Assembly: GCF_006716565.1 (NCBI RefSeq) | Contig: NZ_VFPG01000001.1 | Location: 2,046,001-2,110,000 of the forward strand | Reading direction: 5' to 3' | Length of the DNA stretch: 64,000 nt | DNA from: Nocardia bhagyanarayanae | GTDB taxonomy: Bacteria > Actinomycetota > Actinomycetes > Mycobacteriales > Mycobacteriaceae | Part shown: one piece after another, positions 1-64,000 of the stretch | Numbering within the stretch: position 1 is the stretch's first letter | How the letters are laid out: each line of letters begins with the position of its first letter | The notes under the pieces: model-generated | The model's input: the letters and a program-made list of their open reading frames with translations, nothing else | Databases searched by the model: none | What the model was told of the DNA's origin: nothing | Translations under genes and position numbers: made by a program

Positions 1-540
1 GCCGATCTGCTGGGTCAGCGCGGCCTCGTTGACGATCGCGGTGACGCGCAACGGATCTGGGCCCTGGAGCCGCTGCTGGCGGCGCAGCCGGATCTCCACC
101 AGCCGTTCGATCTCGACCTGACGGATCCGCGCGCGATCGTTGGCGATCAGCGCGCGGGCGTAGTCGGCGGTCTGCAAAAGGCCGGGGATCAGGATGCTTT
201 CGTAGGTGCGCACGCTGTCGGCGCCGTGTTCGAGACCGTACAGGCGGCTGATCTCGTCAGACAGCAGGCCGGAGTAGCTCGTCCACCACCCGCGCTGCCT
301 GGCGATGTCGCGAAGTTCGTGCAGCTCTTCACGTTCGGCCGCGTCGAAGTCGAGTAGCTTCATCAGCTCGTCGAGTTTGGATTCGGCTAGGACGCGTTCC
401 TTCTCCACTTTCGACCAATAGGAGATGGAGAAGCCGAGCTCCTTGGCGATCGCGGACACGCTGACGTCGTTCTGCTTACGCCTCCGCCCGATGCGGAGCA
501 TCAGTTCCCGACGCGCGACCGTCGGCGAGAGTGGTGCCAT
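1..540 (-). CDS. XRE-family HTH regulator with DUF5753 (C-terminus outside window)
   Basis: This reverse-strand frame starts at the ATG complementary to 538-540 and stays open to the window edge, giving about 180 residues of an incomplete protein. Residues 10-60 read as an XRE helix-turn-helix (ELMLRIGRRRKQ ... GFSISYWSKVE). From about residue 85 the text matches the DUF5753 effector region, with the typical RLYGLEHGADSVRTYE and IPGLLQTADYARAL motifs. Proteins of this class are DNA-binding regulators very common in Nocardia and Streptomyces, often beside a small partner gene (Scr1-type pairs). Here the small gene at 731 lies divergently. The ligand and targets are unknown. The family call is secure; the role is not. 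Confidence 0.85.
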   Translation of the reverse strand, partial: MAPLSPTVARRELMLRIGRRRKQNDVSVSAIAKELGFSISYWSKVEKERVLAESKLDELMKLLDFDAAEREELHELRDIARQRGWWTSYSGLLSDEISRLYGLEHGADSVRTYESILIPGLLQTADYARALIANDRARIRQVEIERLVEIRLRRQQRLQGPDPLRVTAIVNEAALTQQIG

Positions 541-634
541 CGTTGGATGGTGTCCTTCCAGCTCTAGCGATGCGTGGAGATGACCGTACTCCCCGCGGTG
601 ATCGGCTCGCACGACGCCGTTTCATTTTGTCAAC

Positions 635-664
635 TTGACGTACAGAGTGACGCTCACCTAGCCT
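635..664 (+). promoter_or_regulatory. Candidate sigma-70-type promoter for the small gene at 731
   Basis: The gap between the divergent genes holds TTGACG (635-640) and TAGCCT (659-664) separated by 18 bases, an acceptable -35/-10 pair about 65 bases before the downstream start. The -35 box lies inside the short palindrome GTCAACTTGAC, a possible operator. This is a visual match only. Confidence 0.35.
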
Positions 665-730
665 CCTTGTGTCTCATGTCACATCGCGGGTGTGCTCCGG
701 CCGGTCCCGCCCGGCGGGATCGAGGGGTGG

Positions 731-1009
731 ATGTCTGTGCATGTTGTGGGTAAGTGCTGGATGGTCGGAGACCGGACGCCGCATCAGGCGCGGCGGGTCA
801 GTGACGACACCTGGGTGGTGTCCTATCTACGCGGCCGGATGTTCACCACCGAGCAAGCAGTCGCCGCGATGCAGGCGGCGGACACGGTCGCCTTGATGGA
901 CGACCTGGCGTCACGGGTCGGTCTCACCGCGTTGGAGGCCATCGGCCTCGCGGTCAACGAAAGGCCTTGGGAGAAAGCGTTACCGCGCTCCGGGCGGTTC
1001 GCCCGGTAA
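731..1009 (+). CDS. Small protein of unknown function (92 aa), partner-like gene beside a DUF5753 regulator
   Basis: I do not recognise a named family. The ATG at 731 is preferred over the upstream start at 692 because GAGGGG lies just before it. The protein is soluble and acidic-helical in its C-terminal half, with no signal peptide or membrane segment. Its core (WVVSYLRGRMFTTEQAVAAM) resembles the core of the protein encoded at 21265-21651 (WVLSYL, then LTREQAL), so the two look like distant paralogues, and both sit beside regulator genes. It is divergent from the XRE/DUF5753 gene, with which it may form a functional pair by analogy with other actinobacterial pairs of this kind. The function is inferred only weakly. 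Confidence 0.6.
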   Translation: MSVHVVGKCWMVGDRTPHQARRVSDDTWVVSYLRGRMFTTEQAVAAMQAADTVALMDDLASRVGLTALEAIGLAVNERPWEKALPRSGRFAR

Positions 1010-1050
1010 GAGCGTCGTCCTGCACCACGATTCGAACAGGGGAATGCGCG

Positions 1051-1485
1051 GTGGAACCACTGCCATCGAAAAAGCAAGTGCTCAAGGCGTTTCGCGCCAA
1101 GCCGAGCGAGGAACATCCGGTTTTGCAATCCGCCCACACACTCGGGGAGCTGCACGTGCGGCGACTGCGCACCGAGGCCGACGCGACCGGGGACATCGAT
1201 CAGAGCCGAGTGCACCTGGTGCTCGGCATCGATCGCTGGGTCGCCACCGAGCTGCCGCCCGCGCACGGCGGCGCGCACATGCACACCGAATCCGTCGGCA
1301 TGGTGATCGATCGCCTCGCCCAGTTCTCCGCCCGCGCCTTCGCCTCGCTGGTGTCGGAACCGGATTGGATCGTGCACGACGACTGGGAACGGCTCGCCGA
1401 ATTGGCGCTCGGCTACCAAGATTTGGCGCTCGAGGTGTCGGCGGGTATTCGTCGGCTGCCCTACCTCGGCGGCCCGTGCCGGTGA
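1051..1485 (+). CDS. DUF4254 domain protein
   Basis: The protein has 144 residues from the GTG at 1051. The longer frame from 967 adds an unlikely Cys/Thr-rich leader. The body carries the DUF4254 signature: an N-terminal HTLGELHVRRLRTEAD, then IDQSR, LGIDRWVATELPP and a C-terminal HTESVGMVIDRLAQFSARAF helix. The biochemical role of this family is unknown; in actinobacteria it often lies near sugar or cell-envelope genes. The 3' end overlaps the convergent aldolase gene by 25 bases. Its start is 41 bases after the preceding small gene, so co-transcription is possible. Confidence 0.75.
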   Translation: MEPLPSKKQVLKAFRAKPSEEHPVLQSAHTLGELHVRRLRTEADATGDIDQSRVHLVLGIDRWVATELPPAHGGAHMHTESVGMVIDRLAQFSARAFASLVSEPDWIVHDDWERLAELALGYQDLALEVSAGIRRLPYLGGPCR

Positions 1486-2324
1486 GGGCCGTATGGTCGG
1501 TTGGCGAGCAGGCGGAGGAAGTGCTCTACCTCGGCGCGAACGGCGGCGCGGCCCGGCGCGAGGTACTTGCGCGGGTCGGACAGTTCGGCGTCGCGGGTGA
1601 CGGCGGACCGGACCGCCTCGGTCATCAGCACATTGAGCCGGGTCGCGATGTTGACCTTCGTCATGCCGTGCTCGACAGCGGCGCGCAGGCCGTCGTCCGG
1701 CACCCCGGAGGAGCCGTGCAGAACCAGCGGCACAGGGACTTTCGCGGCCAGCTTGGCGATCAGTTCGAGGTCGAGTTCGGCGGTGCGGGCGTGCATGGCG
1801 TGGGCGGAACCGACCGCGACGGCCAGTGCGTCGACGCCCGTCGCGGCGACGAATTCGACGGCCTCGTCCGGATCGGTGCGGACGCCGGGAGCGTGCGCGC
1901 CGTCCTTGCCGCCGATCTCGCCGAGTTCGGCTTCGACGAACACGCCGCGCTCACGGCACCGGCGCGCGACCTCGGCGGTGGCGGCCACGTTCGCGGCGTA
2001 GTCGAGCGTGGACGCGTCGAACATGACCGATCCGACGCCGAGTTCGACAGCGGCCGTGACGAGTTCGACGGAAGTGGCGTGATCCAAGTGCACCGCGATG
2101 GACGCGGAGCTGTCCGCGGCGATCCGTAAGCACGCCAGACCGAGCGGAGCCAGGGAGCCGTGATAGCGGACGGTGTTCTCCGAAATCTGCATGACCACTG
2201 GACGTTTCGCGTCCTCGGCGGCAGCGGCGATGGCCTCGGCGTGTTCCAGCGTGATCACGTTGAACGCGCCGAGGCCGCCGGGTCTCGCGGCCGCGATCAA
2301 ATCCGGTACAGGGGTCAGCGGCAT
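1461..2324 (-). CDS. Class II ketose-1,6-bisphosphate aldolase (tagatose/fructose type)
   Basis: This 287-residue protein is the usual length for class II zinc aldolases of the GatY/KbaY/FbaA group. Visible metal and substrate motifs are HLDHA (near residue 80), EAELGEIGG (about 130), the glycine- and histidine-containing VGSAHAMHA (about 170) and LVLHGSSG (about 200), followed by KVNIAT. It is the last gene of a reverse-strand operon with a PfkB kinase (16 bases upstream), NagA, ROK kinase and SIS protein. In that context the likely substrate is tagatose-1,6-bisphosphate, split to dihydroxyacetone phosphate and glyceraldehyde-3-phosphate. Sequence alone cannot separate tagatose from fructose bisphosphate. 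A GGAG lies before the ATG. Confidence 0.85.
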   Translation of the reverse strand: MPLTPVPDLIAAARPGGLGAFNVITLEHAEAIAAAAEDAKRPVVMQISENTVRYHGSLAPLGLACLRIAADSSASIAVHLDHATSVELVTAAVELGVGSVMFDASTLDYAANVAATAEVARRCRERGVFVEAELGEIGGKDGAHAPGVRTDPDEAVEFVAATGVDALAVAVGSAHAMHARTAELDLELIAKLAAKVPVPLVLHGSSGVPDDGLRAAVEHGMTKVNIATRLNVLMTEAVRSAVTRDAELSDPRKYLAPGRAAVRAEVEHFLRLLANRPYGPHRHGPPR

Positions 2325-2340
2325 GGGTGGGTCTCCGCGG

Positions 2341-3294
2341 TCATGGCGTGGTCTCTTCGGATTCCGGGGCGGCGAGCTTGTCGATCCGGACGGTCGGTGC
2401 GAGCCGGGTGCGCAGGCAGCGGTCGATCTCCCCGGCCACCGGGATGACGACGGCCGCCGCCGCGGTGGCCACGGCGTCGGTGAGGATGGCCGCCCAGTCG
2501 GGTTCGGCGCGGGTTGACAGCGCCGCGATCACGGCCGCTGCCGCGGAATCGCCTGCGCCGGTGGGGTTTCCGGCCAGCGGCTCAGGCAGCGTCGCGACCC
2601 ACGCGCCGTCGGCCGTCACCGCGATCATGCCCTTGGCGCCGCGGGTGGCAACGACGGCTCGCACGCCGCGATCGATCAGCGGGCGGGCGGCCGCAACCAC
2701 CTCCTCCGGCGTACTCGGCGTGCGACCGGAAAGGCACTCCAGCTCCCCGGTATTGGGCATCAGTATCACTCCGGGGACCTCCGCCGCCAGCCGCAGCGCC
2801 TCGCCATCGACGTCGCAGATGGTCGGCACCCCCGCGGCGACCGCCGATCGGGCGAGCTCGGCGGGTAGGCCGGGATCTATCCCGCCCGGTAGCGATCCAG
2901 AGACGACGAGGCCGTTGATATCGGGTAGCAGGCCGGAGACCCGGATGGCGAGCTGCTCGGCGGCATGCGGATTCGAGACGCGAGCGCCGGGTTCCCACAG
3001 CGCGGTGGCGGTGCCGTCGCGGGACTCGCTGATCACCACCGTCCGCCGGACCCATGGCAGCGCGTGCACGAAGTCGACCGGCATCTCCAGCTCGGCGGCC
3101 GCCGCGAAGGCGTGATCGGAGAAACCGGTCGCCCTCGCGTACTTGCCGAGCTGGTTCAGCACCCGCGTCACGTTGATGCCCTTGCCGCCGATGCGCTGCT
3201 CGACGGAGCGGACGCGGTGCGCCTGTCCCCGCTCGAAACGCTCGACACGATAGGTCATGTCGTAAGCGGGATTCATTGTCACAGTGAGGATCAC
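2341..3294 (-). CDS. PfkB-family sugar-phosphate kinase (1-phosphofructokinase/tagatose-6-phosphate kinase type)
   Basis: I place the start at the GTG complementary to 3292-3294, which forms a GTGA overlap with the nagA stop and gives the classic PfkB N-terminus VILTVTMNPAYDMTY; the frame also allows GTG at 3303. The 317-residue protein has the substrate motif GGKGINVTRVL near residue 40 and the C-terminal ATP/catalytic motif GNPTGAGDSAAAA with its catalytic Asp. It belongs to the LacC/FruK subgroup, which phosphorylates fructose-1-P or tagatose-6-P to the 1,6-bisphosphate. Position between a NagA-type deacetylase and a class II aldolase favours tagatose-6-phosphate. The specificity is inferred from context. 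Confidence 0.85.
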   Translation of the reverse strand: MILTVTMNPAYDMTYRVERFERGQAHRVRSVEQRIGGKGINVTRVLNQLGKYARATGFSDHAFAAAAELEMPVDFVHALPWVRRTVVISESRDGTATALWEPGARVSNPHAAEQLAIRVSGLLPDINGLVVSGSLPGGIDPGLPAELARSAVAAGVPTICDVDGEALRLAAEVPGVILMPNTGELECLSGRTPSTPEEVVAAARPLIDRGVRAVVATRGAKGMIAVTADGAWVATLPEPLAGNPTGAGDSAAAAVIAALSTRAEPDWAAILTDAVATAAAAVVIPVAGEIDRCLRTRLAPTVRIDKLAAPESEETTP

Positions 3295-4454
3295 GTCAAC
3301 CACTGTCCACGTCTGAGCACCCGGCGCAACTGTAGGTCGTCATCGACAATCAGCAGGTCGGCGTACTGGTCGGTCCGGAGATCGCCCACGTCGGACAGTC
3401 CGGCGGCGGCGGCTGGTACGGCGGTCGCGGCGCGCACCGCGTCGGGCAGCGGCACGCCGCAATCCCGGACCGCCCAGGAAAGGCATTGCGCCAGAGTCGA
3501 AGTACCGCCCGCGATCGACCTGTTGGCCACTCGGGCCACACCGTCGATCACCCGGACGGCTTGCGGCCCCAGCTGATACTCGCCGTCGGGCATGCCCGCG
3601 GCCTGCATGGCGTCGGTGATCAGCGCGACCTGTCGTGGCGCGGCCGCGAAAACCATTGCGCCGAAACCCGCGTCGACGTGCACCCCGTCGCCGATCAGCT
3701 CGACCACCGCGTGGGCGTGGGCGGCGGCCGTCAGCGCCGCGGCGATCGGTCCCGCGTTGCGGTGGTGCAGCGGCGGCATACCGTTGGCCAGGTGGGTCAC
3801 CAGGCGCGCCGATCCAGTCGGCGCGAGTGCCTGCTGGAAGCGCGCGAAATCGGTGTCGCTGTGGCCGAGTGAGATCACCACGTCGTTGTCGGTGAGGAGC
3901 CGCGCGACCGCGTCGTAGCCGGGCAGCTCCGGCGCGATGGTGCAGACGCGCAGGTGTCCGTCGGCGGCGGCAAGCATCTCGTCGGTCAGTGCCGGGTCCG
4001 GGTCGCGCAGGTAGCGCGCGTCCTGGGCGCCACAGCGGGCGATCGCGAGAAACGGTCCCTCGGCGTGGATTCCGCCGATCGTGCCGTCGGCGGCGAGGCC
4101 GCGCAGTGTCGCGATCTGGGCGACCATGTCGGCCGCGGGGCCGGTGACCACGCTGGCGAGCACCGTCGTCGATCCGCGCGAGTGGTGGAATCCGGCGGCC
4201 GCGCGCGCTTCGTCCGCGTCGACGGTGTCGAAGCGGTGGCCGAAGCCGCCGTGGTTGTGGATGTCCACCAGGCCGGGGACGATCAGGCCGGAGAACTTCG
4301 GTGGGGCCGAATCCGGATGGAAGGCAAGCCATTCGGCCATCGGCCGGACCGCGACGATCCGGTCGCCTTGCACGGTTACGACGCCGTCGTTCAGGTCGAA
4401 CGAGGCCGAGATGATTCGGCCGCGAATCTCGAGGCCGTTGGAGGTGCCGGTCAT
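3291..4454 (-). CDS. nagA: N-acetylhexosamine-6-phosphate deacetylase
   Basis: The 387-residue protein is an amidohydrolase-superfamily TIM barrel. The metal motif VDIHNHGGFGH is near residue 60, HAEGPF near 125, the zinc-ligand region SLGHSDTD near 190, the substrate stretch LIGDGVHVD near 240 and the catalytic-Asp segment ALITDAMQAAGMPDGEY near 270. It removes acetate from GlcNAc-6-P or GalNAc-6-P in the cytoplasm. A GGAGG precedes the ATG. It follows the ROK kinase by 52 bases and overlaps the PfkB gene by four bases (GTGA). Since the operon has an AgaS-like SIS protein and a kinase/aldolase pair rather than NagB, the substrate may be GalNAc-6-P (AgaA role). The family call is firm. Confidence 0.9.
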   Translation of the reverse strand: MTGTSNGLEIRGRIISASFDLNDGVVTVQGDRIVAVRPMAEWLAFHPDSAPPKFSGLIVPGLVDIHNHGGFGHRFDTVDADEARAAAGFHHSRGSTTVLASVVTGPAADMVAQIATLRGLAADGTIGGIHAEGPFLAIARCGAQDARYLRDPDPALTDEMLAAADGHLRVCTIAPELPGYDAVARLLTDNDVVISLGHSDTDFARFQQALAPTGSARLVTHLANGMPPLHHRNAGPIAAALTAAAHAHAVVELIGDGVHVDAGFGAMVFAAAPRQVALITDAMQAAGMPDGEYQLGPQAVRVIDGVARVANRSIAGGTSTLAQCLSWAVRDCGVPLPDAVRAATAVPAAAAGLSDVGDLRTDQYADLLIVDDDLQLRRVLRRGQWLT

Positions 4455-4506
4455 CGAGCCTCCGTTCGTTGGGGCGGACCGCTCCGCGATGGACTCCGCC
4501 GCGCGC

Positions 4507-5601
4507 TCACGTCAGTGCTCCGTGCCTGGCGAAGAGCGTGGCGCCGGCGAGCCCGGCGCGTGCGCCGAATTCGCCGAGCACCACCTTCGGCACCGGCACC
4601 ACGCGGAGACGCTGCTCCAATGCCGCCTGCAATCGTTCGCTGAGCGCGGCGCCCGCACCGGCCAACCCGCCGCCGAGCACGACGAGTTCGGGGCAGGCCG
4701 CGTGGATGATGCCGAGCAGTCCGTCCGCGAGCGCGGCGACGGCATCGTCCACCACCCGCACGGCGTGGGGATCGTCCGGCAGCCGTCCGAAAACCCGTGC
4801 CGCCCCGCTTACTTCACGACCGGACGAACGAGCGTAGTTGCGTGCGATGGCCGCGGCGGAGGCGAGAGTCTCCACGCAGCCGACATTTCCGCAGGGACAG
4901 GGCAATCCGTCGGCGGGCCGCACGGGGATGTGGCCGTATTCGCCCGCCTGCCCGAAGGCGCTGCGCACCAACCGGCCGCCGACGGAGAGCGTGCCGCTGA
5001 CGCCGGTGCCGAGCACGATCACCAGAACGTCGCCGTGATCGCGCCCCGCGCCGAAACGCCATTCGGCCCAACCCGCGACGGCCACATCGTGTTCGATCAA
5101 CACCGGCACGCCCCAGCGCCGGGTGAAGCGATCGCCGACGTGCACGTCGCGCCAGCCGACGTTGCCGCTGAAGACGGCGATCGATCGCGTGGTGTCGACG
5201 ATGCCGGGCAGGAGGACCGCGGCCCGGCCGAGCCGGTCGCGCCGATCCGCAGGCAATTCGGCGAGCAAGCTGTCGCCGAGATCGCCCATCGCCGCGAACG
5301 CCGTCTCACCGCGCGGGGTCGGCACCGTGCCCGCCGCGAGGATCGCGCCGGAGGCGTCGGCGATCTCGCCTTTGATGGTGGTACCACCGACGTCCAAACC
5401 CAGCGTGAGCGCATTCGCGTCCAAGATCGTCGCCGGAGTGCTCGGCGTCGGTGCGTCGGAGCCTGCTGGCGACGCCTCGGTGCCCAGCGTCGACGCATTC
5501 GAACCTGGCGCATCAGAACCGGCCGCGCGTCCGCCCGGCTCGCGGCTGTCCGCGCCGAGCGCAGGCGCGGGTGCGCTGCCGCCGACGCGATGCCTGTCCA
5601 T
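4507..5601 (-). CDS. ROK-family sugar kinase with low-complexity N-terminal extension
   Basis: The kinase core starts near residue 70 with the ATP-binding motif LGLDVGGTTIKGEIADASG, has the catalytic region IEHDVAVAGWAEWRFGAG and carries the ROK zinc motif CPCGNVGCVE. The protein probably phosphorylates the imported N-acetylhexosamine. I choose the ATG at 5601 (364 aa); a TTG at 5703 would add 34 residues and overlap the SIS gene by 17 bases. The first 65 residues or so are an Ala/Pro/Ser/Gly-rich, probably disordered leader not usual in this family, so the true start is uncertain. Sugar specificity (GlcNAc, GalNAc or glucose) cannot be read from the sequence; the operon suggests an acetylhexosamine. 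Confidence 0.85.
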   Translation of the reverse strand: MDRHRVGGSAPAPALGADSREPGGRAAGSDAPGSNASTLGTEASPAGSDAPTPSTPATILDANALTLGLDVGGTTIKGEIADASGAILAAGTVPTPRGETAFAAMGDLGDSLLAELPADRRDRLGRAAVLLPGIVDTTRSIAVFSGNVGWRDVHVGDRFTRRWGVPVLIEHDVAVAGWAEWRFGAGRDHGDVLVIVLGTGVSGTLSVGGRLVRSAFGQAGEYGHIPVRPADGLPCPCGNVGCVETLASAAAIARNYARSSGREVSGAARVFGRLPDDPHAVRVVDDAVAALADGLLGIIHAACPELVVLGGGLAGAGAALSERLQAALEQRLRVVPVPKVVLGEFGARAGLAGATLFARHGALT

Positions 5602-5686
5602 CTCCGGGAGCGTAGTTACTCTCAGCAACCTTGTCGTCGGCGGCTCCGGAATGCGGGGCGGGGGCGTGGACACGGCGGCGTACCGG

Positions 5687-6598
5687 TCACTGGTCCAGGA
5701 CAACCGAGCGGTTCAGGCTGCGCGGATGGTCGGGGTCGAGGCCGAGGTCGGCGGCGCGCGCGACGCAGAGGCGGTGCACGCGGACCAGTTCCGCCATCGG
5801 ATCGATGTCACGGTGTTCTAGGTGGGCCCCTGTGGCGGCGACGTCGGCGGCGAAATCCGGGATCAGCGGCCCGAGCGCCCAGACCGCGCGACCGGGAGCG
5901 GCGATGCTGATCGGGCCGTGCCGGTATTCCGTCGCGAGATACGACTCGGCCCAGGACTGGCAGGACTCGCGCAGCTTGAGCCCGGCCTCCTCGGCCAGCG
6001 CGCCCGCGAAACCCATGCCCACGAACGTGATCTGCTCCGCCCAGCGCACCCCGGCCAGCGATTCGGCGGGATCTTCGGCCAGGACGGCGCGCGCCTGTTC
6101 GACGGCGGGGCCGAGGTCCTCGCCGAGATGCCAGCGCAGTATCGCGAGCGTGGTAGTGGCGAAACGGGTCTGCACGACAGATTCTTCGTCGACCTCATCG
6201 ATGAGGATGGGATCGCCCAGCTCCAGCACCGGGGTGCCGGGACTGCTGCAGATCACCGTGCGCGGGATGTGCGACGGGATCTCGCGCATCGCCGAGACCA
6301 CTTCGGTGGTGGTGCCCGATCGGCAGATGACCAGGTAGCGGTCGTAGTCGCGGCCGCCGCGCACCTGACTGGCCGGCCACGCGTCGGTCAGGCCCTGGCC
6401 CGCATCCTCGCGTAGCGCGGCGATGGCGCGCGACATGAACAGTGAAGTGCCGCAGCCGATCACGGCGAGTCGTTCGCCCGGCTGCGGGAGCAGGGCCTGG
6501 TGGTCGGCGGCGATCGTTGCGGCGCGTGCCCAGTCGTCGGGCTGGGTGGCAACCTCGGCGGCCAGGTGGGATGCGGTGGCGTGGTCAGCGGGCGGCAC
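5687..6598 (-). CDS. SIS-domain protein, AgaS-like amino-sugar-phosphate deaminase/isomerase
   Basis: Two sugar-isomerase (SIS) domains are visible: LAVIGCGTSLFMSRAIAAL with VICRSGTTTEVVSAM in the first half, and ITFVGMGFAGALAEEAGLKL with EYRHGPISIAA in the second. There is no glutaminase domain, so this is not GlmS. I choose the GTG at 6598 (303 aa); the open frame runs further upstream into the divergent promoter region, where the predicted peptide is not family-like. In this operon it would convert galactosamine-6-P (or glucosamine-6-P) to the keto sugar phosphate plus ammonia. It is the first gene of the reverse-strand operon and is divergent from the importer. Confidence 0.8.
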   Translation of the reverse strand: MPPADHATASHLAAEVATQPDDWARAATIAADHQALLPQPGERLAVIGCGTSLFMSRAIAALREDAGQGLTDAWPASQVRGGRDYDRYLVICRSGTTTEVVSAMREIPSHIPRTVICSSPGTPVLELGDPILIDEVDEESVVQTRFATTTLAILRWHLGEDLGPAVEQARAVLAEDPAESLAGVRWAEQITFVGMGFAGALAEEAGLKLRESCQSWAESYLATEYRHGPISIAAPGRAVWALGPLIPDFAADVAATGAHLEHRDIDPMAELVRVHRLCVARAADLGLDPDHPRSLNRSVVLDQ

Positions 6599-6617
6599 GA
6601 GAACAGAATCGCCCCGA

Positions 6618-6663
6618 TGATCGTTCGTGTCAAATATCTGATCAAAACGGTCATGTTCGATCA
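6618..6663. promoter_or_regulatory. Divergent control region with three regularly spaced GATC-centred sites
   Basis: The intergenic region between the SIS gene and the importer lipoprotein gene holds GATC cores at 6619, 6640 and 6659, in the contexts TGATCGTTCG, TGATCAAAAC and TGTTCGATCA. The spacings of 21 and 19 bases put all three on one face of the helix. DeoR-family repressors typically bind such repeated sites, and a DeoR gene lies at 10784. A -10-like TAGATT at 6674-6679 follows for the rightward genes. The operator assignment is inferred. Confidence 0.45.
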
Positions 6664-6754
6664 CGGTTCGCGCTAGATTCAACCGGTCGACACGTTTTGC
6701 TTCATCATCGGCGGTCGGTAGGCGCCGGGGGTGCAGATTCGAAAGGTTCGCTTC

Positions 6755-8005
6755 GTGAAACGACCACTCCACCGCCTGCTCACGGGCGCCGCGCTGGCCA
6801 CCGGCCTCGCCGTCGCGGTCGCCTCGTGCGGCTTCGGCTCCAACGATTCCGCCGACTCCGACACCACGATCAACTTCCTGGCCCCGGTCTACAGCGACGG
6901 CGCCACCGGAACCAAGGCGCTCTGGGACGGGATCATCGCCGATTTCGAGCGACAGAATCCCGGCCTGAAGGTGAATCTCCAGCTGGAATCATGGAACTCG
7001 ATCAACGACGTGGTGCGGACCAAACTCCAGTCACCCTCCACCACGCCCGACATCCTGAACATCGACGCCTACGCCAGCTTCGCGGGTGACGGAATGCTCT
7101 ACCCCGCAGCCGAAGTCGTCTCTCCGCAGGTGCTCGCGGACATCCAGCCCGGCTTCGCGAAGAACGCCTCGCTCGACGGAACCCAGTACGCGCTACCGCT
7201 GTTCGCCTCCACCCGCACGCTGTTCTACAACACCGACCTGTTCGCGCGCGCCGGCGTCGCCGCGCCGCCCAAGACCTGGTCCGAGCTGACCGAGGCCGCA
7301 GCGAAGATCCAGGCGCTCGGCGATGGCGTCTCGGGTTACGGTCTGCCGCTCGGCAGCGAGGAGGCGCAGGGCGAGACCTCGATCTGGACCTTCGGCGCAG
7401 GCGGCGACTGGTCCAACGGCGGCGATATCACCGTCGACACTCCCGCCAACCTGGAGGGTGTCCGGGCGATGCGCACTCTCATCGATGCCAATGCGACGCA
7501 ACCGAATCCGGGCGCGACCGACCGCAAGGACGTGATCAACGCCTTCATCCAGGGCAAGGTCGGCATGATCGAGGGCCTGCCGCCCACCATCGGCCAGATC
7601 GCCGCCAAGAATCCCGAGCTGAAGTACGCGACCGCGCCGTCGCCGACCAAGTCCGGCCAGCCGGTGACCCTCGGCGTCGCCGATCACCTGATGGCATTCA
7701 AGAAGGACGGCAGGAAGACCGAGACGATCAAGAAGTTCCTCGACCACTTCTACTCCGCGAGCGTCTACGCGAACTTCGTGAAGCACGAGGGCTTCATCCC
7801 GATCACCCAGAGCGGCGCGGCCGAGCTGGCGCAGGATCCGGTCACCAAGGCGTTCGCAGCGACGCTTCCGGTGGCCAAGTTCTACCCGAGCAACAACCCG
7901 AAATGGGCGGCCGCGCAGGGCGCCATCCGGCAGCAGATGGGCACCATCGCGCAGGGCGCGGACCCGGCACAGGTGCTGGCCCGCATTCAGGAAGCCGCGA
8001 AGTAG
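6755..8005 (+). CDS. ABC sugar importer, solute-binding lipoprotein
   Basis: This 416-residue extracellular binding protein has a basic N-terminus, a hydrophobic signal segment and the lipobox VASC near residue 25, so it is probably a membrane-anchored lipoprotein. The rest reads as a family 1 carbohydrate-binding protein (FLAPVYSDGATG, WDGIIADFERQNPGLKVNLQ, LPLFASTRTLFYNTDLF, then the PKTWSEL motif). I choose the GTG at 6755 because GAAAGG lies a few bases upstream; a GTG at 6731 is possible. The two permeases follow directly. Ligand is inferred to be an N-acetylhexosamine or a GalNAc-containing oligosaccharide from the divergent catabolic operon. Confidence 0.9.
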   Translation: MKRPLHRLLTGAALATGLAVAVASCGFGSNDSADSDTTINFLAPVYSDGATGTKALWDGIIADFERQNPGLKVNLQLESWNSINDVVRTKLQSPSTTPDILNIDAYASFAGDGMLYPAAEVVSPQVLADIQPGFAKNASLDGTQYALPLFASTRTLFYNTDLFARAGVAAPPKTWSELTEAAAKIQALGDGVSGYGLPLGSEEAQGETSIWTFGAGGDWSNGGDITVDTPANLEGVRAMRTLIDANATQPNPGATDRKDVINAFIQGKVGMIEGLPPTIGQIAAKNPELKYATAPSPTKSGQPVTLGVADHLMAFKKDGRKTETIKKFLDHFYSASVYANFVKHEGFIPITQSGAAELAQDPVTKAFAATLPVAKFYPSNNPKWAAAQGAIRQQMGTIAQGADPAQVLARIQEAAK

Positions 8006-8006
8006 C

Positions 8007-8888
8007 GTGCGGCGCAATGCGATGCTGAGGGCGGTCCCGTGGCTCGGGCCCGCCCTGCTGCTGATCGTGGCGATCGTCGCGTTCCCGGTCGGCTACATGC
8101 TGTGGACGAGCACGAGGGACCTCAGCGCCTACGGTCAGGACCGTGGGCCCGCCGGGCTGGCGAACTTCCGCGCCCTGTTCGACATCGGTGAACTCGGCAC
8201 GGTGCTCGCGCACACGGTGGTCTGGGTGGTCAGCGTCGTGCTGATCACCCTGGTGCTCTCGGCCGGGCTCGCCCAGTTCCTGAACAAGGACTTTCCCGGG
8301 CGCACCGCCGTGCGGATGGCGATCCTGGTGCCGTGGGCCGCCTCGGTGGTGATGACGACGACGATCTTCTACTACATGCTCGATCCAGACGTCGGCATCG
8401 CCAACCGGTTCCTCGTCGACATCGGGCTGCTGGATCGCGGTTACGGGTTCACCAAGCAGCCGACGCAGGCCTTCCTGGTGGCGATCGGCGTCGCGGTGTT
8501 CGTCTCGATACCGTTCACCACCTACACGATTCTTGCCGGGCTGCAATCGATTCCGGCCGAGATCGAGGAGGCGGGCCGAGTCGACGGCGCCGGTCCGTGG
8601 CAGCGCTACCGCTACCTCACGCTGCCGCAGTTGCGCCCGGCCATCGCCGTCGCGACCGTCATCAACATCATCAACGTGTTCAACTCGCTGCCGATCCTGC
8701 AGGTGATCACGGGCAGCATCGCGGGCTTCTCCGCGGACACCACGACGACGCTGACGTTCAAGCTCATCCGGCAGAACCAGCAGATCGACACCGCCGCCGC
8801 GATGAGCGTGCTGAACTTCGCGCTGATCGTGGTGATCATCGCGATCTACGTGAAACTGGTCCGGCCGACGCGGCAGGTGGACGCATGA
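8007..8888 (+). CDS. ABC sugar importer permease, MalF/UgpA type
   Basis: The 293-residue protein begins one base after the binding-protein stop and has about six hydrophobic segments. The cytoplasmic EAA loop that docks with the ATPase is plain (AEIEEAGRVDGAGPWQRYRY). It forms the membrane channel with the next permease. The cluster has no ATP-binding gene, which is usual for actinobacterial sugar importers that share one MsiK-like ATPase encoded elsewhere. The GTG start at 8007 gives a typical MalF-type N-terminus. Confidence 0.9.
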   Translation: MRRNAMLRAVPWLGPALLLIVAIVAFPVGYMLWTSTRDLSAYGQDRGPAGLANFRALFDIGELGTVLAHTVVWVVSVVLITLVLSAGLAQFLNKDFPGRTAVRMAILVPWAASVVMTTTIFYYMLDPDVGIANRFLVDIGLLDRGYGFTKQPTQAFLVAIGVAVFVSIPFTTYTILAGLQSIPAEIEEAGRVDGAGPWQRYRYLTLPQLRPAIAVATVINIINVFNSLPILQVITGSIAGFSADTTTTLTFKLIRQNQQIDTAAAMSVLNFALIVVIIAIYVKLVRPTRQVDA

Positions 8889-9781
8889 CCGCCGAGACCG
8901 AGGTCCGCGTGCTGGACGAAAAGCCCACCGCCACAACCGAAGAAGCGCCCGTCCGGGCGAAGCGCCGCCGCTGGGAGCTGACGGCGATCGGCGTCGTGAT
9001 CGCGCTGATCTTCCTGACGCCGTTCGTCGTGATGGTGCTCGGCTCGCTGAAGAGCCGGGCCGAGATCTTGCGTATCCCACCGACCTACCTGCCGCAGACG
9101 TGGCATCCGGACAACTACGCGACGATGTGGGACACCCCCGAGACGCCGCTGCCGTTCAACATGGTCAGCACCGTCGTCATCGCCGTGAGCGCCACGGTGC
9201 TCGTGCTGCTCGTCGCGATCCCGGCCGCGTATCACACGGCGCGACACCGCTTTCCGGGTCGCGCGGCGTTCCTGGGTCTGGTGTTGATCACGCAGATGTT
9301 GCAGCCCACGGTGCTGGTGACCGGCCTGATCCGGCAGTTCTTCGCGCTGGGCATCAACGACACCTGGCTGGCCATGATCCTGGTGAACGCCGCGTTCAAC
9401 CTGTCGTTCGCGGTGTGGATCCTGCACAGCTTCTTCGCCGCGATCCCGGTGGAGATCGAGGAGGCGGCCCAGCTCGACGGGCTGAACCGCTGGCAGATCC
9501 TGACCAAGGTCAGTCTGCCGCTGGTCTGGCCGGGCATCGTCACCGCCACCATCTTCACGATCGTCGCGTGCTGGAACGAGTTCGCGGCCAGCCTGGTGGT
9601 GCTGACCACGCCGGAGAATCAGCCGCTCTCGGTGGCGCTGACCAAGTTCGTCGGCCAGTACGACACGGCTTGGCAGTACGTGTTCGCGATCTCCACCGTC
9701 GGCATCGTGCCGGTGGTGATCCTGTTCGCGCTCATCGAGAAGCGCTTGGTCGCGGGATTGACCGCGGGCAGCGTGAAGTGA
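8885..9781 (+). CDS. ABC sugar importer permease, MalG/UgpE type
   Basis: The ATG at 8885 overlaps the previous stop as ATGA, indicating translational coupling. The 298-residue protein has a 30-residue cytoplasmic tail, then about six membrane segments, the MalG-type GSLKSRAEIL motif after the first segment and the EAA loop VEIEEAAQLDGLNRWQI. It completes the heterodimeric permease. No ATPase gene follows. The sequence directly after its stop is a fragment of an unrelated esterase gene. Confidence 0.9.
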   Translation: MTAETEVRVLDEKPTATTEEAPVRAKRRRWELTAIGVVIALIFLTPFVVMVLGSLKSRAEILRIPPTYLPQTWHPDNYATMWDTPETPLPFNMVSTVVIAVSATVLVLLVAIPAAYHTARHRFPGRAAFLGLVLITQMLQPTVLVTGLIRQFFALGINDTWLAMILVNAAFNLSFAVWILHSFFAAIPVEIEEAAQLDGLNRWQILTKVSLPLVWPGIVTATIFTIVACWNEFAASLVVLTTPENQPLSVALTKFVGQYDTAWQYVFAISTVGIVPVVILFALIEKRLVAGLTAGSVK

Positions 9782-9951
9782 TCGAAACCGCCTCCTGCCC
9801 AAGTGATGTCGATGTCGTCCGCTACGCGGTGACCAACGGCGGACACACTTGGCCCGGAGGCCACGCGCGTCTACCCGAGGTGCTGGTCGGCCCCGTCGGC
9901 CGCCAGTTCGACGCGGCGGAGACCATCTGGCAGTTCTTCGCCGCCCACTGA
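9778..9951 (+). pseudogene. C-terminal remnant of a polyhydroxybutyrate depolymerase/LpqC-like esterase
   Basis: The 57 codons after the permease read VVRYAVTNGGHTWPGG and then FDAAETIWQFFAAH, the typical C-terminus of PHB depolymerase-family esterases including the catalytic His in GGGHTWPG-like context. The N-terminal three quarters, with the nucleophile motif, are absent; upstream DNA is the permease gene in another frame. It is best read as the stub of a gene truncated when the importer locus was joined here. A GTG at 9778 could start it but no functional enzyme could result. Confidence 0.7.
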
Positions 9952-10006
9952 CTCCGGCCGCCTCGCGCGCCCCGCCGGCGGCCCTCTTCGGCGGTAGCAT
10001 CGATTG

Positions 10007-10660
10007 GTGGCACGGCAGGACGGCGCTCCCAAGGACGGTCGCAATTACGCGGGACTGTCCAAGGAGCAGCGGGTGGCGCAGCGGCGGACCAGGTTGATCG
10101 ACTCGGCCCTGGAATTGTTCGGCACCCAGGGGTACGCCACCACCTCCATCGAGCGTCTGTGCACCCTCGCGAACGTCTCCACACGCAGCTTCTACGAGGA
10201 TGTCGGCAGCCGCGAGGCGCTGCTGATCGCCCTGGTGGATCGGGTCACCACGCAGGCTGTCGCCCGTGCTGCGGAAGCGCTGGCGCGCACCGCGAACGAG
10301 CCGCTGTCGAGCCGGGTGGCCGCCGGTTTCCGCGCCTACCTCGAGGTGACCTGCGCCGACCGGCGGACCGCGCGGGTCTGCTACGTCGAAGTGGTCGGCG
10401 TCAGCGAAGCGGTGGAGGAATGGCGCAGGAAACAGCGCGGGCGCATCTCCTCGATGCTGATCGCCGAGGCCGAGCGCGCCGTCGAGCGTGGTGAGACCAA
10501 ACCACGGCGCTTCGACCTGTTCGCGCTCGCGGTGATCGGCGCGGTGAACTCGTTGGCGCAGGAACTGGTGCAGACCACCCAGCCGGACGCGCGGATCTCG
10601 CTGGACGACATCTGCGAGGAAATCGCCTACGTGGTCAATTCCGGGCTCGCCGCGCAGTGA
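10007..10660 (+). CDS. TetR/AcrR-family transcriptional regulator
   Basis: The protein has 217 residues from the GTG at 10007 (a TTG directly precedes it). Residues 20-70 form the TetR helix-turn-helix: RTRLIDSALELFGTQGYATT, SIERLCTLANVSTRSFYEDV and GSREALLIALVD. The C-terminal half is a helical ligand/dimer domain with no close signature. It lies between the sugar importer and the DeoR gene in the same direction, 123 bases before the latter. Its target is not evident from sequence and it may be unrelated to the sugar locus. Confidence 0.85.
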   Translation: MARQDGAPKDGRNYAGLSKEQRVAQRRTRLIDSALELFGTQGYATTSIERLCTLANVSTRSFYEDVGSREALLIALVDRVTTQAVARAAEALARTANEPLSSRVAAGFRAYLEVTCADRRTARVCYVEVVGVSEAVEEWRRKQRGRISSMLIAEAERAVERGETKPRRFDLFALAVIGAVNSLAQELVQTTQPDARISLDDICEEIAYVVNSGLAAQ

Positions 10661-10783
10661 GTCACCGCGCGGTGCACGTTGGCAACCGGCGCGTGGAATC
10701 TCTACGGTTTGGCATCGTGGCTGTGGTCAGATTGTTCGCGTGCATGCAGAAACGGCACGTCGTCCGGGTCGGGGCGGTGTGAG

Positions 10784-11575
10784 ATGACCGGACCGACGGA
10801 TCGTCCGCAGCGGTGGAACCGGCTGCTCGAGCTGCTCGCGGAATCGGGGCGGCTGTCCGTGGAGGAGGCCGCCGAGCGGCTTCAGGTGTCGCCGGCGACC
10901 GTGCGCCGCGATTTCACCGCGCTGGCCGAACAGCAGCTGGCCACCCGGACCCACGGCGGCGTCGTTGCGACGACGGTCGCCTACGACCTGCCCGCCCGCT
11001 ACCGGCAGACCGGCGGCGAGGCCAAACAGCGCATCGCCGAGCACGCCGCCGCGCTGGTCGACCCGACCGCGGTGGTCGGCATGAACGGCGGCACCACCAC
11101 CACGGCGGTGGCGCGCGCGCTCGCCGGCCGCACGGATCTGGCCAATTCCGGTGACGACCAGCTCACCATCGTCACCAACGCGCTCAACATCGCGGCCGAG
11201 ATGGTGCTGCGCCCGCACCTGCGCACCATCTGTCTCGGCGGGGTGGCGCGCCGGGAGTCCTACGAACTGCACGGCCCGCTCGCCGAGCGCGCCCTGACCG
11301 AATTGCGCTTGGACACATTGATTCTCGGCGTGAACGCGATCTCCGCCGAGGGTGGCGCGCAGTGCAGGCACATCGACGAGGCGGGCGTGACCACCGAGAT
11401 GGTGCGCCGCTCCGGCCACGTCATGGTGGTCGCCACCTCCGACAAACTCGAACGCTCCGCCCTTGCGCGCATCTGCGGCATCGACCAGGTGCACGTCCTC
11501 GTCACCGACACCAGCGCCGACGCCTCCGCCGTCACCGCCATCCGCTCCGCGGGCGTCCGCGTGGACCTGGTGTAG
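10784..11575 (+). CDS. DeoR-family regulator, likely repressor of the amino-sugar locus
   Basis: The 263-residue protein from the ATG at 10784 has the DeoR helix-turn-helix (RWNRLLELLAESGRLSVEEA, LQVSPATVRRDFTAL) followed by the conserved THGGVV. The C-terminal DeoRC sensor domain has GMNGGTTTTAVAR (phosphosugar-binding loop), IVTNALNIA, GLGG-like CLGGVARRESYELHGPLAE and a GVNAIS segment. DeoR proteins respond to sugar phosphates. With the repeated GATC sites in the divergent promoter at 6618-6663, control of the importer and catabolic operon is a reasonable inference. The open frame extends upstream to 10679, but that leader is not family-like. Confidence 0.88.
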   Translation: MTGPTDRPQRWNRLLELLAESGRLSVEEAAERLQVSPATVRRDFTALAEQQLATRTHGGVVATTVAYDLPARYRQTGGEAKQRIAEHAAALVDPTAVVGMNGGTTTTAVARALAGRTDLANSGDDQLTIVTNALNIAAEMVLRPHLRTICLGGVARRESYELHGPLAERALTELRLDTLILGVNAISAEGGAQCRHIDEAGVTTEMVRRSGHVMVVATSDKLERSALARICGIDQVHVLVTDTSADASAVTAIRSAGVRVDLV

Positions 11576-11634
11576 GCCCCTTCCTGAAATCGAGGCCCGG
11601 CATGCGGGGTTGCTTCCGGCGGCGTCCAATGTGA

Positions 11635-12369
11635 TCAGTCGGCCGCGCCGCGCCCGGCTGTCACCGGCACGGAGGTGGCGTCTCTCGATTCGGTGCGCAT
11701 GGTGCGGACCCAGACGGCGAAACCCCAGGCGACGAAGCCCGCGTAGATCAGGTACAGGGTGGCCGATGGGTAGTAGCCCGCTTTCAGCAGGAGCGGGACG
11801 CCGACGATGTCGACGGCGATCCAGATCAACCAGAACTCGGCCAGGCCGCGGGCCATGCCGTAGGTGGCGAGTACCGAGCCGGTGAAGATCCAGGCCTCCG
11901 CCCACGGGCCGTAGGAGCCGATCCAGGCGAACAGCTGGGCGAAACCGGCCGTGCCGAGGAGCATGGCGGCGACCAGTAGCCAGCGTTCGCGGGTGGTGGC
12001 CCAGCGCGGGACGACGCCGCGGTGCTCGAGCCCGGTATCGAGGCGGGCGTGCCGATGCCACTGCCACCACCCGAACACACTCACCGCGATGAACATGAGC
12101 TGCCGCCCGGCCTGCCCGGCCATGTTCAGCTGCTGCGGTGTGTTGAAGATGCCGCCGACGAACACGGTGAACAGCAGCGCGTTGCCCGCGATGCCCACCG
12201 GCCACGCCCACACCCGCCGCCGCATGCCGCCCACGGCGGCGGCCAGGCCGAACCCGTTGCCGATGATCTCGCGCCAGAGGATCGCCGAGCCCGCGATGTG
12301 CAGTTCGGCGTCGAGCAGGGTGCTGAGCGGGTCCACCTGGTGTGCAACCAGGGCGGTGCGCGATCTCAT
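11635..12369 (-). CDS. pnuC: PnuC-family nicotinamide riboside/vitamin transporter
   Basis: The 244-residue membrane protein carries PnuC hallmarks: [19 protein letters not shown] near the N-terminus, [16 protein letters not shown], the glutamine-rich [12 protein letters not shown], the WWQW motif and seven or so hydrophobic segments ending in [11 protein letters not shown]. PnuC proteins import nicotinamide riboside by facilitated diffusion coupled to phosphorylation. I chose ATG 12369, but GTG at 12336 would fit the family N-terminus equally well. The open frame extends to 12501 without support. It is divergent from the ABC importer at 12536, with 166 bases between them. A substrate other than nicotinamide riboside is possible. 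Confidence 0.85.
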
Positions 12370-12535
12370 CCGCGAGGAGCGAGTTTCGCTCGGCGTGATG
12401 CGAAAGGTCCGTGGTGTGCGGTCGGCGACCGGTTCGCCGCACCTGGCCGCGAAATACCCTCGGCGCGTAACGATTGCGCAATCTGGCCACGCGAATCGCA
12501 ATATCGGTGCAATCGGGCCCTTCTATGGTGACCGA

Positions 12536-13372
12536 ATGAGCGAGCACGCCGGGGGGACCGGTATCCACATCAGCGGGCTGAGCAAGTCCTTCCGTGCCGG
12601 TCGGCGCACGGTGCACGCCTTGGACGGCGTGGATCTGCATACCGAGCAGGGTGCGTTCCTGTCGCTCCTCGGTCCTTCCGGCTGCGGAAAGTCCACCGTG
12701 CTGCGGATTCTGGCCGGATTGGAGGACCCGACCACGGGCACCGCGCTGATCGACGGCCTGACGCCCGCGCAGCTGCGGGGGCGTCACGAACTCGGCATCG
12801 CTTTCCAGGACGCGGCGCTGCTGCCTTGGCGCTCGGTCGAATCCAATATCGAGCTGCCGTTGCAGGTGGCCGGTCTGAAACCGGATCCCGCGCAGATCGC
12901 CGACCTCGTCGCGCTGGTGGGATTGGAGGGATTCGAGAAGGCCAAACCCGCGCAGTTGTCCGGCGGCATGCGGCAGCGCGTGTCCATCGCGCGTGCGCTG
13001 GTCGTGCAGCCGACCGTGCTGCTGCTCGACGAGCCCTTCGGCGCGCTGGACGACATGACCAGGCAGAAGCTCAACTTGGAGCTACTCCGGATCTGGACGG
13101 AGAAACCCGCGACCACGTTGATGGTCACGCACGGCATCGCCGAGGCGGTCTTCCTCTCCGACGTGGTGGCGGTGATGAGCCCGCGCCCTGGCCGGGTGCT
13201 CGAACTGGTGGAGATCGATCTGCCGCGGCCGCGCCTGCCGGAGATGATGCGCACCCCGGAGTTCCACAAGTTGTCCGACTATCTCTCCGAACTGCTGTTC
13301 GGCAAGACCGGTGCGGGCGGCGTCGCCTTCGAACACGGCGACCGTGCCCCCGATGCGGGCGGTGTGTCGTGA
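12536..13372 (+). CDS. NitT/TauT-family ABC importer ATP-binding protein
   Basis: The 278-residue ATPase has Walker [10 protein letters not shown] (about residue 45), Q-loop FQDAALLPW, signature [15 protein letters not shown], Walker [17 protein letters not shown] and switch [13 protein letters not shown]. The [15 protein letters not shown] stretch is typical of the SsuB/TauB/NrtD group. It begins a four-gene forward operon of ATPase, two permeases and Tat lipoprotein, each overlapping or close to the next. The location beside purine-degradation genes suggests uptake of a purine, urate, allantoin or related heterocycle. That substrate is an inference. Confidence 0.92.
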
Positions 13373-14115
13373 AGCGGCTCGGCGGATTGCTCGGCATCCT
13401 CGGCCTCGTCGGGGTGTGGTGGCTCGCCGCGGCGCTCGACCTCGCGGGCGGCACCATCCCGAGTCCGTGGCGGGTTGTGCACACGATGTACACCGACGGC
13501 TGGCAGCTGTACGGCCCGAACTTCGAGATCACCGCGATCGGCGCGCTGAAGGGATTCCTCTGGGGCAACGCGCTGGCCATCGGCCTCGCCGTCACGGTGG
13601 CGCTGATCCCGCAATTCGAATCGCTGGCCACCCAGCTGGCGATCCTGTCCTACTGCACGCCGCTGCTCGCGCTCGGCCCGATCATTCTGGTCGTCTTCGG
13701 CGGACGCACGCCGACGGTGTTCCTCGCCGCGATGTACTGCTTCTTCACCACGATGGTCGGCGCCCTCGCCGGTCTGCGCTCGGCCGATCGGGCGAGCCTG
13801 GAGCTCGTGCGCGCCTACGGGGGCGGGCGCTGGCAACGGCTCTACCGGGTTCAGCTGATCGCCGCGCTCCCGAATACCTTCGCGGCGTTGAAGATCGCCG
13901 CGCCCTCGGCCGTGCTCGGCGCCATCATCGGGGAGTATCTGGGCGGCGTGGACAGCGGGATCGGCGTCGCGCTGACCGCCGCGCAGACCGCCTACAACGT
14001 GCCGCGCACCTGGGGAATGGCGCTGGCCGCCGCGGCGCTGGCCGGTCTCGGCTACGCGATCGTGGCGGTGGTGGCGCGGCTGGTCATGCCGTGGACCGGG
14101 GAGGAGGCGCGATGA
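13369..14115 (+). CDS. NitT/TauT-family ABC importer permease 1
   Basis: The GTG at 13369 overlaps the ATPase stop as GTGA. The 248-residue protein has an N-terminal membrane segment ([19 protein letters not shown]), the IPSPWRVV motif, several further hydrophobic segments and an EAA-type loop with [33 protein letters not shown] and IIGEYLGG. These are standard for the SsuC/TauC family. It is partnered by a second, different permease, so the membrane domain is probably a heterodimer; most members of this class are homodimeric. Confidence 0.9.
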
Positions 14116-14909
14116 CCGTGCTGCGTCGCCTCGGCGCGTTCCTGTTCCCGCTGGTGACCTCGCTGCTGTTGATGCTGGTCATCTGGTGGGCGTTCCTGGC
14201 GGCCTTCCCACAGGTGGGTCCGCGGGTGGGTAAGACCCCCGGCGATGTGTGGCGTTATCTGGTCACCTCGCCCGGCGCTCCGCAAGCACGCGCGGCCATC
14301 CTCGACAATCTCCAGATCACGCTGCGTGACGCGGCGCTCGGCTTCGGCGTCGGCATGGCGGCGGCCGTCGCGCTCGCCGCCCTGTTCGTGTCGTTCCGCG
14401 CCGTGGAGCACACGCTCATGCCGGTGGCCATGCTGCTGCGTTCGGTGCCGCTTGTGGCGCTCACGCCGATCATCGTGCTGGTGTTCGGCCGTGGGCTGGG
14501 CGGGGTGACCGTGATGGCCGCGATCGTCGTGCTCTTCCCGGCCCTGGTGATGATCATGACCGGACTGCGCAGCGCGCCCCGCCAGGCGATGGAACTCATC
14601 GCGGCGTACGGCGGTTCGAGGTGGACGGCGCTGCGGATGGTGGCGGCGCCCGCGGCGCTGCCCGCGGTGTTCGCGGCGGCGCGAATCTCGGTGCCCGGCG
14701 CGCTCATCGGTGCGTTGATCGGTGAATGGCTCGGCAGCGGAACGGGTCTCGGAGCCAGTCTGATCCGTGCGATTCCCACGTTCCGGTACAACGAGCTGTG
14801 GGCGTCCATCGTGATCGTCACGCTGGTGTCGGTGCTGCTGTACGCGATCGTGGGCGTCGTCGAGAACCTGGTGCTCGCCCGGTTCGGCCCCGATGCCGGA
14901 CGCGACTGA
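14112..14909 (+). CDS. NitT/TauT-family ABC importer permease 2
   Basis: The ATG at 14112 overlaps the previous stop as ATGA. The 265-residue protein resembles its neighbour in layout: an N-terminal membrane anchor, TPGDVW, NLQITLRDAALGFGVG, LLRSVPLVALTPIIVL, the EAA-type segment MELIAAYGGSRWTAL and IGALIGEWLGSG. About six hydrophobic segments are visible. It ends 68 bases before the binding-protein gene. Confidence 0.9.
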   Translation: MTVLRRLGAFLFPLVTSLLLMLVIWWAFLAAFPQVGPRVGKTPGDVWRYLVTSPGAPQARAAILDNLQITLRDAALGFGVGMAAAVALAALFVSFRAVEHTLMPVAMLLRSVPLVALTPIIVLVFGRGLGGVTVMAAIVVLFPALVMIMTGLRSAPRQAMELIAAYGGSRWTALRMVAAPAALPAVFAAARISVPGALIGALIGEWLGSGTGLGASLIRAIPTFRYNELWASIVIVTLVSVLLYAIVGVVENLVLARFGPDAGRD

Positions 14910-14977
14910 TCGTCGCGATTCGGTATTGGGAACCTCGAAGTAAAGAAAACGAAACCGAATCCCCCTAAATTCAGCCC

Positions 14978-16072
14978 ATGACACCCGTGCAACGCTCTTC
15001 GTTCGGGGCGAACCTGAACCGCAGGTCCTTTCTTCGTTATTCGGCACTCTCGGGGGCCGCGCTCGGCGGCGTCGGTGCGCTCGCCTCCTGCGGCGACGAC
15101 GCGGGCGGCTCGTCGAGTGGCTCCATCCCGGACGGCTCCCGCTTCGGCACCGTCGCGATCCAGCTGTCCTGGATCAAGAACATCGAATTCGCGGGTGAGT
15201 ATTTCGCCGATTCCCGCGGCTATTTCCGGGAAGCCGGGTTCGGCTCGGTGAATCTGCTGGCGGGCGGCGCGGCGAGCACGTCGGTGGAGGCCGGGCTCGA
15301 CACCGGAAAGGTGTGGCTCGGCCTCTCGGCGCCGCAGACCACAGCGCCCGCGATCCTCGAGGGGTTGCCCGCCAAGATCGTCGCGACCACCTATCAGAAG
15401 AACCCGTTCGCGATCGTCAGCTCCGCGGCGAAGCCGATCAACTCCCCACAGGACATGAAGGGCCGCAAGATCGGCGTGCAGGACACCAATCAGCTGATCT
15501 TCACCGCGCTGTTGACCGCCAACGGCATGAAGCCGGGCGACGTGACCATCGTGCCCGCGCAGTTCGACCCGACGCCGCTGGCGAACGGCGAGGTGGACGG
15601 CTGGGTCAGTTACGTGACGAACGAGCCGATCACACTTGCCGCCAAGGGATTTCCGAACGCGCATTTCCTGTTCGCCGATTTCGGCTTGCCGCTGGTCGCG
15701 GAGACGCTCACGGTGAAGCAGTCCACCATCGACAACGAGCGAGAGAAGCTCAAGGCGTTCCTCACCGCGGAGATCAGGGGCTGGAAGGACGCGGTCGCCG
15801 CACCGGCCGAATCGGCGCGCCTCGCTGTCGAGACGTACGGCAAGGACCTCCAGCTCGACCTGGCCGAGCAGACCCAGGAGGCCATCGCGCAGAACGACCT
15901 GGTGGTCTCCGCCGATACCGCCGTGAACGGTCTGCTCACCATGACCGACGCCCTGATCGAACAGAACATCGCCGCGCTGCGCACCGCGAAGATCGACATC
16001 CGAGCCGACCAGCTGTTCGACCTCTCGGTGTTGCGCGAGGTCTACGCGGAGAATCCCGACCTGAAGGGCTGA
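14978..16072 (+). CDS. NMT1/THI5-like solute-binding lipoprotein with Tat signal
   Basis: The 364-residue protein has a twin-arginine signal (NRRSFLRYSALSG) followed by the lipobox LASC near residue 37, so it is probably exported folded by Tat and lipidated. The mature part is of the NMT1/SsuA type: IQLSWIKNIEFAGEYFADS, AGGAASTSVEAGL, MKGRKIGVQDTNQL and PAQFDPTPLANGEVDGWVSY. Proteins of this type bind small heterocycles, sulfonates or nitrate. It is the last gene of the importer operon and converges with xdhC, with only 13 bases between the two stops. A purine-related ligand is inferred from context only. Confidence 0.9.
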   Translation: MTPVQRSSFGANLNRRSFLRYSALSGAALGGVGALASCGDDAGGSSSGSIPDGSRFGTVAIQLSWIKNIEFAGEYFADSRGYFREAGFGSVNLLAGGAASTSVEAGLDTGKVWLGLSAPQTTAPAILEGLPAKIVATTYQKNPFAIVSSAAKPINSPQDMKGRKIGVQDTNQLIFTALLTANGMKPGDVTIVPAQFDPTPLANGEVDGWVSYVTNEPITLAAKGFPNAHFLFADFGLPLVAETLTVKQSTIDNEREKLKAFLTAEIRGWKDAVAAPAESARLAVETYGKDLQLDLAEQTQEAIAQNDLVVSADTAVNGLLTMTDALIEQNIAALRTAKIDIRADQLFDLSVLREVYAENPDLKG

Positions 16073-16085
16073 GCGCCCCGCCGTG

Positions 16086-17126
16086 TCACAAGCCGACGGT
16101 GGCCCGCGCGCCGAACGCCTGCTCGGCGTGGATCACCTCGGCGTTCCCCGACTGCTGACGCCCCGACCGGCCGGATCGGGCGGCCAGCAGTTCGGCGGCG
16201 ATGGCCACGGCGGTTTCGGCCGCCGTGCGCGCGCCGACGTCCAGGCCGGCGGGGGAGTGCAGGCGCGCGAGCGTCGTCTCGTCGAAACCGCCCGCCCGCA
16301 GGTCGTCCAGGCGCCTGGCGTGCGCCGAGTACGAGCCCGCCGCACCGAGGTAGCCGAGCTCCGGCAAGCGCAAAGCCACAGTGAGCAACGGGATTTCGAA
16401 CTTCGGATCGTGCGCGAGGACGACAATGCCTGTGGTGGAGTCGATTTCGCCTGCGGCCGAAAGAGTGTTCAGGTAGCGGTGCGGCCAGTCCACCACCACT
16501 TCGGCGCCGGGGAAGGACTCGGGCGTGGCGAACTCCTCGCGCGAATCGCAGATGGTGACGCGGTAGCCGAGCAGCCTGGCCTGTACGGTCAGCGCCGCGG
16601 CGTAGGAGTTGGCGCCGAAGATGATCAATCGCGGCGGCGGAGCGAAGGACGAGATGAACACGTCGGATTCGGGCAGCGCGACCAATTCGGTGTTGTGCCG
16701 CTGACCGGTGATCAGGTGCTGGCCGATCACATCGGGGTCTGGGTTCCATACCACGGTGAACACCGTAACCCGCCGGTGCGCGGCGATTTCGGATGCGACA
16801 GTGGGGAATTCGGGAAAGTCCCGCCGGGAGAACGGCTCGGCGAAGACGTCGATCATGCCGCCCGCCTCCATGCCTGGTTCGCCGGGCGGCACGGGTAGGC
16901 GGTGCATGGCGCGCTGCCCGGTGCGCGCCGCGGTCACCGCGGCTTCGTGCATCGCGGTCTCCACCGAGCCGCCGAGTCCGGATCCGTACACGGCGCCGTT
17001 GGCGTCGACCAGCATCGCTGTGCCCACCGGCAGCCGCCCCGAACCCACGGTCCGCACGACGGTGGCCAGGCCACCGATCCGGCCCGAGTGCCATACCCGC
17101 AAGAGGTCATCGACGATGTCGCGCAT
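16086..17126 (-). CDS. xdhC: XdhC-family molybdenum cofactor insertion factor
   Basis: The 346-residue protein has the N-terminal XdhC/CoxI domain (ATVVRTVGSGRLPVGTAMLV, GSGLGGSVE) and the C-terminal Rossmann-like XdhC_C domain (LIIFGANSYAAALTVQARLL, VTICDSREEFATPE, VVLAHDPKFEIPLL, GYLGAAGS). XdhC binds molybdenum cofactor, promotes its sulfuration and hands it to xanthine dehydrogenase, whose genes lie at 24758-28437. Its ATG overlaps the stop of the upstream nucleotidyltransferase by one base (TGATG), so the two are probably translated together. Confidence 0.9.
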   Translation of the reverse strand: MRDIVDDLLRVWHSGRIGGLATVVRTVGSGRLPVGTAMLVDANGAVYGSGLGGSVETAMHEAAVTAARTGQRAMHRLPVPPGEPGMEAGGMIDVFAEPFSRRDFPEFPTVASEIAAHRRVTVFTVVWNPDPDVIGQHLITGQRHNTELVALPESDVFISSFAPPPRLIIFGANSYAAALTVQARLLGYRVTICDSREEFATPESFPGAEVVVDWPHRYLNTLSAAGEIDSTTGIVVLAHDPKFEIPLLTVALRLPELGYLGAAGSYSAHARRLDDLRAGGFDETTLARLHSPAGLDVGARTAAETAVAIAAELLAARSGRSGRQQSGNAEVIHAEQAFGARATVGL

Positions 17127-17752
17127 CAGTTTCCGCTCCGATCAGCGTGCGTCGAGGCCGGGAAGTCATGATCCCTTCCCGTCGCCAAATCGTCGCACGT
17201 GACGCACACCATATCGTCTCTACTGGACAAATAGGTACGCGCTCCCGAATCTGCTGTCGCCTCGGCGCTCACCGAGGTCCAGTGCTTGTGGTCGATCACA
17301 ACGGGGTGACCGGGTGTGTCGTGGAACACAGCGCGGGCCAGCCCGCTCGGTGCCGCCCGCTCCGCCGCGAGCACCCGCGCGACGACGTCGGCGCCGACGT
17401 CGGGGGTGTCCACCGGCATGATCGCGACGGCTCGCGCCCGGGTCCGCGCCGCCGCGCGCAGCCCCGCCCGAAGCGAGGCGCCGATCCCGGTCGCCCAGTC
17501 GGGCGCCCAGACGGGCACCGCGCCCGCGGGCAGTCCGACCGTCTCCGGCGCGGGTCCGGTGGCGCCGAGCACCACGATGACCGGCGCGCAGCCGCCGTCC
17601 CGCAGGGCGCGCACCGCGGCGCGCAGCCAGGCGCCGCCCTCGGCCAGCGCCTTGGGGCGGCCGTAGCGGGTGCCCGCGCCCGCGGCGAGCACGATGCCCG
17701 CGCAACCCGTGCGGGCGACCGGAGCGTTCCCGGCGCGATCCGATGCAGCCAC
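17126..17752 (-). CDS. MobA/MocA-like nucleotidyltransferase for molybdenum cofactor
   Basis: From the GTG at 17752 the protein has 208 residues. The N-terminal NTP-binding loop is clear (GIVLAAGAGTRYGRPKAL), with VIVVLGATGPAPE, the DTPDV metal-binding motif (MPVDTPDVGADVV) and the GHPVVIDHKHW segment typical of the MocA group. MocA adds CMP to molybdopterin to give the dinucleotide cofactor. In xdhC neighbourhoods such genes serve the molybdenum hydroxylase, though XDH enzymes can also use the mononucleotide form. The GTG at 17761 is an alternative start. No clear ribosome site was seen for either. Confidence 0.8.
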   Translation of the reverse strand: MAASDRAGNAPVARTGCAGIVLAAGAGTRYGRPKALAEGGAWLRAAVRALRDGGCAPVIVVLGATGPAPETVGLPAGAVPVWAPDWATGIGASLRAGLRAAARTRARAVAIMPVDTPDVGADVVARVLAAERAAPSGLARAVFHDTPGHPVVIDHKHWTSVSAEATADSGARTYLSSRDDMVCVTCDDLATGRDHDFPASTHADRSGN

Positions 17753-17947
17753 GTGTCCCACGCTAGACCGCGCGCGTTGCCGGTGGGTTACCTGAAAGTG
17801 CCGGACAACCGGGGTGTGCGGTGAACCGCGAGCGGCGAGCCGTCGCCTTCGCTCGGATGGCCACGGCGGGCACGTTCGTCCGACACGCCGAAGGTGATCT
17901 CCGTCCTTCTGGTGGCGCGCCGGCTCGCGGTATTCGATGCTGGTTCG

Positions 17948-18451
17948 ATGACGGACGAGGCGGCCGGAATCACCGGCTTCGACGCGCTGTCCGACGCGGC
18001 GGCCACCGACGCGTTGCTGGGCTGTTGCGTCTCGCCCGCCTGGGTTCGCGGGGTGCTCGCCGGGCGGCCGTACGGCAGCGCCGAGCGCCTGTACGAGACC
18101 GCCGACGCCGTGCTCGCCGCGCTGCCCGAGGACGAGATCGACCGCGCGCTGGCCGGGCATCCGCGCATCGGCGACCGGACGGACAGCGCGGCATCGGCGC
18201 GGGAGCAGTCCGGAGTGGCGGCGGCGACCGACACGGTGCGCGTGGCGCTCGCCGAAGGCAATCGCGCCTACGAACAGCGCTTCGGCCACCGGTATCTCGT
18301 CTGCGCGACCGGCAGATCCGGCGCGGAACTGCTCGACCTGCTCACCGCTCGGCTGCACAACGATCCCGCTACCGAAAGGGCCGTGATGCGAACAGAATTG
18401 GCGAAGATCAATCGAATCCGCTTGCGGCGGATGTTGGGAGAGACGGCATGA
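17948..18451 (+). CDS. uraD: OHCU decarboxylase (2-oxo-4-hydroxy-4-carboxy-5-ureidoimidazoline decarboxylase)
   Basis: The 167-residue protein has the family motifs HPRIGDR (catalytic His, about residue 80), AREQSGV (catalytic Glu about 95) and the C-terminal NDPATERAVMRTELAKINRIRL helix. It decarboxylates OHCU to S-allantoin in the third step after urate oxidation. I choose the ATG at 17948; the frame runs upstream to 17894 without family similarity. The gene starts the forward purine operon, divergent from the nucleotidyltransferase. Its stop lies inside an ATGA that begins the odd 192-base segment before uraH. Confidence 0.9.
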   Translation: MTDEAAGITGFDALSDAAATDALLGCCVSPAWVRGVLAGRPYGSAERLYETADAVLAALPEDEIDRALAGHPRIGDRTDSAASAREQSGVAAATDTVRVALAEGNRAYEQRFGHRYLVCATGRSGAELLDLLTARLHNDPATERAVMRTELAKINRIRLRRMLGETA

Positions 18452-18639
18452 GCGAACGCGGTGCACGAATGATGCCGACGCGGGTCGCGCCTACCGGAGC
18501 CGAGTGCCGGCGAGACGCAGGTCCGAGCGAACATGTACCCAGGTGGCAGACACCCGACCGAAGGTCACCTTCAGCGGCCCAGCCGCGGTCGGTGTCACCT
18601 TTGGTCCACCCAGCTGGTGAGCGGAAGCCGCAGTCATGA
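18448..18639 (+). repeat. MIRU-like interspersed element inserted between uraD and uraH
   Basis: This 192-base segment begins with an ATGA that overlaps the uraD stop and ends with an ATGA that supplies the uraH start, so it is an in-frame 63-codon reading frame joining the two genes. The predicted peptide (starting MSERGARMMPTR) resembles no enzyme, and its third-codon G+C is clearly lower than that of its neighbours. Inside are short palindromes such as GAAGGTCACCTTC. Mycobacterial interspersed repetitive units (MIRU) are known to insert at exactly such ATGA stop/start overlaps and preserve coupling. The assignment rests on this architecture, since no second copy was found in the window. 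Confidence 0.45.
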
Positions 18640-18953
18640 GCACCCTCGGCACGCACGTGCTGGACGCGGTGCGCGGCGTACCGGCCGTCGGCGTGGCCGT
18701 CACCCTGTATTTCGGCGACGCGTTGCTCGGCGCGGGCGCGACCGACGACGACGGCCGGATCGACGGACTGGGCGCCGAACTCGCGCCCGGCGTCTACCGC
18801 ATCGTCTTCGACACCGGAACGTACTTCGGACGCCAGCACATCGAGACGTTCTACCCGGAGGTCTCCGTCGCGTTCGTGGTCGACCGAGAGCGGCACTATC
18901 ACGTCCCGCTGCTGCTCTCGCCGTACGCCTTCGCCACCTACCGAGGGAGCTGA
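18636..18953 (+). CDS. uraH: 5-hydroxyisourate hydrolase (transthyretin-like)
   Basis: This 105-residue protein is full length for the family. It has the N-terminal signature GTHVLDAVRGVPA, central RIVFDTGTYF with IETFYPEV, and the diagnostic C-terminal tetrapeptide YRGS. It hydrolyses 5-hydroxyisourate, the urate oxidase product, to OHCU for UraD. The ATG lies in an ATGA overlap with the preceding inserted segment, and the urate oxidase gene starts two bases after its stop. Confidence 0.95.
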   Translation: MSTLGTHVLDAVRGVPAVGVAVTLYFGDALLGAGATDDDGRIDGLGAELAPGVYRIVFDTGTYFGRQHIETFYPEVSVAFVVDRERHYHVPLLLSPYAFATYRGS

Positions 18954-18955
18954 GC

Positions 18956-19861
18956 ATGCCACTGTCCGGCCCGATCGTGCTGTCCGACAACCGATACGGC
19001 AAGGCGGAGAACCGGATCGTCCGTATCTACCGGGACGGCCCGCGCCACGAGATCCGCGATGTGAACGTCTCCACGGTGCTGCGCGGGGATTTCGCCGCCG
19101 CCTACACCGCGGGCGACCAGTCCGAGGCGCTGCCCACCGACAGCCAGAAGCAGACCGCCTACGCGTACGCGAAGAAGCCGGGCCTGCAACCCGTCGAGGA
19201 CTACGCGCTGGCGCTGGCCCGGCATTTCGTCGACGACATCGAGCCGGTCGACAGCGCCACCGTCGAGGTGGACGAATATGCCTGGCAACGTGTTTCGGTC
19301 GATGGCGCCGAACACGACTTCACCTGGACGCGGCAGGGCCCGGAGGTGCGCACCGCGCGGATCACCGTGGCCGGTACGGGAGAAGCCCAGCGCGCGTGGG
19401 TGATCGGCGGCGTGAAGGATCTGATCATCCTGAAGTCGACCGATTCCGAGTTCGCCGACTTCCTTACCGACGAGTTCACCGTGCTGGAGCCGACCCGCGA
19501 CCGCATGCTGGCCACCTCGTTGTACGCGCGCTGGCGCTTCGCCGACACCGAGGGCGTGGACTGGGACGCGATCTACGCCGGGATCCGCGCGCGGCTGGTG
19601 GCGGTCTTCGCCACGCAATATTCGAAAGCCTTGCAGCAGACGCTGTTCGAGATGGGCAAGGCGGTGCTGGAGTCGTTCCCGGCGCTGGCCGAGATCCGCC
19701 TCAGCGCGCCCAACAAGCACCACTTCGACTACGACCTGGCCAGGTTCGGCATCGAGAACCGCGGCGAGGTGTACTACGCGGCCGACCGTCCCTACGGCCT
19801 CATCGAGGCAACGGTGGCGCGCGCCGACGCGCCGGACGCCGGGCAGGCGTGGGCGCCGTGA
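18956..19861 (+). CDS. pucL: Urate oxidase (uricase)
   Basis: The 301-residue protein matches cofactor-free uricases: SDNRYGKAENRIVRIYRDG near the N-terminus, the TDSQKQTAYAYA active-site stretch near residue 60, LIILKSTDSEFADFL and the SLYARW segment near 190, and SAPNKHHFDYDLARFG with NRGEVYYAADRPYG near the C-terminus. It oxidises urate to 5-hydroxyisourate and hydrogen peroxide. No peroxisomal-type tail or signal is present. It lies directly after uraH and overlaps the deaminase start as GTGA. Confidence 0.95.
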   Translation: MPLSGPIVLSDNRYGKAENRIVRIYRDGPRHEIRDVNVSTVLRGDFAAAYTAGDQSEALPTDSQKQTAYAYAKKPGLQPVEDYALALARHFVDDIEPVDSATVEVDEYAWQRVSVDGAEHDFTWTRQGPEVRTARITVAGTGEAQRAWVIGGVKDLIILKSTDSEFADFLTDEFTVLEPTRDRMLATSLYARWRFADTEGVDWDAIYAGIRARLVAVFATQYSKALQQTLFEMGKAVLESFPALAEIRLSAPNKHHFDYDLARFGIENRGEVYYAADRPYGLIEATVARADAPDAGQAWAP

Positions 19862-21219
19862 AGCAGGCGGCGACCCTGGTGATCGACGGCTGCGCGGTGG
19901 CCACCGTGGACGCGGCGGGCACCGAGTATCGGCGCGGCCACGTGGTGGTGCACGGCAACCGGATCGGCGCGGTCGGGCCGGGCGACGCGCCCGCCCTGGA
20001 CGCCCCGCGCATCGACGGTCGCGGCTGCCTGCTGACTCCCGGCCTGGTCAACACCCACCACCACCTCTATCAGTGGATCACCAGGGGGTTGGCCGCCGAC
20101 GCGAGCCTGTTCGACTGGCTGACCGCGCTCTACCCGATCTGGGCGGGCATCGACGAGGAATCGGTACGGATCGCCGCCACCGGCGCGCTGGCCGCACTCG
20201 CGCGCACCGGTTGCAGCACGACCGCCGACCATCACTACCTGTTCCCGCGCGGCGGCGGTGACCTGCTCGGCGCCGAGATCGCCGCGGCCGCGACCGTCGG
20301 GTTGCGTTTTCATCCCTGCCGCGGCGCCATGGACCTCGGCGCGAGCGCGGGCGGTTTGCCGCCCGACTCCGTGGTGGAATCGCTGGACGCCGTTCTCGAC
20401 GCGAGCGCCGACGCGATCGCGCGCTGGCACGATCCCTCCTTCGACGCCATGGTCCGGATCGCGCTCGCCCCGTGTTCGCCGTTCTCGGTGACGGCCGACC
20501 TGCTGCGTGAGTCCGCCGCACTCGCCAGGGCCGAAGGGGTGCGCCTGCACACGCACCTCGCCGAGACCCTGGACGAACAGGACTACTGCGCCGCCACCCA
20601 CGGCTGCACGCCCGCAACGTATTTGGAGCGGCTCGGCTGGATCGGCGCGGACGTCTGGTACGCGCACGCCGTCCACCTCGACGACGCCGCGATCGCCACG
20701 ATCGCGCGCACGGGCACCGGTATCGCGCACTGCCCCACGTCCAACGGCCGCCTCGGCGCGGGCATCGCCCGGGTTCCCGATCTGCTCGCCGCGGGCGCCG
20801 CGGTCGGACTCGGCGTCGACGGCGCCGCGAGCAACGAAGCGAGCTCGATGATCGAGGAACCCCGCAACGCCCTGCTCTACGCCCGCGCCGCCCACGGCCC
20901 CCGCGCGATGACCGTGCGGACCGCGCTCGAGCTGGCCACCATGGGCGGGGCGAGGGTCCTCGGCCGCGCCGCCGAGATCGGCTCCCTCGAACCCGGCAAA
21001 CTCGCCGACCTGGCCCTCTGGCGCATGGACACCCCGGCCCACGCGGGCATCGACGACCCCGTCACCGCACTGATACTCGGCTCACCGCCCCCGCTGGCCG
21101 CCCTGATCGTGAACGGCCGCGAGGTGGTGCGCGACGGGGAGGTGCGCACGGTGGACGAGGAAGCGGCGGGCCGCGCCGTGGCGCGCGCTCGAGCCGCCCT
21201 TGTCGCCGGATCTGGGTGA
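19858..21219 (+). CDS. Amidohydrolase, 8-oxoguanine/guanine deaminase type
   Basis: The 453-residue protein is a metallo-dependent deaminase of the TrzN/GuaD/AtzB group. Motifs are TPGLVNTHHHLYQWITRG (metal histidines), HTHLAETLDEQDY, YAHAVHLDD, HCPTSNGRLGAGIARV and GLGVDGAASNE (catalytic Asp). The HHHLYQ motif and overall text match the 8-oxoguanine deaminase branch, which yields urate directly from 8-oxoguanine. That fits its overlap with urate oxidase. Guanine deaminase is the main alternative. GTG 19858 gives a GTGA overlap. It is the last gene before the reverse-strand insertion at 21265-24485. Confidence 0.85.
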   Translation: MKQAATLVIDGCAVATVDAAGTEYRRGHVVVHGNRIGAVGPGDAPALDAPRIDGRGCLLTPGLVNTHHHLYQWITRGLAADASLFDWLTALYPIWAGIDEESVRIAATGALAALARTGCSTTADHHYLFPRGGGDLLGAEIAAAATVGLRFHPCRGAMDLGASAGGLPPDSVVESLDAVLDASADAIARWHDPSFDAMVRIALAPCSPFSVTADLLRESAALARAEGVRLHTHLAETLDEQDYCAATHGCTPATYLERLGWIGADVWYAHAVHLDDAAIATIARTGTGIAHCPTSNGRLGAGIARVPDLLAAGAAVGLGVDGAASNEASSMIEEPRNALLYARAAHGPRAMTVRTALELATMGGARVLGRAAEIGSLEPGKLADLALWRMDTPAHAGIDDPVTALILGSPPPLAALIVNGREVVRDGEVRTVDEEAAGRAVARARAALVAGSG

Positions 21220-21264
21220 AGGATTGGGCGACAACGGGATCGGGTCGACCGCCCGATCCCGTCG

Positions 21265-21651
21265 TCAGACCGCGAACACTGTCGTCCCCTCTGCGACGGT
21301 GGGCGCGGAGTCGTGATCGCCCGTGTCGTTCGGCGGGCACGGCAGCCGATCGGCGTTCCCGTCGGCGCGCAGCGCGAGCAAGCACATGACCTCGTGCAGC
21401 GTCAGCCCGAGCTGCGCGGCGTACAGTCGGCCGACCCCGAGGTCGAAGTACTCACCCGACTGCGGTTGGTCCAACAGGATCATCTCCGCGAGCGCGACGC
21501 CGACCAGCGCCTGCTCCCTGGTCAGCCGCCGTTCGGTCGGGAGGTAGGACAACACCCAGCGGCCCCTGCTCGGTTCCGGAAGGTCCACCCGGAACGCCGC
21601 CTCCAAGGCGACGTCACTCGTTATCAGCCATTCGGTAGCGGTAATCGCCAT
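21265..21651 (-). CDS. Small protein of unknown function (128 aa), paralogue-like to the protein at 731
   Basis: The ATG at 21651 is preceded by GAAAGGAG at good spacing; the open frame extends upstream to 21864 without support. The protein has RWVLSYLPTERRLTREQALV (residues about 30-50) followed by the amphipathic AEMILLDQPQ and LGLTLHEVMCLLAL. This core resembles that of the small protein at 731-1009. There is no signal peptide. It lies 209 bases downstream of the STAND regulator gene on the same strand, which suggests a regulator-plus-small-partner unit. I do not recognise a named domain. Confidence 0.6.
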   Translation of the reverse strand: MAITATEWLITSDVALEAAFRVDLPEPSRGRWVLSYLPTERRLTREQALVGVALAEMILLDQPQSGEYFDLGVGRLYAAQLGLTLHEVMCLLALRADGNADRLPCPPNDTGDHDSAPTVAEGTTVFAV

Positions 21652-21860
21652 CGCGCGAACTCCTTTCGGTCGTCGCGGCTCCTTTCGTCCACTGCCCTCA
21701 ACGATGTCACGGGTGGGCGGTGCGAAGCGATCCATTTCCGCGCGTGGATTGTTCCGGCCGACGCACCGCCTCGACCAGGCGAAACATGGCCGACACCAAC
21801 GAAATATCACAACCGGCGCCGCAACTCTCCCGTGCGTATCGCGAGAGTGGCCGGAGGCGT

Positions 21861-24485
21861 TCACTGGCAGTTGTATCTGCCGATATCGGCGCGAGTCCGT
21901 TCGGTCAGTTGTACGCCCAATTGTTCGTACAGTGCCAGTGCGGCGCAGAGGTTGTCGCGCGCTTCGGCGTCGCTGCCCATATCGGCGAGGACATTTCCCA
22001 GGCTCTGCAACGCGTCGGCCTCGCCGTGCGGGTCGCGGATTCGCTGGGCGAGTTCGCGCGATTTCGCGTAGTAGTCGCGCGCCGATTCGTATTCGCCGAA
22101 CCGGCGTTCGACGTGACCGAGGCCGCGGAGCGTGTCGACCTGGCAGAGGAAGTCGTTGATGTCCGACGCTATGCGGTACGCGGCGATGAAATCCTTTCGG
22201 GCGGAACCGTATTCACCGGACTTCCGCGCGATATTGCCGAGTCCCCACAGCGACCAGCATTCGCCGGCGCGGTCGCCGATCCGTCGCGCGATCCGCAGTG
22301 CCTCCTGATAATGCCGTTGCGCGGCGACAAGGTCCCCGGTCATTCGTTCGATGTGCCCTTGGCCCCGCACCGCGTCGCCGTGCAGCTTCGCGTTCGCGGT
22401 GCGCAGCGCGATGGCGGCGGCGTCGGAGTAATTCTGCCTCGCCCGTTCGAAATCGCCGGTACGCCGGATCACTTCGGCGTAGCCCCAGATGGTCACGGCC
22501 AACCTTTCCGGATCCCCGAGGTCGCGCGCGATCGTCAGCGCCCGTTCGAAATAGTCGTGCGCGGTGCGGTACGCGCAGGCCATGCGCTCCACATGGCCGA
22601 GGCCGTTGAGCGCGTCGCACTCGATGGCCGGGTCCGCGAGTGCGGTGGCCATGTCCAGCGCTCGAAGATAGAGCCACCGCGCGTCCGACCAGTGACCCTC
22701 GCCGAACAGATCGGTCCCGAGCAGGATGGCGAGTTCGGCGGCCGCGACGGTGGGACCGGTGGCGCCGATGCAGCCGAGCAGCATTTCCCGTTCTCTGGTC
22801 AGCCAGGCCATCGCCTGCTCCACCGCGCTGTCACCCGCGTCCGCGGCCGGATACGAGGGGCCCCACCGCGAGACGGACGAACGCTGCGGTCCGACGCGGC
22901 GGGCCACCGCGAGGCCCGCGGCGATCAGGCGCGCGAGCACGACCGCGTGTTCGCCGGGTGCGGCGTCGCGTTCCGCGTGCAGCCGGGCGAGCAGCCGGGT
23001 CAGGTCGTGCATCCGGTAGCGCGAGCCGCCGGGCCCGCCCTCGGCCGGGTCGAGGAACCCCGCTTCGAACATCTGCCTGATCAGCGTCTTGGCCTCGCCG
23101 AGCGTCGTCTGCGCCATCGTGGCCAGCGTTTCCGCCGTGATCTCCGGCCCGGGGAACCAGCCGAGCATCCGCACCCCGCGGCGTTGCGCCGGCGTCTGCA
23201 ACCGCTGATAGGAGGTCTCGAAGGCGGCGCGCAGGGATTCGTCCTCGGCGGCGAACCGGTCGAGAATGTAGGCGGCGACCGATTCCCCGAATTCTTGCGG
23301 GCCCTGGTTGCCCTTGAGTTCCTCTGCCCTGGTGGCGAATTCGGCCGCGCTCTCGGCGAGCAGATCCACGCCGTGGTGCGCTATCTGGCCGCCGATCAAT
23401 CGGATCGCCAGCGGCAGTCGGCCCGACGTCTCCAGAATCTGGCGGACCGCGCCGCGGTCGTATCTCGACGGCAGATTGCCCAGCTTCACCAGCAATTCCT
23501 CGGCTTCGCGCCAGCCCATCACGTCCAGGTGGAGCGGCGCGGCCTCGGCGAGGCCGGTGAGTTTTCCGCGGCTGGTGATCAGGACGAGGCAGCCCGAGGC
23601 CTGCGGCAGCAGCAGTCGCACCTGCGCGCTGTCGAGCACGTTGTCGAACACGATGAGCATGCGGCGTTGGCGCATGGCGGCTCGCCACTGCGTGGCGCGG
23701 CCGGTGAGATCGTCCATGATCCGTTCGCGCGGGATCTCGATCTCGAGCAGCAGTTGTTCCAGCACGTCGGTGGCCAGGCGGGGATCGCGCCCGACCGTGT
23801 GGCCGTGCAGGTCGGCCCATATCGTGCCGTCGGGGTAGTGCTCGGCGAAGGCCACCACCGCGTAGCGGGCCAGCGCGGTCTTTCCGATGCCGGTGAGTCC
23901 GTCGATGACGTGCACCGCGGGCCCCTCGCCACACAGGTGCCGCTGGACACGATCACGCAGTTCCTTCTTGGGCCCCGCACGGCCGGTGAAATGCGGGACC
24001 TCCGGCGGCAGGCCGGCGCTGACCGACGGACGGGTCCGGTCGTCGGAACGACGGGCGACCGCTTCCTGGAATTCGAGGCGTTCGGCGGCGGGCATCAGTT
24101 CGAGGTCGGCGAGATCGACCAGCTGTTCCCAGCTGGTTCCGTAGATGGTCGAGAGGATCTTGAGCACCCGGAGAGTCGGCCGGGCAACGGACGCGCCTGC
24201 CGCGGGCCAGGCCTCGTACTCGGAGATCCGGCTCGCCCGCATGGTGGCCTGTGGGTTGTCGGTGATCCGGTTGTAGTGGTCGGCGACGGCGCTCTGGGTC
24301 AGTTCGTTGGCGAGCCGCCAGGCCTGGCGGGGGCGGCAGCCGCGCTGGCGCAGCTCCGCCGCGAGCGGTTCGAGCAGTTGGTGCTCGGTCAGGCCGAGAC
24401 CGGTCAGAAAGGCCCTGATCCGACGACGTTCGGCGGCGCCGTACCCGCCTCCTGGCCGTGGTTCCGGTCGGACGGCTCGGTCCAC
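21861..24485 (-). CDS. STAND (NB-ARC) ATPase with HTH-like N-terminus and C-terminal TPR repeats
   Basis: This 874-residue protein is AfsR/GimA-like in layout. Residues 1-170 include a helical region reminiscent of XRE-type domains (RISEYEAWPAAG, LRVLKILSTIYGTSW). Near residue 200 is the Walker A motif GLTGIGKTAL, then a Walker B-like MLIVFDNV and a sensor-like LITSRGKL. From about residue 550 to the end there are many TPR-type repeats (GLGHVERM, GYAEVIRRTGDFERA, GLGNIARKSGEYGSA). Such proteins act as ligand-gated switches, often transcriptional. I choose the GTG at 24485, preceded by GGGGAGG, over the TTG at 24590. It sits inside the purine locus on the opposite strand, so local regulation is possible but unproven. 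Confidence 0.85.
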   Translation of the reverse strand: MDRAVRPEPRPGGGYGAAERRRIRAFLTGLGLTEHQLLEPLAAELRQRGCRPRQAWRLANELTQSAVADHYNRITDNPQATMRASRISEYEAWPAAGASVARPTLRVLKILSTIYGTSWEQLVDLADLELMPAAERLEFQEAVARRSDDRTRPSVSAGLPPEVPHFTGRAGPKKELRDRVQRHLCGEGPAVHVIDGLTGIGKTALARYAVVAFAEHYPDGTIWADLHGHTVGRDPRLATDVLEQLLLEIEIPRERIMDDLTGRATQWRAAMRQRRMLIVFDNVLDSAQVRLLLPQASGCLVLITSRGKLTGLAEAAPLHLDVMGWREAEELLVKLGNLPSRYDRGAVRQILETSGRLPLAIRLIGGQIAHHGVDLLAESAAEFATRAEELKGNQGPQEFGESVAAYILDRFAAEDESLRAAFETSYQRLQTPAQRRGVRMLGWFPGPEITAETLATMAQTTLGEAKTLIRQMFEAGFLDPAEGGPGGSRYRMHDLTRLLARLHAERDAAPGEHAVVLARLIAAGLAVARRVGPQRSSVSRWGPSYPAADAGDSAVEQAMAWLTREREMLLGCIGATGPTVAAAELAILLGTDLFGEGHWSDARWLYLRALDMATALADPAIECDALNGLGHVERMACAYRTAHDYFERALTIARDLGDPERLAVTIWGYAEVIRRTGDFERARQNYSDAAAIALRTANAKLHGDAVRGQGHIERMTGDLVAAQRHYQEALRIARRIGDRAGECWSLWGLGNIARKSGEYGSARKDFIAAYRIASDINDFLCQVDTLRGLGHVERRFGEYESARDYYAKSRELAQRIRDPHGEADALQSLGNVLADMGSDAEARDNLCAALALYEQLGVQLTERTRADIGRYNCQ

Positions 24486-24757
24486 CGAGCACCTCCCCGC
24501 TGCTGTAGGTGTCCGCCGGACCCGGCGGCTTCCGTGCGAGTCGCCGATCCGGACAACTCCTTGGTAGCAGCGGCTTTTTCCCATGGTCAAGTACGGCGCC
24601 GCCGGTCACGGCGCGATCCGTTCGCCGCGTGTGCCTTCGCCACGCCCGCGGAGGACCATCGAGGTAACGGCCGCGCAATATCCGGCGGGTGTCGCGCAAC
24701 ATCGCGGCAACTCCGGGCCCTTACTGTGGCGGCAGGTGCTGTGGAGCGAGGTGAGAC

Positions 24758-25615
24758 GTGGACCTGGACACGATCCGCGCGGTGGTGGTGGCCCGGGGGC
24801 GGGCCGACCTCGCGAGCGTCGGTGGGGCGACCGGGGTGCTGGCCGGGGGTACGTTCCTGTTCTCGGAGCCGCAGCCGCAGCTGCACCGGCTGGTGGATAT
24901 CACCGCGCTCGGCTGGCCCGCCTTCACCATCACCGCCGAAGGGCTGGAAATCGCGGCGACCTGCACGTTGGCCGAGTTCGCGGGTGCCGGGCCCGGGCGC
25001 GAGCTCGGCGGCGACACGCGGTGGCCGCACTGGCCGGGGACCGCGCTGTTCGCGCCTGCCTGCCGGGCGCTGGTTGCCTCGCACAAGATCTGGCACAGCG
25101 CGACCGTCGGCGGTAACGTATGCCTCGCGCTGCCCGCCGGTGCCGTGCTCGCCGCACTGACCGCGCTCGACGGTGTCGCTCTGGTGTGGGCCGCCGACGG
25201 CGGCGAGCGCCGGATTCCACTGCGGGAGTTCGTGATCGGGCCGGGCCTTTCGGCGCTGCGTGCAGGCGAGGTGCTGCGCTCGGTCGTCCTGCCGGAGCGG
25301 GCGCTCCTGGCGCGAACGGCCATTCGAAAGATCGCGCTCGCGCCGCTCGGGCGGTCCGGTGCGCTGCTGGTGGGGCGACGGGAGGCCGACGGACGGTGCG
25401 TGCTGACGCTCACCGCGGCGACCACCCGTCCGGTCGTGCTGGATTTCCGCGCCGTACCGGACGATCGCGAGGTGGCGGCGGCGGTGGCGGGGATCGACGC
25501 GGCGCTGTGGTTCGACGATCCGCACGGATCGCCGGACTGGCGTAGGCATGTCGCGGGGCTGCTCGCGGTGGAAGTGGCCGCCGAGCTGCGCGCCGAACCC
25601 GGTGGGCGACCGTGA
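24758..25615 (+). CDS. Xanthine dehydrogenase FAD-binding subunit
   Basis: The 285-residue protein matches the FAD-binding domain of molybdenum hydroxylases: GATGVLAGGTFLFS, LVDITALGW, the SATVGGNVCLALPAGAVLAAL FAD loop and IRKIALAPLGRSGA near the C-terminus. It passes electrons from the iron-sulfur centres to NAD or another acceptor. The GTG at 24758 follows GAGGTGAG. The next gene, encoding the other two domains, starts in a GTGA overlap with its stop. The usual FAD-loop text (GGNIA-type) is slightly divergent but recognisable. Confidence 0.88.
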   Translation: MDLDTIRAVVVARGRADLASVGGATGVLAGGTFLFSEPQPQLHRLVDITALGWPAFTITAEGLEIAATCTLAEFAGAGPGRELGGDTRWPHWPGTALFAPACRALVASHKIWHSATVGGNVCLALPAGAVLAALTALDGVALVWAADGGERRIPLREFVIGPGLSALRAGEVLRSVVLPERALLARTAIRKIALAPLGRSGALLVGRREADGRCVLTLTAATTRPVVLDFRAVPDDREVAAAVAGIDAALWFDDPHGSPDWRRHVAGLLAVEVAAELRAEPGGRP

Positions 25616-28437
25616 GATTCGAGATCGACGGCCGCATCGTCGACGCCGAACCCTGCCCGGGACAGTGCCTGCGCACGCTACTGCGCGAGCACGGGTTCTT
25701 CGCCGTGAAGAAAGGGTGCGACGCGGGGGACTGCGGTGCGTGCTCGGTGCGGCTCGACGGAAAGACGGTGCACTCGTGCCTGATTCCGGCCTACCGCGCG
25801 GCCGACCGGTCGATCACCACGGCGGCGGGGCTCGGTGCGCCGGATCGATTGCATCCGGTGCAGCGGCGAATCATCGAGGAGGCGGGGTTTCAGTGCGGGT
25901 TCTGCACGGCGGGGATGGTGGTGACGGCCGCGGGGTTGGGGTGCGGAACCGAAGCGGGGCCGGATCCCGTCGATCTGCCGGAACTCTTGAAGGGGAACCT
26001 GTGTCGCTGTACCGGGTATCGGCCTATTCGCGCGGCGCTGACAGGTGATGGTTCGGGCGGCGAGGTAGAAAACGCCCCGGCGGAAACAACCCGAGCCGCG
26101 GGAAGCGCCGGGCCGCCCTCATTCGATCGGCAAGCATCGGCGGACGTGAGTGCGCCCGAGCGCCTTTCGTCCGGCGTCGGCGCACCGGCGGGTCCTCGGA
26201 TCGTGACGGGCGCCGAGCCGTTCACTCTCGACGTGCTCCCCTCCGCCGACGACCCGGCGGCGCCCCCGATCGCACCACTGCACATCGCGGTCCTGCCGAG
26301 CCCGCACCCGCACGCGCGCATCGTCTCCATCGATACCGCGGCCGCCGAGGCGATTCCGGGCGTGCACGCCGTCCTGACCTACGCCGACGCCCCCGCGGTG
26401 CCGTTCTCCACGGCCAGGCACGAGTGGCGCGCCGACGACCCGGACGACACGTTCGTCCTCGATCGCACGGTGCGCTTCGCCGGCCAGCGCGTGGCCGCCG
26501 TGGTCGCGGACAGCATGGACATCGCGTCGGCGGGATGCCGCGCCCTGCGCGTCACGTACGAGCCGCTGCCCGCCGTGTTCGATCCGGCCGAAGCGTTGAC
26601 CGATGACGCGCCGAAACTGCACCGCGACAAACCGGATTCGGCGCGGATCGCCGATCGTGAACGCAATGTGGTCGCCGAATTGCACGGCGGCGTCGGTGAT
26701 GTGGACGCTGGTCTGGCCGCCGCCGCGCGAGTGGTGCGCGGGACGTGGCACTCGCCGCGCGGACAGCACGTCCACCTCGAAACGCATTGCGGCACAGGTT
26801 GGCTCGACGCCGAGGGCAGGCTCGTCATCCGGTGCAGCACACAGGTGCCGTTCCTCGTCCGCGAGGAGCTGTGCCACGTCTTCGGGCTGGCGCGGGAGCG
26901 AGTGCGAGTGTTCGCGGCCCGCGTCGGCGGTGGTTTCGGCGCGAAGCAGGAAATGCTCGTGGAGGATCTCGTCGCGCTCGCGGTGCTGCGCACGGGGCGT
27001 CCGGTGCAGTACGAGTACACCCGTTCCGACGAGTTCACCTCGGCGACCAGCAGGCATCCGATGCGCGTCGCCGTCGCCGCGGGCGCGGACGCGGGCGGCG
27101 TGCTCACCGCGCTTGCCATCGACGTGCTGTCCGACGCGGGCGCGTACGGCAATCACAGCGCGGGCGTGATGTACCACGGGGTCAGTGAGTCCATCGAGGT
27201 GTACCGGTGCGCGAACAAGCGCGTGGACGCCCGCGCGGTCTACACCAACAACGTGCCCTCCGGCGCGTTCCGCGGCTACGGGCTGGGGCAGATCATCTTT
27301 GCCGTCGAGTCCGCGCTCGATGAACTGGCCCGAGAACTCGGCATCGATCCGTTCGAGTTCCGCAGGCGCAATGTCGTCGTGCCTGGTGACGCGTTCACCG
27401 GCGCGAAGGTGGAGGCGGGGGATCTGGTGTTCGGCAGCTACGGGCTGGACCAGTGCCTCGACCTCGCGCAACGAGCTTTGCTGCGCGGCAACGGGACAGC
27501 TGCTCCGGGGCCGGGGTGGTCGGTGGGCGAGGGGATGGCGTTGGCGATGATCGCGACCATCCCGCCACGGGGACATCGCTCGACCGCCGTCGCCCTGTTG
27601 CGCTCCGACGGACGATACGAAATTCGTGTGGGCACGGCCGAATTCGGCAACGGAACGACCACGGTGCACGCGCAGCTCGCGGCAACCGCCTTGGCTACCG
27701 AGCCCGCGCGGATCGTGGTCCGGCAATCGGATACGGACCTCGTCGACTACGACACCGGAGCATTCGGATCGACGGGCATCGTGGTCGCGGGCAACGCCGG
27801 TTACCGCGCCGCGCTCGCGCTGAAGGACACGATGCTGGCCAGGGCGGCCGAGCTCACCGGGACACCGGTCCGCGACTGCGTCCTCGGTCCGGACGGAGTG
27901 CGGTGCGGCGATCGGCTGATCCGCACGGCGGAGCTGGCGGCGGCGGGTGAGCTGAGAGCGCACGGCGAGCACACGGGCATCCCGCGCTCGGTCAGCTTCA
28001 ACGTGCAGGCCTTCCGGGTCGCCGTCGAGCGCGCGACCGGCCGGGTTCGCATTCTGCATTCGGTCCAGGCCGCCGACGCGGGCACCGTGCTCAACCCGGT
28101 GCAGTGCCGCGGGCAGGTGGAGGGCGGGGTGGCCCAGGCCATCGGCACGTCGCTCTACGAGGACATGCGCTCCGAACACGGCGTCGTGACCACCCGGACA
28201 TTGCGGCATTACCACATTCCACAGCTCGCCGATCTACCCTCGACCGAGGTCTACTTCGCCGACACCGCCGACGAACTCGGACCGCTCGGCGCGAAATCGA
28301 TGAGCGAATCACCGTACAACCCGGTCGCCCCGGCACTGGCCAACGCCATCCGCGACGCCGTGGGAGTGCGCATCGATCGACTGCCGATGACGGCCGACCG
28401 GGTTTGGCGCGCCATGCAGGAGGGAGAGGAACGGTGA
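25612..28437 (+). CDS. Xanthine dehydrogenase, fused 2Fe-2S and molybdopterin-binding subunit
   Basis: The 941-residue protein joins two parts. Residues 1-150 are a two-cluster iron-sulfur domain with GCDAGDCGACSVRLDG, QCGFCTAGM and GNLCRCTGYRP. A 50-residue Ala/Pro-rich linker follows. Residues 210-941 are the molybdenum-binding part with RVGGGFGAKQEM, GAFRGYGLGQ, GTTTVHAQLA and a C-terminal LGAKSMSESPYNPVAPALA that supplies the catalytic Glu region. It oxidises hypoxanthine/xanthine to urate. Fusion of the small and large subunits with a separate FAD gene is uncommon but known in actinobacteria. Narrow substrate choice (xanthine versus another purine) is inferred from the locus. Confidence 0.9.
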   Translation: MRFEIDGRIVDAEPCPGQCLRTLLREHGFFAVKKGCDAGDCGACSVRLDGKTVHSCLIPAYRAADRSITTAAGLGAPDRLHPVQRRIIEEAGFQCGFCTAGMVVTAAGLGCGTEAGPDPVDLPELLKGNLCRCTGYRPIRAALTGDGSGGEVENAPAETTRAAGSAGPPSFDRQASADVSAPERLSSGVGAPAGPRIVTGAEPFTLDVLPSADDPAAPPIAPLHIAVLPSPHPHARIVSIDTAAAEAIPGVHAVLTYADAPAVPFSTARHEWRADDPDDTFVLDRTVRFAGQRVAAVVADSMDIASAGCRALRVTYEPLPAVFDPAEALTDDAPKLHRDKPDSARIADRERNVVAELHGGVGDVDAGLAAAARVVRGTWHSPRGQHVHLETHCGTGWLDAEGRLVIRCSTQVPFLVREELCHVFGLARERVRVFAARVGGGFGAKQEMLVEDLVALAVLRTGRPVQYEYTRSDEFTSATSRHPMRVAVAAGADAGGVLTALAIDVLSDAGAYGNHSAGVMYHGVSESIEVYRCANKRVDARAVYTNNVPSGAFRGYGLGQIIFAVESALDELARELGIDPFEFRRRNVVVPGDAFTGAKVEAGDLVFGSYGLDQCLDLAQRALLRGNGTAAPGPGWSVGEGMALAMIATIPPRGHRSTAVALLRSDGRYEIRVGTAEFGNGTTTVHAQLAATALATEPARIVVRQSDTDLVDYDTGAFGSTGIVVAGNAGYRAALALKDTMLARAAELTGTPVRDCVLGPDGVRCGDRLIRTAELAAAGELRAHGEHTGIPRSVSFNVQAFRVAVERATGRVRILHSVQAADAGTVLNPVQCRGQVEGGVAQAIGTSLYEDMRSEHGVVTTRTLRHYHIPQLADLPSTEVYFADTADELGPLGAKSMSESPYNPVAPALANAIRDAVGVRIDRLPMTADRVWRAMQEGEER

Positions 28438-29687
28438 CCGCGACACGGCTGCCGGAGAACGTCCGGGCCAGGATCGAGGCCATGCTCGAGGCCGTCGACG
28501 CCGATCTGCGGGCGCGCTACCCGGGGTCGGGGGACCGGCCGCAACCGATCCACACCGTCTACGTGCCCGCCGACCGGGCCAGCGCCGACACTCCGGCGGA
28601 ATGGGGCGCGGCGGCCGTCGAGCTGCTGGACCTCCACCGCGAGTCGCTCGCCGAACTCGACACCGCGGCGGCGCTGCCCGCGGTGCGGGAGCGGTTGTCG
28701 CGCGAGCCGGTGCAGGATCTGCGGATCGATTTCGAGGACGGCTACGGCTATCGCTCGGACGAGGAAGAGGACGCGGCCGCGACGGCGGCGGGGGAAATCC
28801 TCGCCGGGTGGGCCGCGGGCGGCGGTGGACCGGCCGGTTTCGGCATTCGGGTCAAAGGACTCGGGGGCCTCGAGCGTCGCAGGGCCGTGCGCACCCTCGA
28901 ACTCGTGCTGGACGCAGCGGGCGGTGTGCCGGAGGGATTCGTCTTCACGGTGCCGAAGATCCGTGCGGCCGAGCAGGTTTCGGCTCTCGTCGCGTTGTGC
29001 GAGGGGTTGGAGCGCGGGTCCGCGCTAGCCGACGGCGCGCTGCGATTCGAGTTGCAGATCGAGAGTCCGCAGGCGATCGTCGGCGCCGACGGCAGCGTGC
29101 CGGTCGCCAAGATGATCAAGGTCGCCGGACACCGTTGCGCCGGGCTGCATTTCGGCACCTACGACTACACCGCCGCGTGCGGGATCGCCGCCACAGATCA
29201 GGCGCTCGACCATCCCGCCGCCGATCACGCCAAGGCCGTCATGCAGGCGGCCGCGGCGCAAACCGGCGTGTGGGTGTGCGACGGCTCCACCCAGATCGTG
29301 CCGGACGCGGAACCGGAAGCGGCACTGCGCGAACATCATCGGCTGGTCGCCCGCGCCCTGCGCCGCGGCTACTACCAGGGCTGGGACATGCACCCGGGAC
29401 ACCTGATCACCCGCTGGCTTGCGACCTACGAATTCTTCCGTGGCGCGATCGACGTCGCCGTGCCACGGCTGCGGGCGTACCTCGAGCGGCGCGACGCCGC
29501 CTCGGGCGTCGTCGACGAACCCGCCACCGCCGAGGCGCTCGCCGCCACGGTGCTGCGCGGCCTGCGCTGTGGCGCGCGCTCCGAGGCGGATGTGATCTCC
29601 GCGGCGCCGGAACTGACCGAGGAGGTGTTGGGAGCGCTCGCGGCGCGCGAGCCGATCGGTGATCTCGGCATGAAGGAGAAGCGATGA
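28434..29687 (+). CDS. HpcH/HpaI aldolase/citrate lyase-superfamily protein (DUF6986-like)
   Basis: This 417-residue protein starts at the GTG at 28434 (GGAGAGGA upstream), overlapping the xdh stop. It has the phosphoenolpyruvate-superfamily features LRIDFEDGYGYRSDEEED, FVFTVPKIRAAEQ, LRFELQIESPQAI and GLHFGTYDYTAACGI. Members of this family cleave or form C-C bonds in acids such as malyl or citryl-CoA. Its presence in purine clusters between xdh and allantoicase is known, but the step is not established. Handling of glyoxylate released from ureidoglycolate is a plausible role, inferred from context. It is coupled to allantoicase by an ATGA overlap. Confidence 0.8.
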   Translation: MTATRLPENVRARIEAMLEAVDADLRARYPGSGDRPQPIHTVYVPADRASADTPAEWGAAAVELLDLHRESLAELDTAAALPAVRERLSREPVQDLRIDFEDGYGYRSDEEEDAAATAAGEILAGWAAGGGGPAGFGIRVKGLGGLERRRAVRTLELVLDAAGGVPEGFVFTVPKIRAAEQVSALVALCEGLERGSALADGALRFELQIESPQAIVGADGSVPVAKMIKVAGHRCAGLHFGTYDYTAACGIAATDQALDHPAADHAKAVMQAAAAQTGVWVCDGSTQIVPDAEPEAALREHHRLVARALRRGYYQGWDMHPGHLITRWLATYEFFRGAIDVAVPRLRAYLERRDAASGVVDEPATAEALAATVLRGLRCGARSEADVISAAPELTEEVLGALAAREPIGDLGMKEKR

Positions 29688-30655
29688 CCGAGTCCGACGG
29701 GCACTTCACGTTGCTGCCCGATCTGGCGGTCCGGCCGCTCGGCGGTGCGGTGATCTGGGCGAACGACGAGTTCTTCGCGGAGAAGGAGAACCTGATCAAC
29801 CCCGGCGTGCCGGAGTACCGACCGGCCACCTTCGGGCACAAAGGGCAGGTCTACGACGGGTGGGAGACCCGCAGGCGCCGCGGCGTGCCGGGCGACGACG
29901 CGGCCATCGTACGGCTCGGCGTGCCCGGGGTGATTCGCGGCATCGTGGTGGACACCGCGTGGTTTCGCGGCAACTATCCGCCCGCGGTGTCGGTGGCGTC
30001 GCTGGAGGTCGAGAGTTATCCGACCGCCGAGTCGCTCGCCGCTCGCACCGACTGGACGACGCTGATCGACAGCGTGCCGGTCGCCGGAGACGCCCGCAAT
30101 CCGTTTCCGGTGGACAGCGAAAAGCGTTGGACCCACGTGAAACTCACCATGCACCCGGACGGCGGGGTGGCTCGGCTTCGGGTCCACGGCGAGGGGCGGC
30201 CCGATCCCGCGCTGCTCGGCCTCGGTCCGCTGGATCTGGCGGCGCTGGAGAACGGCGCGCTGGTGCTCGACTGCTCCAACCGCTTCTACAGTTCGCCCAA
30301 CCAGCTGCTCTATCCGGGATCGGCGCGGTGCATGGGCGACGGCTGGGAGACCGCGCGCCGCCGGGACGACGGAAACGATTGGGTGCGAATCCGTCTCGCC
30401 GGCCCGGGTCTCATTCGGCTCGCCGAGATCGATACGTCCTACTTTCTCGGCAACAGTCCTGGTTCGGCGCGGCTGTCAGGGCGCACCAACGACGGCACCG
30501 AGGTGGAATTGTTGCCGCGCACCGAGTTGCTGCCCGACACCAGGCACCGCTTCCCGGTCGCGCCGATGGCGGCGTCGGTGGAAGAGGTGCGCCTGGACAT
30601 CTATCCCGACGGCGGACTGGCCCGGCTGCGGTTGTACGGGGAGTTGGGCGCATGA
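29684..30655 (+). CDS. alc: Allantoicase
   Basis: The 323-residue protein shows the internal duplication of allantoicase. Both halves carry KGQVYDGWETRRRR/MGDGWETARRRDDG, then RLGVPGVIRGIVVDTAWFRGN or RLAGPGLIRLAEIDTSYFLGN, and each ends with a HPDGGVARLRVHGE or YPDGGLARLRLYGE motif. It hydrolyses allantoate to ureidoglycolate and urea. ATGA overlaps join it to both neighbours, so it is translationally coupled in the middle of the operon. Confidence 0.95.
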   Translation: MTESDGHFTLLPDLAVRPLGGAVIWANDEFFAEKENLINPGVPEYRPATFGHKGQVYDGWETRRRRGVPGDDAAIVRLGVPGVIRGIVVDTAWFRGNYPPAVSVASLEVESYPTAESLAARTDWTTLIDSVPVAGDARNPFPVDSEKRWTHVKLTMHPDGGVARLRVHGEGRPDPALLGLGPLDLAALENGALVLDCSNRFYSSPNQLLYPGSARCMGDGWETARRRDDGNDWVRIRLAGPGLIRLAEIDTSYFLGNSPGSARLSGRTNDGTEVELLPRTELLPDTRHRFPVAPMAASVEEVRLDIYPDGGLARLRLYGELGA

Positions 30656-31545
30656 GGGATTTCGTAGGGTACGGGCCCAATCCACCGGATCCGCGCTGGC
30701 CCGGCGAGGCGCGCCTCGCTGTGCAGTTCGTGCTGAACTATGAGGAGGGCGGCGAGAACTCTGTGCTCGACGGCGACCCGAGCTCGGAGACCTTCCTCTC
30801 GGAAATCGTTCCCGCTCAGGCCTTTCCGAACCGGCACATGAGCATGGAGTCGCTCTTCGAATACGGTTCCCGCGCCGGATTGTGGCGGGTGCTCCGGATT
30901 TTCGAGCGGCGCGGCCTTCCACTGACGGTGTTCGCGGTGGCCAAGGCGTTGCAACGGAACCCGGAGGCGGTGGCGGCCTTCTCGGAGTTGGGGCACGAGG
31001 TCGCCTGTCACGGGTTGCGCTGGAAGTCCTACCAGCTCAGCGACATCGAAACCGAGCGCGCCCACCTCGCCGAGGCCGTGCGCATCCACACCGAGCTGAC
31101 CGGCGCCCCGCCCCTCGGCTGGTACACCGGCCGCGATTCACCCAACACCCGCGAATTGGTCGTCGAGCACGGCGGTTTCGTCTACGACTCCGATTCCTAC
31201 GCCGACGACCTGCCCTACTGGGTCACCGTGCACGGCCACGACCACCTCGTGGTGCCCTACACCCTGGACACCAACGACATGCGCTTCGCCTCTCCGGCGG
31301 GCTTCCCCAGCGGCGAGCAGTTCTTCGCCCACCTCCGCGACGCCTTCGACGTCCTGTATCGCGAAGGGGCCGAGGGAAGTCCGAAAATGCTCTCCATCGG
31401 CCTGCACTGTCGCTTGATCGGTCGCCCCGCCCGCACCGCGGCCCTCGACCGCTTCCTCGACCATGTGCAGTCCCACGACCGAGTCTGGATCACCCGGCGC
31501 ATCGACATCGCCGAGCACTGGAGGTCTGTCCACCCGCCGGAGTAG
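30652..31545 (+). CDS. puuE: PuuE-type allantoinase
   Basis: The 297-residue protein belongs to the polysaccharide-deacetylase-like, metal-independent allantoinases. Diagnostic text is VLNYEEGGENSVLDGD near residue 25, EYGSRAGLWRVLRIFERR, HEVACHGLRWKSYQ, GWYTGRDSPNTRELV and SIGLHCRLIGRPAR. It opens the allantoin ring to allantoate, feeding allantoicase upstream. It ends the operon. No ureidoglycolate lyase or urease gene follows in the window, so the last steps must be encoded elsewhere. Confidence 0.93.
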   Translation: MRDFVGYGPNPPDPRWPGEARLAVQFVLNYEEGGENSVLDGDPSSETFLSEIVPAQAFPNRHMSMESLFEYGSRAGLWRVLRIFERRGLPLTVFAVAKALQRNPEAVAAFSELGHEVACHGLRWKSYQLSDIETERAHLAEAVRIHTELTGAPPLGWYTGRDSPNTRELVVEHGGFVYDSDSYADDLPYWVTVHGHDHLVVPYTLDTNDMRFASPAGFPSGEQFFAHLRDAFDVLYREGAEGSPKMLSIGLHCRLIGRPARTAALDRFLDHVQSHDRVWITRRIDIAEHWRSVHPPE

Positions 31546-31554
31546 GGCTCCGGC

Positions 31555-31662
31555 TCACTCGCGGCCGGGCAGCGCGGGCATCGTCTCCAGACCGAGCTCA
31601 CTGCGTACCGCACTGACGAATCCGTAACTGCGCCGGTTGAGCAATTCAGGGGTCCGGCACGA
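31555..31662 (-). other. In-frame protein-like extension beyond the TGA of the gene at 31663
   Basis: Directly after the TGA ending the unrecognised gene at 31663-32733, the same frame stays open for 35 codons to a second TGA at 31555-31557. The text looks protein-like (LLNRRSYGFVSAVRSEL and then ETMPALPGRE) with G/C-rich third positions. Either the upstream TGA is a recent nonsense change, it is read through, or the stretch is the end of another, deleted gene. I do not recognise the sequence. Confidence 0.35.
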
Positions 31663-32733
31663 TCAGATGGGTAGCGCGCCGCGGTGTCCGCCGCCTTGCC
31701 GCCCACGCTCGGTCAGCGCGACTACCCCGTGGCCTGCCATCCGGGTGTGCGGCCCCAGGGTGAGCGGACCCACGGATGCCCGTTCGGCGATACGCATGGG
31801 GGTCATCGCATCCGGAATTCCGGTCCGCTGCTGGAACTCCGCCCACTGCGCGTCCCGTACCTCGGCGAAAGGGACACCGTCGGACAGATTTCCGATGCGG
31901 TACCCGAAGATGCCTGCGACGATGTCGTCCCAAGCGTCGGGTGGGAAGCCGTGTTCGAGCAACCACTCCGACACCGGCTCGGCGCGTAGGCCCCGCTCGG
32001 AGGGGTGCGGGTCTCCGAACAATGTCAGTTCCTCGTGGACGCAATCCACAAGGTTTGCCTCACGGATCGTTTCGCCGTTTTCGGCGATCCCCCAACCACC
32101 CCACTCGTAGTCGCCCGCTTCCTTGTACCAGTGTGCTGCGCCGAATCGACCGCTCAGCTCGGCGCAACGTTCATCCCTGGACGGGCGCGACTTCCTTGTG
32201 AGCCATGCCTGCTTGACGTCATCCGGCTCGTTCACCATGACCGTCTCCCAGAAATAGGATTCCTGCGACTCCTGGATCCGGCGATCGTCGCGGGGGTAGT
32301 GCGACGTCGGATCCCCGAATACGAGCGTCCAGCCATCGAGGACAGCGGTGACGTAGACCCGTTCGCACTCCTCGATCGGATGTCGTCGGTTTTGCGAGGC
32401 CACAACGGTGCCCATCGCGACGGTCGCCGGGACCGGATCCGACAGCCCGAACGCGTCGAGTACCGCGGCTTGGTCATCGGTGGGCAGCGCCCACCACAAG
32501 CACTCCTCCGCCGCTCGGAGGGGTTGCGGCCGCTCGCGTGCGAGCTTGCTCATGATGAACCGATGCAGCAGCGTGAGGTCGGCGGGTTCGATAGTGTGCC
32601 AGCCGATTTCGGCAAGCGCCGAGAGCGCGCCGCGCCGTTCGGGCAGGTGCGACCGCCTGATTTGCTGTAGCTGTGGAACCAGTTGCGCGCGGTCGATGAT
32701 GCCCAACTGAGCGATGTAGTGATCGACGTTCAT
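31663..32733 (-). CDS. Unrecognised soluble protein (356 aa)
   Basis: I cannot assign a family. The protein has no signal peptide or membrane segment. Residues 1-120 are helical (IAQLGIIDRAQLVPQLQQ, ALSALAEIGWHTIEPADL, CLWWALPTDDQAAVLDAFG). Residues 120-280 look like an alpha/beta domain with AVLDGWTLVFGDPTSHYPRD, WLTRKSRPSRDERC and GDYEWGGWGIAENGETIREA. The C-terminus is basic and Gly/His-rich. It is flanked by gene remnants and is convergent with puuE. An in-frame 35-codon extension follows its TGA. A contact or effector role would be guesswork. Confidence 0.65.
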   Translation of the reverse strand: MNVDHYIAQLGIIDRAQLVPQLQQIRRSHLPERRGALSALAEIGWHTIEPADLTLLHRFIMSKLARERPQPLRAAEECLWWALPTDDQAAVLDAFGLSDPVPATVAMGTVVASQNRRHPIEECERVYVTAVLDGWTLVFGDPTSHYPRDDRRIQESQESYFWETVMVNEPDDVKQAWLTRKSRPSRDERCAELSGRFGAAHWYKEAGDYEWGGWGIAENGETIREANLVDCVHEELTLFGDPHPSERGLRAEPVSEWLLEHGFPPDAWDDIVAGIFGYRIGNLSDGVPFAEVRDAQWAEFQQRTGIPDAMTPMRIAERASVGPLTLGPHTRMAGHGVVALTERGRQGGGHRGALPI

Positions 32734-32769
32734 CGGTGACGTGAACCCTCCGCGAGATCGAGTGCCTGG

Positions 32770-33085
32770 TCGGCGTGCAGTCAGCCGTGCCAGTGCCAGA
32801 ACTGTCCGACAAATCGTTCGGCTGCGAGCCGCCCAGCGTCACACTCATGACCCGCAAGCTCGAAGCCACCGGCCACATCCGCCGCAAACCCCGCCATCCG
32901 ACAAGCGCGCCAGCATCGTCGAACTCACCGACAGTGGCAGGGCACTGGCCGACCGCGTCAAACAGCTGTGGTGCAGTCTGGCGGAGGAAACCGTGACCGG
33001 ACTGCCCGCGCAGACCGTGGCGGACATACCCGGCATCCTCGAGACCGTGACCGGCAACGTCGACACCAGGAGGCCCCGCCACTGG
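32770..33085 (+). pseudogene. Decayed MarR-family regulator
   Basis: The frame from about 32776 reads FGCEPPSVTLMTRKLEATGH followed by IRRKP, the recognition helix and wing of MarR proteins. The text then continues in another frame as SDKRASIVELTDSGRALADR and further to about 33076, the wing end and dimer helix. The N-terminal dimer region is missing and a frameshift joins the two parts. It is therefore a broken gene. The following fragment of an F420-dependent reductase suggests a former regulator/enzyme pair. Confidence 0.65.
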
Positions 33086-33097
33086 CACGGTTCACCT

Positions 33098-33356
33098 GTG
33101 GATTCGCGACCCGACTCGCCCGGCGAATACGAACCGAGCGCGTTGGAATGGGTCCGCGGCCATGTCGATGAGATTGTGCGAACCGGCACGACCGACGGCG
33201 TCACGATCAGTGGCCGACCCACCGTGCTGATGACCTACCGGGGCGCCAGGACCGGCAAGATTCGCAAGACGCCGCTGATGCGCGTCGAGCACCAGGGGCG
33301 CTACGCGGCCGTCGCGTCCAACGGCGCCCAGCCGACCAACCCGCAGTGGTGCGCCG
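33098..33356 (+). pseudogene. Truncated deazaflavin(F420)-dependent nitroreductase (Ddn family)
   Basis: From the GTG at 33098 the frame reads SALEWVRGHVDEIVRTGTTD, then TVLMTYRGARTGKIRKTPL and RVEHQGRYAAVASNGA, the N-terminal half of Ddn/DUF385 proteins that use coenzyme F420. The similarity stops after NPQW at about 33350, where the usual YHNL motif and C-terminal half should follow. The DNA then belongs to the reverse-strand HAD gene. The gene is cut by a rearrangement and is unlikely to be active. Confidence 0.65.
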
Positions 33357-33363
33357 GCCATGC

Positions 33364-34083
33364 TCATGGCGGCATTCGTCGGGATGCCACCGTAGTTCGA
33401 CTGGCGCCGATGGCGTTGACGACCACGTGGAGTTGGCACCGCTGCGGATCGGTCAGCGAGGGGACGAGCAGAGTCGGCATCCCGACCTCCACGGCCATTC
33501 CATCGCGGGAGGGCCGGTCGCCGACCATGAGCGTTTCCGTGGCGTGCGTGCCGAGTTCATCCAATGTCGCTCGGAATATCGCGGGATCCGGTTTCTGGAT
33601 GCCGCGCTCACTGGAGAGGACGAATGTATCGATCAGATCGAACAGCTGTGCTTCGGCGAAGCAGGGCCGGATGTCGAAGTGGATGTTGCTCAAAATACCT
33701 ATTTTGCAGCCATACTCGGCAAGCGCAGTGAGCGTGGCAGCGGCGTCCGCGGCGAAATGGTTGTAGGTCGGGTCGGAATCCACCGCGAAAAGCTCGTCCG
33801 AGAGTTCGGTGTCGAGCCCGGCATCCGCGAACACCGCGCGGTAGGTCTCCTCGTGACGAGCGGCGCTGGTATTGCCCTGCGGTGATCGCAGGCGGCTCGG
33901 ATGTCCGTCGGCTGCCTGAATTCTTTGCAGGAGCGCGAGGGCGGCGGCGTCGTCTTGTGGGCGGCCGACCCGTCGCAGGGCTTCCTGCATCCAACGCGTC
34001 GGGGAGAGTTCCGTGACGAGCGTGCCTCGCCAATCGAAGACGACCGCTCGGATGTCAGGGGAGTGGGAACCATTGGATGGCAT
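33364..34083 (-). CDS. HAD-superfamily hydrolase
   Basis: The 239-residue protein has HAD motif I with a variant DWRGTL (VVFDWRGTLV), motif II IGILSNIHFD, the motif III lysine in RGIQKPDPAIF and motif IV MVGDRPSRDG. It resembles phosphoglycolate phosphatase/haloacid dehalogenase-like enzymes that act on small phosphorylated substrates. In motif I the second Asp of the usual DxDGT is replaced by Arg (DWRGT). This is known in HAD members with non-phosphatase or altered activity and should temper the function call. The start at 34083 is chosen because the 19 upstream residues of the frame do not fit the family. Confidence 0.8.
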   Translation of the reverse strand: MPSNGSHSPDIRAVVFDWRGTLVTELSPTRWMQEALRRVGRPQDDAAALALLQRIQAADGHPSRLRSPQGNTSAARHEETYRAVFADAGLDTELSDELFAVDSDPTYNHFAADAAATLTALAEYGCKIGILSNIHFDIRPCFAEAQLFDLIDTFVLSSERGIQKPDPAIFRATLDELGTHATETLMVGDRPSRDGMAVEVGMPTLLVPSLTDPQRCQLHVVVNAIGASRTTVASRRMPP

Positions 34084-34450
34084 GGGGCTGAAGGCTATCC
34101 GCGAATCATGGTGCGGCAGGCGGAGGACTCGTCGATTCACCGGTGTTCACGGTGTCGCGGGCGCAGGACCGTCGGCGTCGCGGTTTCCGCTCGCTCCGAG
34201 CCGCAGGCGGTAGGACCCTCGGTACGGGTCGAGAGGTAGTGGCGTTCGGGACTCGAGAGCGGCGGCGCTCGAATTCGATGGAACCGAGTGGCCCTCCAGC
34301 GCGTCGAAAACAGTAGCTGACAGGTGCTGGCGCGCAGGGCTTGTCGGACGCCTCGGGCGATATCGGCGTCTGGCTATGCTGATCCAGGCACTCGCGCAGT
34401 GCTGCAAAGTGTTCGACCTGGGTGTACTCCCCGGGCGGGGGAGGTGCATC
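34084..34450. other. Gene-free stretch before the type VII/RHS operon
   Basis: No gene is supported here. It separates the HAD gene from the secretion-substrate gene and must hold promoters for both. A TATGCT at 34375-34380 could be a -10 box for the rightward genes, but no convincing -35 is seen. Long open frames across it are shadows. Confidence 0.4.
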
Positions 34451-34777
34451 GTGGCCGAGAACTTGAACGTCGATCCGGAGCGTGTTCGCACGCACGCATC
34501 GAACGTGGAGAAGTTGGCCGCGCCCCTGGGGCAGGCGTTGGAGGCGGCGAAGGCGGTGTCGGCTCCCACGGAGGCGTTCGGGAAGATCTGCGCGTTTCTG
34601 CCGCCGTTGTTCGTCGATTCGGTCGAGACCGACGGAATCGCGGCGCTGGAGGCCGCCGTCACGGCTGTCGGCGAGGACGCGGGGAAATTGCGGACAGTGG
34701 CCGACGGGTACGAGAACACCGACAGCTCGAACGCGAGCAAGCTGAAGGCGGTTGAGCCGAACGGGCCTGCCAAGTGA
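34451..34777 (+). CDS. Type VII secretion-associated small protein (WXG100/ESX-1 associated type)
   Basis: The 108-residue helical protein from the GTG at 34451 (GGGGGAGG upstream) begins LNVDPERVRTHASNVEKLA, the typical N-terminus of actinobacterial ESX-associated partner proteins. A second helix LEAAVTAVGEDAGKLRTVAD and a polar tail follow. Such proteins pair with the helical N-terminal domain of a larger toxin, chaperoning it to the type VII system. It overlaps the RHS gene by a GTGA. No secretion-apparatus genes are in the window. Confidence 0.75.
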   Translation: MAENLNVDPERVRTHASNVEKLAAPLGQALEAAKAVSAPTEAFGKICAFLPPLFVDSVETDGIAALEAAVTAVGEDAGKLRTVADGYENTDSSNASKLKAVEPNGPAK

Positions 34778-37314
34778 GTGATGGCCAGTCGAATCCGCTG
34801 ATCGCGCAGGCTGAGGACTCCACCGAGTGGTATTCGGGTGTCACGCTGTTCGAGACGGTTTCGGACACCTACGAAGCGATTTCGTCCGGCTCGTGGGTCG
34901 AGGCGGGGCTCGGCATCGTCGGTGTCGGACTCGAGGTCGCAGCCGTGGTGGTCGACCCGTTCGGCACCCTGGCCGGTTTCGGTGTCGGGTGGTTGATCGA
35001 GCACGTCGAGCCGTTGCAAGAGGCATTGAACTGGGTCGCCGGTGATCCGGATCAGATCGAGGCGTATGCCAAGACCTGGAGCAACGTTTCGGAGAAGATC
35101 AACGAGGCGGCCGAAGCGCACAAGCAGGCCATCGAAAAGGACATCTCCGAGTGGCAAGGCGCGACGGCGACCGCCTATCGGGCGCGAGCGACCGAGACCG
35201 CCGACGCGTTGGCCGCCGCGACGAAGGCGGCCGAGGCGGCATCACAGGCCATCCAGATGGCGGGCGGCGTGGTGGCCGCGGTGCGAATGGTGGTGCGAGA
35301 CATCGTCGCTCAAACCGTCGGGCGGCTGGCGGTGTGGGCGGCCGAGGCGGTGTTCACCCTCGGCGTCGGCACACCAGTTGTGGCTACGCAGGCCGCCGTC
35401 TACGTCGCCAAGACCATGAACACGATCTCCACGTTGTTCCGCAAACTCGCCTCGACCATGGCGAAGCTGACCCCGCTGTTACGGAAGCTGAAGGACGCGT
35501 TCGCGGCGATCATGAAGAAGCTCACCGGGAAGCGCGGAACGACCCCGGCGGGCGCTCGCCCGTCGAAGAAGACCGATACCGACACCACACCGGCCAACAC
35601 GGATACGAAACCGGCCAACACCGACACCAAGCCCGCGGGCACCGAGACGAAGCCAACGGACGCTCCGTCGAAACAACCTGATACGCCCCACAACTCGCCC
35701 GACAACACGAATCCCGCGGGCACCAACTCGCCCAGCAACACCGACAAGCCGAAGCCCAACAGCCCGTCGAAGTCGAACGAGGGCGTGGGCGATGAAGCGC
35801 GGAACAACAATCCGAAAGACACACAGAAGCCAGAGGACGTCAACTCCTGCGGTGACCCGGTCGATGCCGCGACGGGTGAATTCCTGCTTCCGGAAACCGA
35901 TGTGGAGTTGCCTGGCGTATTGAGCCTGGTGCTGCGGCGCAGACATCGGTCGAGCTACCGGTTCGGGCGCTGGTTCGGCCCGTCCTGGTCGGCGACCTTC
36001 GACATGCGCGTGGTCGTCGATCAGCAGGGCGTGACGTTCGTCGGCGAAGACGGAATTCTGCTGGCCTATCCGCACACCGCCCCCGACATCGCTGTGCTTC
36101 CCTCGGGTCGTGCGCCTCGCTGGACGATGACGCGAACCGAATCCGGTGGATACCGAGTCTTCGACCCCGATCGCGAAATCCACTGGCACTTCACACCCGA
36201 GCCCACACACAGCGCCCTGCCTACGCTGCTCGGCGACTACCCGATCACCGCGATCACCGACCGCCACCACAACGAGATCCGCTTCCACTACGACACCGAC
36301 GGCACCCCGACCGAAGTCACCCATTCCGGCGGCTATCGCGTACGAGTCGACACCGCCGAAGGACGCGTCACGTCGCTTTCGGTGCTCGGCCGTGACGCCT
36401 ACGGCACCGAAATCGTCACTCGCGTCCGTGAATTCGGCTACGAAGCGGGCGAACTGGTATCGGTCACCAACGGCGTCGGCGCCACGACCCACTACACCTA
36501 CGACGACCAGCACCGAATGCTGTCCTGGACCGACTCCAACGGCAACCAGATGCACAACGTCTACGACTGGTCCGGACGCGTCATCCGCCAGCACGGCACC
36601 AACGGCATCATGTCGGCCGAATTCGACTACGACACCCTCTCGGACGGTTCGGGCACCCGGACGACGTTCACCAATTCCCTCGGTGCGGTCACCGTCTTCG
36701 AGTTCGACAACGATCTGCGTCTGCGGAGCACGACCGACCCGACCGGAGCCCGCACCCAGACCGACTACGACGACGATCGCAAGCCGGTCCGAGTGGTTGC
36801 CGCTGACGGGGCCACCACGCTTTATGCGTACACCGACGACGGCGACCTCACCACAGTTACTCGTCCGGACGACGCGACGATCACCGTCGAGTACGAAGCC
36901 CACAACCGGCCCGCCGCGATCCGCGATGCCGATGGTTCCGTCCGGCGCTTCGAATACGACGAAGAAGGCAATCTCGCCGCGATCGTCGACAGCGCCGGGC
37001 AGCGCACCGTGCACACCCACCACCCCTCCGGCGCCGTCGCGTCGATCACCGAATCCACCGGCGCCCGCACGGTCATCGAAGTGGACGGGGCTGGGCTGCC
37101 GATCACCATCGTGGACCCGCACGGCGGAGTATCCCGGATCGTGCGCGACCATTTCGGCCGCCCCGTCACCGTGATCGATCCCTTGAACGCGATCACCCGT
37201 TATCAGTGGTCCGCAGAGGGAAAACTTCTGTGCCGCAGCAATACACCTACGACGCGCTCAGCAACATCACCAACAGCCGACTGCCCGAAACCAGCTCCAC
37301 CACACCCAACCTGA
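34774..37314 (+). CDS. RHS-repeat polymorphic toxin, N-terminal and repeat part (frame breaks near 37218)
   Basis: Residues 1-250 form a helical type VII targeting domain with hydrophobic segments (GLGIVGVGLEVAAVVVDPF, SEWQGATATAYRARATETAD as the WXG-like turn). Residues about 255-350 are a Thr/Pro/Asp/Lys-rich linker. At about 360 the DUF6531 RHS entry motif appears (CGDPVDAATGEFLLPETDVE), followed by YD/RHS repeats (HYTYDDQHRMLSWTDSNGN, ATTLYAYTDDGDLTTVTRP). After GKLL the last 25 or so residues are out of family. The repeats and tip continue in the -1 frame at 37206-38381. A GGGAAAA heptamer at 37218-37224 lies at the switch. The gene is either frameshifted/deleted or uses programmed frameshifting. 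Confidence 0.85.
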   Translation: MSDGQSNPLIAQAEDSTEWYSGVTLFETVSDTYEAISSGSWVEAGLGIVGVGLEVAAVVVDPFGTLAGFGVGWLIEHVEPLQEALNWVAGDPDQIEAYAKTWSNVSEKINEAAEAHKQAIEKDISEWQGATATAYRARATETADALAAATKAAEAASQAIQMAGGVVAAVRMVVRDIVAQTVGRLAVWAAEAVFTLGVGTPVVATQAAVYVAKTMNTISTLFRKLASTMAKLTPLLRKLKDAFAAIMKKLTGKRGTTPAGARPSKKTDTDTTPANTDTKPANTDTKPAGTETKPTDAPSKQPDTPHNSPDNTNPAGTNSPSNTDKPKPNSPSKSNEGVGDEARNNNPKDTQKPEDVNSCGDPVDAATGEFLLPETDVELPGVLSLVLRRRHRSSYRFGRWFGPSWSATFDMRVVVDQQGVTFVGEDGILLAYPHTAPDIAVLPSGRAPRWTMTRTESGGYRVFDPDREIHWHFTPEPTHSALPTLLGDYPITAITDRHHNEIRFHYDTDGTPTEVTHSGGYRVRVDTAEGRVTSLSVLGRDAYGTEIVTRVREFGYEAGELVSVTNGVGATTHYTYDDQHRMLSWTDSNGNQMHNVYDWSGRVIRQHGTNGIMSAEFDYDTLSDGSGTRTTFTNSLGAVTVFEFDNDLRLRSTTDPTGARTQTDYDDDRKPVRVVAADGATTLYAYTDDGDLTTVTRPDDATITVEYEAHNRPAAIRDADGSVRRFEYDEEGNLAAIVDSAGQRTVHTHHPSGAVASITESTGARTVIEVDGAGLPITIVDPHGGVSRIVRDHFGRPVTVIDPLNAITRYQWSAEGKLLCRSNTPTTRSATSPTADCPKPAPPHPT

Positions 37315-38381
37315 GCACCGCCACCGCTGACGCCGACAGCACCGACTCCACCACCGACAACCGTCGCGAATACCGCAACAACCTCCTCATCCGAGACGGC
37401 CGCACCCGCTACCACTACGACGAGGCCGGTCGCCTCATCCGCAAGGAAACCACCCGCCTATCCCGCAAACCCGACATCTGGCACTACCGCTACAACGCCT
37501 TCGACCAGCTAACCGATGTCTATACGCCGGACCGGCAGTGGTGGCACTACACCTACGACGCCTTCGGTCGGCGTACCACCAAACAACACCTCACCGGCGA
37601 GGGCGCCGTCCTCGAGCGCACTGATTACGCGTGGGACGACACTCAGCTCATAGAACGAAGCGCCCCCCAGGGCGTGATGCGCTGGAGTTACCAGCCCAAC
37701 ACCTATACACCCATCACCCAAACCACCGACCAAGCCGCCATCGACCGCGAATTCTTCGCCGTTATAACAGATCTCGTCGGCACCCCAACCGAACTCATCG
37801 ACCCTTACTCCACGCATACCGCTGGATCTGCCCACATAGATCTGTGGGGTAGAACAACTTGGAGCGGTCGGACAAGCACCCCCCTGCGATTCCCTGGCCA
37901 ACTTCATGACGCCGAGACCGGTCTTCACTACAACCTTTACCGGACCTACGATCCAGCTAGTGGGCGGTATATTTGCGGTGACCCACTCGGACTGGAACCG
38001 GCACCGAATCCACACTCGTATACGCACAATCCGCTCATCTGGCTCGATCCACTGGGACTTGCACCGGAATCCTGCCGGCAGCCCACATACGGAAATGGCG
38101 GGCACATTGACAATATTTCGCCGGAAGACGCCCGAAGAATTCAAAACGCAGCTAACGCCCGCGGAGTGACGATTCACGTGGTCGGAAGTCGAGCAACAGG
38201 CTCTGCCGGGCCATTTTCAGATTGGGACTATGTTATCGAGGGAATCAACTCCAGGATGCGCAGTCGAATACAAAGTTCCTTACCGCAGGGTGCGGTGGAA
38301 CTGGGTCATGGGAGACGAATCGACATCTTCCGGCGGAATTTGGTGGAAGGCATGCCCTATGTGTCGTTCCACCCGAACTGA
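37206..38381 (+). CDS. RHS toxin C-terminal part with nucleotidyltransferase-like toxic tip
   Basis: This frame continues the RHS protein after the break: QQYTYDALSNITNSR, WHYRYNAFDQLTDVYTPD and the core end signature GRYICGDPLGLEPAPN followed by LIWLDPLGLAPE. The last 100 residues are the variable tip. They contain VVGSRATGSAGPFSDWDYVI and RRIDIFRR, the GS-x(n)-DxD pattern of minimal nucleotidyltransferase-fold domains, so the toxin may nucleotidylate a host target. Its DNA is visibly less GC-rich than the repeats, as expected for an exchanged tip. It could be translated from GTG 37206 as an orphan or by frameshift from the upstream part. Confidence 0.8.
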   Translation: MVRRGKTSVPQQYTYDALSNITNSRLPETSSTTPNLSTATADADSTDSTTDNRREYRNNLLIRDGRTRYHYDEAGRLIRKETTRLSRKPDIWHYRYNAFDQLTDVYTPDRQWWHYTYDAFGRRTTKQHLTGEGAVLERTDYAWDDTQLIERSAPQGVMRWSYQPNTYTPITQTTDQAAIDREFFAVITDLVGTPTELIDPYSTHTAGSAHIDLWGRTTWSGRTSTPLRFPGQLHDAETGLHYNLYRTYDPASGRYICGDPLGLEPAPNPHSYTHNPLIWLDPLGLAPESCRQPTYGNGGHIDNISPEDARRIQNAANARGVTIHVVGSRATGSAGPFSDWDYVIEGINSRMRSRIQSSLPQGAVELGHGRRIDIFRRNLVEGMPYVSFHPN

Positions 38382-38391
38382 AGGGCTCTAA

Positions 38392-38673
38392 ATGAAATTC
38401 GATGCTGAGATAATCGGTACCGAAGGTGACTATTCACTCGTAGCGTGGGAAGGTAGGAGGTTTCCTGGACTGCTCGTGCAGGGTGACAGTTTGAGCATTC
38501 TTCTCGATACTCTCGAAGAGTCGATCTCTGAATTGCGGGAAGGTAATGTCGACGATGGAATGTTCGCTTTGGAGGCGGCGCTCGCCGCTGTTCGTTCGAT
38601 GATTGGGTCTTACGAAAGGCTGATGGCGTATTCCGGACACCCGCTGCCATATGCGCCGAGAGGCAACGGCTAG
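38392..38673 (+). CDS. Presumed immunity protein for the RHS tip (DUF6959-like)
   Basis: The 93-residue acidic protein starts 10 bases after the toxin stop. Text such as YSLVAWEGRRFPGLLVQGDS and the acidic LDTLEESISELREGNVDDG resembles small proteins of the DUF6959 group that occur after toxin tips. It is single-domain, cytoplasmic and lower in GC than the genome average. Position directly after a polymorphic toxin makes immunity the best inference. The family name is from memory and is less certain than the role. Confidence 0.65.
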   Translation: MKFDAEIIGTEGDYSLVAWEGRRFPGLLVQGDSLSILLDTLEESISELREGNVDDGMFALEAALAAVRSMIGSYERLMAYSGHPLPYAPRGNG

Positions 38674-38987
38674 GAGGACGAGTCGATAGCTGAAGCAGGT
38701 CTTGTACGCACGAAGGTATGAGGCGGAAAGGCGTGGAGCAAGGTATACGCAGGATGAGTTGCGCTGCATCGCATCCAACGGCTCGCTCTTCTGTCGGGCC
38801 GCAGCGGGGAAGATGTCCCGATCTGTAACAAGAACACGCTGCGTCGGTATTGCAATGAACACTCCAACGCTCGACGACTCGGTGTCTTGCTTCTGTACCG
38901 AACCGAACATTTCCGGACTGTATAGTCGGGTTCTGTAGTTCGAAACCAATCATTGGAGCACGTGAAATGGATTCGAGTCGGGGATGA
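38674..38987. other. AT-richer stretch without a supported gene after the immunity gene
   Basis: The stretch has lower GC than the rest of the window and no frame with a ribosome site and coding-like third positions. One forward frame (38702-38938) is open but resembles nothing I know. It probably consists of debris from former toxin/immunity cassettes, given the fragment that follows at 38988. Confidence 0.35.
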
Positions 38988-39104
38988 CTACTGCGACGCT
39001 GGATCCCAGCTGAGGATCTCGAGGAACTCAATCGTCACATCGTCGGCGAGATCGAGCTGGCTCAGAGGTTTCCGGCTGATGCCCGTGTTCCGGGGGGACG
39101 GTGA
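38988..39104 (+). pseudogene. Orphan C-terminal fragment of another polymorphic-toxin tip
   Basis: After an in-frame TGA the 38 codons read LLRRWIPAEDLEELNRHIVG and EIELAQRFP to a stop at 39104. The WIPAEDLEELNxxIVG pattern is the kind of C-terminus seen on RHS-linked toxins, where the tip ends in an IPAE-DL-E-N-IVG-I motif. Only the end of the domain remains, so it looks like a displaced tip left by recombination. There is no start codon of its own. Confidence 0.45.
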
Positions 39105-39513
39105 ATCGCGATCGGTGCCTTGAACCAACCACGTCGTTGTTCCTGGGGCGCGGCACTTCCTCGGATCGCCGCTGGGCCGGACCTTGCTCGCGTGGGGATC
39201 GAGTCGCCGCGATCGACAACGTGAGTACCGGCCGTATCGCCGCTGACGAAAGCTGAGTTGGCTTCGGACGGCCTTCGTTTCCTTCGCGGCTAGCTCGTCC
39301 TGTGGGTCGGATGGATGTGGCGGCCGACTGCTCCGGTGGCGCACCACGAAGGCCGCGAGCCGACGACGTGTGCCGACTCTTCACCCGAGGCGTGACGCCG
39401 GATCGGTCACGGTATGGGTTCCAAACGGCGATGGTATGGATACATGGCTTCGATTCCCCTTGTAATTGGGAACTCTTGGGCAACACGCTGAGCGGAGGAA
39501 CGAGGAGGCCGAT
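39105..39513. other. Gene-free stretch between toxin debris and a small gene
   Basis: No coding frame is convincing on either strand; the long reverse frame across 39028-39714 has poor codon character. I see no repeat or strong hairpin. The end holds GAGGAGG, the ribosome site of the gene at 39514. Confidence 0.35.
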
Positions 39514-39720
39514 ATGAGTGAGTTCGCCTGCGGCGATTGCTGGCGCCGCGAGAACCTGACCTTCGCGCAGCGACTGGACCCGGCCTACATCCGGCGCGGG
39601 AATGGGCAACTGTGCGAGGAGCATCGGGCCAGCCGGAACGAATCCCGGGCACTGGCGCCGCTCGCGAAGCGCTCGTGTCGATCGAGATCCATATCCGGTA
39701 AAGAGAACAGCCACCTGTAG
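39514..39720 (+). CDS. Small Cys-containing protein (68 aa), unknown
   Basis: A strong GAGGAGG lies six bases before the ATG. The peptide has FACGDCWRRENL near the start and LCEEHR in the middle, so a C-x2-C with a later C-x3-H could bind a metal as a tiny zinc-ribbon-like protein. The C-terminus is Arg/Ser-rich. It stands alone downstream of the toxin debris. I do not recognise a family, and it may be part of a former cassette. The good ribosome site is the main support. Confidence 0.45.
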   Translation: MSEFACGDCWRRENLTFAQRLDPAYIRRGNGQLCEEHRASRNESRALAPLAKRSCRSRSISGKENSHL

Positions 39721-39897
39721 CTACACCGAGGGCCGGACCGACTGTCGAGGCAAATGCCCGGCAGGTCGTTACGAGGCCGAACCGGAAGCTGTGCGATCCC
39801 GCAGAAGTAGCACAGAGCCTTGGTTCGAAGCGACGAGTCACCGCCTCGGCAACCTGCGCCTCCTCACCCTCGGTGCGCCGGTACTTGCGCACCATCG

Positions 39898-39930
39898 AGC
39901 GACCCCGCGCCCGAAAGGCGCGGGGTCGCT
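39898..39930. terminator. Strong hairpin terminator
   Basis: A perfect 14-base-pair stem (AGCGACCCCGCGCC with its complement) closes a CGAAA loop. It lies 21 bases after the lipase stop on the reverse strand and downstream of the small forward gene, so it may serve both. There is no long U-tract, as often in actinobacteria. Confidence 0.75.
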
Positions 39931-39951
39931 GTGTATTTCAGGAAACCTTGC

Positions 39952-41085
39952 TCAGGAGAACAGATTTCGCACGAACGGTAGGGAATCGGGCAGAGAGGCG
40001 TTGACGGCTCCGCTGTGGTCCTGGTCGTACGTGCGCAACGTGACCGGCTGCCCGTTGGCCTGCAACGTCGCCGCGAAGGCGAGAGTCGCGGGGGTGATGA
40101 CGTCGGTGTCGCGCAGGCCCTGGCCGAGGAAGAGGGGGCGGTCGTAGCCGGATTCGGGGAGACCCATGGTCCGGGTGAGGATGCCGCGCAGGTCGGGGAT
40201 CTGGGCGAGGGGGCGGGCGAAGAGGTCGCCGAGGACGACATCGGCCGCGCCGAGCTCGTCGCCGAATTCGTTGATGCACACGGTGCGGGCGCGAACGAGC
40301 CACTCGCGGCCGGCGTCGGTCAGGTAGGACTCGATGTCGAGTTCGGGGTAGGTGGTGCGCAGGCCGTTGAGGATGTACAGCACGTAGGCGGTGCTGTGCG
40401 GATTCAGTTCCAGCGGCGGCATGCCGGGGCCGAGCGGCAGCAGGATGTCCTCGATGTAGGCGGGCACGCCGGTGCCGACCGCGCCGCGGTAGTCCAGATC
40501 GGGCCCGCCGAACTCGGTGGCGTAGCGGGCGGTGAAGACGGCCGCGCCGCCGCCCTGCGACTGGCCGACCACCACCCACTTCTTCGCCAGCGCGGGATAC
40601 CGGCTGGTCGCGGCCTTCACCGCGTCCACGACGTTGTGTGCCTCGACGGCGCCGTTCAAGTAGGGGTGCTCGCCGGGTGTGCCGAGGCCCGCGTAGTCGG
40701 CGGCGACCACGGCGTACCCCTGCTTCAGCCAGGTGCCCAGGTAGGCCCAGTCGCGTTCGCGGGCGCCGGGGCCCGCGATGCTGTAGGCGCAGTCGTCGCC
40801 GAGGCCGACGGTGCCGTGCGCCCAGGCGATCACCGGCCACCCGCCTTCGGGCGGCGTTCCGGCCGGGAAGTAGACGGCGGCGCTCGTGGTGGTCGGCGCG
40901 TTGCCCGCGGTGGTGGAGCGGTACAGGAGGCGGGCCGCGTCGGCGGCGTCCGGCGGTGTCGCGACCGCGGCGAGCGGCGCGACGGATTCGACCGTCCCCG
41001 TCGCGAGGTCCGCGTTCGCGGTGGACGGGTACAGCAGGGCGGTCGCGCAGGCCGTGACGGCCGCGGCGAGGCATAGCTTCCGCAT
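39952..41085 (-). CDS. Secreted lipase (secretory lipase family)
   Basis: I choose the ATG at 41085 because AGGAG precedes it and it opens a clean Sec signal (MRKLCLAAAVTACATALLYP then ANA). The 377-residue protein is an alpha/beta hydrolase of the secretory-lipase type found in Nocardia and Candida. Visible features are the WAHGTVG oxyanion region, nucleophile elbow VVGQSQGGGA (Ser), LGQGLRDTDVI (Asp) and DQDHSGAV (His). It probably hydrolyses host or environmental acylglycerols outside the cell. It is monocistronic, with the hairpin at 39898-39930 downstream. Confidence 0.9.
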   Translation of the reverse strand: MRKLCLAAAVTACATALLYPSTANADLATGTVESVAPLAAVATPPDAADAARLLYRSTTAGNAPTTTSAAVYFPAGTPPEGGWPVIAWAHGTVGLGDDCAYSIAGPGARERDWAYLGTWLKQGYAVVAADYAGLGTPGEHPYLNGAVEAHNVVDAVKAATSRYPALAKKWVVVGQSQGGGAAVFTARYATEFGGPDLDYRGAVGTGVPAYIEDILLPLGPGMPPLELNPHSTAYVLYILNGLRTTYPELDIESYLTDAGREWLVRARTVCINEFGDELGAADVVLGDLFARPLAQIPDLRGILTRTMGLPESGYDRPLFLGQGLRDTDVITPATLAFAATLQANGQPVTLRTYDQDHSGAVNASLPDSLPFVRNLFS

Positions 41086-41381
41086 GGGGCTCCTGTTCGA
41101 CGGGCGTGGTCGCGCCGAGTACTCGATGGGCGCGGGGCACTCCGCAAGAGTTGGACGCTTGCTCGAGATTGACTCTTCGCCCAAGTCTGCCCCATCCCCG
41201 CGGCGGAGGGTGTCGTGGCCCACACGGAGGGCACCCGCCTCAACCTGTGAATCGACTCACAGACCGATTCGTCCCGGCGTGTTGCCGCGGGGCCGAGTGG
41301 TGAACCCAAACAGTACGAGCGTTACGCTAAAAGCCCACGTCAGGGCTACCCGCGGGTAGGTTGAATGCTTGCAATTCGCCC

Positions 41382-41405
41382 GCAAATTTCGCAAAGTTGG
41401 CAAAC
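41382..41405. promoter_or_regulatory. Direct GCAAA repeats upstream of aceA, RamB-like control site
   Basis: GCAAA occurs at 41382, 41391 and 41400, an exact 9-base period, with a related GCAATT at 41371. The stretch includes GCAAAGTTGGCAAAC. In corynebacteria and mycobacteria the acetate regulator RamB binds TTTGC/GCAAA-containing sites upstream of the isocitrate lyase gene, so this is a plausible RamB site. It lies about 180 bases before the aceA start. The remaining intergenic DNA from 41086 to 41581 holds no gene I can support. Confidence 0.45.
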
Positions 41406-41581
41406 GGTAGGCGAAACCTAGCTGAGATTCACATTAGCAACAGGTAGACGGCTATTTCTCGGTGTGCCATCGTGTGGAAGTACACCCCAAGGGCCTAGCA
41501 ACCCTGCAAATCGCCGCTCCAGCAGATCGAGTGAAATCTCGGCAAGCGCGGCACCGACCGACCAAAGAAGTGGAGTCAGAG

Positions 41582-42871
41582 ATGTCGACCACCGGCACCC
41601 CGAAGACCGCTGCGGAAATCCAGCAGGATTGGGACACCAACCCGCGCTGGAAGGGCATCACCCGTAACTACACCGCGGAGCAGGTGGTGAAGCTCCAGGG
41701 CACCGTCGTCGAGGAGCACACGCTCGCTCGCCGCGGCTCGGAGATCCTGTGGGATCTCGTGAACAACGAGGACTACATCAACTCCCTCGGCGCCCTCACC
41801 GGCAACCAGGCCGTGCAGCAGGTCCGCGCCGGCCTGAAGGCCATCTACCTGTCGGGTTGGCAGGTCGCCGGTGACGCGAACCTCTCCGGCCACACCTACC
41901 CGGACCAGTCGCTGTACCCGGCCAACTCGGTGCCGCAGGTCGTGCGTCGCATCAACAACGCGCTGCTGCGCGCCGACGAGATCGCCAAGGTCGAGGGTGA
42001 CACCTCGGTCGCCAACTGGCTGGCTCCGATCGTCGCCGACGGTGAGGCCGGCTTCGGTGGCGCGCTCAACGTCTACGAGCTGCAGAAGGCCATGATCGCG
42101 GCCGGTGTCGCCGGTTCGCACTGGGAGGACCAGCTGGCCTCCGAGAAGAAGTGTGGCCACCTGGGCGGCAAGGTGCTGATCCCCACCCAGCAGCACATCC
42201 GCACCCTGACCTCCGCGCGTCTGGCCGCCGACGTCGCCGGCGTGCCGACCGTGGTCATCGCCCGCACCGACGCCGAGGCCGCCACCCTCATCACCTCCGA
42301 TGTCGACGAGCGCGACCGCGAGTTCCTGGACGGCACCCGCACCGCCGAGGGCTTCTTCGGTGTGAAGAACGGCATCGAGCCCTGCATCGCGCGTGCCAAG
42401 GCCTACGCCCCGTACTCCGACCTCATCTGGATGGAGACCGGTGTGCCGGACCTCGAGGTCGCCCGCAAGTTCGCCGAGGCCGTCCGTGGCGAGTTCCCGG
42501 ACCAGCTGCTGGCCTACAACTGCTCGCCGTCCTTCAACTGGAAGGCGCACCTGGACGACGCGACCATCGCGAAGTTCCAGCGTGAACTCGGCGCGATGGG
42601 CTTCAAGTTCCAGTTCATCACCCTGGCCGGCTTCCACTCGCTGAACTACGGCATGTTCGACCTGGCGCACGGCTACGCCCGCGAAGGCATGACCGCGTTC
42701 GTCGACCTGCAGGAGCGCGAGTTCAAGGCTGCCGCCGAGCGTGGCTTCACCGCCATCAAGCACCAGCGCGAGGTCGGTGCCGGCTACTTCGACACCATCG
42801 CCACCACCGTGGACCCGAACACCTCCACCGCGGCGCTCAAGGGCTCCACCGAAGAGGGTCAGTTCCACTGA
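41582..42871 (+). CDS. aceA: Isocitrate lyase
   Basis: The 429-residue protein is the standard length for the short actinobacterial (ICL1) form. It carries the catalytic loop [12 protein letters not shown] (active-site Cys), metal-binding [10 protein letters not shown], the [20 protein letters not shown] stretch and [14 protein letters not shown]. It splits isocitrate into glyoxylate and succinate in the glyoxylate shunt, needed on acetate and fatty acids. A GGAG lies before the ATG. The high C/G third-position bias suggests strong expression. Upstream are GCAAA repeats; downstream a hairpin terminator at 42929-42962. Confidence 0.97.
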
Positions 42872-42928
42872 GTTGACCAGCCCGCAGTGATGCAGGCCCG
42901 CAATCCTCTACTCGAGTAGGGGTGTACC

Positions 42929-42962
42929 GCCCTCCCCGCCGAACAGCCCCGGCGGGGAGGGC
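42929..42962 (+). terminator. Hairpin terminator after aceA
   Basis: GCCCTCCCCGCCG pairs perfectly over 13 bases with CGGCGGGGAGGGC across an eight-base loop, 57 bases after the aceA stop. No T-run follows, so the next gene could receive some read-through. Confidence 0.7.
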
Positions 42963-43026
42963 ATCCCTATAACTTGGACCAGAACCCCAAGCCATCCCAG
43001 CCACACCAGACCAGCAGGAGCGGGAC

Positions 43027-43914
43027 GTGAGCAGCGAGAAGATTCAGCGTGTCGGCGTCATCGGCGCCGGACAGATGGGTGCCGGAATCGCGGAGGTGTG
43101 CGCCCGGGCGCACGTCGACGTGCTCGTCTACGAACAGACCCGGGAACTAGCGGCCGCCGGCCGCGCCCGCATCCTGCGCTCGCTGGATCGCGGCGTGAGC
43201 AGCGGCAAGATCACCGAGCGCGAGCGTGAGCAGGCCGCGTGGCGGCTGCGCTTCACCTCCGACCTCGGCGACTTCGCCGACCGTCAGCTGGTCGTCGAGG
43301 CCGTGCTGGAGAACGAAGAGGTCAAGACCTCGATCTTCGCCGAGCTCGACAAGGTCGTCACCGACCCGAACGCGGTGCTGGCCTCCAACACCTCCTCCAT
43401 CCCGATCATGAAGATCGCCGTCGCGACCGCGAACCCCGAGCGCGTCGTCGGCATGCACTTCTTCAACCCCGTGCCGGTGCTGCCGCTGGTCGAGCTGGTC
43501 ACCACCCTCAAGACCAGCGAGGCGGTCTCCCAGCGCGCCGAGGCCTTCGCCGGTGACGTGCTCGGCAAGCAGGTCGTCCGCTCGGCCGACCGCTCCGGCT
43601 TCGTCGTCAACGCGCTGCTGGTGCCGTACCTGCTGTCCTCCATCCGCATGGTCGAATCCGGTTTCGCGACAAAGGAAGACGTCGACAAGGCCATGGTGCT
43701 CGGCTGCGCCCACCCGATGGGCCCGCTGGCGCTGACCGACCTCGTCGGTCTGGACACCGTCAAGTCGATCGCCGACTCGATGTACGCGGAATTCAAGGAG
43801 CCCCTCTACTCCGCGCCTCCGCTGCTGATGCGCATGGTCGAGGCGGGCCTGCTCGGCAAGAAGACCGGCGCGGGCTTCTACCAGTACAACTCCCCCGCCT
43901 CTCCGCGTAATTAG
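43027..43914 (+). CDS. 3-hydroxybutyryl-CoA dehydrogenase
   Basis: The 295-residue protein starts at a GTG preceded by AGGAG. It has the NAD-binding motif VGVIGAGQMGAGIAEVCA, LASNTSSIPIMKIA, the catalytic-His motif GMHFFNPVPVLPLVELV, and the C-terminal domain motifs GFVVNALLVPYL and GCAHPMGPLALTDLVGLD. It oxidises 3-hydroxybutyryl-CoA (FadB2/PaaH/Hbd group) using NAD or NADP. Its place after isocitrate lyase is a conserved pairing in Nocardia-like genomes and links short-chain acyl-CoA oxidation with the glyoxylate shunt. Confidence 0.92.
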   Translation: MSSEKIQRVGVIGAGQMGAGIAEVCARAHVDVLVYEQTRELAAAGRARILRSLDRGVSSGKITEREREQAAWRLRFTSDLGDFADRQLVVEAVLENEEVKTSIFAELDKVVTDPNAVLASNTSSIPIMKIAVATANPERVVGMHFFNPVPVLPLVELVTTLKTSEAVSQRAEAFAGDVLGKQVVRSADRSGFVVNALLVPYLLSSIRMVESGFATKEDVDKAMVLGCAHPMGPLALTDLVGLDTVKSIADSMYAEFKEPLYSAPPLLMRMVEAGLLGKKTGAGFYQYNSPASPRN

Positions 43915-44327
43915 CGGGCGGCGCGAAGCCGTCGGCGTCGGGGCGCCCGTGCCGGCGGTTGGGTGCCGAACCGATTTCGGTCGTACCCGGCGAGTTACCC
44001 GGCCCTTGCGAGATCGGTTTCGCGTCGGGCGAAGGAGTTCGCCGGGTCTTCGGCCTGGCACTCTGCAGCGTCGATCTTCGTTTCCTCAGGTGCACGTCGC
44101 CCCGCAGGTGGCGGCGTCCACCATCACCGGGCATAAGCTGCGATAGGTCTGGGTGGGTCGGCGGAGCCGCTGCTCATCGCCTCGCAGTGATACCAGTAGT
44201 AACGGCATAAGCTGCAAGGACGCCGAGTCGTTGACGCGGCTCGGCGGGACACCGAAAGCGCAGCGCTGCGCGTCCTCCGCCGTGCGGAGCGGATATCGCG
44301 CAGGTGATCGAAAGGGAGTTCCCGCGC
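43915..44327 (+). promoter_or_regulatory. Long leader region before the MetE homologue with two GCATAAGCTGC copies
   Basis: The 413-base gap holds no gene. GCATAAGCTGC occurs at 44131-44141 and again at 44205-44215, 74 bases apart, and could be two -10-type elements or operator sites. CGCCGAG and CTCGGCG (44222-44247) can form a hairpin close to the gene, and AAAGGGAG at 44311-44318 is its ribosome site. I looked for cobalamin and SAM riboswitch signatures and saw none that I would defend. Confidence 0.35.
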
Positions 44328-46631
44328 ATGGTCAACGTCACGGATGGCTACGGGTCGAGCATTCTGGGTTATCCCAGGATCGGGCCGCACCGGGAACTCA
44401 AGCGGGCACTGGAGTCCTACTGGCGCGGTTCGCTCTCGCGCGCGGAACTGCTCGCGGTCGGCCGCGACATCCAGGAGCAGCAGTTCAGCGAACTGGCGGC
44501 CACCGGACTCACCCAGGTGCCCGGCAACACCTTCTCCTTCTACGACCACGTCCTCGACAACGCGCTGATGTTCGGCGCGGTGCCGAAGCGGTTCCAGCCC
44601 TACCGGGACGTCATGGAGCCTCTGGACTTCTACTTCCTGATGGCGCGCGGCCGGCCCGATCTGCCGCCGCTGGAGCTGGTGCGCTACATCGACACCAACT
44701 ACCACTACCGCCAGCCTGAGCTGGACGCCGAGACCGAGTTCTCGCTACATCCCGAGGCCCTGCTCGACGAATTCGACCGTGCCAAGGCGCAAGGCATCGA
44801 GCTGCGGCCGGTCATGCTCGGTCCGCTCTCGCTGCTGCTGCTCTCCAAGGCGGGGCAGGTGCCCGGCGAGCCCGAGTTCGACACGCTCACCCTCTTGGAC
44901 AAGCTGCTCCCGGTCTACGAAGAGCTGTTCGAGATCCTCGCCAAGCGCGGCGCGACCTGCGTCCAGCTGGACGAGCCGATGTTCACCGCCGAGCGCAGCG
45001 ACGCCGAGCTGGCCGCGTTCGAGCGCGCCTACCAGCGGCTGTCCCACGCGCCGCTGCGGCCGCGGATGCTTGTCACCGGTCAGTACGGCGACTTCGGTCC
45101 GGCGCTGACCATTCTCGCCGCGTCCAATGTCGAGGCCATCGGTCTGGACTTGGCCAGCCACCGAATCCGCCCCGACGATCTCGCCGAGGTGCCCGGCATC
45201 CGCCGCAAGCGGCTGTACGCGGGCGTGATCAGCGGCCGCAACGTGTGGCGCGCGGACCGCTACGTGACGCTGGAATACCTCAACGAGCTGGCCAAGGTGT
45301 GCCCGGATCTGGTCGTCTCCACCGGAAGCACGCTGCTGCACGTGCCCTACGACCTGCTCGTCGAATACGACATCGAGGGCAACGTCGCCGATCGCCTGGC
45401 CTTCGCGAAACAGAAGGTGGGCGAGGTGGTTTCGCTCGCCAAGGCGCTCACCGAGGGTCCGTCCGACAAGTGGCGCAAGCGGCCGACGGAGGTCCACTTC
45501 AAGCAGAAGCACGCTGTGCGCCAACGGGTTTACGCGATCACGCCGCAGATGCGCGAGCGCGAACCCTACGCGCAGCGCCGAATCGCCCAGCAGGCCAAGC
45601 TGAATCTGCCGCCGGTGCCGACCACCACGCTCGGCTCGTTCCCGCAGACCGACCGAATCCGCCAGGCCCGTTACGAATTGGGCGAGGGCAGGTTGTCCTA
45701 CGAGGAGTACCGCAAGCGGATCGAGGCCGAGATCGAGGCGACGATCCGGTTGCAGGAGGACATCGGCCTGGATGTGCTCGTGCACGGCGAGCACGAGCGC
45801 AACGACATGATCCAGTACTTCGCCGAGCTGCTGGACGGCTTCGCGACCACCCACTTCGGCTGGGTGCAGGTCTACGGGTCTCGTTGCGTGCGACCGCCGA
45901 TCATCTACGGCGACGTCTCGCGTCCCGCGCCGATGTCGGTGGACTGGATCACCTACGCCCAGTCGCTCACCGACAAGCCGGTCAAGGGCATGGTCACCGG
46001 CCCGGTCACCATGATCGCGCGGTCGTTCGTGCGCCAGGACCAGCCGCTGCACGAGACGGCCGACCAGGTCGCACTGGCGATCCGTGACGAGGTGGTGGAC
46101 CTGGAGCGCGCGGGCATCTCGATCATCCAGGTGGACGAGCCCGCGATCCGAGAAATGTTGCCGCTGCGCGACATCGGGCGCGCTGAGTACCTGCGCTGGG
46201 CGGTCGGCGCGTTCCGGCTGGCGACCTCGGGTGTTCGGCCGGAGACTCAGATCCACACGCACATCGGTTATTCCGGCCGCGCCGAAGTGGTGGAAGCCAT
46301 CGAGCAGCTCGACGCCGACGTCACCGCGATCGTCGCGACCCGCTCCATCGAGTGGGTGCTCAAGGTGCTCAAGGAGGACTGCGCCTCGGGTCACGGATTG
46401 AGCCATGGGGTGGGTCCCGGTGTGTACGAAAGCCGTTCCGCCCGTATCCCGGACATCGATGAACTCGACGAGTTGCTGACGGCCGCGGCCGAGGCCGTGA
46501 CGCCGGAACGGCTGTGGGCCAACCCGGATGGTGGGCTCAAGACGCGGCACTACTGGCAGTTGGAGCCCTCGTTGCGCAATATGGTCGCGGCTGCCCGGCG
46601 TATCCGGAGGCGCATTCCGGCGGCCGAATAG
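44328..46631 (+). CDS. metE: MetE-family cobalamin-independent methionine synthase homologue lacking zinc ligands
   Basis: This 767-residue protein is full length for MetE, with both barrels: N-terminal ILGYPRIGPHRELKRALESY and C-terminal VLVHGEHERNDMIQYFAELL, VQVYGSRCVRPPIIYGDVSR, WITYAQSLTDKPVKGMVTGP and IQVDEPAIREMLPLR. Canonical MetE binds zinc through His641, Cys643, Glu665 and Cys726 (E. coli numbers). Here HTHxCYS is HTHIGYS, the IETSRS Glu is Val (IVATRS), and NPDCGLKT is NPDGGLKT. Three of four ligands are gone. Methyl transfer to homocysteine by the usual mechanism is therefore doubtful. It may be a paralogue with another role. ATG 44328 follows AAAGGGAG at 44311-44318. Confidence 0.85.
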   Translation: MVNVTDGYGSSILGYPRIGPHRELKRALESYWRGSLSRAELLAVGRDIQEQQFSELAATGLTQVPGNTFSFYDHVLDNALMFGAVPKRFQPYRDVMEPLDFYFLMARGRPDLPPLELVRYIDTNYHYRQPELDAETEFSLHPEALLDEFDRAKAQGIELRPVMLGPLSLLLLSKAGQVPGEPEFDTLTLLDKLLPVYEELFEILAKRGATCVQLDEPMFTAERSDAELAAFERAYQRLSHAPLRPRMLVTGQYGDFGPALTILAASNVEAIGLDLASHRIRPDDLAEVPGIRRKRLYAGVISGRNVWRADRYVTLEYLNELAKVCPDLVVSTGSTLLHVPYDLLVEYDIEGNVADRLAFAKQKVGEVVSLAKALTEGPSDKWRKRPTEVHFKQKHAVRQRVYAITPQMREREPYAQRRIAQQAKLNLPPVPTTTLGSFPQTDRIRQARYELGEGRLSYEEYRKRIEAEIEATIRLQEDIGLDVLVHGEHERNDMIQYFAELLDGFATTHFGWVQVYGSRCVRPPIIYGDVSRPAPMSVDWITYAQSLTDKPVKGMVTGPVTMIARSFVRQDQPLHETADQVALAIRDEVVDLERAGISIIQVDEPAIREMLPLRDIGRAEYLRWAVGAFRLATSGVRPETQIHTHIGYSGRAEVVEAIEQLDADVTAIVATRSIEWVLKVLKEDCASGHGLSHGVGPGVYESRSARIPDIDELDELLTAAAEAVTPERLWANPDGGLKTRHYWQLEPSLRNMVAAARRIRRRIPAAE

Positions 46632-46643
46632 TTCGACGACACG

Positions 46644-46688
46644 GGCCGCCTCTCCGTCGCGAAACGGAGAGGCGGCCTTTGTTTTCGT
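46644..46688 (+). terminator. Rho-independent terminator after metE
   Basis: GGCCGCCTCTCCGT pairs over 14 bases with ACGGAGAGGCGGCC across a CGCGAA loop and is followed by TTTGTTTTCGTGTT. It begins 12 bases after the stop and is the best classical terminator in the window. Confidence 0.9.
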
Positions 46689-46709
46689 GTTGTCGGGTGT
46701 GCTGCTGCG

Positions 46710-48185
46710 GTATCTTGGCGGCCCGGGGGCCTAGCGGATCGGCGGATCGTGTGGTCCTGCGGCGTAGCGAATCGGCGCGTCGGCGTGGGCCCGGCGTCTC
46801 GGCGGCTCAGCGGCGTAGCGAATCGGTGCTCCGCAGCCCGGTGGCCCAGTGGATTGGCGGCCTAGCGGCTCGGCGGCCCGGCGGTTCAGCGATTCGGCGT
46901 GGCCCTGCGGATGCGCTGGCTGACCGCCGACGGAGTGACCCAGCGTGGCGATTCGGCGGCCCGGCGTTCCGGCGGCCTAGCGAATCGGCGTGGTCCGGCA
47001 GTCCCGGCAGCTCGGCGGCGTGGCGAATCAGTGCCCCAGCGGCTCGGCGGCTGAGCGAATCAGCGGCCTAGCGGCTCGGTGGCTCGGTGGTCTAGCGAAT
47101 CGGCGCATCGGCGTGGCTCGAGGTCTCGGCGGCTCAGCGGCTCATCGTCCCAGCGTCCCAGCGTCCCAGCGTCCCAGCATCCCGGCGGCCTGGCAGCCCG
47201 GTAGCCCAGTGGCTTGGCGGCCTAGCGGCTCGGTGGGTCGGTGGCCCGGCGGGTCTAGCGAATCGGCGTGGCCCTGCGGCGTGGCGATTCGGCGGCCCGG
47301 TTTTCCGGCGGCCTAGCGAATCGGCGTGGTCCGGCAGTCCCGGCAGCTCGGCGGCGTGGCGAATCAGTGCCCCAGCGGCTCGGCGGCTGAGCGAATCAGC
47401 GGCCTAGCGGCTCGGTGGCTCGGTGGTCTAGCGAATCGGCGCATCGGCGTGGCTCGAGGTCTCGGCGGCTCAGCGGCTCATCGTCCCAGCGTCCCAGCGT
47501 CCCAGCGTCCCAGCGTCCCAGCGTCCCAGCGTCCCAGCGTCCCGGCATCCCAGCGGCCCGGCGGCCCAGCGGCTTGGCGGCCTAGCGTCTCGGTGGCCTC
47601 GGTGATCGGTGGCTCGGCGTGGGTCCGCGGCGTGGCGAATCGGCGGCCCGGCGTTCCGGCGGTATAGCGCATCGGCGTGGCCGGCGGCCCCGTCGTCTCG
47701 GCGGTCCGGCGGCCCAGCGCCTCGGTGGCTCGGCGTCTAGCGGATCGGTGTGGCCGCCCGGCGTGGCAAATCGGTGGCCCCGCAGCCCGGCAGCCCGGCA
47801 GCCCGGCGGCCTAGCGGATCGGCGGTCGGTGTGGTCCTGCGGCGTAGCGAATCGGCGCATCGGCGTGGGCCCGGCGTCTCGGCGGCTCAGCGGCGTAGCG
47901 AATCGGTGCCCCGCACCCCGGCGGCCCAGCGGCTTGGCGGCCTAGCGTCCCGGTGGCTCGGCGGCGTAGCGACTCGGCGTGGCCTGCGGCCCGGCGTCTC
48001 GATGACCCAGTGTCTCGGCCGCTCGGCGGTCTAGCGAATCGGTGTCATGGCGGCCCAGCGTGCAGCTCAGCGGACTGGCGTATCGGCGGCGGTGTTCCGG
48101 CGGCCTAGGGAATCGGTGTGGCCCGGCGGCCTCGGCAGCTTGGTGGCGTAGCGAATCGGTGGCTTAGCGGCTCGGTGGCTCGCAA
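46710..48185. repeat. 1.5-kb degenerate octamer array, consensus CYYRGCGG
   Basis: The whole stretch can be cut into eight-base units such as CCTAGCGG, CTCGGCGG, CCCGGCGG, CCCAGTGG, ATTGGCGG and TTCAGCGA, roughly 180 in a row. Near 47146 and again near 47485 the units become exact copies of GTCCCAGC (about four and about eight). CTAG, normally rare in bacterial DNA, is frequent here. The array starts right after the metE terminator and ends before the operator at 48218. Because eight is not a multiple of three and the unit lacks stops in several frames, long open frames appear on both strands. I regard them as non-coding. Confidence 0.85.
46944..47516 (+). repeat. 336-bp direct duplication inside the octamer array
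   Basis: The segment from about 46944 to 47180 recurs at 47280 to 47516, a 336-base offset, with only about two differences at the start and then a different number of GTCCCAGC units. This is recent segmental duplication plus unit-number change, as by slipped replication or unequal exchange. A shorter near-copy of about 110 bases links 46732-46840 with about 47812-47920. Confidence 0.8.
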
Positions 48186-48217
48186 AATCGTGCGGGCTGG
48201 AAGACATGGTATTTCGG

Positions 48218-48233
48218 TACGGTACGTACCGTA
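48218..48233. promoter_or_regulatory. Perfect 16-bp palindrome, probable TetR operator
   Basis: TACGGTACGTACCGTA is a perfect palindrome ending 10 bases before the ATG at 48244. A -10-like TATCAT (48232-48237) overlaps it, so transcription would begin about at the start codon and the mRNA would be leaderless. The TetR gene that overlaps the downstream VOC gene is the obvious candidate to bind it and autoregulate. Confidence 0.6.
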
Positions 48234-48243
48234 TCATTTGTGG

Positions 48244-48669
48244 ATGGCTGTGGATGAACGAGCGTGGCCCGATTCGCTACGGGTCGCGCAGGTCCGGATC
48301 GCTCGGCCGACGGATCGGCTCGACGAGGTGGTGCGGTTCTATGTCGAGGGGGTCGGGCTGCGGGAGCTGTACCGATTCGAGAACCACGCGGGGTACGACG
48401 GCGTGATGCTCGGTCTGCCCGGCGCGGACTATCACCTGGAGTTCACCTCGCATGTGGACGGAAGTCCTGGAGACGCACCGAGTTCCGAGAATCTACTGGT
48501 CCTCTACTTCGAGGGTGAAGCGCAGATGTACGACGCGGCGCAGCGGCTCGGCGAATACGGCGTCGAGCCGGTGTCGCTCGAGAATCCGTACTGGGCGGCC
48601 AACGGCGACTTGGGCTTTCCCGATCCGGACGGCTGGCTGGTCGTGTTGATGCCGCGGCCGGTGTTCTGA
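48244..48669 (+). CDS. VOC-superfamily (glyoxalase/dioxygenase-fold) protein
   Basis: The 141-residue protein is one VOC module pair: RVAQVRIARPTDRLDEVVRF, FENHAGYDGVMLGLPGADYH, LEFTSHVDGS and FPDPDGWLVVLMPR. Metal-ligand positions (His in YHLEF; late Glu is replaced by VLMP) are incomplete, so the reaction is uncertain. Such proteins often handle small toxic molecules or bind drugs. I choose ATG 48244, since the upstream open frame lies in the octamer array. Its stop overlaps the TetR start (TGATG), and a palindromic operator covers its promoter, suggesting an inducible detoxification pair. Confidence 0.8.
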   Translation: MAVDERAWPDSLRVAQVRIARPTDRLDEVVRFYVEGVGLRELYRFENHAGYDGVMLGLPGADYHLEFTSHVDGSPGDAPSSENLLVLYFEGEAQMYDAAQRLGEYGVEPVSLENPYWAANGDLGFPDPDGWLVVLMPRPVF

Positions 48670-49235
48670 TGGCGGGGCGGGCGCGCGACAACCGGATCGA
48701 CGCCGCGGTCTTGACGGCCGCGCGAGAACTGCTGGACGAGAACGGATATGCCGAGCTGACGATCGGCGGTGTGGCGACGCGGTCGGGAATTCACCGACCC
48801 GCGATCTATCGGCGTTGGCCGTCCAAGCGGCATCTGGTCGTGGCGGTGGTCGCCGATCTGCTCGGCCTGCGGCCCACTGCGAACACGGGGGATCTGCGGG
48901 CCGACCTGACCGCGGCGATGCGGGATTTGGTTGCGGCCCTGCGCGATACATCGCTCGATCGCGTGCTGCCCGCGCTGCTCGCGGACCTGGCCAATGACCC
49001 AGAACTGCGCGAGCACTTCCTTGCCGTCGTCTTCGAGCCGCGGCGGCGGACCACCGAGACCGCGCTGCGCGCGGCGATCGAACGCGGCGAGGTGCGCCCC
49101 GAGATCGACATGGACTTCGTGCTGGATGCCGTCGCGGCGCCCATCTACTTCCGCGCGCTGTTCGGTCATCTGCCGCTGGACGACGAACTCGCCGAGTCTT
49201 CGGTGGACGCGGTTCTGGGTCTGATCGTCCGGTGA
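48669..49235 (+). CDS. TetR-family regulator of the VOC gene
   Basis: The 188-residue protein has a TetR helix-turn-helix (AAVLTAARELLDENGYAELT, IGGVATRSGIHRPAIYRRWP) and a C-terminal domain of the TetR_C type with ALLADLANDPELREHFLAVV and ERGEVRPEIDMDFVLDAVAA. It is translationally coupled to the VOC gene. It most likely represses its own operon through the palindrome at 48218. The inducer is unknown. Confidence 0.87.
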   Translation: MAGRARDNRIDAAVLTAARELLDENGYAELTIGGVATRSGIHRPAIYRRWPSKRHLVVAVVADLLGLRPTANTGDLRADLTAAMRDLVAALRDTSLDRVLPALLADLANDPELREHFLAVVFEPRRRTTETALRAAIERGEVRPEIDMDFVLDAVAAPIYFRALFGHLPLDDELAESSVDAVLGLIVR

Positions 49236-49269
49236 CCTGGTCGCTCCGGCGCGATGTCCCGCGAGGCGA

Positions 49270-49347
49270 TCAGGAGGCGACCGCGATGGTGCGCCGTTTG
49301 GTGACCTGTTCGATCGGCAGCCGTTCGGCAAGTTCTTCCAGCGGCCG
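49270..49347 (-). other. In-frame protein-like extension after the TGA of the AI-2E transporter gene
   Basis: Immediately after the transporter's TGA (49348-49350) the same frame continues for 25 codons (LEELAERLPIEQVTKRRTIA then VAS) to a second TGA at 49270. It has coding-like third positions and a plausible amphipathic tail. The first stop has the context TGAC, which is the leakiest for UGA. It may be a nonsense mutation, read-through or the end of a longer ancestral gene. Confidence 0.4.
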
Positions 49348-50730
49348 TCAGCGCTGGGCGCGGGTGAGCCGAAGCATGAGCTCGCGCATTCTTTTTCGGC
49401 CGTTCGGCTTCGTCGGTTCGGGAGCCGGCGCTTCCACGTCGGTTTCGACCTCGTAGCGGCGGATATAGGCGCCCGCGAAGGCTTGCACGGTGGCGGTGAC
49501 GGGGATGGCGAGCAACGCGCCCGTCGGGCCGAGTAGCGCGGCGCCCGCGATCACCGCGCCGAAGGCGACTGCGGGATGCATGTCGAGGGTGGTGGCGGTG
49601 ATGCGCGGTTGCAGGACGTAGTTCTCGAATTGCTGGTACAGGACGATGAATCCGAGGATCCACAGCCCGTCACCGGGGCCGCCGTTCACCAAGGCGACGA
49701 TCACCGGAAGGGCGCCGGCCAGGTAGGTGCCGACGGTCGGAATGAACTGGGAGACAACGCCGACCCACAGCGCGAGCGCGAACGCCGATGGCACGTCGAG
49801 CACTCGCAGCACCACGTAGTGCGCAAGTGTCGAGCAGACGGCGAGCAGGCCGCGTGAGTAGATGTAGCCGCCGGTCTTCTCGACCGCGATGTCCCAGGCG
49901 CGCAGCACGTGTCGCTGACGGTGCGGTGGAAGCAGCGAGGACATGGCGTTGCGGAAGCGCGGACCGTCGGCGGCGAAGTAGTAGGTGAACAGCAGCACAC
50001 CGAGGATCTGGAAGAGCGCGCCGATCGCGGCCGTGCCGATGCCCCAGGCGTTTTCGGCCAAGCCGACCAGGTAGCCCTCGATCTGGTCGCTCCACTCCGT
50101 CGCGTATTTCTGGATGTCGGTGCCGGAGAGCTCGGTGTTGAACGTCTGGTTGACCCAGTCGACGACGCGGTCGGCGTACTCGGGCGCGTTCTGCACCAGC
50201 GTGGTCACCTGGTCGACGAGCAGCGAGCCGAGCGTCCACACGAACCCGCCGACTATCAGCAGCAGGCCGAGGAACACCACGCCCGTCGCGAGCCCGCGCC
50301 GCACGCCGCGCGCGGCGAGCCAGTTGACCGCGGGTTCGATGGCGAAGGCGAGGAACAGCGAGACCATCAGCACGGTGAGCAGACCCTGGAGTCGCTGCAA
50401 CACCCAGAATCCGAAGATCAGGCCCGCGATCGTCGCGGCGGCGAGCAGGAAGGCGCGCAGCAGCCAAGGGGGTGGACCGGCCGAGAGGTCGGTGAGCACT
50501 CCGCCGCGGTCCGATGCGGGCTTGCGCTTCTCCGAGCTCGGCGCTTCGGGTTTCGGTGCGGTCGGCGCTGGGTGATCCGCTGTCCCGGAACGCGGCTTCG
50601 TCGGTCCGGATGCTTCGGGGCGCGGCTCCTTCGGGCCGGGCACCCGGTTACGTGGTGCGCCGGACTCGCGCGAGGCGGAATCTCCCGCATCGGACTTCGG
50701 GTTGGTCGAGTCTTCGTCATCCGCGGACAC
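49348..50730 (-). CDS. AI-2E family transporter (PerM/TqsA-type membrane protein)
   Basis: From the GTG at 50730 the protein has 460 residues. A polar N-terminal tail of about 95 residues rich in Pro, Lys and Glu precedes the membrane part. That part has about seven or eight hydrophobic segments, including VLMVSLFLAFAIEPAVNWLA, GVVFLGLLLIVGGFVWTLG, GALFQILGVLLFTYYFAADG and VSQFIPTVGTYLAGALPVIV. The last is the family's conserved proline/glycine motif, followed by YQQFENYVLQPRI. The family exports small molecules or ions; AI-2 itself is proven for few members. Convergent with the TetR gene. An in-frame extension follows the TGA. Confidence 0.87.
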   Translation of the reverse strand: MSADDEDSTNPKSDAGDSASRESGAPRNRVPGPKEPRPEASGPTKPRSGTADHPAPTAPKPEAPSSEKRKPASDRGGVLTDLSAGPPPWLLRAFLLAAATIAGLIFGFWVLQRLQGLLTVLMVSLFLAFAIEPAVNWLAARGVRRGLATGVVFLGLLLIVGGFVWTLGSLLVDQVTTLVQNAPEYADRVVDWVNQTFNTELSGTDIQKYATEWSDQIEGYLVGLAENAWGIGTAAIGALFQILGVLLFTYYFAADGPRFRNAMSSLLPPHRQRHVLRAWDIAVEKTGGYIYSRGLLAVCSTLAHYVVLRVLDVPSAFALALWVGVVSQFIPTVGTYLAGALPVIVALVNGGPGDGLWILGFIVLYQQFENYVLQPRITATTLDMHPAVAFGAVIAGAALLGPTGALLAIPVTATVQAFAGAYIRRYEVETDVEAPAPEPTKPNGRKRMRELMLRLTRAQR

Positions 50731-50960
50731 AAATCCACGGTACTTACGCGAGAGGAACCCGCGCCCCGCAACATGCCAGCGTGCACGTGAACGCTGTCGG
50801 GCGGATGGGGGCGATTGATCATGGATGGCTGCTGTGGAGGCGCTGATTTGCCGCTGTTGGACCGAGCCTGTGGACAACTCGCGAATGGCCCGCGTGGATG
50901 CGGGCGGTGTGGGCGGTTGGCGCTGCCGGGCGAGTCCGGAAGGCTGGTCCGGGGCGGAGG

Positions 50961-51290
50961 TTGCGTTGGGGTGACGGTGCCCAGCGGTGCGGGTGTCCGA
51001 GAGGGTATGCCTGACTTTGGGTGTTCGGCTCGGTTGGGTGGGGCCGTTGCGTTGGGACGACGGTGCCCAATGTTGTGGCGTTCAAGTGGGTGCGCCTGGC
51101 TTTGGGTTCTTGGGCTCAGTTCGGGGTGGTCGCTGCGGTTGGGTGACGGTGCGCAGTGGTTTGGGTGTCCGAGGGGTCTGCTTTAGGTTCGTGGGCTCGG
51201 GCGGGTGCGGTCGTTGCGTTGGGGTGACGGTGACGGTGCCCAATGTTGCGGGTTCCCAAGGGTGCGCCTGCCCAGGTTTTCCTCGGAGCA
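50961..51290. repeat. Four imperfect tandem copies of an about 85-bp unit
   Basis: Units start at 50961, 51047, 51134 and 51213 with TTGCGTTGGGGTGACGGTGC or close variants, and share internal words such as TGGGTGTCCGAG and CTTTGGGTTC. Spacing is 86, 87 and 79 bases. The DNA is G/T-rich on the forward strand, unlike the coding strands around it. No gene is supported. This is the second array type in the 46.7-52.8 kb region. Confidence 0.7.
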
Positions 51291-51457
51291 GTGCTGGGCG
51301 CGTCGTGTGCCGTACCCGGCTTACCTCCCGCAGTTGGGTGGGCGGGGTTCGGCTTCCGGCGTGGTCATCTGGCTGTGGTTGCGTTTAAGGAGTGCAAGCG
51401 GAAAGAGTTCTTTGGCCGGTCGACCGTGGGAGGGCTGTTGGCCTGTCAAGGGCGCAT

Positions 51458-51551
51458 CCACCATTTGACTACCGTCGATAGTGAAATGGATTCGACGGTA
51501 GTCATATGGTGGCTTTGCAAGATCAATTAGCCACCATTTGACTACCGTCGA
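51458..51551. repeat. Three-arm inverted/direct repeat able to form two mutually exclusive hairpins
   Basis: A 21-base arm (51458-51478, starting CCACCATTTGAC) is inverted at 51492-51512 with one mismatch and repeated directly and exactly at 51531-51551. Arms one and two can form a stem with a 13-base loop; arms two and three a stem with an 18-base loop; both cannot form at once. The DNA is markedly AT-richer than its surroundings. No start codon or gene follows closely. It could be an attenuator-like RNA, the ends of a small mobile element, or clustered operators. Confidence 0.7.
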
Positions 51552-51574
51552 TTTTCGCCGCGCGCTCACACCCA

Positions 51575-52745
51575 TGCGCGCCGGACCCACGCAGTGTCGG
51601 TGCAGGCCGGACCCGCGTACTGCCGGGCAGACCGGACCCGCGCACTTTCTGACCTCGGCACCGCTGGGGCAGGCTGCGCATTGCCCGACCCGCGCATTGC
51701 TGGCAGGGGTAGACCGGACCCGCGCACTGTCGGTGCAGGCCGGACCCGCGTACTGCCGGGGTAGACCGGGCCCGCGCACTGTCCGACCTGGGCACCGCTA
51801 GAGCAGGCTGGACTTGCCGCATTGCCCGACCCGCGCACTGCTGGCAGGGGCAGGCTGAACCCGCGCATTGCCCGACCCGCGCAGTGTCGGTGCAGGCGGA
51901 ACCCGCGCAGTGTCGGTGCAGACCGGGCCCGCGCAGTGTCGGTGCAGACCGGACCTGCGCAGTGCCGGGTAGACCGGGCCCGCGTACTGCCGGGGTAGAC
52001 CGGGCCCGCGCACTGTCCGACCTGGGCACCGCTGGAGCAGGCTGGACTTGCGCATTGCCGGACCCGCGCACTGCGGGGGCAGGCCGGACCCGCGTACTGT
52101 CCGACGTGCGCACTGCCGGAGCAGACCGGACCCGCGCACTGCCGGGCAGACCGGGCCCGCGCACTGTCCGACCTGGGCACCGCTGGAGCAGGCTGGACTT
52201 GCGCATTGCCCGACCCGCGCAGTGTCGGTGCAGGCCGAACCCGCGCACTGTCGGAGCAGACCGGACCTGCGCAGTGCCGGGGCAGACCGGACCTGCGCAG
52301 TGCCGGGGCAGACCGGACCTGCGCAGTGCCGGAGCAGACCGGACCCGCGCACTGTCCGACCTGGGCACCGCTGGAGCAGGCGGGACTTGCGCATTGCCGG
52401 ACCCGCGCACTGCGGGGGCAGGCTGGGCCCGCACACGGCTGGAGCAGTGCACGCTGCTGGAGCAGGCCGGACACGCGCAGTGTCTCGGTGCAGGCCGAAT
52501 CCGCGCACTGCTAGAGCAGGCTGGGCCCGCGCATTGCCGAACCCGGGCACTGCCGGAGGGACGCCGGACCCGCGCATCGCCGGGGCAGGCTGAATCCGCC
52601 GCATTGCCGGGGCAGGCTGGCCCGTGCACTGCCGGGCCCGGCTACTGCTGGGGCAGGCCGGACCTGCGCATTGCCGCACCCGCCCACTGCCGCACCCGCG
52701 CACTACCGACCCGCGCACTGCCGGACCAGGCGAAAGTGCGCACGA
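51575..52745. repeat. 1.2-kb degenerate tandem array with an about 26-bp core unit
   Basis: Units follow CCCGCGCAGTGTCGGTGCAG plus ACCGGG/A (26 bases), for example three consecutive near-identical units at about 51900-51975. They are interspersed with short 16-base units (CCCGCGCATTGCCCGA) and longer ones carrying a GAGCAGGCTGGAC insert. About 40 units are present. All six frames are largely open because the unit lacks stops, which explains long hypothetical reading frames on both strands; I do not call any as genes. It begins just after the hairpin cluster and ends before the alcohol dehydrogenase gene. Confidence 0.85.
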
Positions 52746-52794
52746 GCCGCACTGCCGACGGAAGAATCCGCGCAACCGGAGCGCTGGCGAAGCC

Positions 52795-53850
52795 TTACAT
52801 CGTCGCCGTATCGATCACGAACCGGTACCGCACGTCGCTCGCCACGACCCGGTCGTATGCGTTGTCGATCTCGTCCGCGGAGATCAACTCGATTTCCGCG
52901 CCGATGCCGTGCTGGGCGCAGAAGTCGAGCATTTCCTGCGTCTGCGCGATGCCGCCGATCATGGAACCCGCCAGCGACCTGCGGTAACCGGCGAGGGTGA
53001 ACGGCTTGATGGTCATCGGGTTCTCGGGGAGGCCGAGGATGACCAGTGTGCCGTCCAGGTTCAGCAGTTTCATGTAGTCGTCCAGCGGGAGGTCGGCCGA
53101 GACGGTGTTGAGGATCAGGTCGAAGCGGCCGCGCAGTTCGCGGAAGGTCTGCCGGTCGCCGGTGGCGTAGTAGTGGTGCGCGCCGAACCGCTTGCCGTCT
53201 TCCTGCTTGCTCAGCGAGTGGCTGAGGACGGTGACCTCCGCGCCCATCGCCGCGGCGATCTTCACGCCGACGTGTCCGAGCCCGCCCATGCCGATGATCG
53301 CGACGCGCTTGCCCGGTCCGGCCTGCCAGTGCCGCAGCGGCGAGAAGAGGGTGACGCCCGCGCACAGCAGCGGCGCGGCCACGTCGAGGCCGATGCCTTC
53401 CGGGATGGATACAACGAAGTTCTCGGTGACAACGACCTGGGTGGAGTAGCCGCCCAGGGTGTAGCCGCCGGGCTGCACCGCGGGGTCGACGACGGAGTTG
53501 TAGGTCATGGTGGCGCCGGCCTGGCAGTACTGCTCCTCGTCGGCCAGACACGGGGCGCACTTGCCGCAGGAGTCGACCATGCAGCCGACGCCGACCCGGT
53601 CGCCGACCTTGTACTTGCTCACCGCCGAGCCGACCGCCGCGACCAGGCCCGCGATCTCGTGGCCGGGCACGCAGGGGTAGCGGGTGCCGCCCCATTCGTC
53701 GCGCGCGGTGTGGATGTCCGAGTGGCAGATGCCCGCGTACTTGACGTCGATCAGCACGTCGTGCGGACCGAGCTCCCTGCGCTCGATGGTGACCTTCTCG
53801 AAGGCTCCGTCCGGAGCGGGCAGGGCGTAGGCGGCGGCAGCGGTGCTCAT
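52795..53850 (-). CDS. NAD(P)-dependent zinc alcohol dehydrogenase (YahK/AdhC type)
   Basis: The 351-residue protein has the catalytic zinc motifs [16 protein letters not shown] and [10 protein letters not shown], the structural-zinc loop [19 protein letters not shown] ending in a fourth Cys, the [12 protein letters not shown] substrate loop and the coenzyme-binding [15 protein letters not shown]. This pattern matches the cinnamyl-alcohol-dehydrogenase-like group (mycobacterial AdhC, E. coli YahK), usually NADP-specific aldehyde reductases. The ATG at 53850 is chosen because the upstream open frame is not family-like. The gene ends against the 26-bp repeat array, so its terminator may lie in repetitive DNA. 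Confidence 0.92.
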
Positions 53851-54043
53851 GAATATATGCCTACCGCCGCATGCTCGGGTTTGTCGAGCGGGGGCGTGCA
53901 CAGGGGTTTGTCGAGGCCAAGGCGGGGGATGTCCATCCTGCCTGGTTTTCCGGCCGACGGTCGAGCGGTCCGGAATTCCCGATCTACGGTGAAGATCTCC
54001 GGCCACAATGGAATTCGTCAGGCGTAGCGAGGCGGGAGTGCCC

Positions 54044-55147
54044 ATGGACGACGGACGACGCGGAAGCGGCGGCGGGCGTGCGCTCGCGCTGATCGTGGTC
54101 GCCGTGCTCGGGCTGGCGGGCTTCCTCGGTTACCGCGGTGAACTGCCGGGCTGGCCGCTGTTCACCGGCCCGGGCACCGCCATCGCGCCGATGCCGCCCG
54201 CACCGGCGCCCCCGCTGGACCGGGCGGCGGTCGCGGCCGCTGTGGAACCGGCCATGGTGCACATCAGCACCGCCACCGAGACGTTCGGTCAGGGCGCGGC
54301 CGGATCGGGCATCGTGCTCACCGCCGAGGGACAGGTGCTGACCAGCCATCACGTGGTCAAGGGCGCCGACACGGTCACCGTGACCTCGGTCGGCACCGGG
54401 CAGGTCTGGTCGGCAACGGTGCTCGGCTACGACTCCGGCGTCGACATCGCCCTGCTCGAGCTGCCCGGCGCCGCCGGACTCACCGTCGCCCGGCTCGGCA
54501 ATTCCGCCGACGTGCGGTTGCACGACGAGGTGCTCGCCATCGGCAACGCGGGCGGCGCGGGCGGCACGCCGACGTCGATCACCGGGAATGTCACCGATCT
54601 CGACAGCACGATCGTCGCGCTGAACTCCGCCGACCTGTCCCGCAAGGCGCTGTCGGGCATGTTGGAGATCGCAGCAGCTGTCAGTTCCGGGCAGTCCGGG
54701 GGAGCGCTCGCCGATTGGCGCGGCGCGATCATCGGCGTGATCACCGCCGCGTCGGGTGAGCACGATCCGGAGGTCGACCGCGAGCCCAACGGGTACGCGG
54801 TGCCGATCGACACCGCTATGCGGGTGGTGCGCCAGATCCGTTCCGGCACGCCGACCGACACGGTGCACATCGGCCCGACCGCGACGCTCGGCGTGCTGAT
54901 CTCCGACGCGAGACCCAGCGGCGCGCGCATCGATGTCGCGATCTACGGCAGCCCGGCCCACGCGGCGGGACTCGCCGACGGTGAGGTGATCACCTCGATC
55001 GACGGCCGGGCGATCACCAGCGCCCGCGCCCTGCGCGCGGCGATCAACGTGCGCAAACCCGATGAGACGGTGCGCCTCGGCGTGCTCGGCCCCGGCGGCG
55101 TCGAGCGGACGGTGACCGTCGTGCTCGGCAAGGGCGCGCCGAACTGA
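54044..55147 (+). CDS. S1C-family (HtrA/DegP-like) trypsin-fold protease with PDZ domain
   Basis: The 367-residue protein has a single N-terminal membrane anchor ([17 protein letters not shown]) and a Pro-rich spacer, so the protease faces outside the membrane. The triad is visible: His in [10 protein letters not shown], Asp in [13 protein letters not shown] and Ser in [16 protein letters not shown] domain follows ([35 protein letters not shown]). It likely degrades or processes misfolded envelope proteins. ATG 54044 is preceded by GCGGGAG; ATG 54008 would add 12 residues. It converges with the VKOR gene. Confidence 0.9.
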
Positions 55148-55153
55148 CCCGGC

Positions 55154-55720
55154 TCAGAACAGGCTCAGCCAGTAGTCCTGGAAACGCAGGAAGATCAGCA
55201 GCAGCACCACCGCGTAGAAGAGCGCGACGATGGTCCAGCGCCATTCGGCGAGCACGCCGAGCGGGCCGCTCGAACGACCCCACAGCTGATCGGTGGCCAC
55301 CGCGAACAGCGGCGTGACGATCGCCCAGACAACCATGCAGTACGGGCACAGCGCGTTGATGCGGTACAGGCTCTGGAAGATGAGCCAGCAGACGAAGCCG
55401 ATGCCCGCCACCGTGCCCAGCCACAGGCCACCCCAGATCCACTTCGGGAACCCGAGCCCGGCGACCGCGAGAACGCCGAGGGTGACGACCACGGAGAAGG
55501 CGACGATGCCCATCAGCGGGTTCGGAAACCCGAACACCGACGCTTGATCCGTCACCATGACCGAGCCGCAGGACAGGATCGGATTGATGCTGCACGAGGG
55601 CCGGTAGTCGGGATCGGTGAAGAGCTTGAACCGCTCGATGGTCAGCGCCATCGAGGCGAGCCAGCCCGCCAGGCCGCAGATCAGCAGCAGCCAGGCGGAC
55701 CGGGGTGGCGCGGCGATCAC
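55154..55720 (-). CDS. Vitamin K epoxide reductase (VKOR) family membrane protein
   Basis: The 188-residue protein starts at a GTG that overlaps the DsbA-like gene's stop (GTGA). It has about five hydrophobic segments, the conserved Cys pair region SCSINPILSCGSVM with the following Ser, FGFPNPLMGIVAF and the active CxxC in NALCPYCMVVWAI. VKOR reoxidises the DsbA-like partner using menaquinone, driving disulfide formation in exported proteins. The DsbA-like protein is encoded just upstream, a typical actinobacterial pair. Confidence 0.93.
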   Translation of the reverse strand: MIAAPPRSAWLLLICGLAGWLASMALTIERFKLFTDPDYRPSCSINPILSCGSVMVTDQASVFGFPNPLMGIVAFSVVVTLGVLAVAGLGFPKWIWGGLWLGTVAGIGFVCWLIFQSLYRINALCPYCMVVWAIVTPLFAVATDQLWGRSSGPLGVLAEWRWTIVALFYAVVLLLIFLRFQDYWLSLF

Positions 55721-56466
55721 TGGCCCGCGGCCGCCGTTGCGATGGCCTGCTGGAGCGCGCTCGGGTTGACCTGCTTGCCGTCCACGAAGACCGTCGGCGT
55801 GGACTGGATACCGCCGTCGAAGGCCTGGTTGGTGGTCGACGCGACGTACTTGTCGTAGGTGCGGTCGGTGATGCAGCTCGCGACGTCCTCGGTGTAGCCG
55901 ACGGACTTCGCGATCTCGATGAGCTGCTGGTCGGTCAGGCCGTTGCCGCCCTCCGGCGGCTGCTGGGCGAACATCGCCTTCAGCCACGCCTGGTACTTGG
56001 TCGGGTCCTGCTGGGCGACGCAGTAGGAGGCGTTGGCCGCGCGGGTCGAGTACTCCGTGGTGGAGGCCTTGTCCAGGAACGAGATGATGTTGTATTCGAC
56101 CGCGGCGGTGCCGTTGGCGACCGCGTCTTCCAGCAGCTGGCCGTAGGTGGCCTCGAACGCCTTGCACGCGGGGCACTGCAAGTCGGCGACCACCCGGACG
56201 GTGACCTTGGCCTCCGGCTTGCCGACGCGGATCGAGCCATTGTCGGTGATGGATCCGGTGACGGCTCCCGGCGCCTGCGCGGCGGCGATGCTCGGGGTGG
56301 GGCCCGGGTCGTCCTTCTCCGCCTTCTTGACCGCGAGTCCGATGCCGATCGCGGCGACCAGGCCGATCAGCACGGCGGCCACCGCCACCTGGATGAGGAT
56401 CTTGCGGTTACGGTCGGCGCGCTCCGCCTTCAGCAGCGGATTCGTCCGTCCCGGGTTGTTGCTCAC
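55717..56466 (-). CDS. DsbA-like membrane-anchored thiol:disulfide oxidoreductase
   Basis: The 249-residue protein has a charged N-terminus, one membrane anchor (VAVAAVLIGLVAAIGIGLAV) and an extracytoplasmic thioredoxin domain. The active CxxC is in VVADLQCPACKAFEATYG and the cis-Pro loop in GIQSTPTVFVDGK. A second pair of cysteines (ASYCVAQQ and ASCITDRT) probably forms a structural disulfide. It donates disulfides to exported proteins and is recycled by the VKOR encoded next. The start is the GTG at 56466. Divergence from the aqd-like locus leaves 229 bases without a gene. Confidence 0.92.
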   Translation of the reverse strand: MSNNPGRTNPLLKAERADRNRKILIQVAVAAVLIGLVAAIGIGLAVKKAEKDDPGPTPSIAAAQAPGAVTGSITDNGSIRVGKPEAKVTVRVVADLQCPACKAFEATYGQLLEDAVANGTAAVEYNIISFLDKASTTEYSTRAANASYCVAQQDPTKYQAWLKAMFAQQPPEGGNGLTDQQLIEIAKSVGYTEDVASCITDRTYDKYVASTTNQAFDGGIQSTPTVFVDGKQVNPSALQQAIATAAAGQ

Positions 56467-56695
56467 CGTGCGCTCACCACGCCTTTCGCTCGCCTGCCGG
56501 TTTCGCCTGCCGCCACGATGGTAGTTCCGGAACTGTTCGCGGAGCGGTCGGGCACGGCCACATCATCGTGGGTCAACCTGAGAGATTCCGAAATTTCCCA
56601 CTGGCCTATTCCGTAATTCGCGCGTGCGTGGTCCGAGTTGCGCGCGGACGCGCCGCGATTCGACGCGGGGATGCCGTGCTTGTGCGCGGGCGTTT

Positions 56696-57265
56696 TCAGC
56701 GCGCCGCCGCTCCGCTGAGCACGAGATCGACGGCGTCGCGGGCCCACGCGGCCGGAATCGCGCCGCCGAGGTGGGTGACCTGCAAGTGCACCAAGCCGCC
56801 GAGCGTGAGCATGATCAGCCTCGGATCGGTGGTCGGCGCGAGTTCGCCGCGCGCCATCCCGCGGCGAACGATCTCCTCCGAGGCGGAGAGCCGAGTCACC
56901 CAGAATTGCCTGCGCGCCTCGGCCACCTCGGGATCGTTGTCGGCGATGGCGGTTCCGCGAATCAGCGCGGCGCCGGAGGGCGTCTCGGCGAACCGGATCA
57001 GATCGGCGAGGAAAGCCTCCAGATCGGCGCGGGCCGAGCCGGTGTCGGCGATCGGTATCTCCGCGTCCAAGCGTGCGAGCAGGGCGTCGATCAGCAGTTT
57101 GGGCAGCGTCTTCCAGCGGCGATAGATCGAGGTCTCGTGCACGCCTGCGGCGTCGGCCACGTCGGCGATGCGCACCTGGTCGATGCCGACGGACTCGATG
57201 CGCGCCAGCGTCGCGTCGAGCACGGCCTGACGCAATCGCGCGCCGCGGATCTGGGGGTTCGCCAT
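56696..57265 (-). CDS. aqdR: TetR-family repressor, AqdR-like
   Basis: The 189-residue protein has the helix-turn-helix ARIESVGIDQVRIADVADAA with GVHETSIYRRW and a TetR_C-type sensor half (GSARADLEAFLADLIRF, SGAALIRGTAIADNDPEVAE). It is divergent from an esterase/monooxygenase/dioxygenase operon, as aqdR is in the alkylquinolone-degrading loci of Rhodococcus and Mycobacteroides. Two copies of a palindrome, CGCAAGTC-x-GACTTGCG type, lie between the genes and are the likely binding sites. The name is by synteny and needs sequence comparison. Confidence 0.8.
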   Translation of the reverse strand: MANPQIRGARLRQAVLDATLARIESVGIDQVRIADVADAAGVHETSIYRRWKTLPKLLIDALLARLDAEIPIADTGSARADLEAFLADLIRFAETPSGAALIRGTAIADNDPEVAEARRQFWVTRLSASEEIVRRGMARGELAPTTDPRLIMLTLGGLVHLQVTHLGGAIPAAWARDAVDLVLSGAAAR

Positions 57266-57276
57266 ATCTCGATTAT

Positions 57277-57344
57277 CGCAAGTCGTCTTGCGTTATTGCC
57301 GCGCGGGTCTTACCGTGGGGGCACAACGCAAGTCGACTTGCGTT
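57277..57344. promoter_or_regulatory. Two palindromic operators in the aqd-like divergent promoter
   Basis: CGCAAGTCGTCTTGCG lies at 57277-57292 and the perfect palindrome AACGCAAGTCGACTTGCGTT at 57325-57344, with centres about 50 bases apart. One is close to the repressor start and the other just before the esterase start at 57361. This layout suits simultaneous control of both transcripts by the TetR protein. Confidence 0.75.
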
Positions 57345-57360
57345 AGAAGGCGAGAGTGGC

Positions 57361-58686
57361 ATGGACGATGTGGTCCTCGGGGGTCTGCGCGGCGAAAGCG
57401 CCGACGGCGTGGTGGCGTTCCGGAATATTCGGTACGCGCGCGCCGAGCGATTCGAGCCGCCCGAGCGGATACCGGCGCACGACGGGACGCGTGACGCGAC
57501 GAGCCGGGGTCCGAGTGCGCCGCAACTGCCCTCCCGGCTCGGGGTGGTGATGGGCGTGCCTGCGGCGTTCGAGCAGTCCGAGGACTGCCTCGTCCTCACC
57601 GTCACCGCCCCGGCTGGGGCCGTCCCCGGTGGTTGCGCCGTGCTGGTCTGGTTGCACGGCGGGGCGTATCTGACCGGTGGCGGCGAATGGAATCTCTACG
57701 ACGCGGACCGGCTGGTGCGCGAAACCGGGATCGTGGTGGTCTCCGTGTCCTATCGACTCGGCGTGCTGGGTTACCTTCGCGCCCCGGGTGTTTCGCCGGG
57801 CAACCTCGGTTTGCTGGACCAGCTGACGGCGCTCGAATGGGTCCGCGACAACATCCGCGCCTTCGGCGGTGATCCCGCGCGGGTGACCGTCGCGGGACAG
57901 TCGGCGGGCGCGCAATCGGTCGTGGCGATGTTGGGCATTGGCCGGGCCGAGGGCTTGTTCGCGCGGGCGATCGTGCAGAGCGCGCCATTCGGCGTCGGCT
58001 TCCATCGACCTGCCGACGCCGAACGTGCCGGTGCGGTGTTCCTCGGGGAACTCGGCGGCGACCCACGGACCGCGGATGTTCCGGAAATCCTCGCGGCACA
58101 GGCGCGTACGGCGGTGCGCTTGGCCGGACCAGGCGGCCTGAACTCCGCGCCGCCCTTCCTCCCGGTGCGCGAGACCGAGGTACTGCCCGGTGACGAGGAC
58201 TGGCGTCGGCTGGTCCGCGAGCGCGCGGCGCGGACGCCGGTGCTCGTCGGCAGTACGGCGGCTGAGATGCGCGCGTTCTACGGCGGGCCGCACCCGGTGT
58301 TCGGCAGGGTACGGCGCACGCCGGTCATCGGGGCGCGGTTGACGGCCGCCGCGGAGCGGACTGTCGGACGGAAGGTGTTCGAGGACGGTGTGTTCCGGTT
58401 CGCGGATCTGCTGACCGAGTCCGGCGGTGCGGTCTTCTGCTACCGGTTCGGAGTGCTGCATCCGGACGGTCCGTTCGGGGCGTGCCATTGCATCGAACTG
58501 CCGCTGTTGTTCGGCGCGGCCGACGACTGGCGCGCGGCGCCGATGGTGCGCCCGTTGGATTCGGACCGTCTAGATGAGCTCGGCGTCCGAACACGTGGCT
58601 ACTGGGGCGAATTCGTGCGGACCGGAAGTATCGGCGACCGGCCGCCTCATCGGCGCGGTTCGCGTGCCGTTCTGGAGCTCCCGTGA
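57361..58686 (+). CDS. aqdA: Type-B carboxylesterase, AqdA-like
   Basis: The 441-residue protein is a carboxylesterase/cholinesterase-fold hydrolase: SEDCLVLTV, oxyanion hole WLHGGAYLTGG, NLGLLDQLTALEWVRDNI, nucleophile elbow VAGQSAGAQSV (Ser), a Glu-containing region (VLVGSTAAEMRAF) and the C-terminal His in FGACHCIELPLLFG. In aqd loci the hydrolase cleaves the N-acylanthranilate left after ring opening. The ATG follows the operator by 16 bases. The gene overlaps or abuts the monooxygenase gene, supporting a single operon. Substrate is inferred from synteny. Confidence 0.8.
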   Translation: MDDVVLGGLRGESADGVVAFRNIRYARAERFEPPERIPAHDGTRDATSRGPSAPQLPSRLGVVMGVPAAFEQSEDCLVLTVTAPAGAVPGGCAVLVWLHGGAYLTGGGEWNLYDADRLVRETGIVVVSVSYRLGVLGYLRAPGVSPGNLGLLDQLTALEWVRDNIRAFGGDPARVTVAGQSAGAQSVVAMLGIGRAEGLFARAIVQSAPFGVGFHRPADAERAGAVFLGELGGDPRTADVPEILAAQARTAVRLAGPGGLNSAPPFLPVRETEVLPGDEDWRRLVRERAARTPVLVGSTAAEMRAFYGGPHPVFGRVRRTPVIGARLTAAAERTVGRKVFEDGVFRFADLLTESGGAVFCYRFGVLHPDGPFGACHCIELPLLFGAADDWRAAPMVRPLDSDRLDELGVRTRGYWGEFVRTGSIGDRPPHRRGSRAVLELP

Positions 58687-58715
58687 GAGGGCGCGTGCGA
58701 GAGAGGAGCCGGTCG

Positions 58716-59849
58716 GTGGGACGGCATGCGGAAGTGATCGGCGGCGGCATCGGCGGGCTCACCGCGGCCACCGCGCTGGCCATGGACGGGTGGACGGTGC
58801 GGCTGCACGAGCGGCAGTCCGCCATCCGCGCCGTCGGAGCCGGAATCTACGTGTGGGACAACGGTTTGTCTGCCCTGGAGGCGATCGGCGCCTACCGCGA
58901 AGCCACGCTCGGCGCGCATATCGGACCGGCCGTGGAGGCTCGTTCGCGCTCCGGTCGCACGCTCTACCGGATCGGCATCAACGGGCCGGGGCAGCCACGG
59001 TGCTACACGTTGCTCCGGGACCGGCTGATCGAGGCCCTGGTGCACGCGGCCGAGCGGGCGGGCGTGGAACTGGTCACCGATTCCCGCGCGGTGTCGGCGG
59101 ACCCGGACGGTGCCGTCGCTTTCGACGACGGACGCACGGAGACAGCGGATCTCGTCGTCGCCGCGGACGGCGTCCATTCGCGGTTGCGCGACCGGCTGGA
59201 CATGGCGACCCGGCGGGTGCGGATGCGTCAAGGCGCTGCGCGGCTCATGGTGCCCGCCTCACCCGACTACTTTCCCGCCGAGGATTTGGTCGAGCACCTC
59301 GAGTACTTCGGGGGCCGGCGGCGGTTGCTCTACACGCCGTGCACGCCTGAACACGTCTATCTCGCCTTGGTTTCCGACGTCGACGACCCGTCGACGCGCG
59401 GCTCGAGCATCGATTTCGAGTCCTGGGTACGTAGCTTCCCCGGCCTGGCGAACTTGCTGCGGCGGGCCGAGGGCATTCCGATCCGCTGGGACACCTTCGA
59501 ATACATCCGCCTCCGCTCGTGGTCGTGCGGCCGGGTCGCGTTTCTGGGCGACGCCGCGCACGCCCAGCCGCCCTACCTCGGGCAGGGCGGCGGCACCGCG
59601 ATGACCAACGCCGTCTCGCTGGCAGCGACGGTGGGCAGGCCGGGGCTCGCGCTCGGTGACGCGCTGGCGGCCTGGGAGCGCGAGCAGCGGCCGGACATCG
59701 AACGCACGCAGCGGACTTCGTACCGGATGCGACTGCTCAACGCCGTGCCCGACGCGGTGCGCGACCCGCTGCTGAGCCTGGTCGGGCGCACCTCCGGCTT
59801 CGCCGACAGTCAGCTGGCCGCTACCAAATTGCGTCCGACCGCTTCGTGA
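58716..59849 (+). CDS. aqdB: FAD-dependent aromatic monooxygenase, AqdB-like
   Basis: The 377-residue protein is a class A flavoprotein hydroxylase: dinucleotide motif VIGGGIGGLTAATALAMDGW, the DG motif LVVAADGVHSRLRDRL and the GD motif FLGDAAHAQPPYLGQGGG. AqdB hydroxylates 2-alkyl-4-quinolones at C3, turning HHQ into PQS. I prefer GTG 58716, as GAGAGGAG lies upstream and the protein then starts close to the FAD motif; the GTG at 58683 would overlap the esterase stop as GTGA. The alternative substrates for this large family are salicylate-like aromatics, so the name depends on the neighbouring dioxygenase. Confidence 0.8.
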   Translation: MGRHAEVIGGGIGGLTAATALAMDGWTVRLHERQSAIRAVGAGIYVWDNGLSALEAIGAYREATLGAHIGPAVEARSRSGRTLYRIGINGPGQPRCYTLLRDRLIEALVHAAERAGVELVTDSRAVSADPDGAVAFDDGRTETADLVVAADGVHSRLRDRLDMATRRVRMRQGAARLMVPASPDYFPAEDLVEHLEYFGGRRRLLYTPCTPEHVYLALVSDVDDPSTRGSSIDFESWVRSFPGLANLLRRAEGIPIRWDTFEYIRLRSWSCGRVAFLGDAAHAQPPYLGQGGGTAMTNAVSLAATVGRPGLALGDALAAWEREQRPDIERTQRTSYRMRLLNAVPDAVRDPLLSLVGRTSGFADSQLAATKLRPTAS

Positions 59850-59881
59850 GAACGCTCGCCGAACAAGAAACAGGAGAAGAG

Positions 59882-60700
59882 ATGCTCAACACCTACCGGA
59901 TCAACGGCGTCGAAATTGGTTTCGATGACCAAGGCTACGCGCCGGGGCGGCCCGCGATCGTGCTGCTGCCCGGCTGGGGCCACGACCATCGCGCCTTCGA
60001 CCGGCTGCTGCCCTACTTGCGGCCGCACCACCGGGTGGTGCGCGTGTGCTGGCGCGGTCACGGCGTCGACCGCACGCTCGTCGGTGATTTCGGCGTCGCC
60101 GAGCAGGTTTCCGACACCATCGGCCTGCTGGACGCGCTGGAGGTGGAGTCCTTCATCCCGCTTTCGCACGCGCACGGCGGCTGGGCGGCGATGGACATCG
60201 CCGAAAAGCTCGGCGCCGAAAGGGTTCCCGCGCTCCTGCTGCTCGACCTGATCATGACTCCGCCGCCGCCGGAGTTCGCCGCCGGACTCCAGGCGCTACA
60301 GCGCAAGGAGAGCTGGCGGGCCGCCCAGCAGGCGCTGGTGGACAGCTGGCTGGCGGGCAGCGTCGACCAGTCGGTGCTCGACCACGTGCGCTACGAGGCG
60401 GGCGGCCACGGTTTCGACATGTGGGCGCGCTCCGGACGGGTCATCGAAAACGCCTACGCCACTTGGGGTTCGCCAATGGCACGCCTCGACGAGCTTGCCG
60501 AGCCACGGCCGGTGCGTCATGTCTTCTCGCACCCGAAGTCCTCGGACTACGACGCCGTGCACGAGGAATTCCGCCGCACCCACCCGTGGTTCAGCTACAC
60601 CCGCCTCGACGGCCACACCCACTTCCCCGGCATCGAACTCCCGGATCGCGTGGCGGCGGAACTCTTCGACCTCATCGGCACCGACCGCGCCGTCGGCTGA
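59882..60700 (+). CDS. aqdC: Cofactor-free 2,4-dioxygenase of the alpha/beta-hydrolase fold, AqdC/Hod-like
   Basis: The 272-residue protein matches Hod/Qdo/AqdC, which cleave 3-hydroxy-4-quinolones (PQS) with O2, releasing CO and an N-acylanthranilate, without metal or cofactor. Motifs are LLPGWGHDHRAFDRLLPYL, CWRGHGVD, the elbow LSHAHGGWAAMD near residue 97 and the catalytic-His stretch DGHTHFPGIELPD near 247. The elbow has Ala where esterases have Ser. This speaks for a dioxygenase, whose chemistry uses the His/Asp pair. AGGAG precedes the ATG at 59882. Last gene of the operon. Confidence 0.82.
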   Translation: MLNTYRINGVEIGFDDQGYAPGRPAIVLLPGWGHDHRAFDRLLPYLRPHHRVVRVCWRGHGVDRTLVGDFGVAEQVSDTIGLLDALEVESFIPLSHAHGGWAAMDIAEKLGAERVPALLLLDLIMTPPPPEFAAGLQALQRKESWRAAQQALVDSWLAGSVDQSVLDHVRYEAGGHGFDMWARSGRVIENAYATWGSPMARLDELAEPRPVRHVFSHPKSSDYDAVHEEFRRTHPWFSYTRLDGHTHFPGIELPDRVAAELFDLIGTDRAVG

Positions 60701-60707
60701 AAGCGAC

Positions 60708-61181
60708 CTACTCGCAGGCAATCCCGTCGCCGTCCCGGTCCAGCTCGCTGCGATATCCGGGCTCTCCCTGACGGAGCGGAGCCGCGCCCGCCGCCTTGGC
60801 CGCGGCGCAATTGCGGTAGTAGGCGCCGCTCTGCTGCGGCATGGGCGGAGCCGGTGGCGGCGCGACCTGCGGCGGTGGGGGCGGTGGCGCTGCCTGGGGC
60901 GGGGGCGGCGCTACCTGGGGCGTCGGAACCGGTGGCGGTGGCGGTGGCTGCGATATCGACGGCGGCACGAACGTCGCGGGCGGCGGAAGCGTGGTCACGC
61001 TGGTTGTGGTCGGGGGCGGCGGCGTGGTCGCGCTGGTCGTGGTCGGTGGTGTCGTCACCGTGGTGCGTGCCGTGGTCGTCGATCGGGGGCGGTCGTTTTC
61101 GGTGTCGCCGCCGCAACCCGCGGCGGCGAGCACCGCGAATCCGATCGCGGCGACGACGGCGGTATGTCGTGGTGTCCCCAT
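60708..61181 (-). CDS. Lipoprotein with Pro-rich stalk and excalibur calcium-binding domain
   Basis: I choose the ATG at 61181, preceded by AGGAAA. The 157-residue protein has a signal segment and lipobox (AVLAAAGC), a Thr-rich then Pro-rich stalk of about 85 residues, and a C-terminal excalibur domain (YYRNCAAAKAAGAAPLRQGE, then DRDGDGIACE with the EF-hand-like DxDxDG). Such proteins are surface-anchored and often bind calcium; the partner is unknown. It converges on the dioxygenase gene with a seven-base gap. Confidence 0.88.
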   Translation of the reverse strand: MGTPRHTAVVAAIGFAVLAAAGCGGDTENDRPRSTTTARTTVTTPPTTTSATTPPPPTTTSVTTLPPPATFVPPSISQPPPPPPVPTPQVAPPPPQAAPPPPPPQVAPPPAPPMPQQSGAYYRNCAAAKAAGAAPLRQGEPGYRSELDRDGDGIACE

Positions 61182-61388
61182 GATTTCCTGCGATATCGAG
61201 TGATTGGACGACGCGACCCGGTTCAGGCCCGAAGGCGGCTCCCCCCGACAGGAGTCGTCGCGTGCTGGAACATCCTGACAGGCAAAATGTTTGGACACGC
61301 CGGATTTTGGGAATTCTGCCCGCCCTCGGTGGTTGTCAGGCGTGTCCAGGGATGCTTTAGACCACTTGCCCGACGGTCGGGGTGTGCC

Positions 61389-62168
61389 TCAGGCCGGACC
61401 CGACCGGTGCGCGGTGAGTACCGGCTGGAAGAAGCCGGTTTCCTCGGGCGTGTGCCAGGTCGGTTCGACGAAGCCCGCCTCCGTGACGAACTCCGTGAGC
61501 TGCGCCCTGGTCAGCGCCCAGTAACGCGCGCCGCCGACCCGGACGGCCCAGCCGCCGCCCCCCTCGGTGAGCCGGAACATCTCGAAGTCGTACCGCTCGC
61601 CGTCCTCGTCCCAGCTCCAGAGCTGGAAGGTGACGGTGCGACCGGTGGCGGAGTGGACCGACTTCGGCGGCATACCAGCGGGTTTGGCGGCGCGCAGCGC
61701 GTCGTAGTCGCGGGTTGTCAGCACCAGCAGACCGCCCGGCCGCAGCGCCCGCCACATCTCCCCGAGCGCAGTGCCCACCTCGACGGCGGTGAGCAGGTGC
61801 GGCAGCGCGTTGTCGGCGCACACCACCGCGTCGGCCCACCCGCCCGCGAAGGGCAGCGCCCGCATATCCCCGGCCACGGTAGGCAGCCGTAGCCCCCTCG
61901 TCCGCGCCTCCTCGGCCGCCCGCGCCGCCGCCACCGGACTCAGATCCATCCCCACCACGGTGTGCCCGCACGCCGCCAACCCGATCGCCTGCGTGCCGAT
62001 CCCGCACGCCGCGTCGAGCACCGTCGACGGCCCCGCCCCCAACCGCCCCCGCAATACCCGATCCAACGCCCGCCCCTGCCCCGCGACCGCCGCGGGCCAG
62101 TCCTCGTAGAGCAGGTGATACTCGTCGGCCAAGTGGTCGTAGAAGTCCCGCGCCGCGTCTCCGGACAT
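61389..62168 (-). CDS. Class I SAM-dependent methyltransferase
   Basis: The 259-residue protein has the Rossmann methyltransferase motifs: FYDHLADEYHLLYEDW near the start, motif I VLDAACGIGTQAIGLA, motif II acidic residue in VVGMDLSPVAAARA, GDMRALPF and motif IV VVCADNALPHLL with LRPGGLLVLTTRD. The substrate is not evident; the later Trp-rich part (WSWDEDGERYDFEMF) resembles bacterial small-molecule methyltransferases. It is divergent from the LexA-like gene, with 90 bases between starts. Confidence 0.85.
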   Translation of the reverse strand: MSGDAARDFYDHLADEYHLLYEDWPAAVAGQGRALDRVLRGRLGAGPSTVLDAACGIGTQAIGLAACGHTVVGMDLSPVAAARAAEEARTRGLRLPTVAGDMRALPFAGGWADAVVCADNALPHLLTAVEVGTALGEMWRALRPGGLLVLTTRDYDALRAAKPAGMPPKSVHSATGRTVTFQLWSWDEDGERYDFEMFRLTEGGGGWAVRVGGARYWALTRAQLTEFVTEAGFVEPTWHTPEETGFFQPVLTAHRSGPA

Positions 62169-62258
62169 AGGCCCACCGTAGAGGGCGAGCGCGGTCGGCG
62201 GGGCTCCGCAACCGAGTCGCGGGGTGAATTGTCAGCGCCCGCCTCTAGCATTCCCCGG

Positions 62259-62906
62259 GTGACCGGATACGACTTCGAGCATCTCGATACTTCGACGCTG
62301 CCGCCGCGCCAGCAGCGCGTTCTGGGCGTGATTCGGGACTGGGTGGTCGAGTACGGGTATCCGCCGAACAGCAGGCAGATCGGTGACGCGGTCGGGCTGT
62401 CGGCGTCCACGGTCTCCAAGCACATGAAGAGCCTCGAGGAGCGGGGATTCCTGCGGCGCGGCTCCGGGATGGCGCGCCCGATCGACGTGCGGTTGTTCCT
62501 CCAGGGGACGGCGCGGGCGGAGAACTCCGATGCCGCGGTGACCGTGCCGGTGGTCGGCGACATCGCCGCGGGCACGCCCATCCTCGCCGAGCAGCACGCC
62601 GACGACACGTTGACGCTGCCGCGCGAGTTGGTCGGTCGCGGAACGGTTTTCGCGCTGCGGGTGCGCGGTGATTCGATGATCGACGCCGCCATCTGCGACG
62701 GCGACACGGTGGTGGTGCGCCAGCAGAACGAGGCGCACTCCGGCGACATCGTGGCCGCCATGATCGGCGAGGAGGCGACCGTGAAGGTGTATCGCCGCCG
62801 CAACGGCCACGTCTATCTCGAACCGCGCAACCCGGCTTACGACGTCATCGACGGGGACGAGGCCGTGATCCTCGGCAAAGTCGTCTCGGTGATGCGCCGG
62901 ATCTGA
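62259..62906 (+). CDS. LexA-like self-cleaving repressor (probable paralogue)
   Basis: The 215-residue protein has a LexA winged helix (LPPRQQRVLGVIRDWVVEYG, SRQIGDAVGLSASTVSKHMK) and a complete S24 protease half: cleavage-site Ala-Gly in VGDIAAGTPIL, Ser in VRGDSMIDAAI and Lys in EATVKVYRR. It should therefore be cleavable under RecA control. The DNA-recognition segment differs from classical actinobacterial LexA, and no SOS box (GAAC-N4-GTTC type) is seen in its short promoter. It also lacks the usual lexA neighbours. It may be a second LexA-type regulator. GTG 62259 gives a near-leaderless transcript. Confidence 0.85.
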   Translation: MTGYDFEHLDTSTLPPRQQRVLGVIRDWVVEYGYPPNSRQIGDAVGLSASTVSKHMKSLEERGFLRRGSGMARPIDVRLFLQGTARAENSDAAVTVPVVGDIAAGTPILAEQHADDTLTLPRELVGRGTVFALRVRGDSMIDAAICDGDTVVVRQQNEAHSGDIVAAMIGEEATVKVYRRRNGHVYLEPRNPAYDVIDGDEAVILGKVVSVMRRI

Positions 62907-62947
62907 CGCGCGGGCACCCCGCACGAGGTCAACCCGTACAGAGGCGA

Positions 62948-62974
62948 CCCCCGTCAGGAGGGGACCGACGGGGG
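62948..62974 (+). terminator. Weak hairpin after the LexA-like gene
   Basis: CCCCCGTC pairs with GACGGGGG across an 11-base loop, 41 bases after the stop. No T-run follows. It may act as a terminator. Confidence 0.4.
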
Positions 62975-63441
62975 CCGCGTTGGGCACCGAGGTGGGGCGG
63001 TACGGGCGGGCCGACCACCTCGGTTGTTCTGTTATCTCCGCGGACGCCTATTTCGCAGCAGTGAGCGCGCCACTGATTTCGGCGGCCGCCCGTGGTCCGC
63101 TCCTTCGGAGGTCGAGGCGGGACCCGGTTCCGCTGATCCCGACCGGCGGTCGCCCCGGACCCACCGCGGGACAGGCTGCTGCGGTAACCCCCAAGTGGTT
63201 CTTTGTGTTTCGGATCTGTGGGGGAGTTGGAGCGCCATGTCGTGCCGCCCCGGCGGCCGATGCCGTCACGCTCGGCACCCGTCGGCTCGGCCTTGGGCAA
63301 GAACACACCTGAGTGCGCGGCGCGCAACGCGGCCATTCCTGTCGTCACCGCCGATCCGATGGCGGCCGCGCTGGCCCCGGGGCGACACTGCAGACGGAAA
63401 GCCGCGTTACGACATGCACATCGCCGTGCTGAACCCGGGTC
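62975..63441. other. Gene-free stretch
   Basis: Open frames on both strands here lack ribosome sites and resemble nothing I know. I saw no repeat and no tRNA-like or other RNA signature. It may hold remnants of the upstream part of the broken gene at 63442-63790. Confidence 0.3.
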
Positions 63442-63790
63442 GTGGACGTCGACGCGCTGGCCTCGACCATGCGGGCGTGCCCGAGTGCGCAGGTCTCGGT
63501 GCGCAATGCCGACAGGTCGGAGCAAGCCGTCGACTGGGAGGTGCCGGTGGTCAAAAGACATTGCCGGGCTGGGTCCGGTGCGAGAGATGCTCCACATCCG
63601 AGAACTGGGCAACAAGAGCACCGGCAGCATGACCGCGGCCGCCGTCGTGCGTTTCGTGACGCTAGGCAGTCGCACGGTGATCGAATACATCAGCGGCAAA
63701 CTCGGCTTCTACGACTCCGAAATACCCGCGGCGAGCATCACATTCGGAGATCGACTGCTGGTCGCGCAGGTGGCCGAGCCGAAGCGCTGA
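63442..63790 (+). pseudogene. Possible frameshifted small gene of unknown function
   Basis: The frame from GTG 63442 reads VDVDALASTMRACPSAQVSV with coding-like third positions until about 63560. The protein-like text then continues in another frame: WSKDIAGLGPVREMLHIREL and, later, VVRFVTLGSRTVIEYISGKL with FGDRLLVAQVAEPKR to a stop at 63790. An AAAA run (63553-63556) lies at the switch. Joined, the two parts would give about 115 residues. I do not recognise the family. Confidence 0.4.
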
Positions 63791-63793
63791 GTC

Positions 63794-64000
63794 TCAGGAC
63801 TGGTCCAAGCGGCGAAGTTCTTCGGCGACATCGAAATTCGCCGGCGGCCAGTCCAGTTTCAACTTCTCCAGCGCGTCGATGAGCAGCTCGGTGACAGCGA
63901 GCCGGGCGTACCACTTGTGGTCGGCGGGCAGCACGTACCAAGGCGCGTCGGCGGTCGACGTGCGGTCGACCATGGCCTGGTACGCCTCCAGATAAGCGGG
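63794..64000 (-). CDS. ppk2: Polyphosphate kinase 2 family protein (C-terminal end only)
   Basis: The last 68 residues of a reverse-strand gene are in the window. They read AYLEAYQAMVDRTSTADAPW, YVLPADHKWYARLAVTELL and ALEKLKLDWPPANFDV to the stop at 63794. This is the C-terminus of PPK2 enzymes, including the conserved WYVxPADxKW motif, which use polyphosphate to phosphorylate nucleotides. The N-terminal Walker motifs lie beyond the window, so the subclass cannot be told. Confidence 0.88.
   Translation of the reverse strand, partial: PAYLEAYQAMVDRTSTADAPWYVLPADHKWYARLAVTELLIDALEKLKLDWPPANFDVAEELRRLDQS

What the first reader, a model, noticed from the sequence alone, without database searches (positions are those of the whole stretch)
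44328..46631. Full-length MetE homologue that has lost its catalytic zinc site
The fold and many active-site motifs of MetE are kept (HGExERND, YGSRCVRPPIIYGDVSRP, VDEPAIREMLPLR). But the Cys of HTHxCYS is Gly (HTHIGYS), the Glu of IETSRS is Val and the Cys of NPDCGLKT is Gly. These residues bind the zinc that activates homocysteine in all characterised MetE enzymes, so either a different thiol-activation mechanism or a different reaction is implied. The codons are plain (GGT, GGG), so this is not a frame artefact.
Basis: partly seen in the sequence, partly recalled or inferred. Interest (0 to 1): 0.72.

Follow-up and report, generated by a model that had tools for sequence, protein, structure and literature searches.

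The report
Zinc-less MetE relative beside isocitrate lyase
A protein that databases call methionine synthase has lost most of the zinc and pterin grips that this enzyme needs, yet it is tightly conserved across Nocardia, Rhodococcus and their kin and sits right behind the isocitrate lyase gene in the loci we could check, so it very probably does a different and still unknown job.

Summary
The 767-aa ORF (44328-46631, +) is full-length MetE by fold, but three of four zinc ligands are gone (Gly647, Val669, Gly735; His645 kept). The pterin-stacking Trp (now Arg565) and the DIHSP loop (now ESRSA) are changed too, while the homocysteine amino/carboxyl residues (Ser437, Glu488, Asp603) and the folate-tail Arg/Lys are kept. 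None of 216 homologues retrieved keeps any of the three ligands. They form one clade ("ZL"), found in 159 of 301 genomes and 24 of 31 genera sampled of one GTDB family, under purifying selection. The window's genome also holds a canonical MetE and a MetH. ZL is third in aceA (isocitrate lyase) - fadB2 - ZL wherever the locus held enough sequence (93 of 93, and 20 of 20; some places counted twice). The "MetE" (peg5907) reported 190-273-fold induced in Rhodococcus qingshengii IGTS8 is, I infer, ZL: Cys count and distance to mshA fit. Ethanol from the dibenzothiophene stock may confound that experiment. Best reading: a neofunctionalised, probably metal-free enzyme of the isocitrate-lyase locus, not the methionine synthase. 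Its reaction is unknown.

The parts
44328..46631 (+). ZL gene: zinc-less MetE paralogue, 767 aa, both MetE domains
44709..44714 (+). codons 128-129, Arg-Gln (canonical Leu-Val); clade-specific residues next to NYHY
   Evidence: (ZL 1.00 of 101 against 1.00 of 20 canonical)
46020..46022 (+). codon 565, Arg in place of the pterin-stacking Trp (T. maritima Trp539)
   Evidence: role of Trp539 from PMC539065
46260..46262 (+). codon 645, His: the only zinc ligand kept
   Evidence: (216 of 216)
46266..46268 (+). codon 647, Gly in place of zinc ligand Cys (E. coli Cys643)
46332..46334 (+). codon 669, Val in place of zinc ligand Glu (E. coli Glu665)
46428..46442 (+). codons 701-705, ESRSA in place of DIHSP (the His is a candidate proton donor in MetE)
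   Evidence: PMC539065
46530..46532 (+). codon 735, Gly in place of zinc ligand Cys (E. coli Cys726)
41462..42871 (+). aceA, isocitrate lyase (ORF as listed; the true start is probably internal), first gene of the conserved trio
43027..43914 (+). 3-hydroxybutyryl-CoA dehydrogenase (called fadB2 here, a recalled mycobacterial name), second gene of the trio
44130..44215 (+). upstream region with two copies of GGCATAAGCTGC (44130-44141 and 44204-44215); the element CATAAG[CG]TGCA stands upstream of ZL in part of Nocardia, perhaps a promoter element

Best explanation
The protein is a neofunctionalised paralogue of MetE that very probably has no catalytic zinc and is not the cell's methionine synthase. 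It is encoded directly behind isocitrate lyase and a 3-hydroxybutyryl-CoA dehydrogenase and most likely works in the metabolism that uses isocitrate lyase (ethanol, acetate, fatty acids). Proposed mechanism: the old homocysteine amino/carboxyl site (Ser437, Glu488, Asp603) still holds an alpha-amino acid; the old folate-tail groove (Arg22, Lys25, Arg519, Arg522) still holds an anionic group; [quoted passage not shown] Shown: loss of ligands, conservation, purifying selection, gene order, fold of the model. Inferred: absence of zinc, no methionine synthase activity, identity with IGTS8 peg5907. Hypothesis only: that these residues line one pocket, the substrate and the reaction.
For: None of the three zinc ligands in any of 216 homologues; 669 is Val 213, Ile 3; 735 is Gly 216; 23 columns fixed differently in 101 ZL and 20 canonical sequences. 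Amino-acid site Ser437/Glu488/Asp603 kept in 216 of 216. One clade, SH-aLRT 100, stem 0.89 changes per site. dN/dS 0.066-0.251 in 33 of 36 ZL pairs (the three least alike were not printed). Gene order aceA-fadB2-ZL in 93 of the 93 loci, of 98, that reach far enough upstream and in 20 of 20 further loci. 12 of 24 ZL genomes lack canonical MetE; 29 of 29 have MetH. TIGR01371 cut-off missed (888.2 and 845.8 against 929.95) but met by the own canonical copy (1078.5).
Against: No activity, metal content or substrate is known. Glu609 (pterin-binding in MetE; 209 of 216) and the folate-tail residues are kept, so folate binding is not excluded. NCBIfam NF003556 (same product name, cut-off 541) is met (954.7). 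In many Nocardia the gap to fadB2 is hundreds of bases and an own promoter-like element is present in some, so co-transcription is not shown and may not be general. The induction in IGTS8 was read by its authors as a sulfur response. aceA-fadB2 is conserved in relatives without ZL as well (10 of 10 loci), so shared descent explains part of the fixed order.
Confidence: 0.5

Rival explanations
1. Catalytically dead MetE kept as a sensor, scaffold or regulator, for example of isocitrate lyase or of genes under the RamB-like regulator, by binding an amino acid or a folate polyglutamate in the old sites.
For: Three zinc ligands, Trp565 and His703 lost together while binding residues are kept; fixed gene order with aceA.
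Against: A binding-only role does not obviously call for new, nearly invariant residues where the chemistry was (Arg128 216, Glu701 216, Arg703 213, Trp676 216 of 216). If the identification with peg5907 is right, the protein is among the top ten of the sulfur proteome in one condition, which is high for a sensor.
Confidence: 0.23
2. Zinc-independent methionine synthase: ZL still methylates homocysteine but activates the thiol in another way, and is used when sulfate is scarce.
For: Amino-acid site and folate-tail residues kept. 'MetE' is 190-273-fold higher on dibenzothiophene than on sulfate in IGTS8, and its stated Cys content and map position fit ZL.
Against: The pterin-stacking Trp and the candidate proton donor His are lost too. 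A MetH domain is present in 29 of 29 ZL genomes tested. The dibenzothiophene came from a stock in ethanol. ZL is not generally poor in sulfur: the window's copy has 4 Cys and 14 Met against 4 and 7 in the own canonical copy.
Confidence: 0.14
3. Sulfur-starvation enzyme with a new reaction, for example on a sulfonium compound (S-methylmethionine or S-adenosylmethionine). The metabolite annotated as 1-aminocyclopropane-1-carboxylate that was unique to the dibenzothiophene culture, with no known synthase, would then be a lead.
For: Induction of the peg5907 protein and the unexplained metabolite in the same culture. Amino-acid site kept.
Against: Same ethanol confound; a coincidence in one culture is no causal link; gene order ties ZL to aceA.
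Confidence: 0.1
4. Decaying pseudogene or sequencing artefact.
For: Loss of catalytic residues alone.
Against: Same losses in all 216 homologues; dN/dS well below 1; no internal stop in the 35 other Nocardia copies, with open frames of 773 aa or more except one cut by its contig (G015).
Confidence: 0.01

Closest known systems
Cobalamin-independent methionine synthase MetE (Meth_synt_1 + Meth_synt_2; solved in T. maritima, A. thaliana, C. albicans, N. crassa, S. mutans)
   Different: Zinc ligands Cys, Glu, Cys lost; pterin-stacking Trp lost; DIHSP changed to ESRSA; Leu-Val 128-129 changed to Arg-Gln; below the TIGR01371 cut-off; in the aceA locus.
Core methionine synthases MesA-MesD and the zinc-less MesB-like proteins of Chloroflexales (Price et al. 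2021, PMC7857596, passages read)
   Same: The Meth_synt_2 domain; a precedent for relatives that lost zinc ligands (FSHG, YCDQ, YREQ), and for MSBL-1 MesC with Gly for Glu665.
   Different: Those lack the N-terminal barrel. ZL has both barrels and another pattern (His; Gly/Thr/Ser/Ala/Pro/Asn; Val/Ile; Gly).
Uroporphyrinogen decarboxylase (UroD)
   Different: Single barrel, porphyrin substrate, no close sequence relation; used only as a precedent for metal-free chemistry on this fold.
icl1-fadB2 locus of mycobacteria (icl1 Rv0467, fadB2 Rv0468; gene names and numbers recalled)
   Same: aceA-fadB2 in 10 of 10 loci and a ramB-like gene in 9 of 10, from genomes without ZL (these ten are the best-matching of the 14 ZL-less genomes searched, of which 12 had a fadB2 match).
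   Different: No ZL found in those ten loci.

Membership tests
MetE (cobalamin-independent methionine synthase) | Two-barrel MetE domain architecture over the full length | tested here: met
   Pfam; model aligns to MetE structures over about 7-763
MetE (cobalamin-independent methionine synthase) | Zinc ligands His, Cys, Glu, Cys | tested here: not met
   His kept, the other three lost in 216 of 216 homologues
MetE (cobalamin-independent methionine synthase) | Homocysteine amino/carboxyl residues (Ser411, Glu462, Asp577 of T. maritima) | tested here: met
   Ser437, Glu488, Asp603 in 216 of 216; roles from PMC539065
MetE (cobalamin-independent methionine synthase) | Pterin-stacking Trp539 (T. 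maritima) | tested here: not met
   Arg 210, Phe 4, Leu 2 of 216
MetE (cobalamin-independent methionine synthase) | Pterin contacts Glu583 and Lys104 (T. maritima) | tested here: inconclusive
   Glu609 (Glu583) is Glu 209, Thr 6, Asp 1; position 119 (Lys104) is Arg 174, Lys 19, Ala 15, others 8, of 216
MetE (cobalamin-independent methionine synthase) | Folate-tail residues Arg15, Lys18, Arg493, Arg496 (T. maritima) | tested here: met
   Arg22 and Lys25 213 each with 3 gaps, Arg519 and Arg522 216 of 216
MetE (cobalamin-independent methionine synthase) | NCBIfam TIGR01371 equivalog cut-off 929.95 | tested here: not met
   888.2 (window), 845.8 (L041); own canonical copy 1078.5. The model NF003556 (cut-off 541) is met at 954.7 and 905.5
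MetE (cobalamin-independent methionine synthase) | Methyl transfer from CH3-H4PteGlu(n) to homocysteine | not testable with these tools
   needs purified protein or complementation
Core methionine synthase (MesA-MesD) | Meth_synt_2 barrel without the N-terminal barrel | tested here: not met
   Meth_synt_1 present, E 2.1e-105
aceA-fadB2 locus | ZL follows aceA and fadB2 on the same strand | tested here: met
   a common transcript was not tested

The most novel reading that the evidence does not exclude
A widespread actinobacterial enzyme, annotated as methionine synthase, catalyses a new metal-free reaction on an alpha-amino acid and an anionic partner at the isocitrate-lyase locus, linking C2/fatty-acid metabolism with amino-acid or one-carbon metabolism. 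In this case the 'MetE' reported as strongly induced in biodesulfurizing Rhodococcus is this enzyme, and the conclusion drawn there about methionine synthesis needs revision.
Probability: 0.4. Interest if true: 0.85.

Novelty: new variant of a known kind. Interest (0 to 1): 0.7.

Why it matters
If true, a protein named methionine synthase in Nocardia, Rhodococcus, Dietzia, Williamsia and relatives is not one, and metabolic models and proteomic conclusions that use the name are wrong. It would be a case of a full-length two-barrel zinc enzyme turned into a probably metal-free one with its amino-acid site intact, and it would add an unknown step to the isocitrate lyase locus. The question is directly testable in non-pathogenic Rhodococcus laboratory strains.

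Tried and rejected
Sequencing error or pseudogene: rejected. Replacement zinc ligands: looked for among His, Cys, Asp, Glu conserved in ZL but not in canonical MetE; none convincing (His741 is 99% of 101 but 186 of 216; Cys211 is in the N-terminal barrel), but this was done without coordinates. Sulfur-sparing as the reason for losing Cys: not general; Cys counts of 216 ZL proteins range from 1 to 7, mode 4. A riboswitch upstream: Rfam at E <= 0.5 on 38000-50000 gave two matches, both sRNA families below their gathering score, one across the 3' end of the gene; taken as chance. Canonical MetE also beside aceA: aceA, fadB2 and ramB against 14 canonical loci gave one hit, aceA at 29% identity in L051; flanks there are 3-5 kb for eleven loci and too short for L062, L001 and L065. 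Zinc-less MetE elsewhere in the class: the degenerate DNA pattern for NPDGGLKT hit 4 of 394 genomes, all of the window's genus; it finds only this exact motif. Plasmids and phages: of 334 plasmid records with a match only one is above 60% (Nocardia farcinica NCTC11134 'plasmid 2', 91.9%), and 11 of 11 phage records are below 60%; zinc sites were checked only in the six plasmid rows fetched for the tree, all canonical. The phylum sample was poor in MetE (6 of 80 genomes). The quick tree puts ZL near Pseudonocardiaceae MetE, with supports of 82-96 around it, midpoint root and some long branches; no careful tree or AU test was run. The canonical pairs are less alike (72-84%) than the ZL pairs, so their higher dN/dS (0.135-0.305, 10 pairs) is a weak comparison. 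The answered paper searches listed no report that I recognised, from titles and abstract starts, of a zinc-less full-length MetE clade or of an aceA link; the library holds open-licence papers only. No supplementary file was seen.
Full report
What is in the window. The ORF at 44304/44328-46631 (+) encodes 767 aa (from the ATG) with both MetE domains. Its best solved relatives are MetE: 1u1h 647 bits, 4ztx 597 bits. Against them the zinc ligands Cys, Glu, Cys are Gly647, Val669, Gly735, and the His (645) is kept. E. coli numbering of the ligands (H641, C643, E665, C726) and of substrate residues S433, E484, D599 is from Price et al. 2021, PMC7857596, of which I read passages. T. maritima roles are from Pejchal and Ludwig, PMC539065, passages read: zinc H618, C620, E642, C704; homocysteine Ser411, Glu462, Asp577, Ile409, Met468; pterin Trp539 (stacking), Glu583, Lys104; folate tail Arg15, Lys18, Arg493, Arg496; candidate proton donors His111, His672 in DIHSP, Asp467. 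The transfer of these numbers to the window protein is mine, by the shared motifs.

The organism. The closest protein (98%) is from Nocardia amikacinitolerans. The window lies in contig 1 of a 7.56-Mb genome that also holds a canonical MetE (C1:3497866-3500112, -, 51% identical) with HTHLCYS, SIEAARS, NPDCGLKT and AWSF, a 370-aa MetE-like frame and a MetH domain.

The clade (here called ZL). A second search from a divergent ZL (also capped at 120; names include Dietzia, Rhodococcus incl. opacus, wratislaviensis, hoagii and ruber, Skermania, Antrihabitans, Hoyosella, Rhodococcoides, Speluncibacter, Nocardia) brings the total to 216 distinct proteins. There 647 is Gly 102, Thr 46, Ser 29, Ala 16, Pro 14, Asn 9; 669 is Val 213, Ile 3; 735 is Gly 216; 565 (the Trp) is Arg 210, Phe 4, Leu 2; 703 (the DIHSP His) is Arg 213, His 3; 126 (His111) is His 184; Ser437, Glu488, Asp493, Met494, Arg519, Arg522, Asp603, His643 and His645 are kept in 216 of 216. 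In 20 further loci one has Glu at 647 (L175), one Phe at 735 (L174), one Gly at 565 (L179) and one keeps His703 (L183). 101 ZL against 20 canonical sequences give 23 columns that are at least 95% fixed to different residues, among them 128-129, 669, 676, 701-703, 705, 735 and 744; 647 and 565 are fixed in canonical and changed but variable in ZL. So zinc, pterin stacking and one candidate proton donor went together, while the amino-acid end and the folate-tail groove stayed.

Distribution. 35 of 35 other genomes of the genus have ZL (one, 78% complete, in part). In a sample of one GTDB family, 159 of 301 genomes and 24 of 31 genera have a match at E <= 1e-250 to the Hoyosella protein (61% identity or more among those listed, canonical copies being near 50%). 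In a sample of the class the NPDGGLKT pattern hit 4 of 394 genomes, all of the window's genus. Named holders: Nocardia, Rhodococcus, Williamsia, Antrihabitans, Skermania, Aldersonia, Hoyosella, Lolliginicoccus (80 of 134 confirmed stretches are returned), Dietzia.

Descent and selection. In a tree of 51 rows (50 different) ZL is one side of a branch with SH-aLRT 100 and a stem of 0.89 changes per site, among actinobacterial canonical MetE (quick method, midpoint root). dN/dS (Nei-Gojobori) was 0.066-0.251 in 33 of 36 Nocardia ZL pairs (those above 84% identity) and 0.135-0.305 in 10 canonical pairs, which are less alike. After a burst of change the protein has been kept under strong constraint.

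Not a replacement of MetE. Of 24 ZL genomes tested with the canonical protein, 12 show only the ZL match at E <= 1e-100 and 12 also a canonical copy. A MetH domain was found in 29 of 29.

Gene order. The names aceA, fadB2 and ramB follow mycobacterial usage (recalled); NCBIfam calls the first two isocitrate lyase and 3-hydroxybutyryl-CoA dehydrogenase; the ramB-like gene was recognised by eye. Among 98 loci, 93 show aceA, fadB2, ZL in this order and strand; in the other five the contig starts 0.6-1.4 kb before ZL (four of them still show fadB2). A further 20 loci from 18 genus codes show the trio in 20 of 20. A ramB-like gene stands upstream in 39 of the 98 (29 divergent, 10 not) and 13 of the 20. 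Measured to the first aligned codon of ZL, gaps behind fadB2 run from 6 bp to about 600 bp, the long ones in Nocardia; a few negative values are failures of the script. In L130 and L190 the stop of fadB2 and the ATG of ZL are 12-13 bp apart (by eye). In ten relatives without ZL, aceA-fadB2 is present in 10 of 10. In one of them (L205) a frame that reads like an alcohol dehydrogenase follows fadB2; the same family (c4) is within the flank of 13 of 20 ZL loci and directly behind ZL in six, which looks like a loss of ZL in L205. In 21 of 51 Nocardia loci (not independent; several strains of one species) the element CATAAG[CG]TGCA stands 74-147 bp before the conserved GSSILGYPRIG codons, with no other occurrence on that strand in about 0.83 Mb of these loci; 30 of 51 lack it. 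The window has two copies of its core.

A published observation that probably concerns this protein. Passages of PMC8557817 (Rhodococcus qingshengii IGTS8) report 'MetE' IGTS8_peg5907, 190- to 273-fold higher on dibenzothiophene than on sulfate, with 2 cysteines and 7 methionines, and MshA as peg5948. The canonical MetE of five of these genomes (L240-L244) has 4 Cys and 8 Met from the start that I assumed, and all 20 canonical sequences of my set have at least 3 Cys. mshA lies 35-38 kb from ZL in 8 of 8 genomes looked at, which fits 41 genes; the canonical copy is 0.65 Mb or more away, on another contig, or absent. So peg5907 is very probably ZL. That P0153 belongs to the IGTS8 group is recalled; the IGTS8 sequence itself was not seen. 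The dibenzothiophene came from a 100 mM stock in ethanol (0.5% v/v, about 86 mM by my arithmetic), and ethanol occurs in the main text only there and in a gel step. A gene behind aceA might answer to that ethanol. The paper calls the sulfur source the sole variable; isocitrate lyase is not mentioned in its main text. A metabolite annotated as 1-aminocyclopropane-1-carboxylate was unique to that culture, without a known synthase in the genome. Two further IGTS8 papers, passages read, add nothing on this protein.

Verdict. What it is: a clade-wide, strictly conserved MetE paralogue without the zinc site (confidence above 0.95 for the sequence facts, about 0.9 that it is not a zinc-dependent methionine synthase). 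How it works: most likely a metal-free enzyme of the isocitrate lyase locus that keeps an amino-acid site and a cationic groove (0.5). The reaction is not known.

Noticed in passing
window 46632-48180: Downstream of ZL lies a stretch dense in short GC-rich tandem repeats (periods 8, 16, 24, 32), with the same 32-bp array at 47003-47084 and 47339-47420; the ORFs listed there are probably spurious.
   Followed up: partly
L170 (NZ_LN868939.1) and L054: Nocardia farcinica NCTC11134 'plasmid 2' of 2.66 Mb carries ZL; a contig of the same length in genome G020 shows the aceA-fadB2-ZL trio (L054). It is probably a piece of the chromosome labelled as a plasmid.
   Followed up: no
L003 (G000:C1:3381994-3382989): A third, 370-aa MetE-like frame, with a Meth_synt_2 match only, in the same genome, beside frames that read like a tRNA-thiouridylase and a DNA ligase (by eye).
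   Followed up: no
name column: Where a source gives a name to a ZL protein it is that of methionine synthase (5-methyltetrahydropteroyltriglutamate--homocysteine (S-)methyltransferase), the same as for canonical MetE.
   Followed up: yes
PMC8557817: A metabolite annotated as 1-aminocyclopropane-1-carboxylate was unique to the dibenzothiophene culture of IGTS8 with no known synthase; homoserine lactone has the same formula (recalled).
   Followed up: no
H32, H34-H39 (phage collection): Several short records labelled as phages encode MetE at 40-44% identity (zinc sites not checked); they look like host DNA fragments.
   Followed up: no
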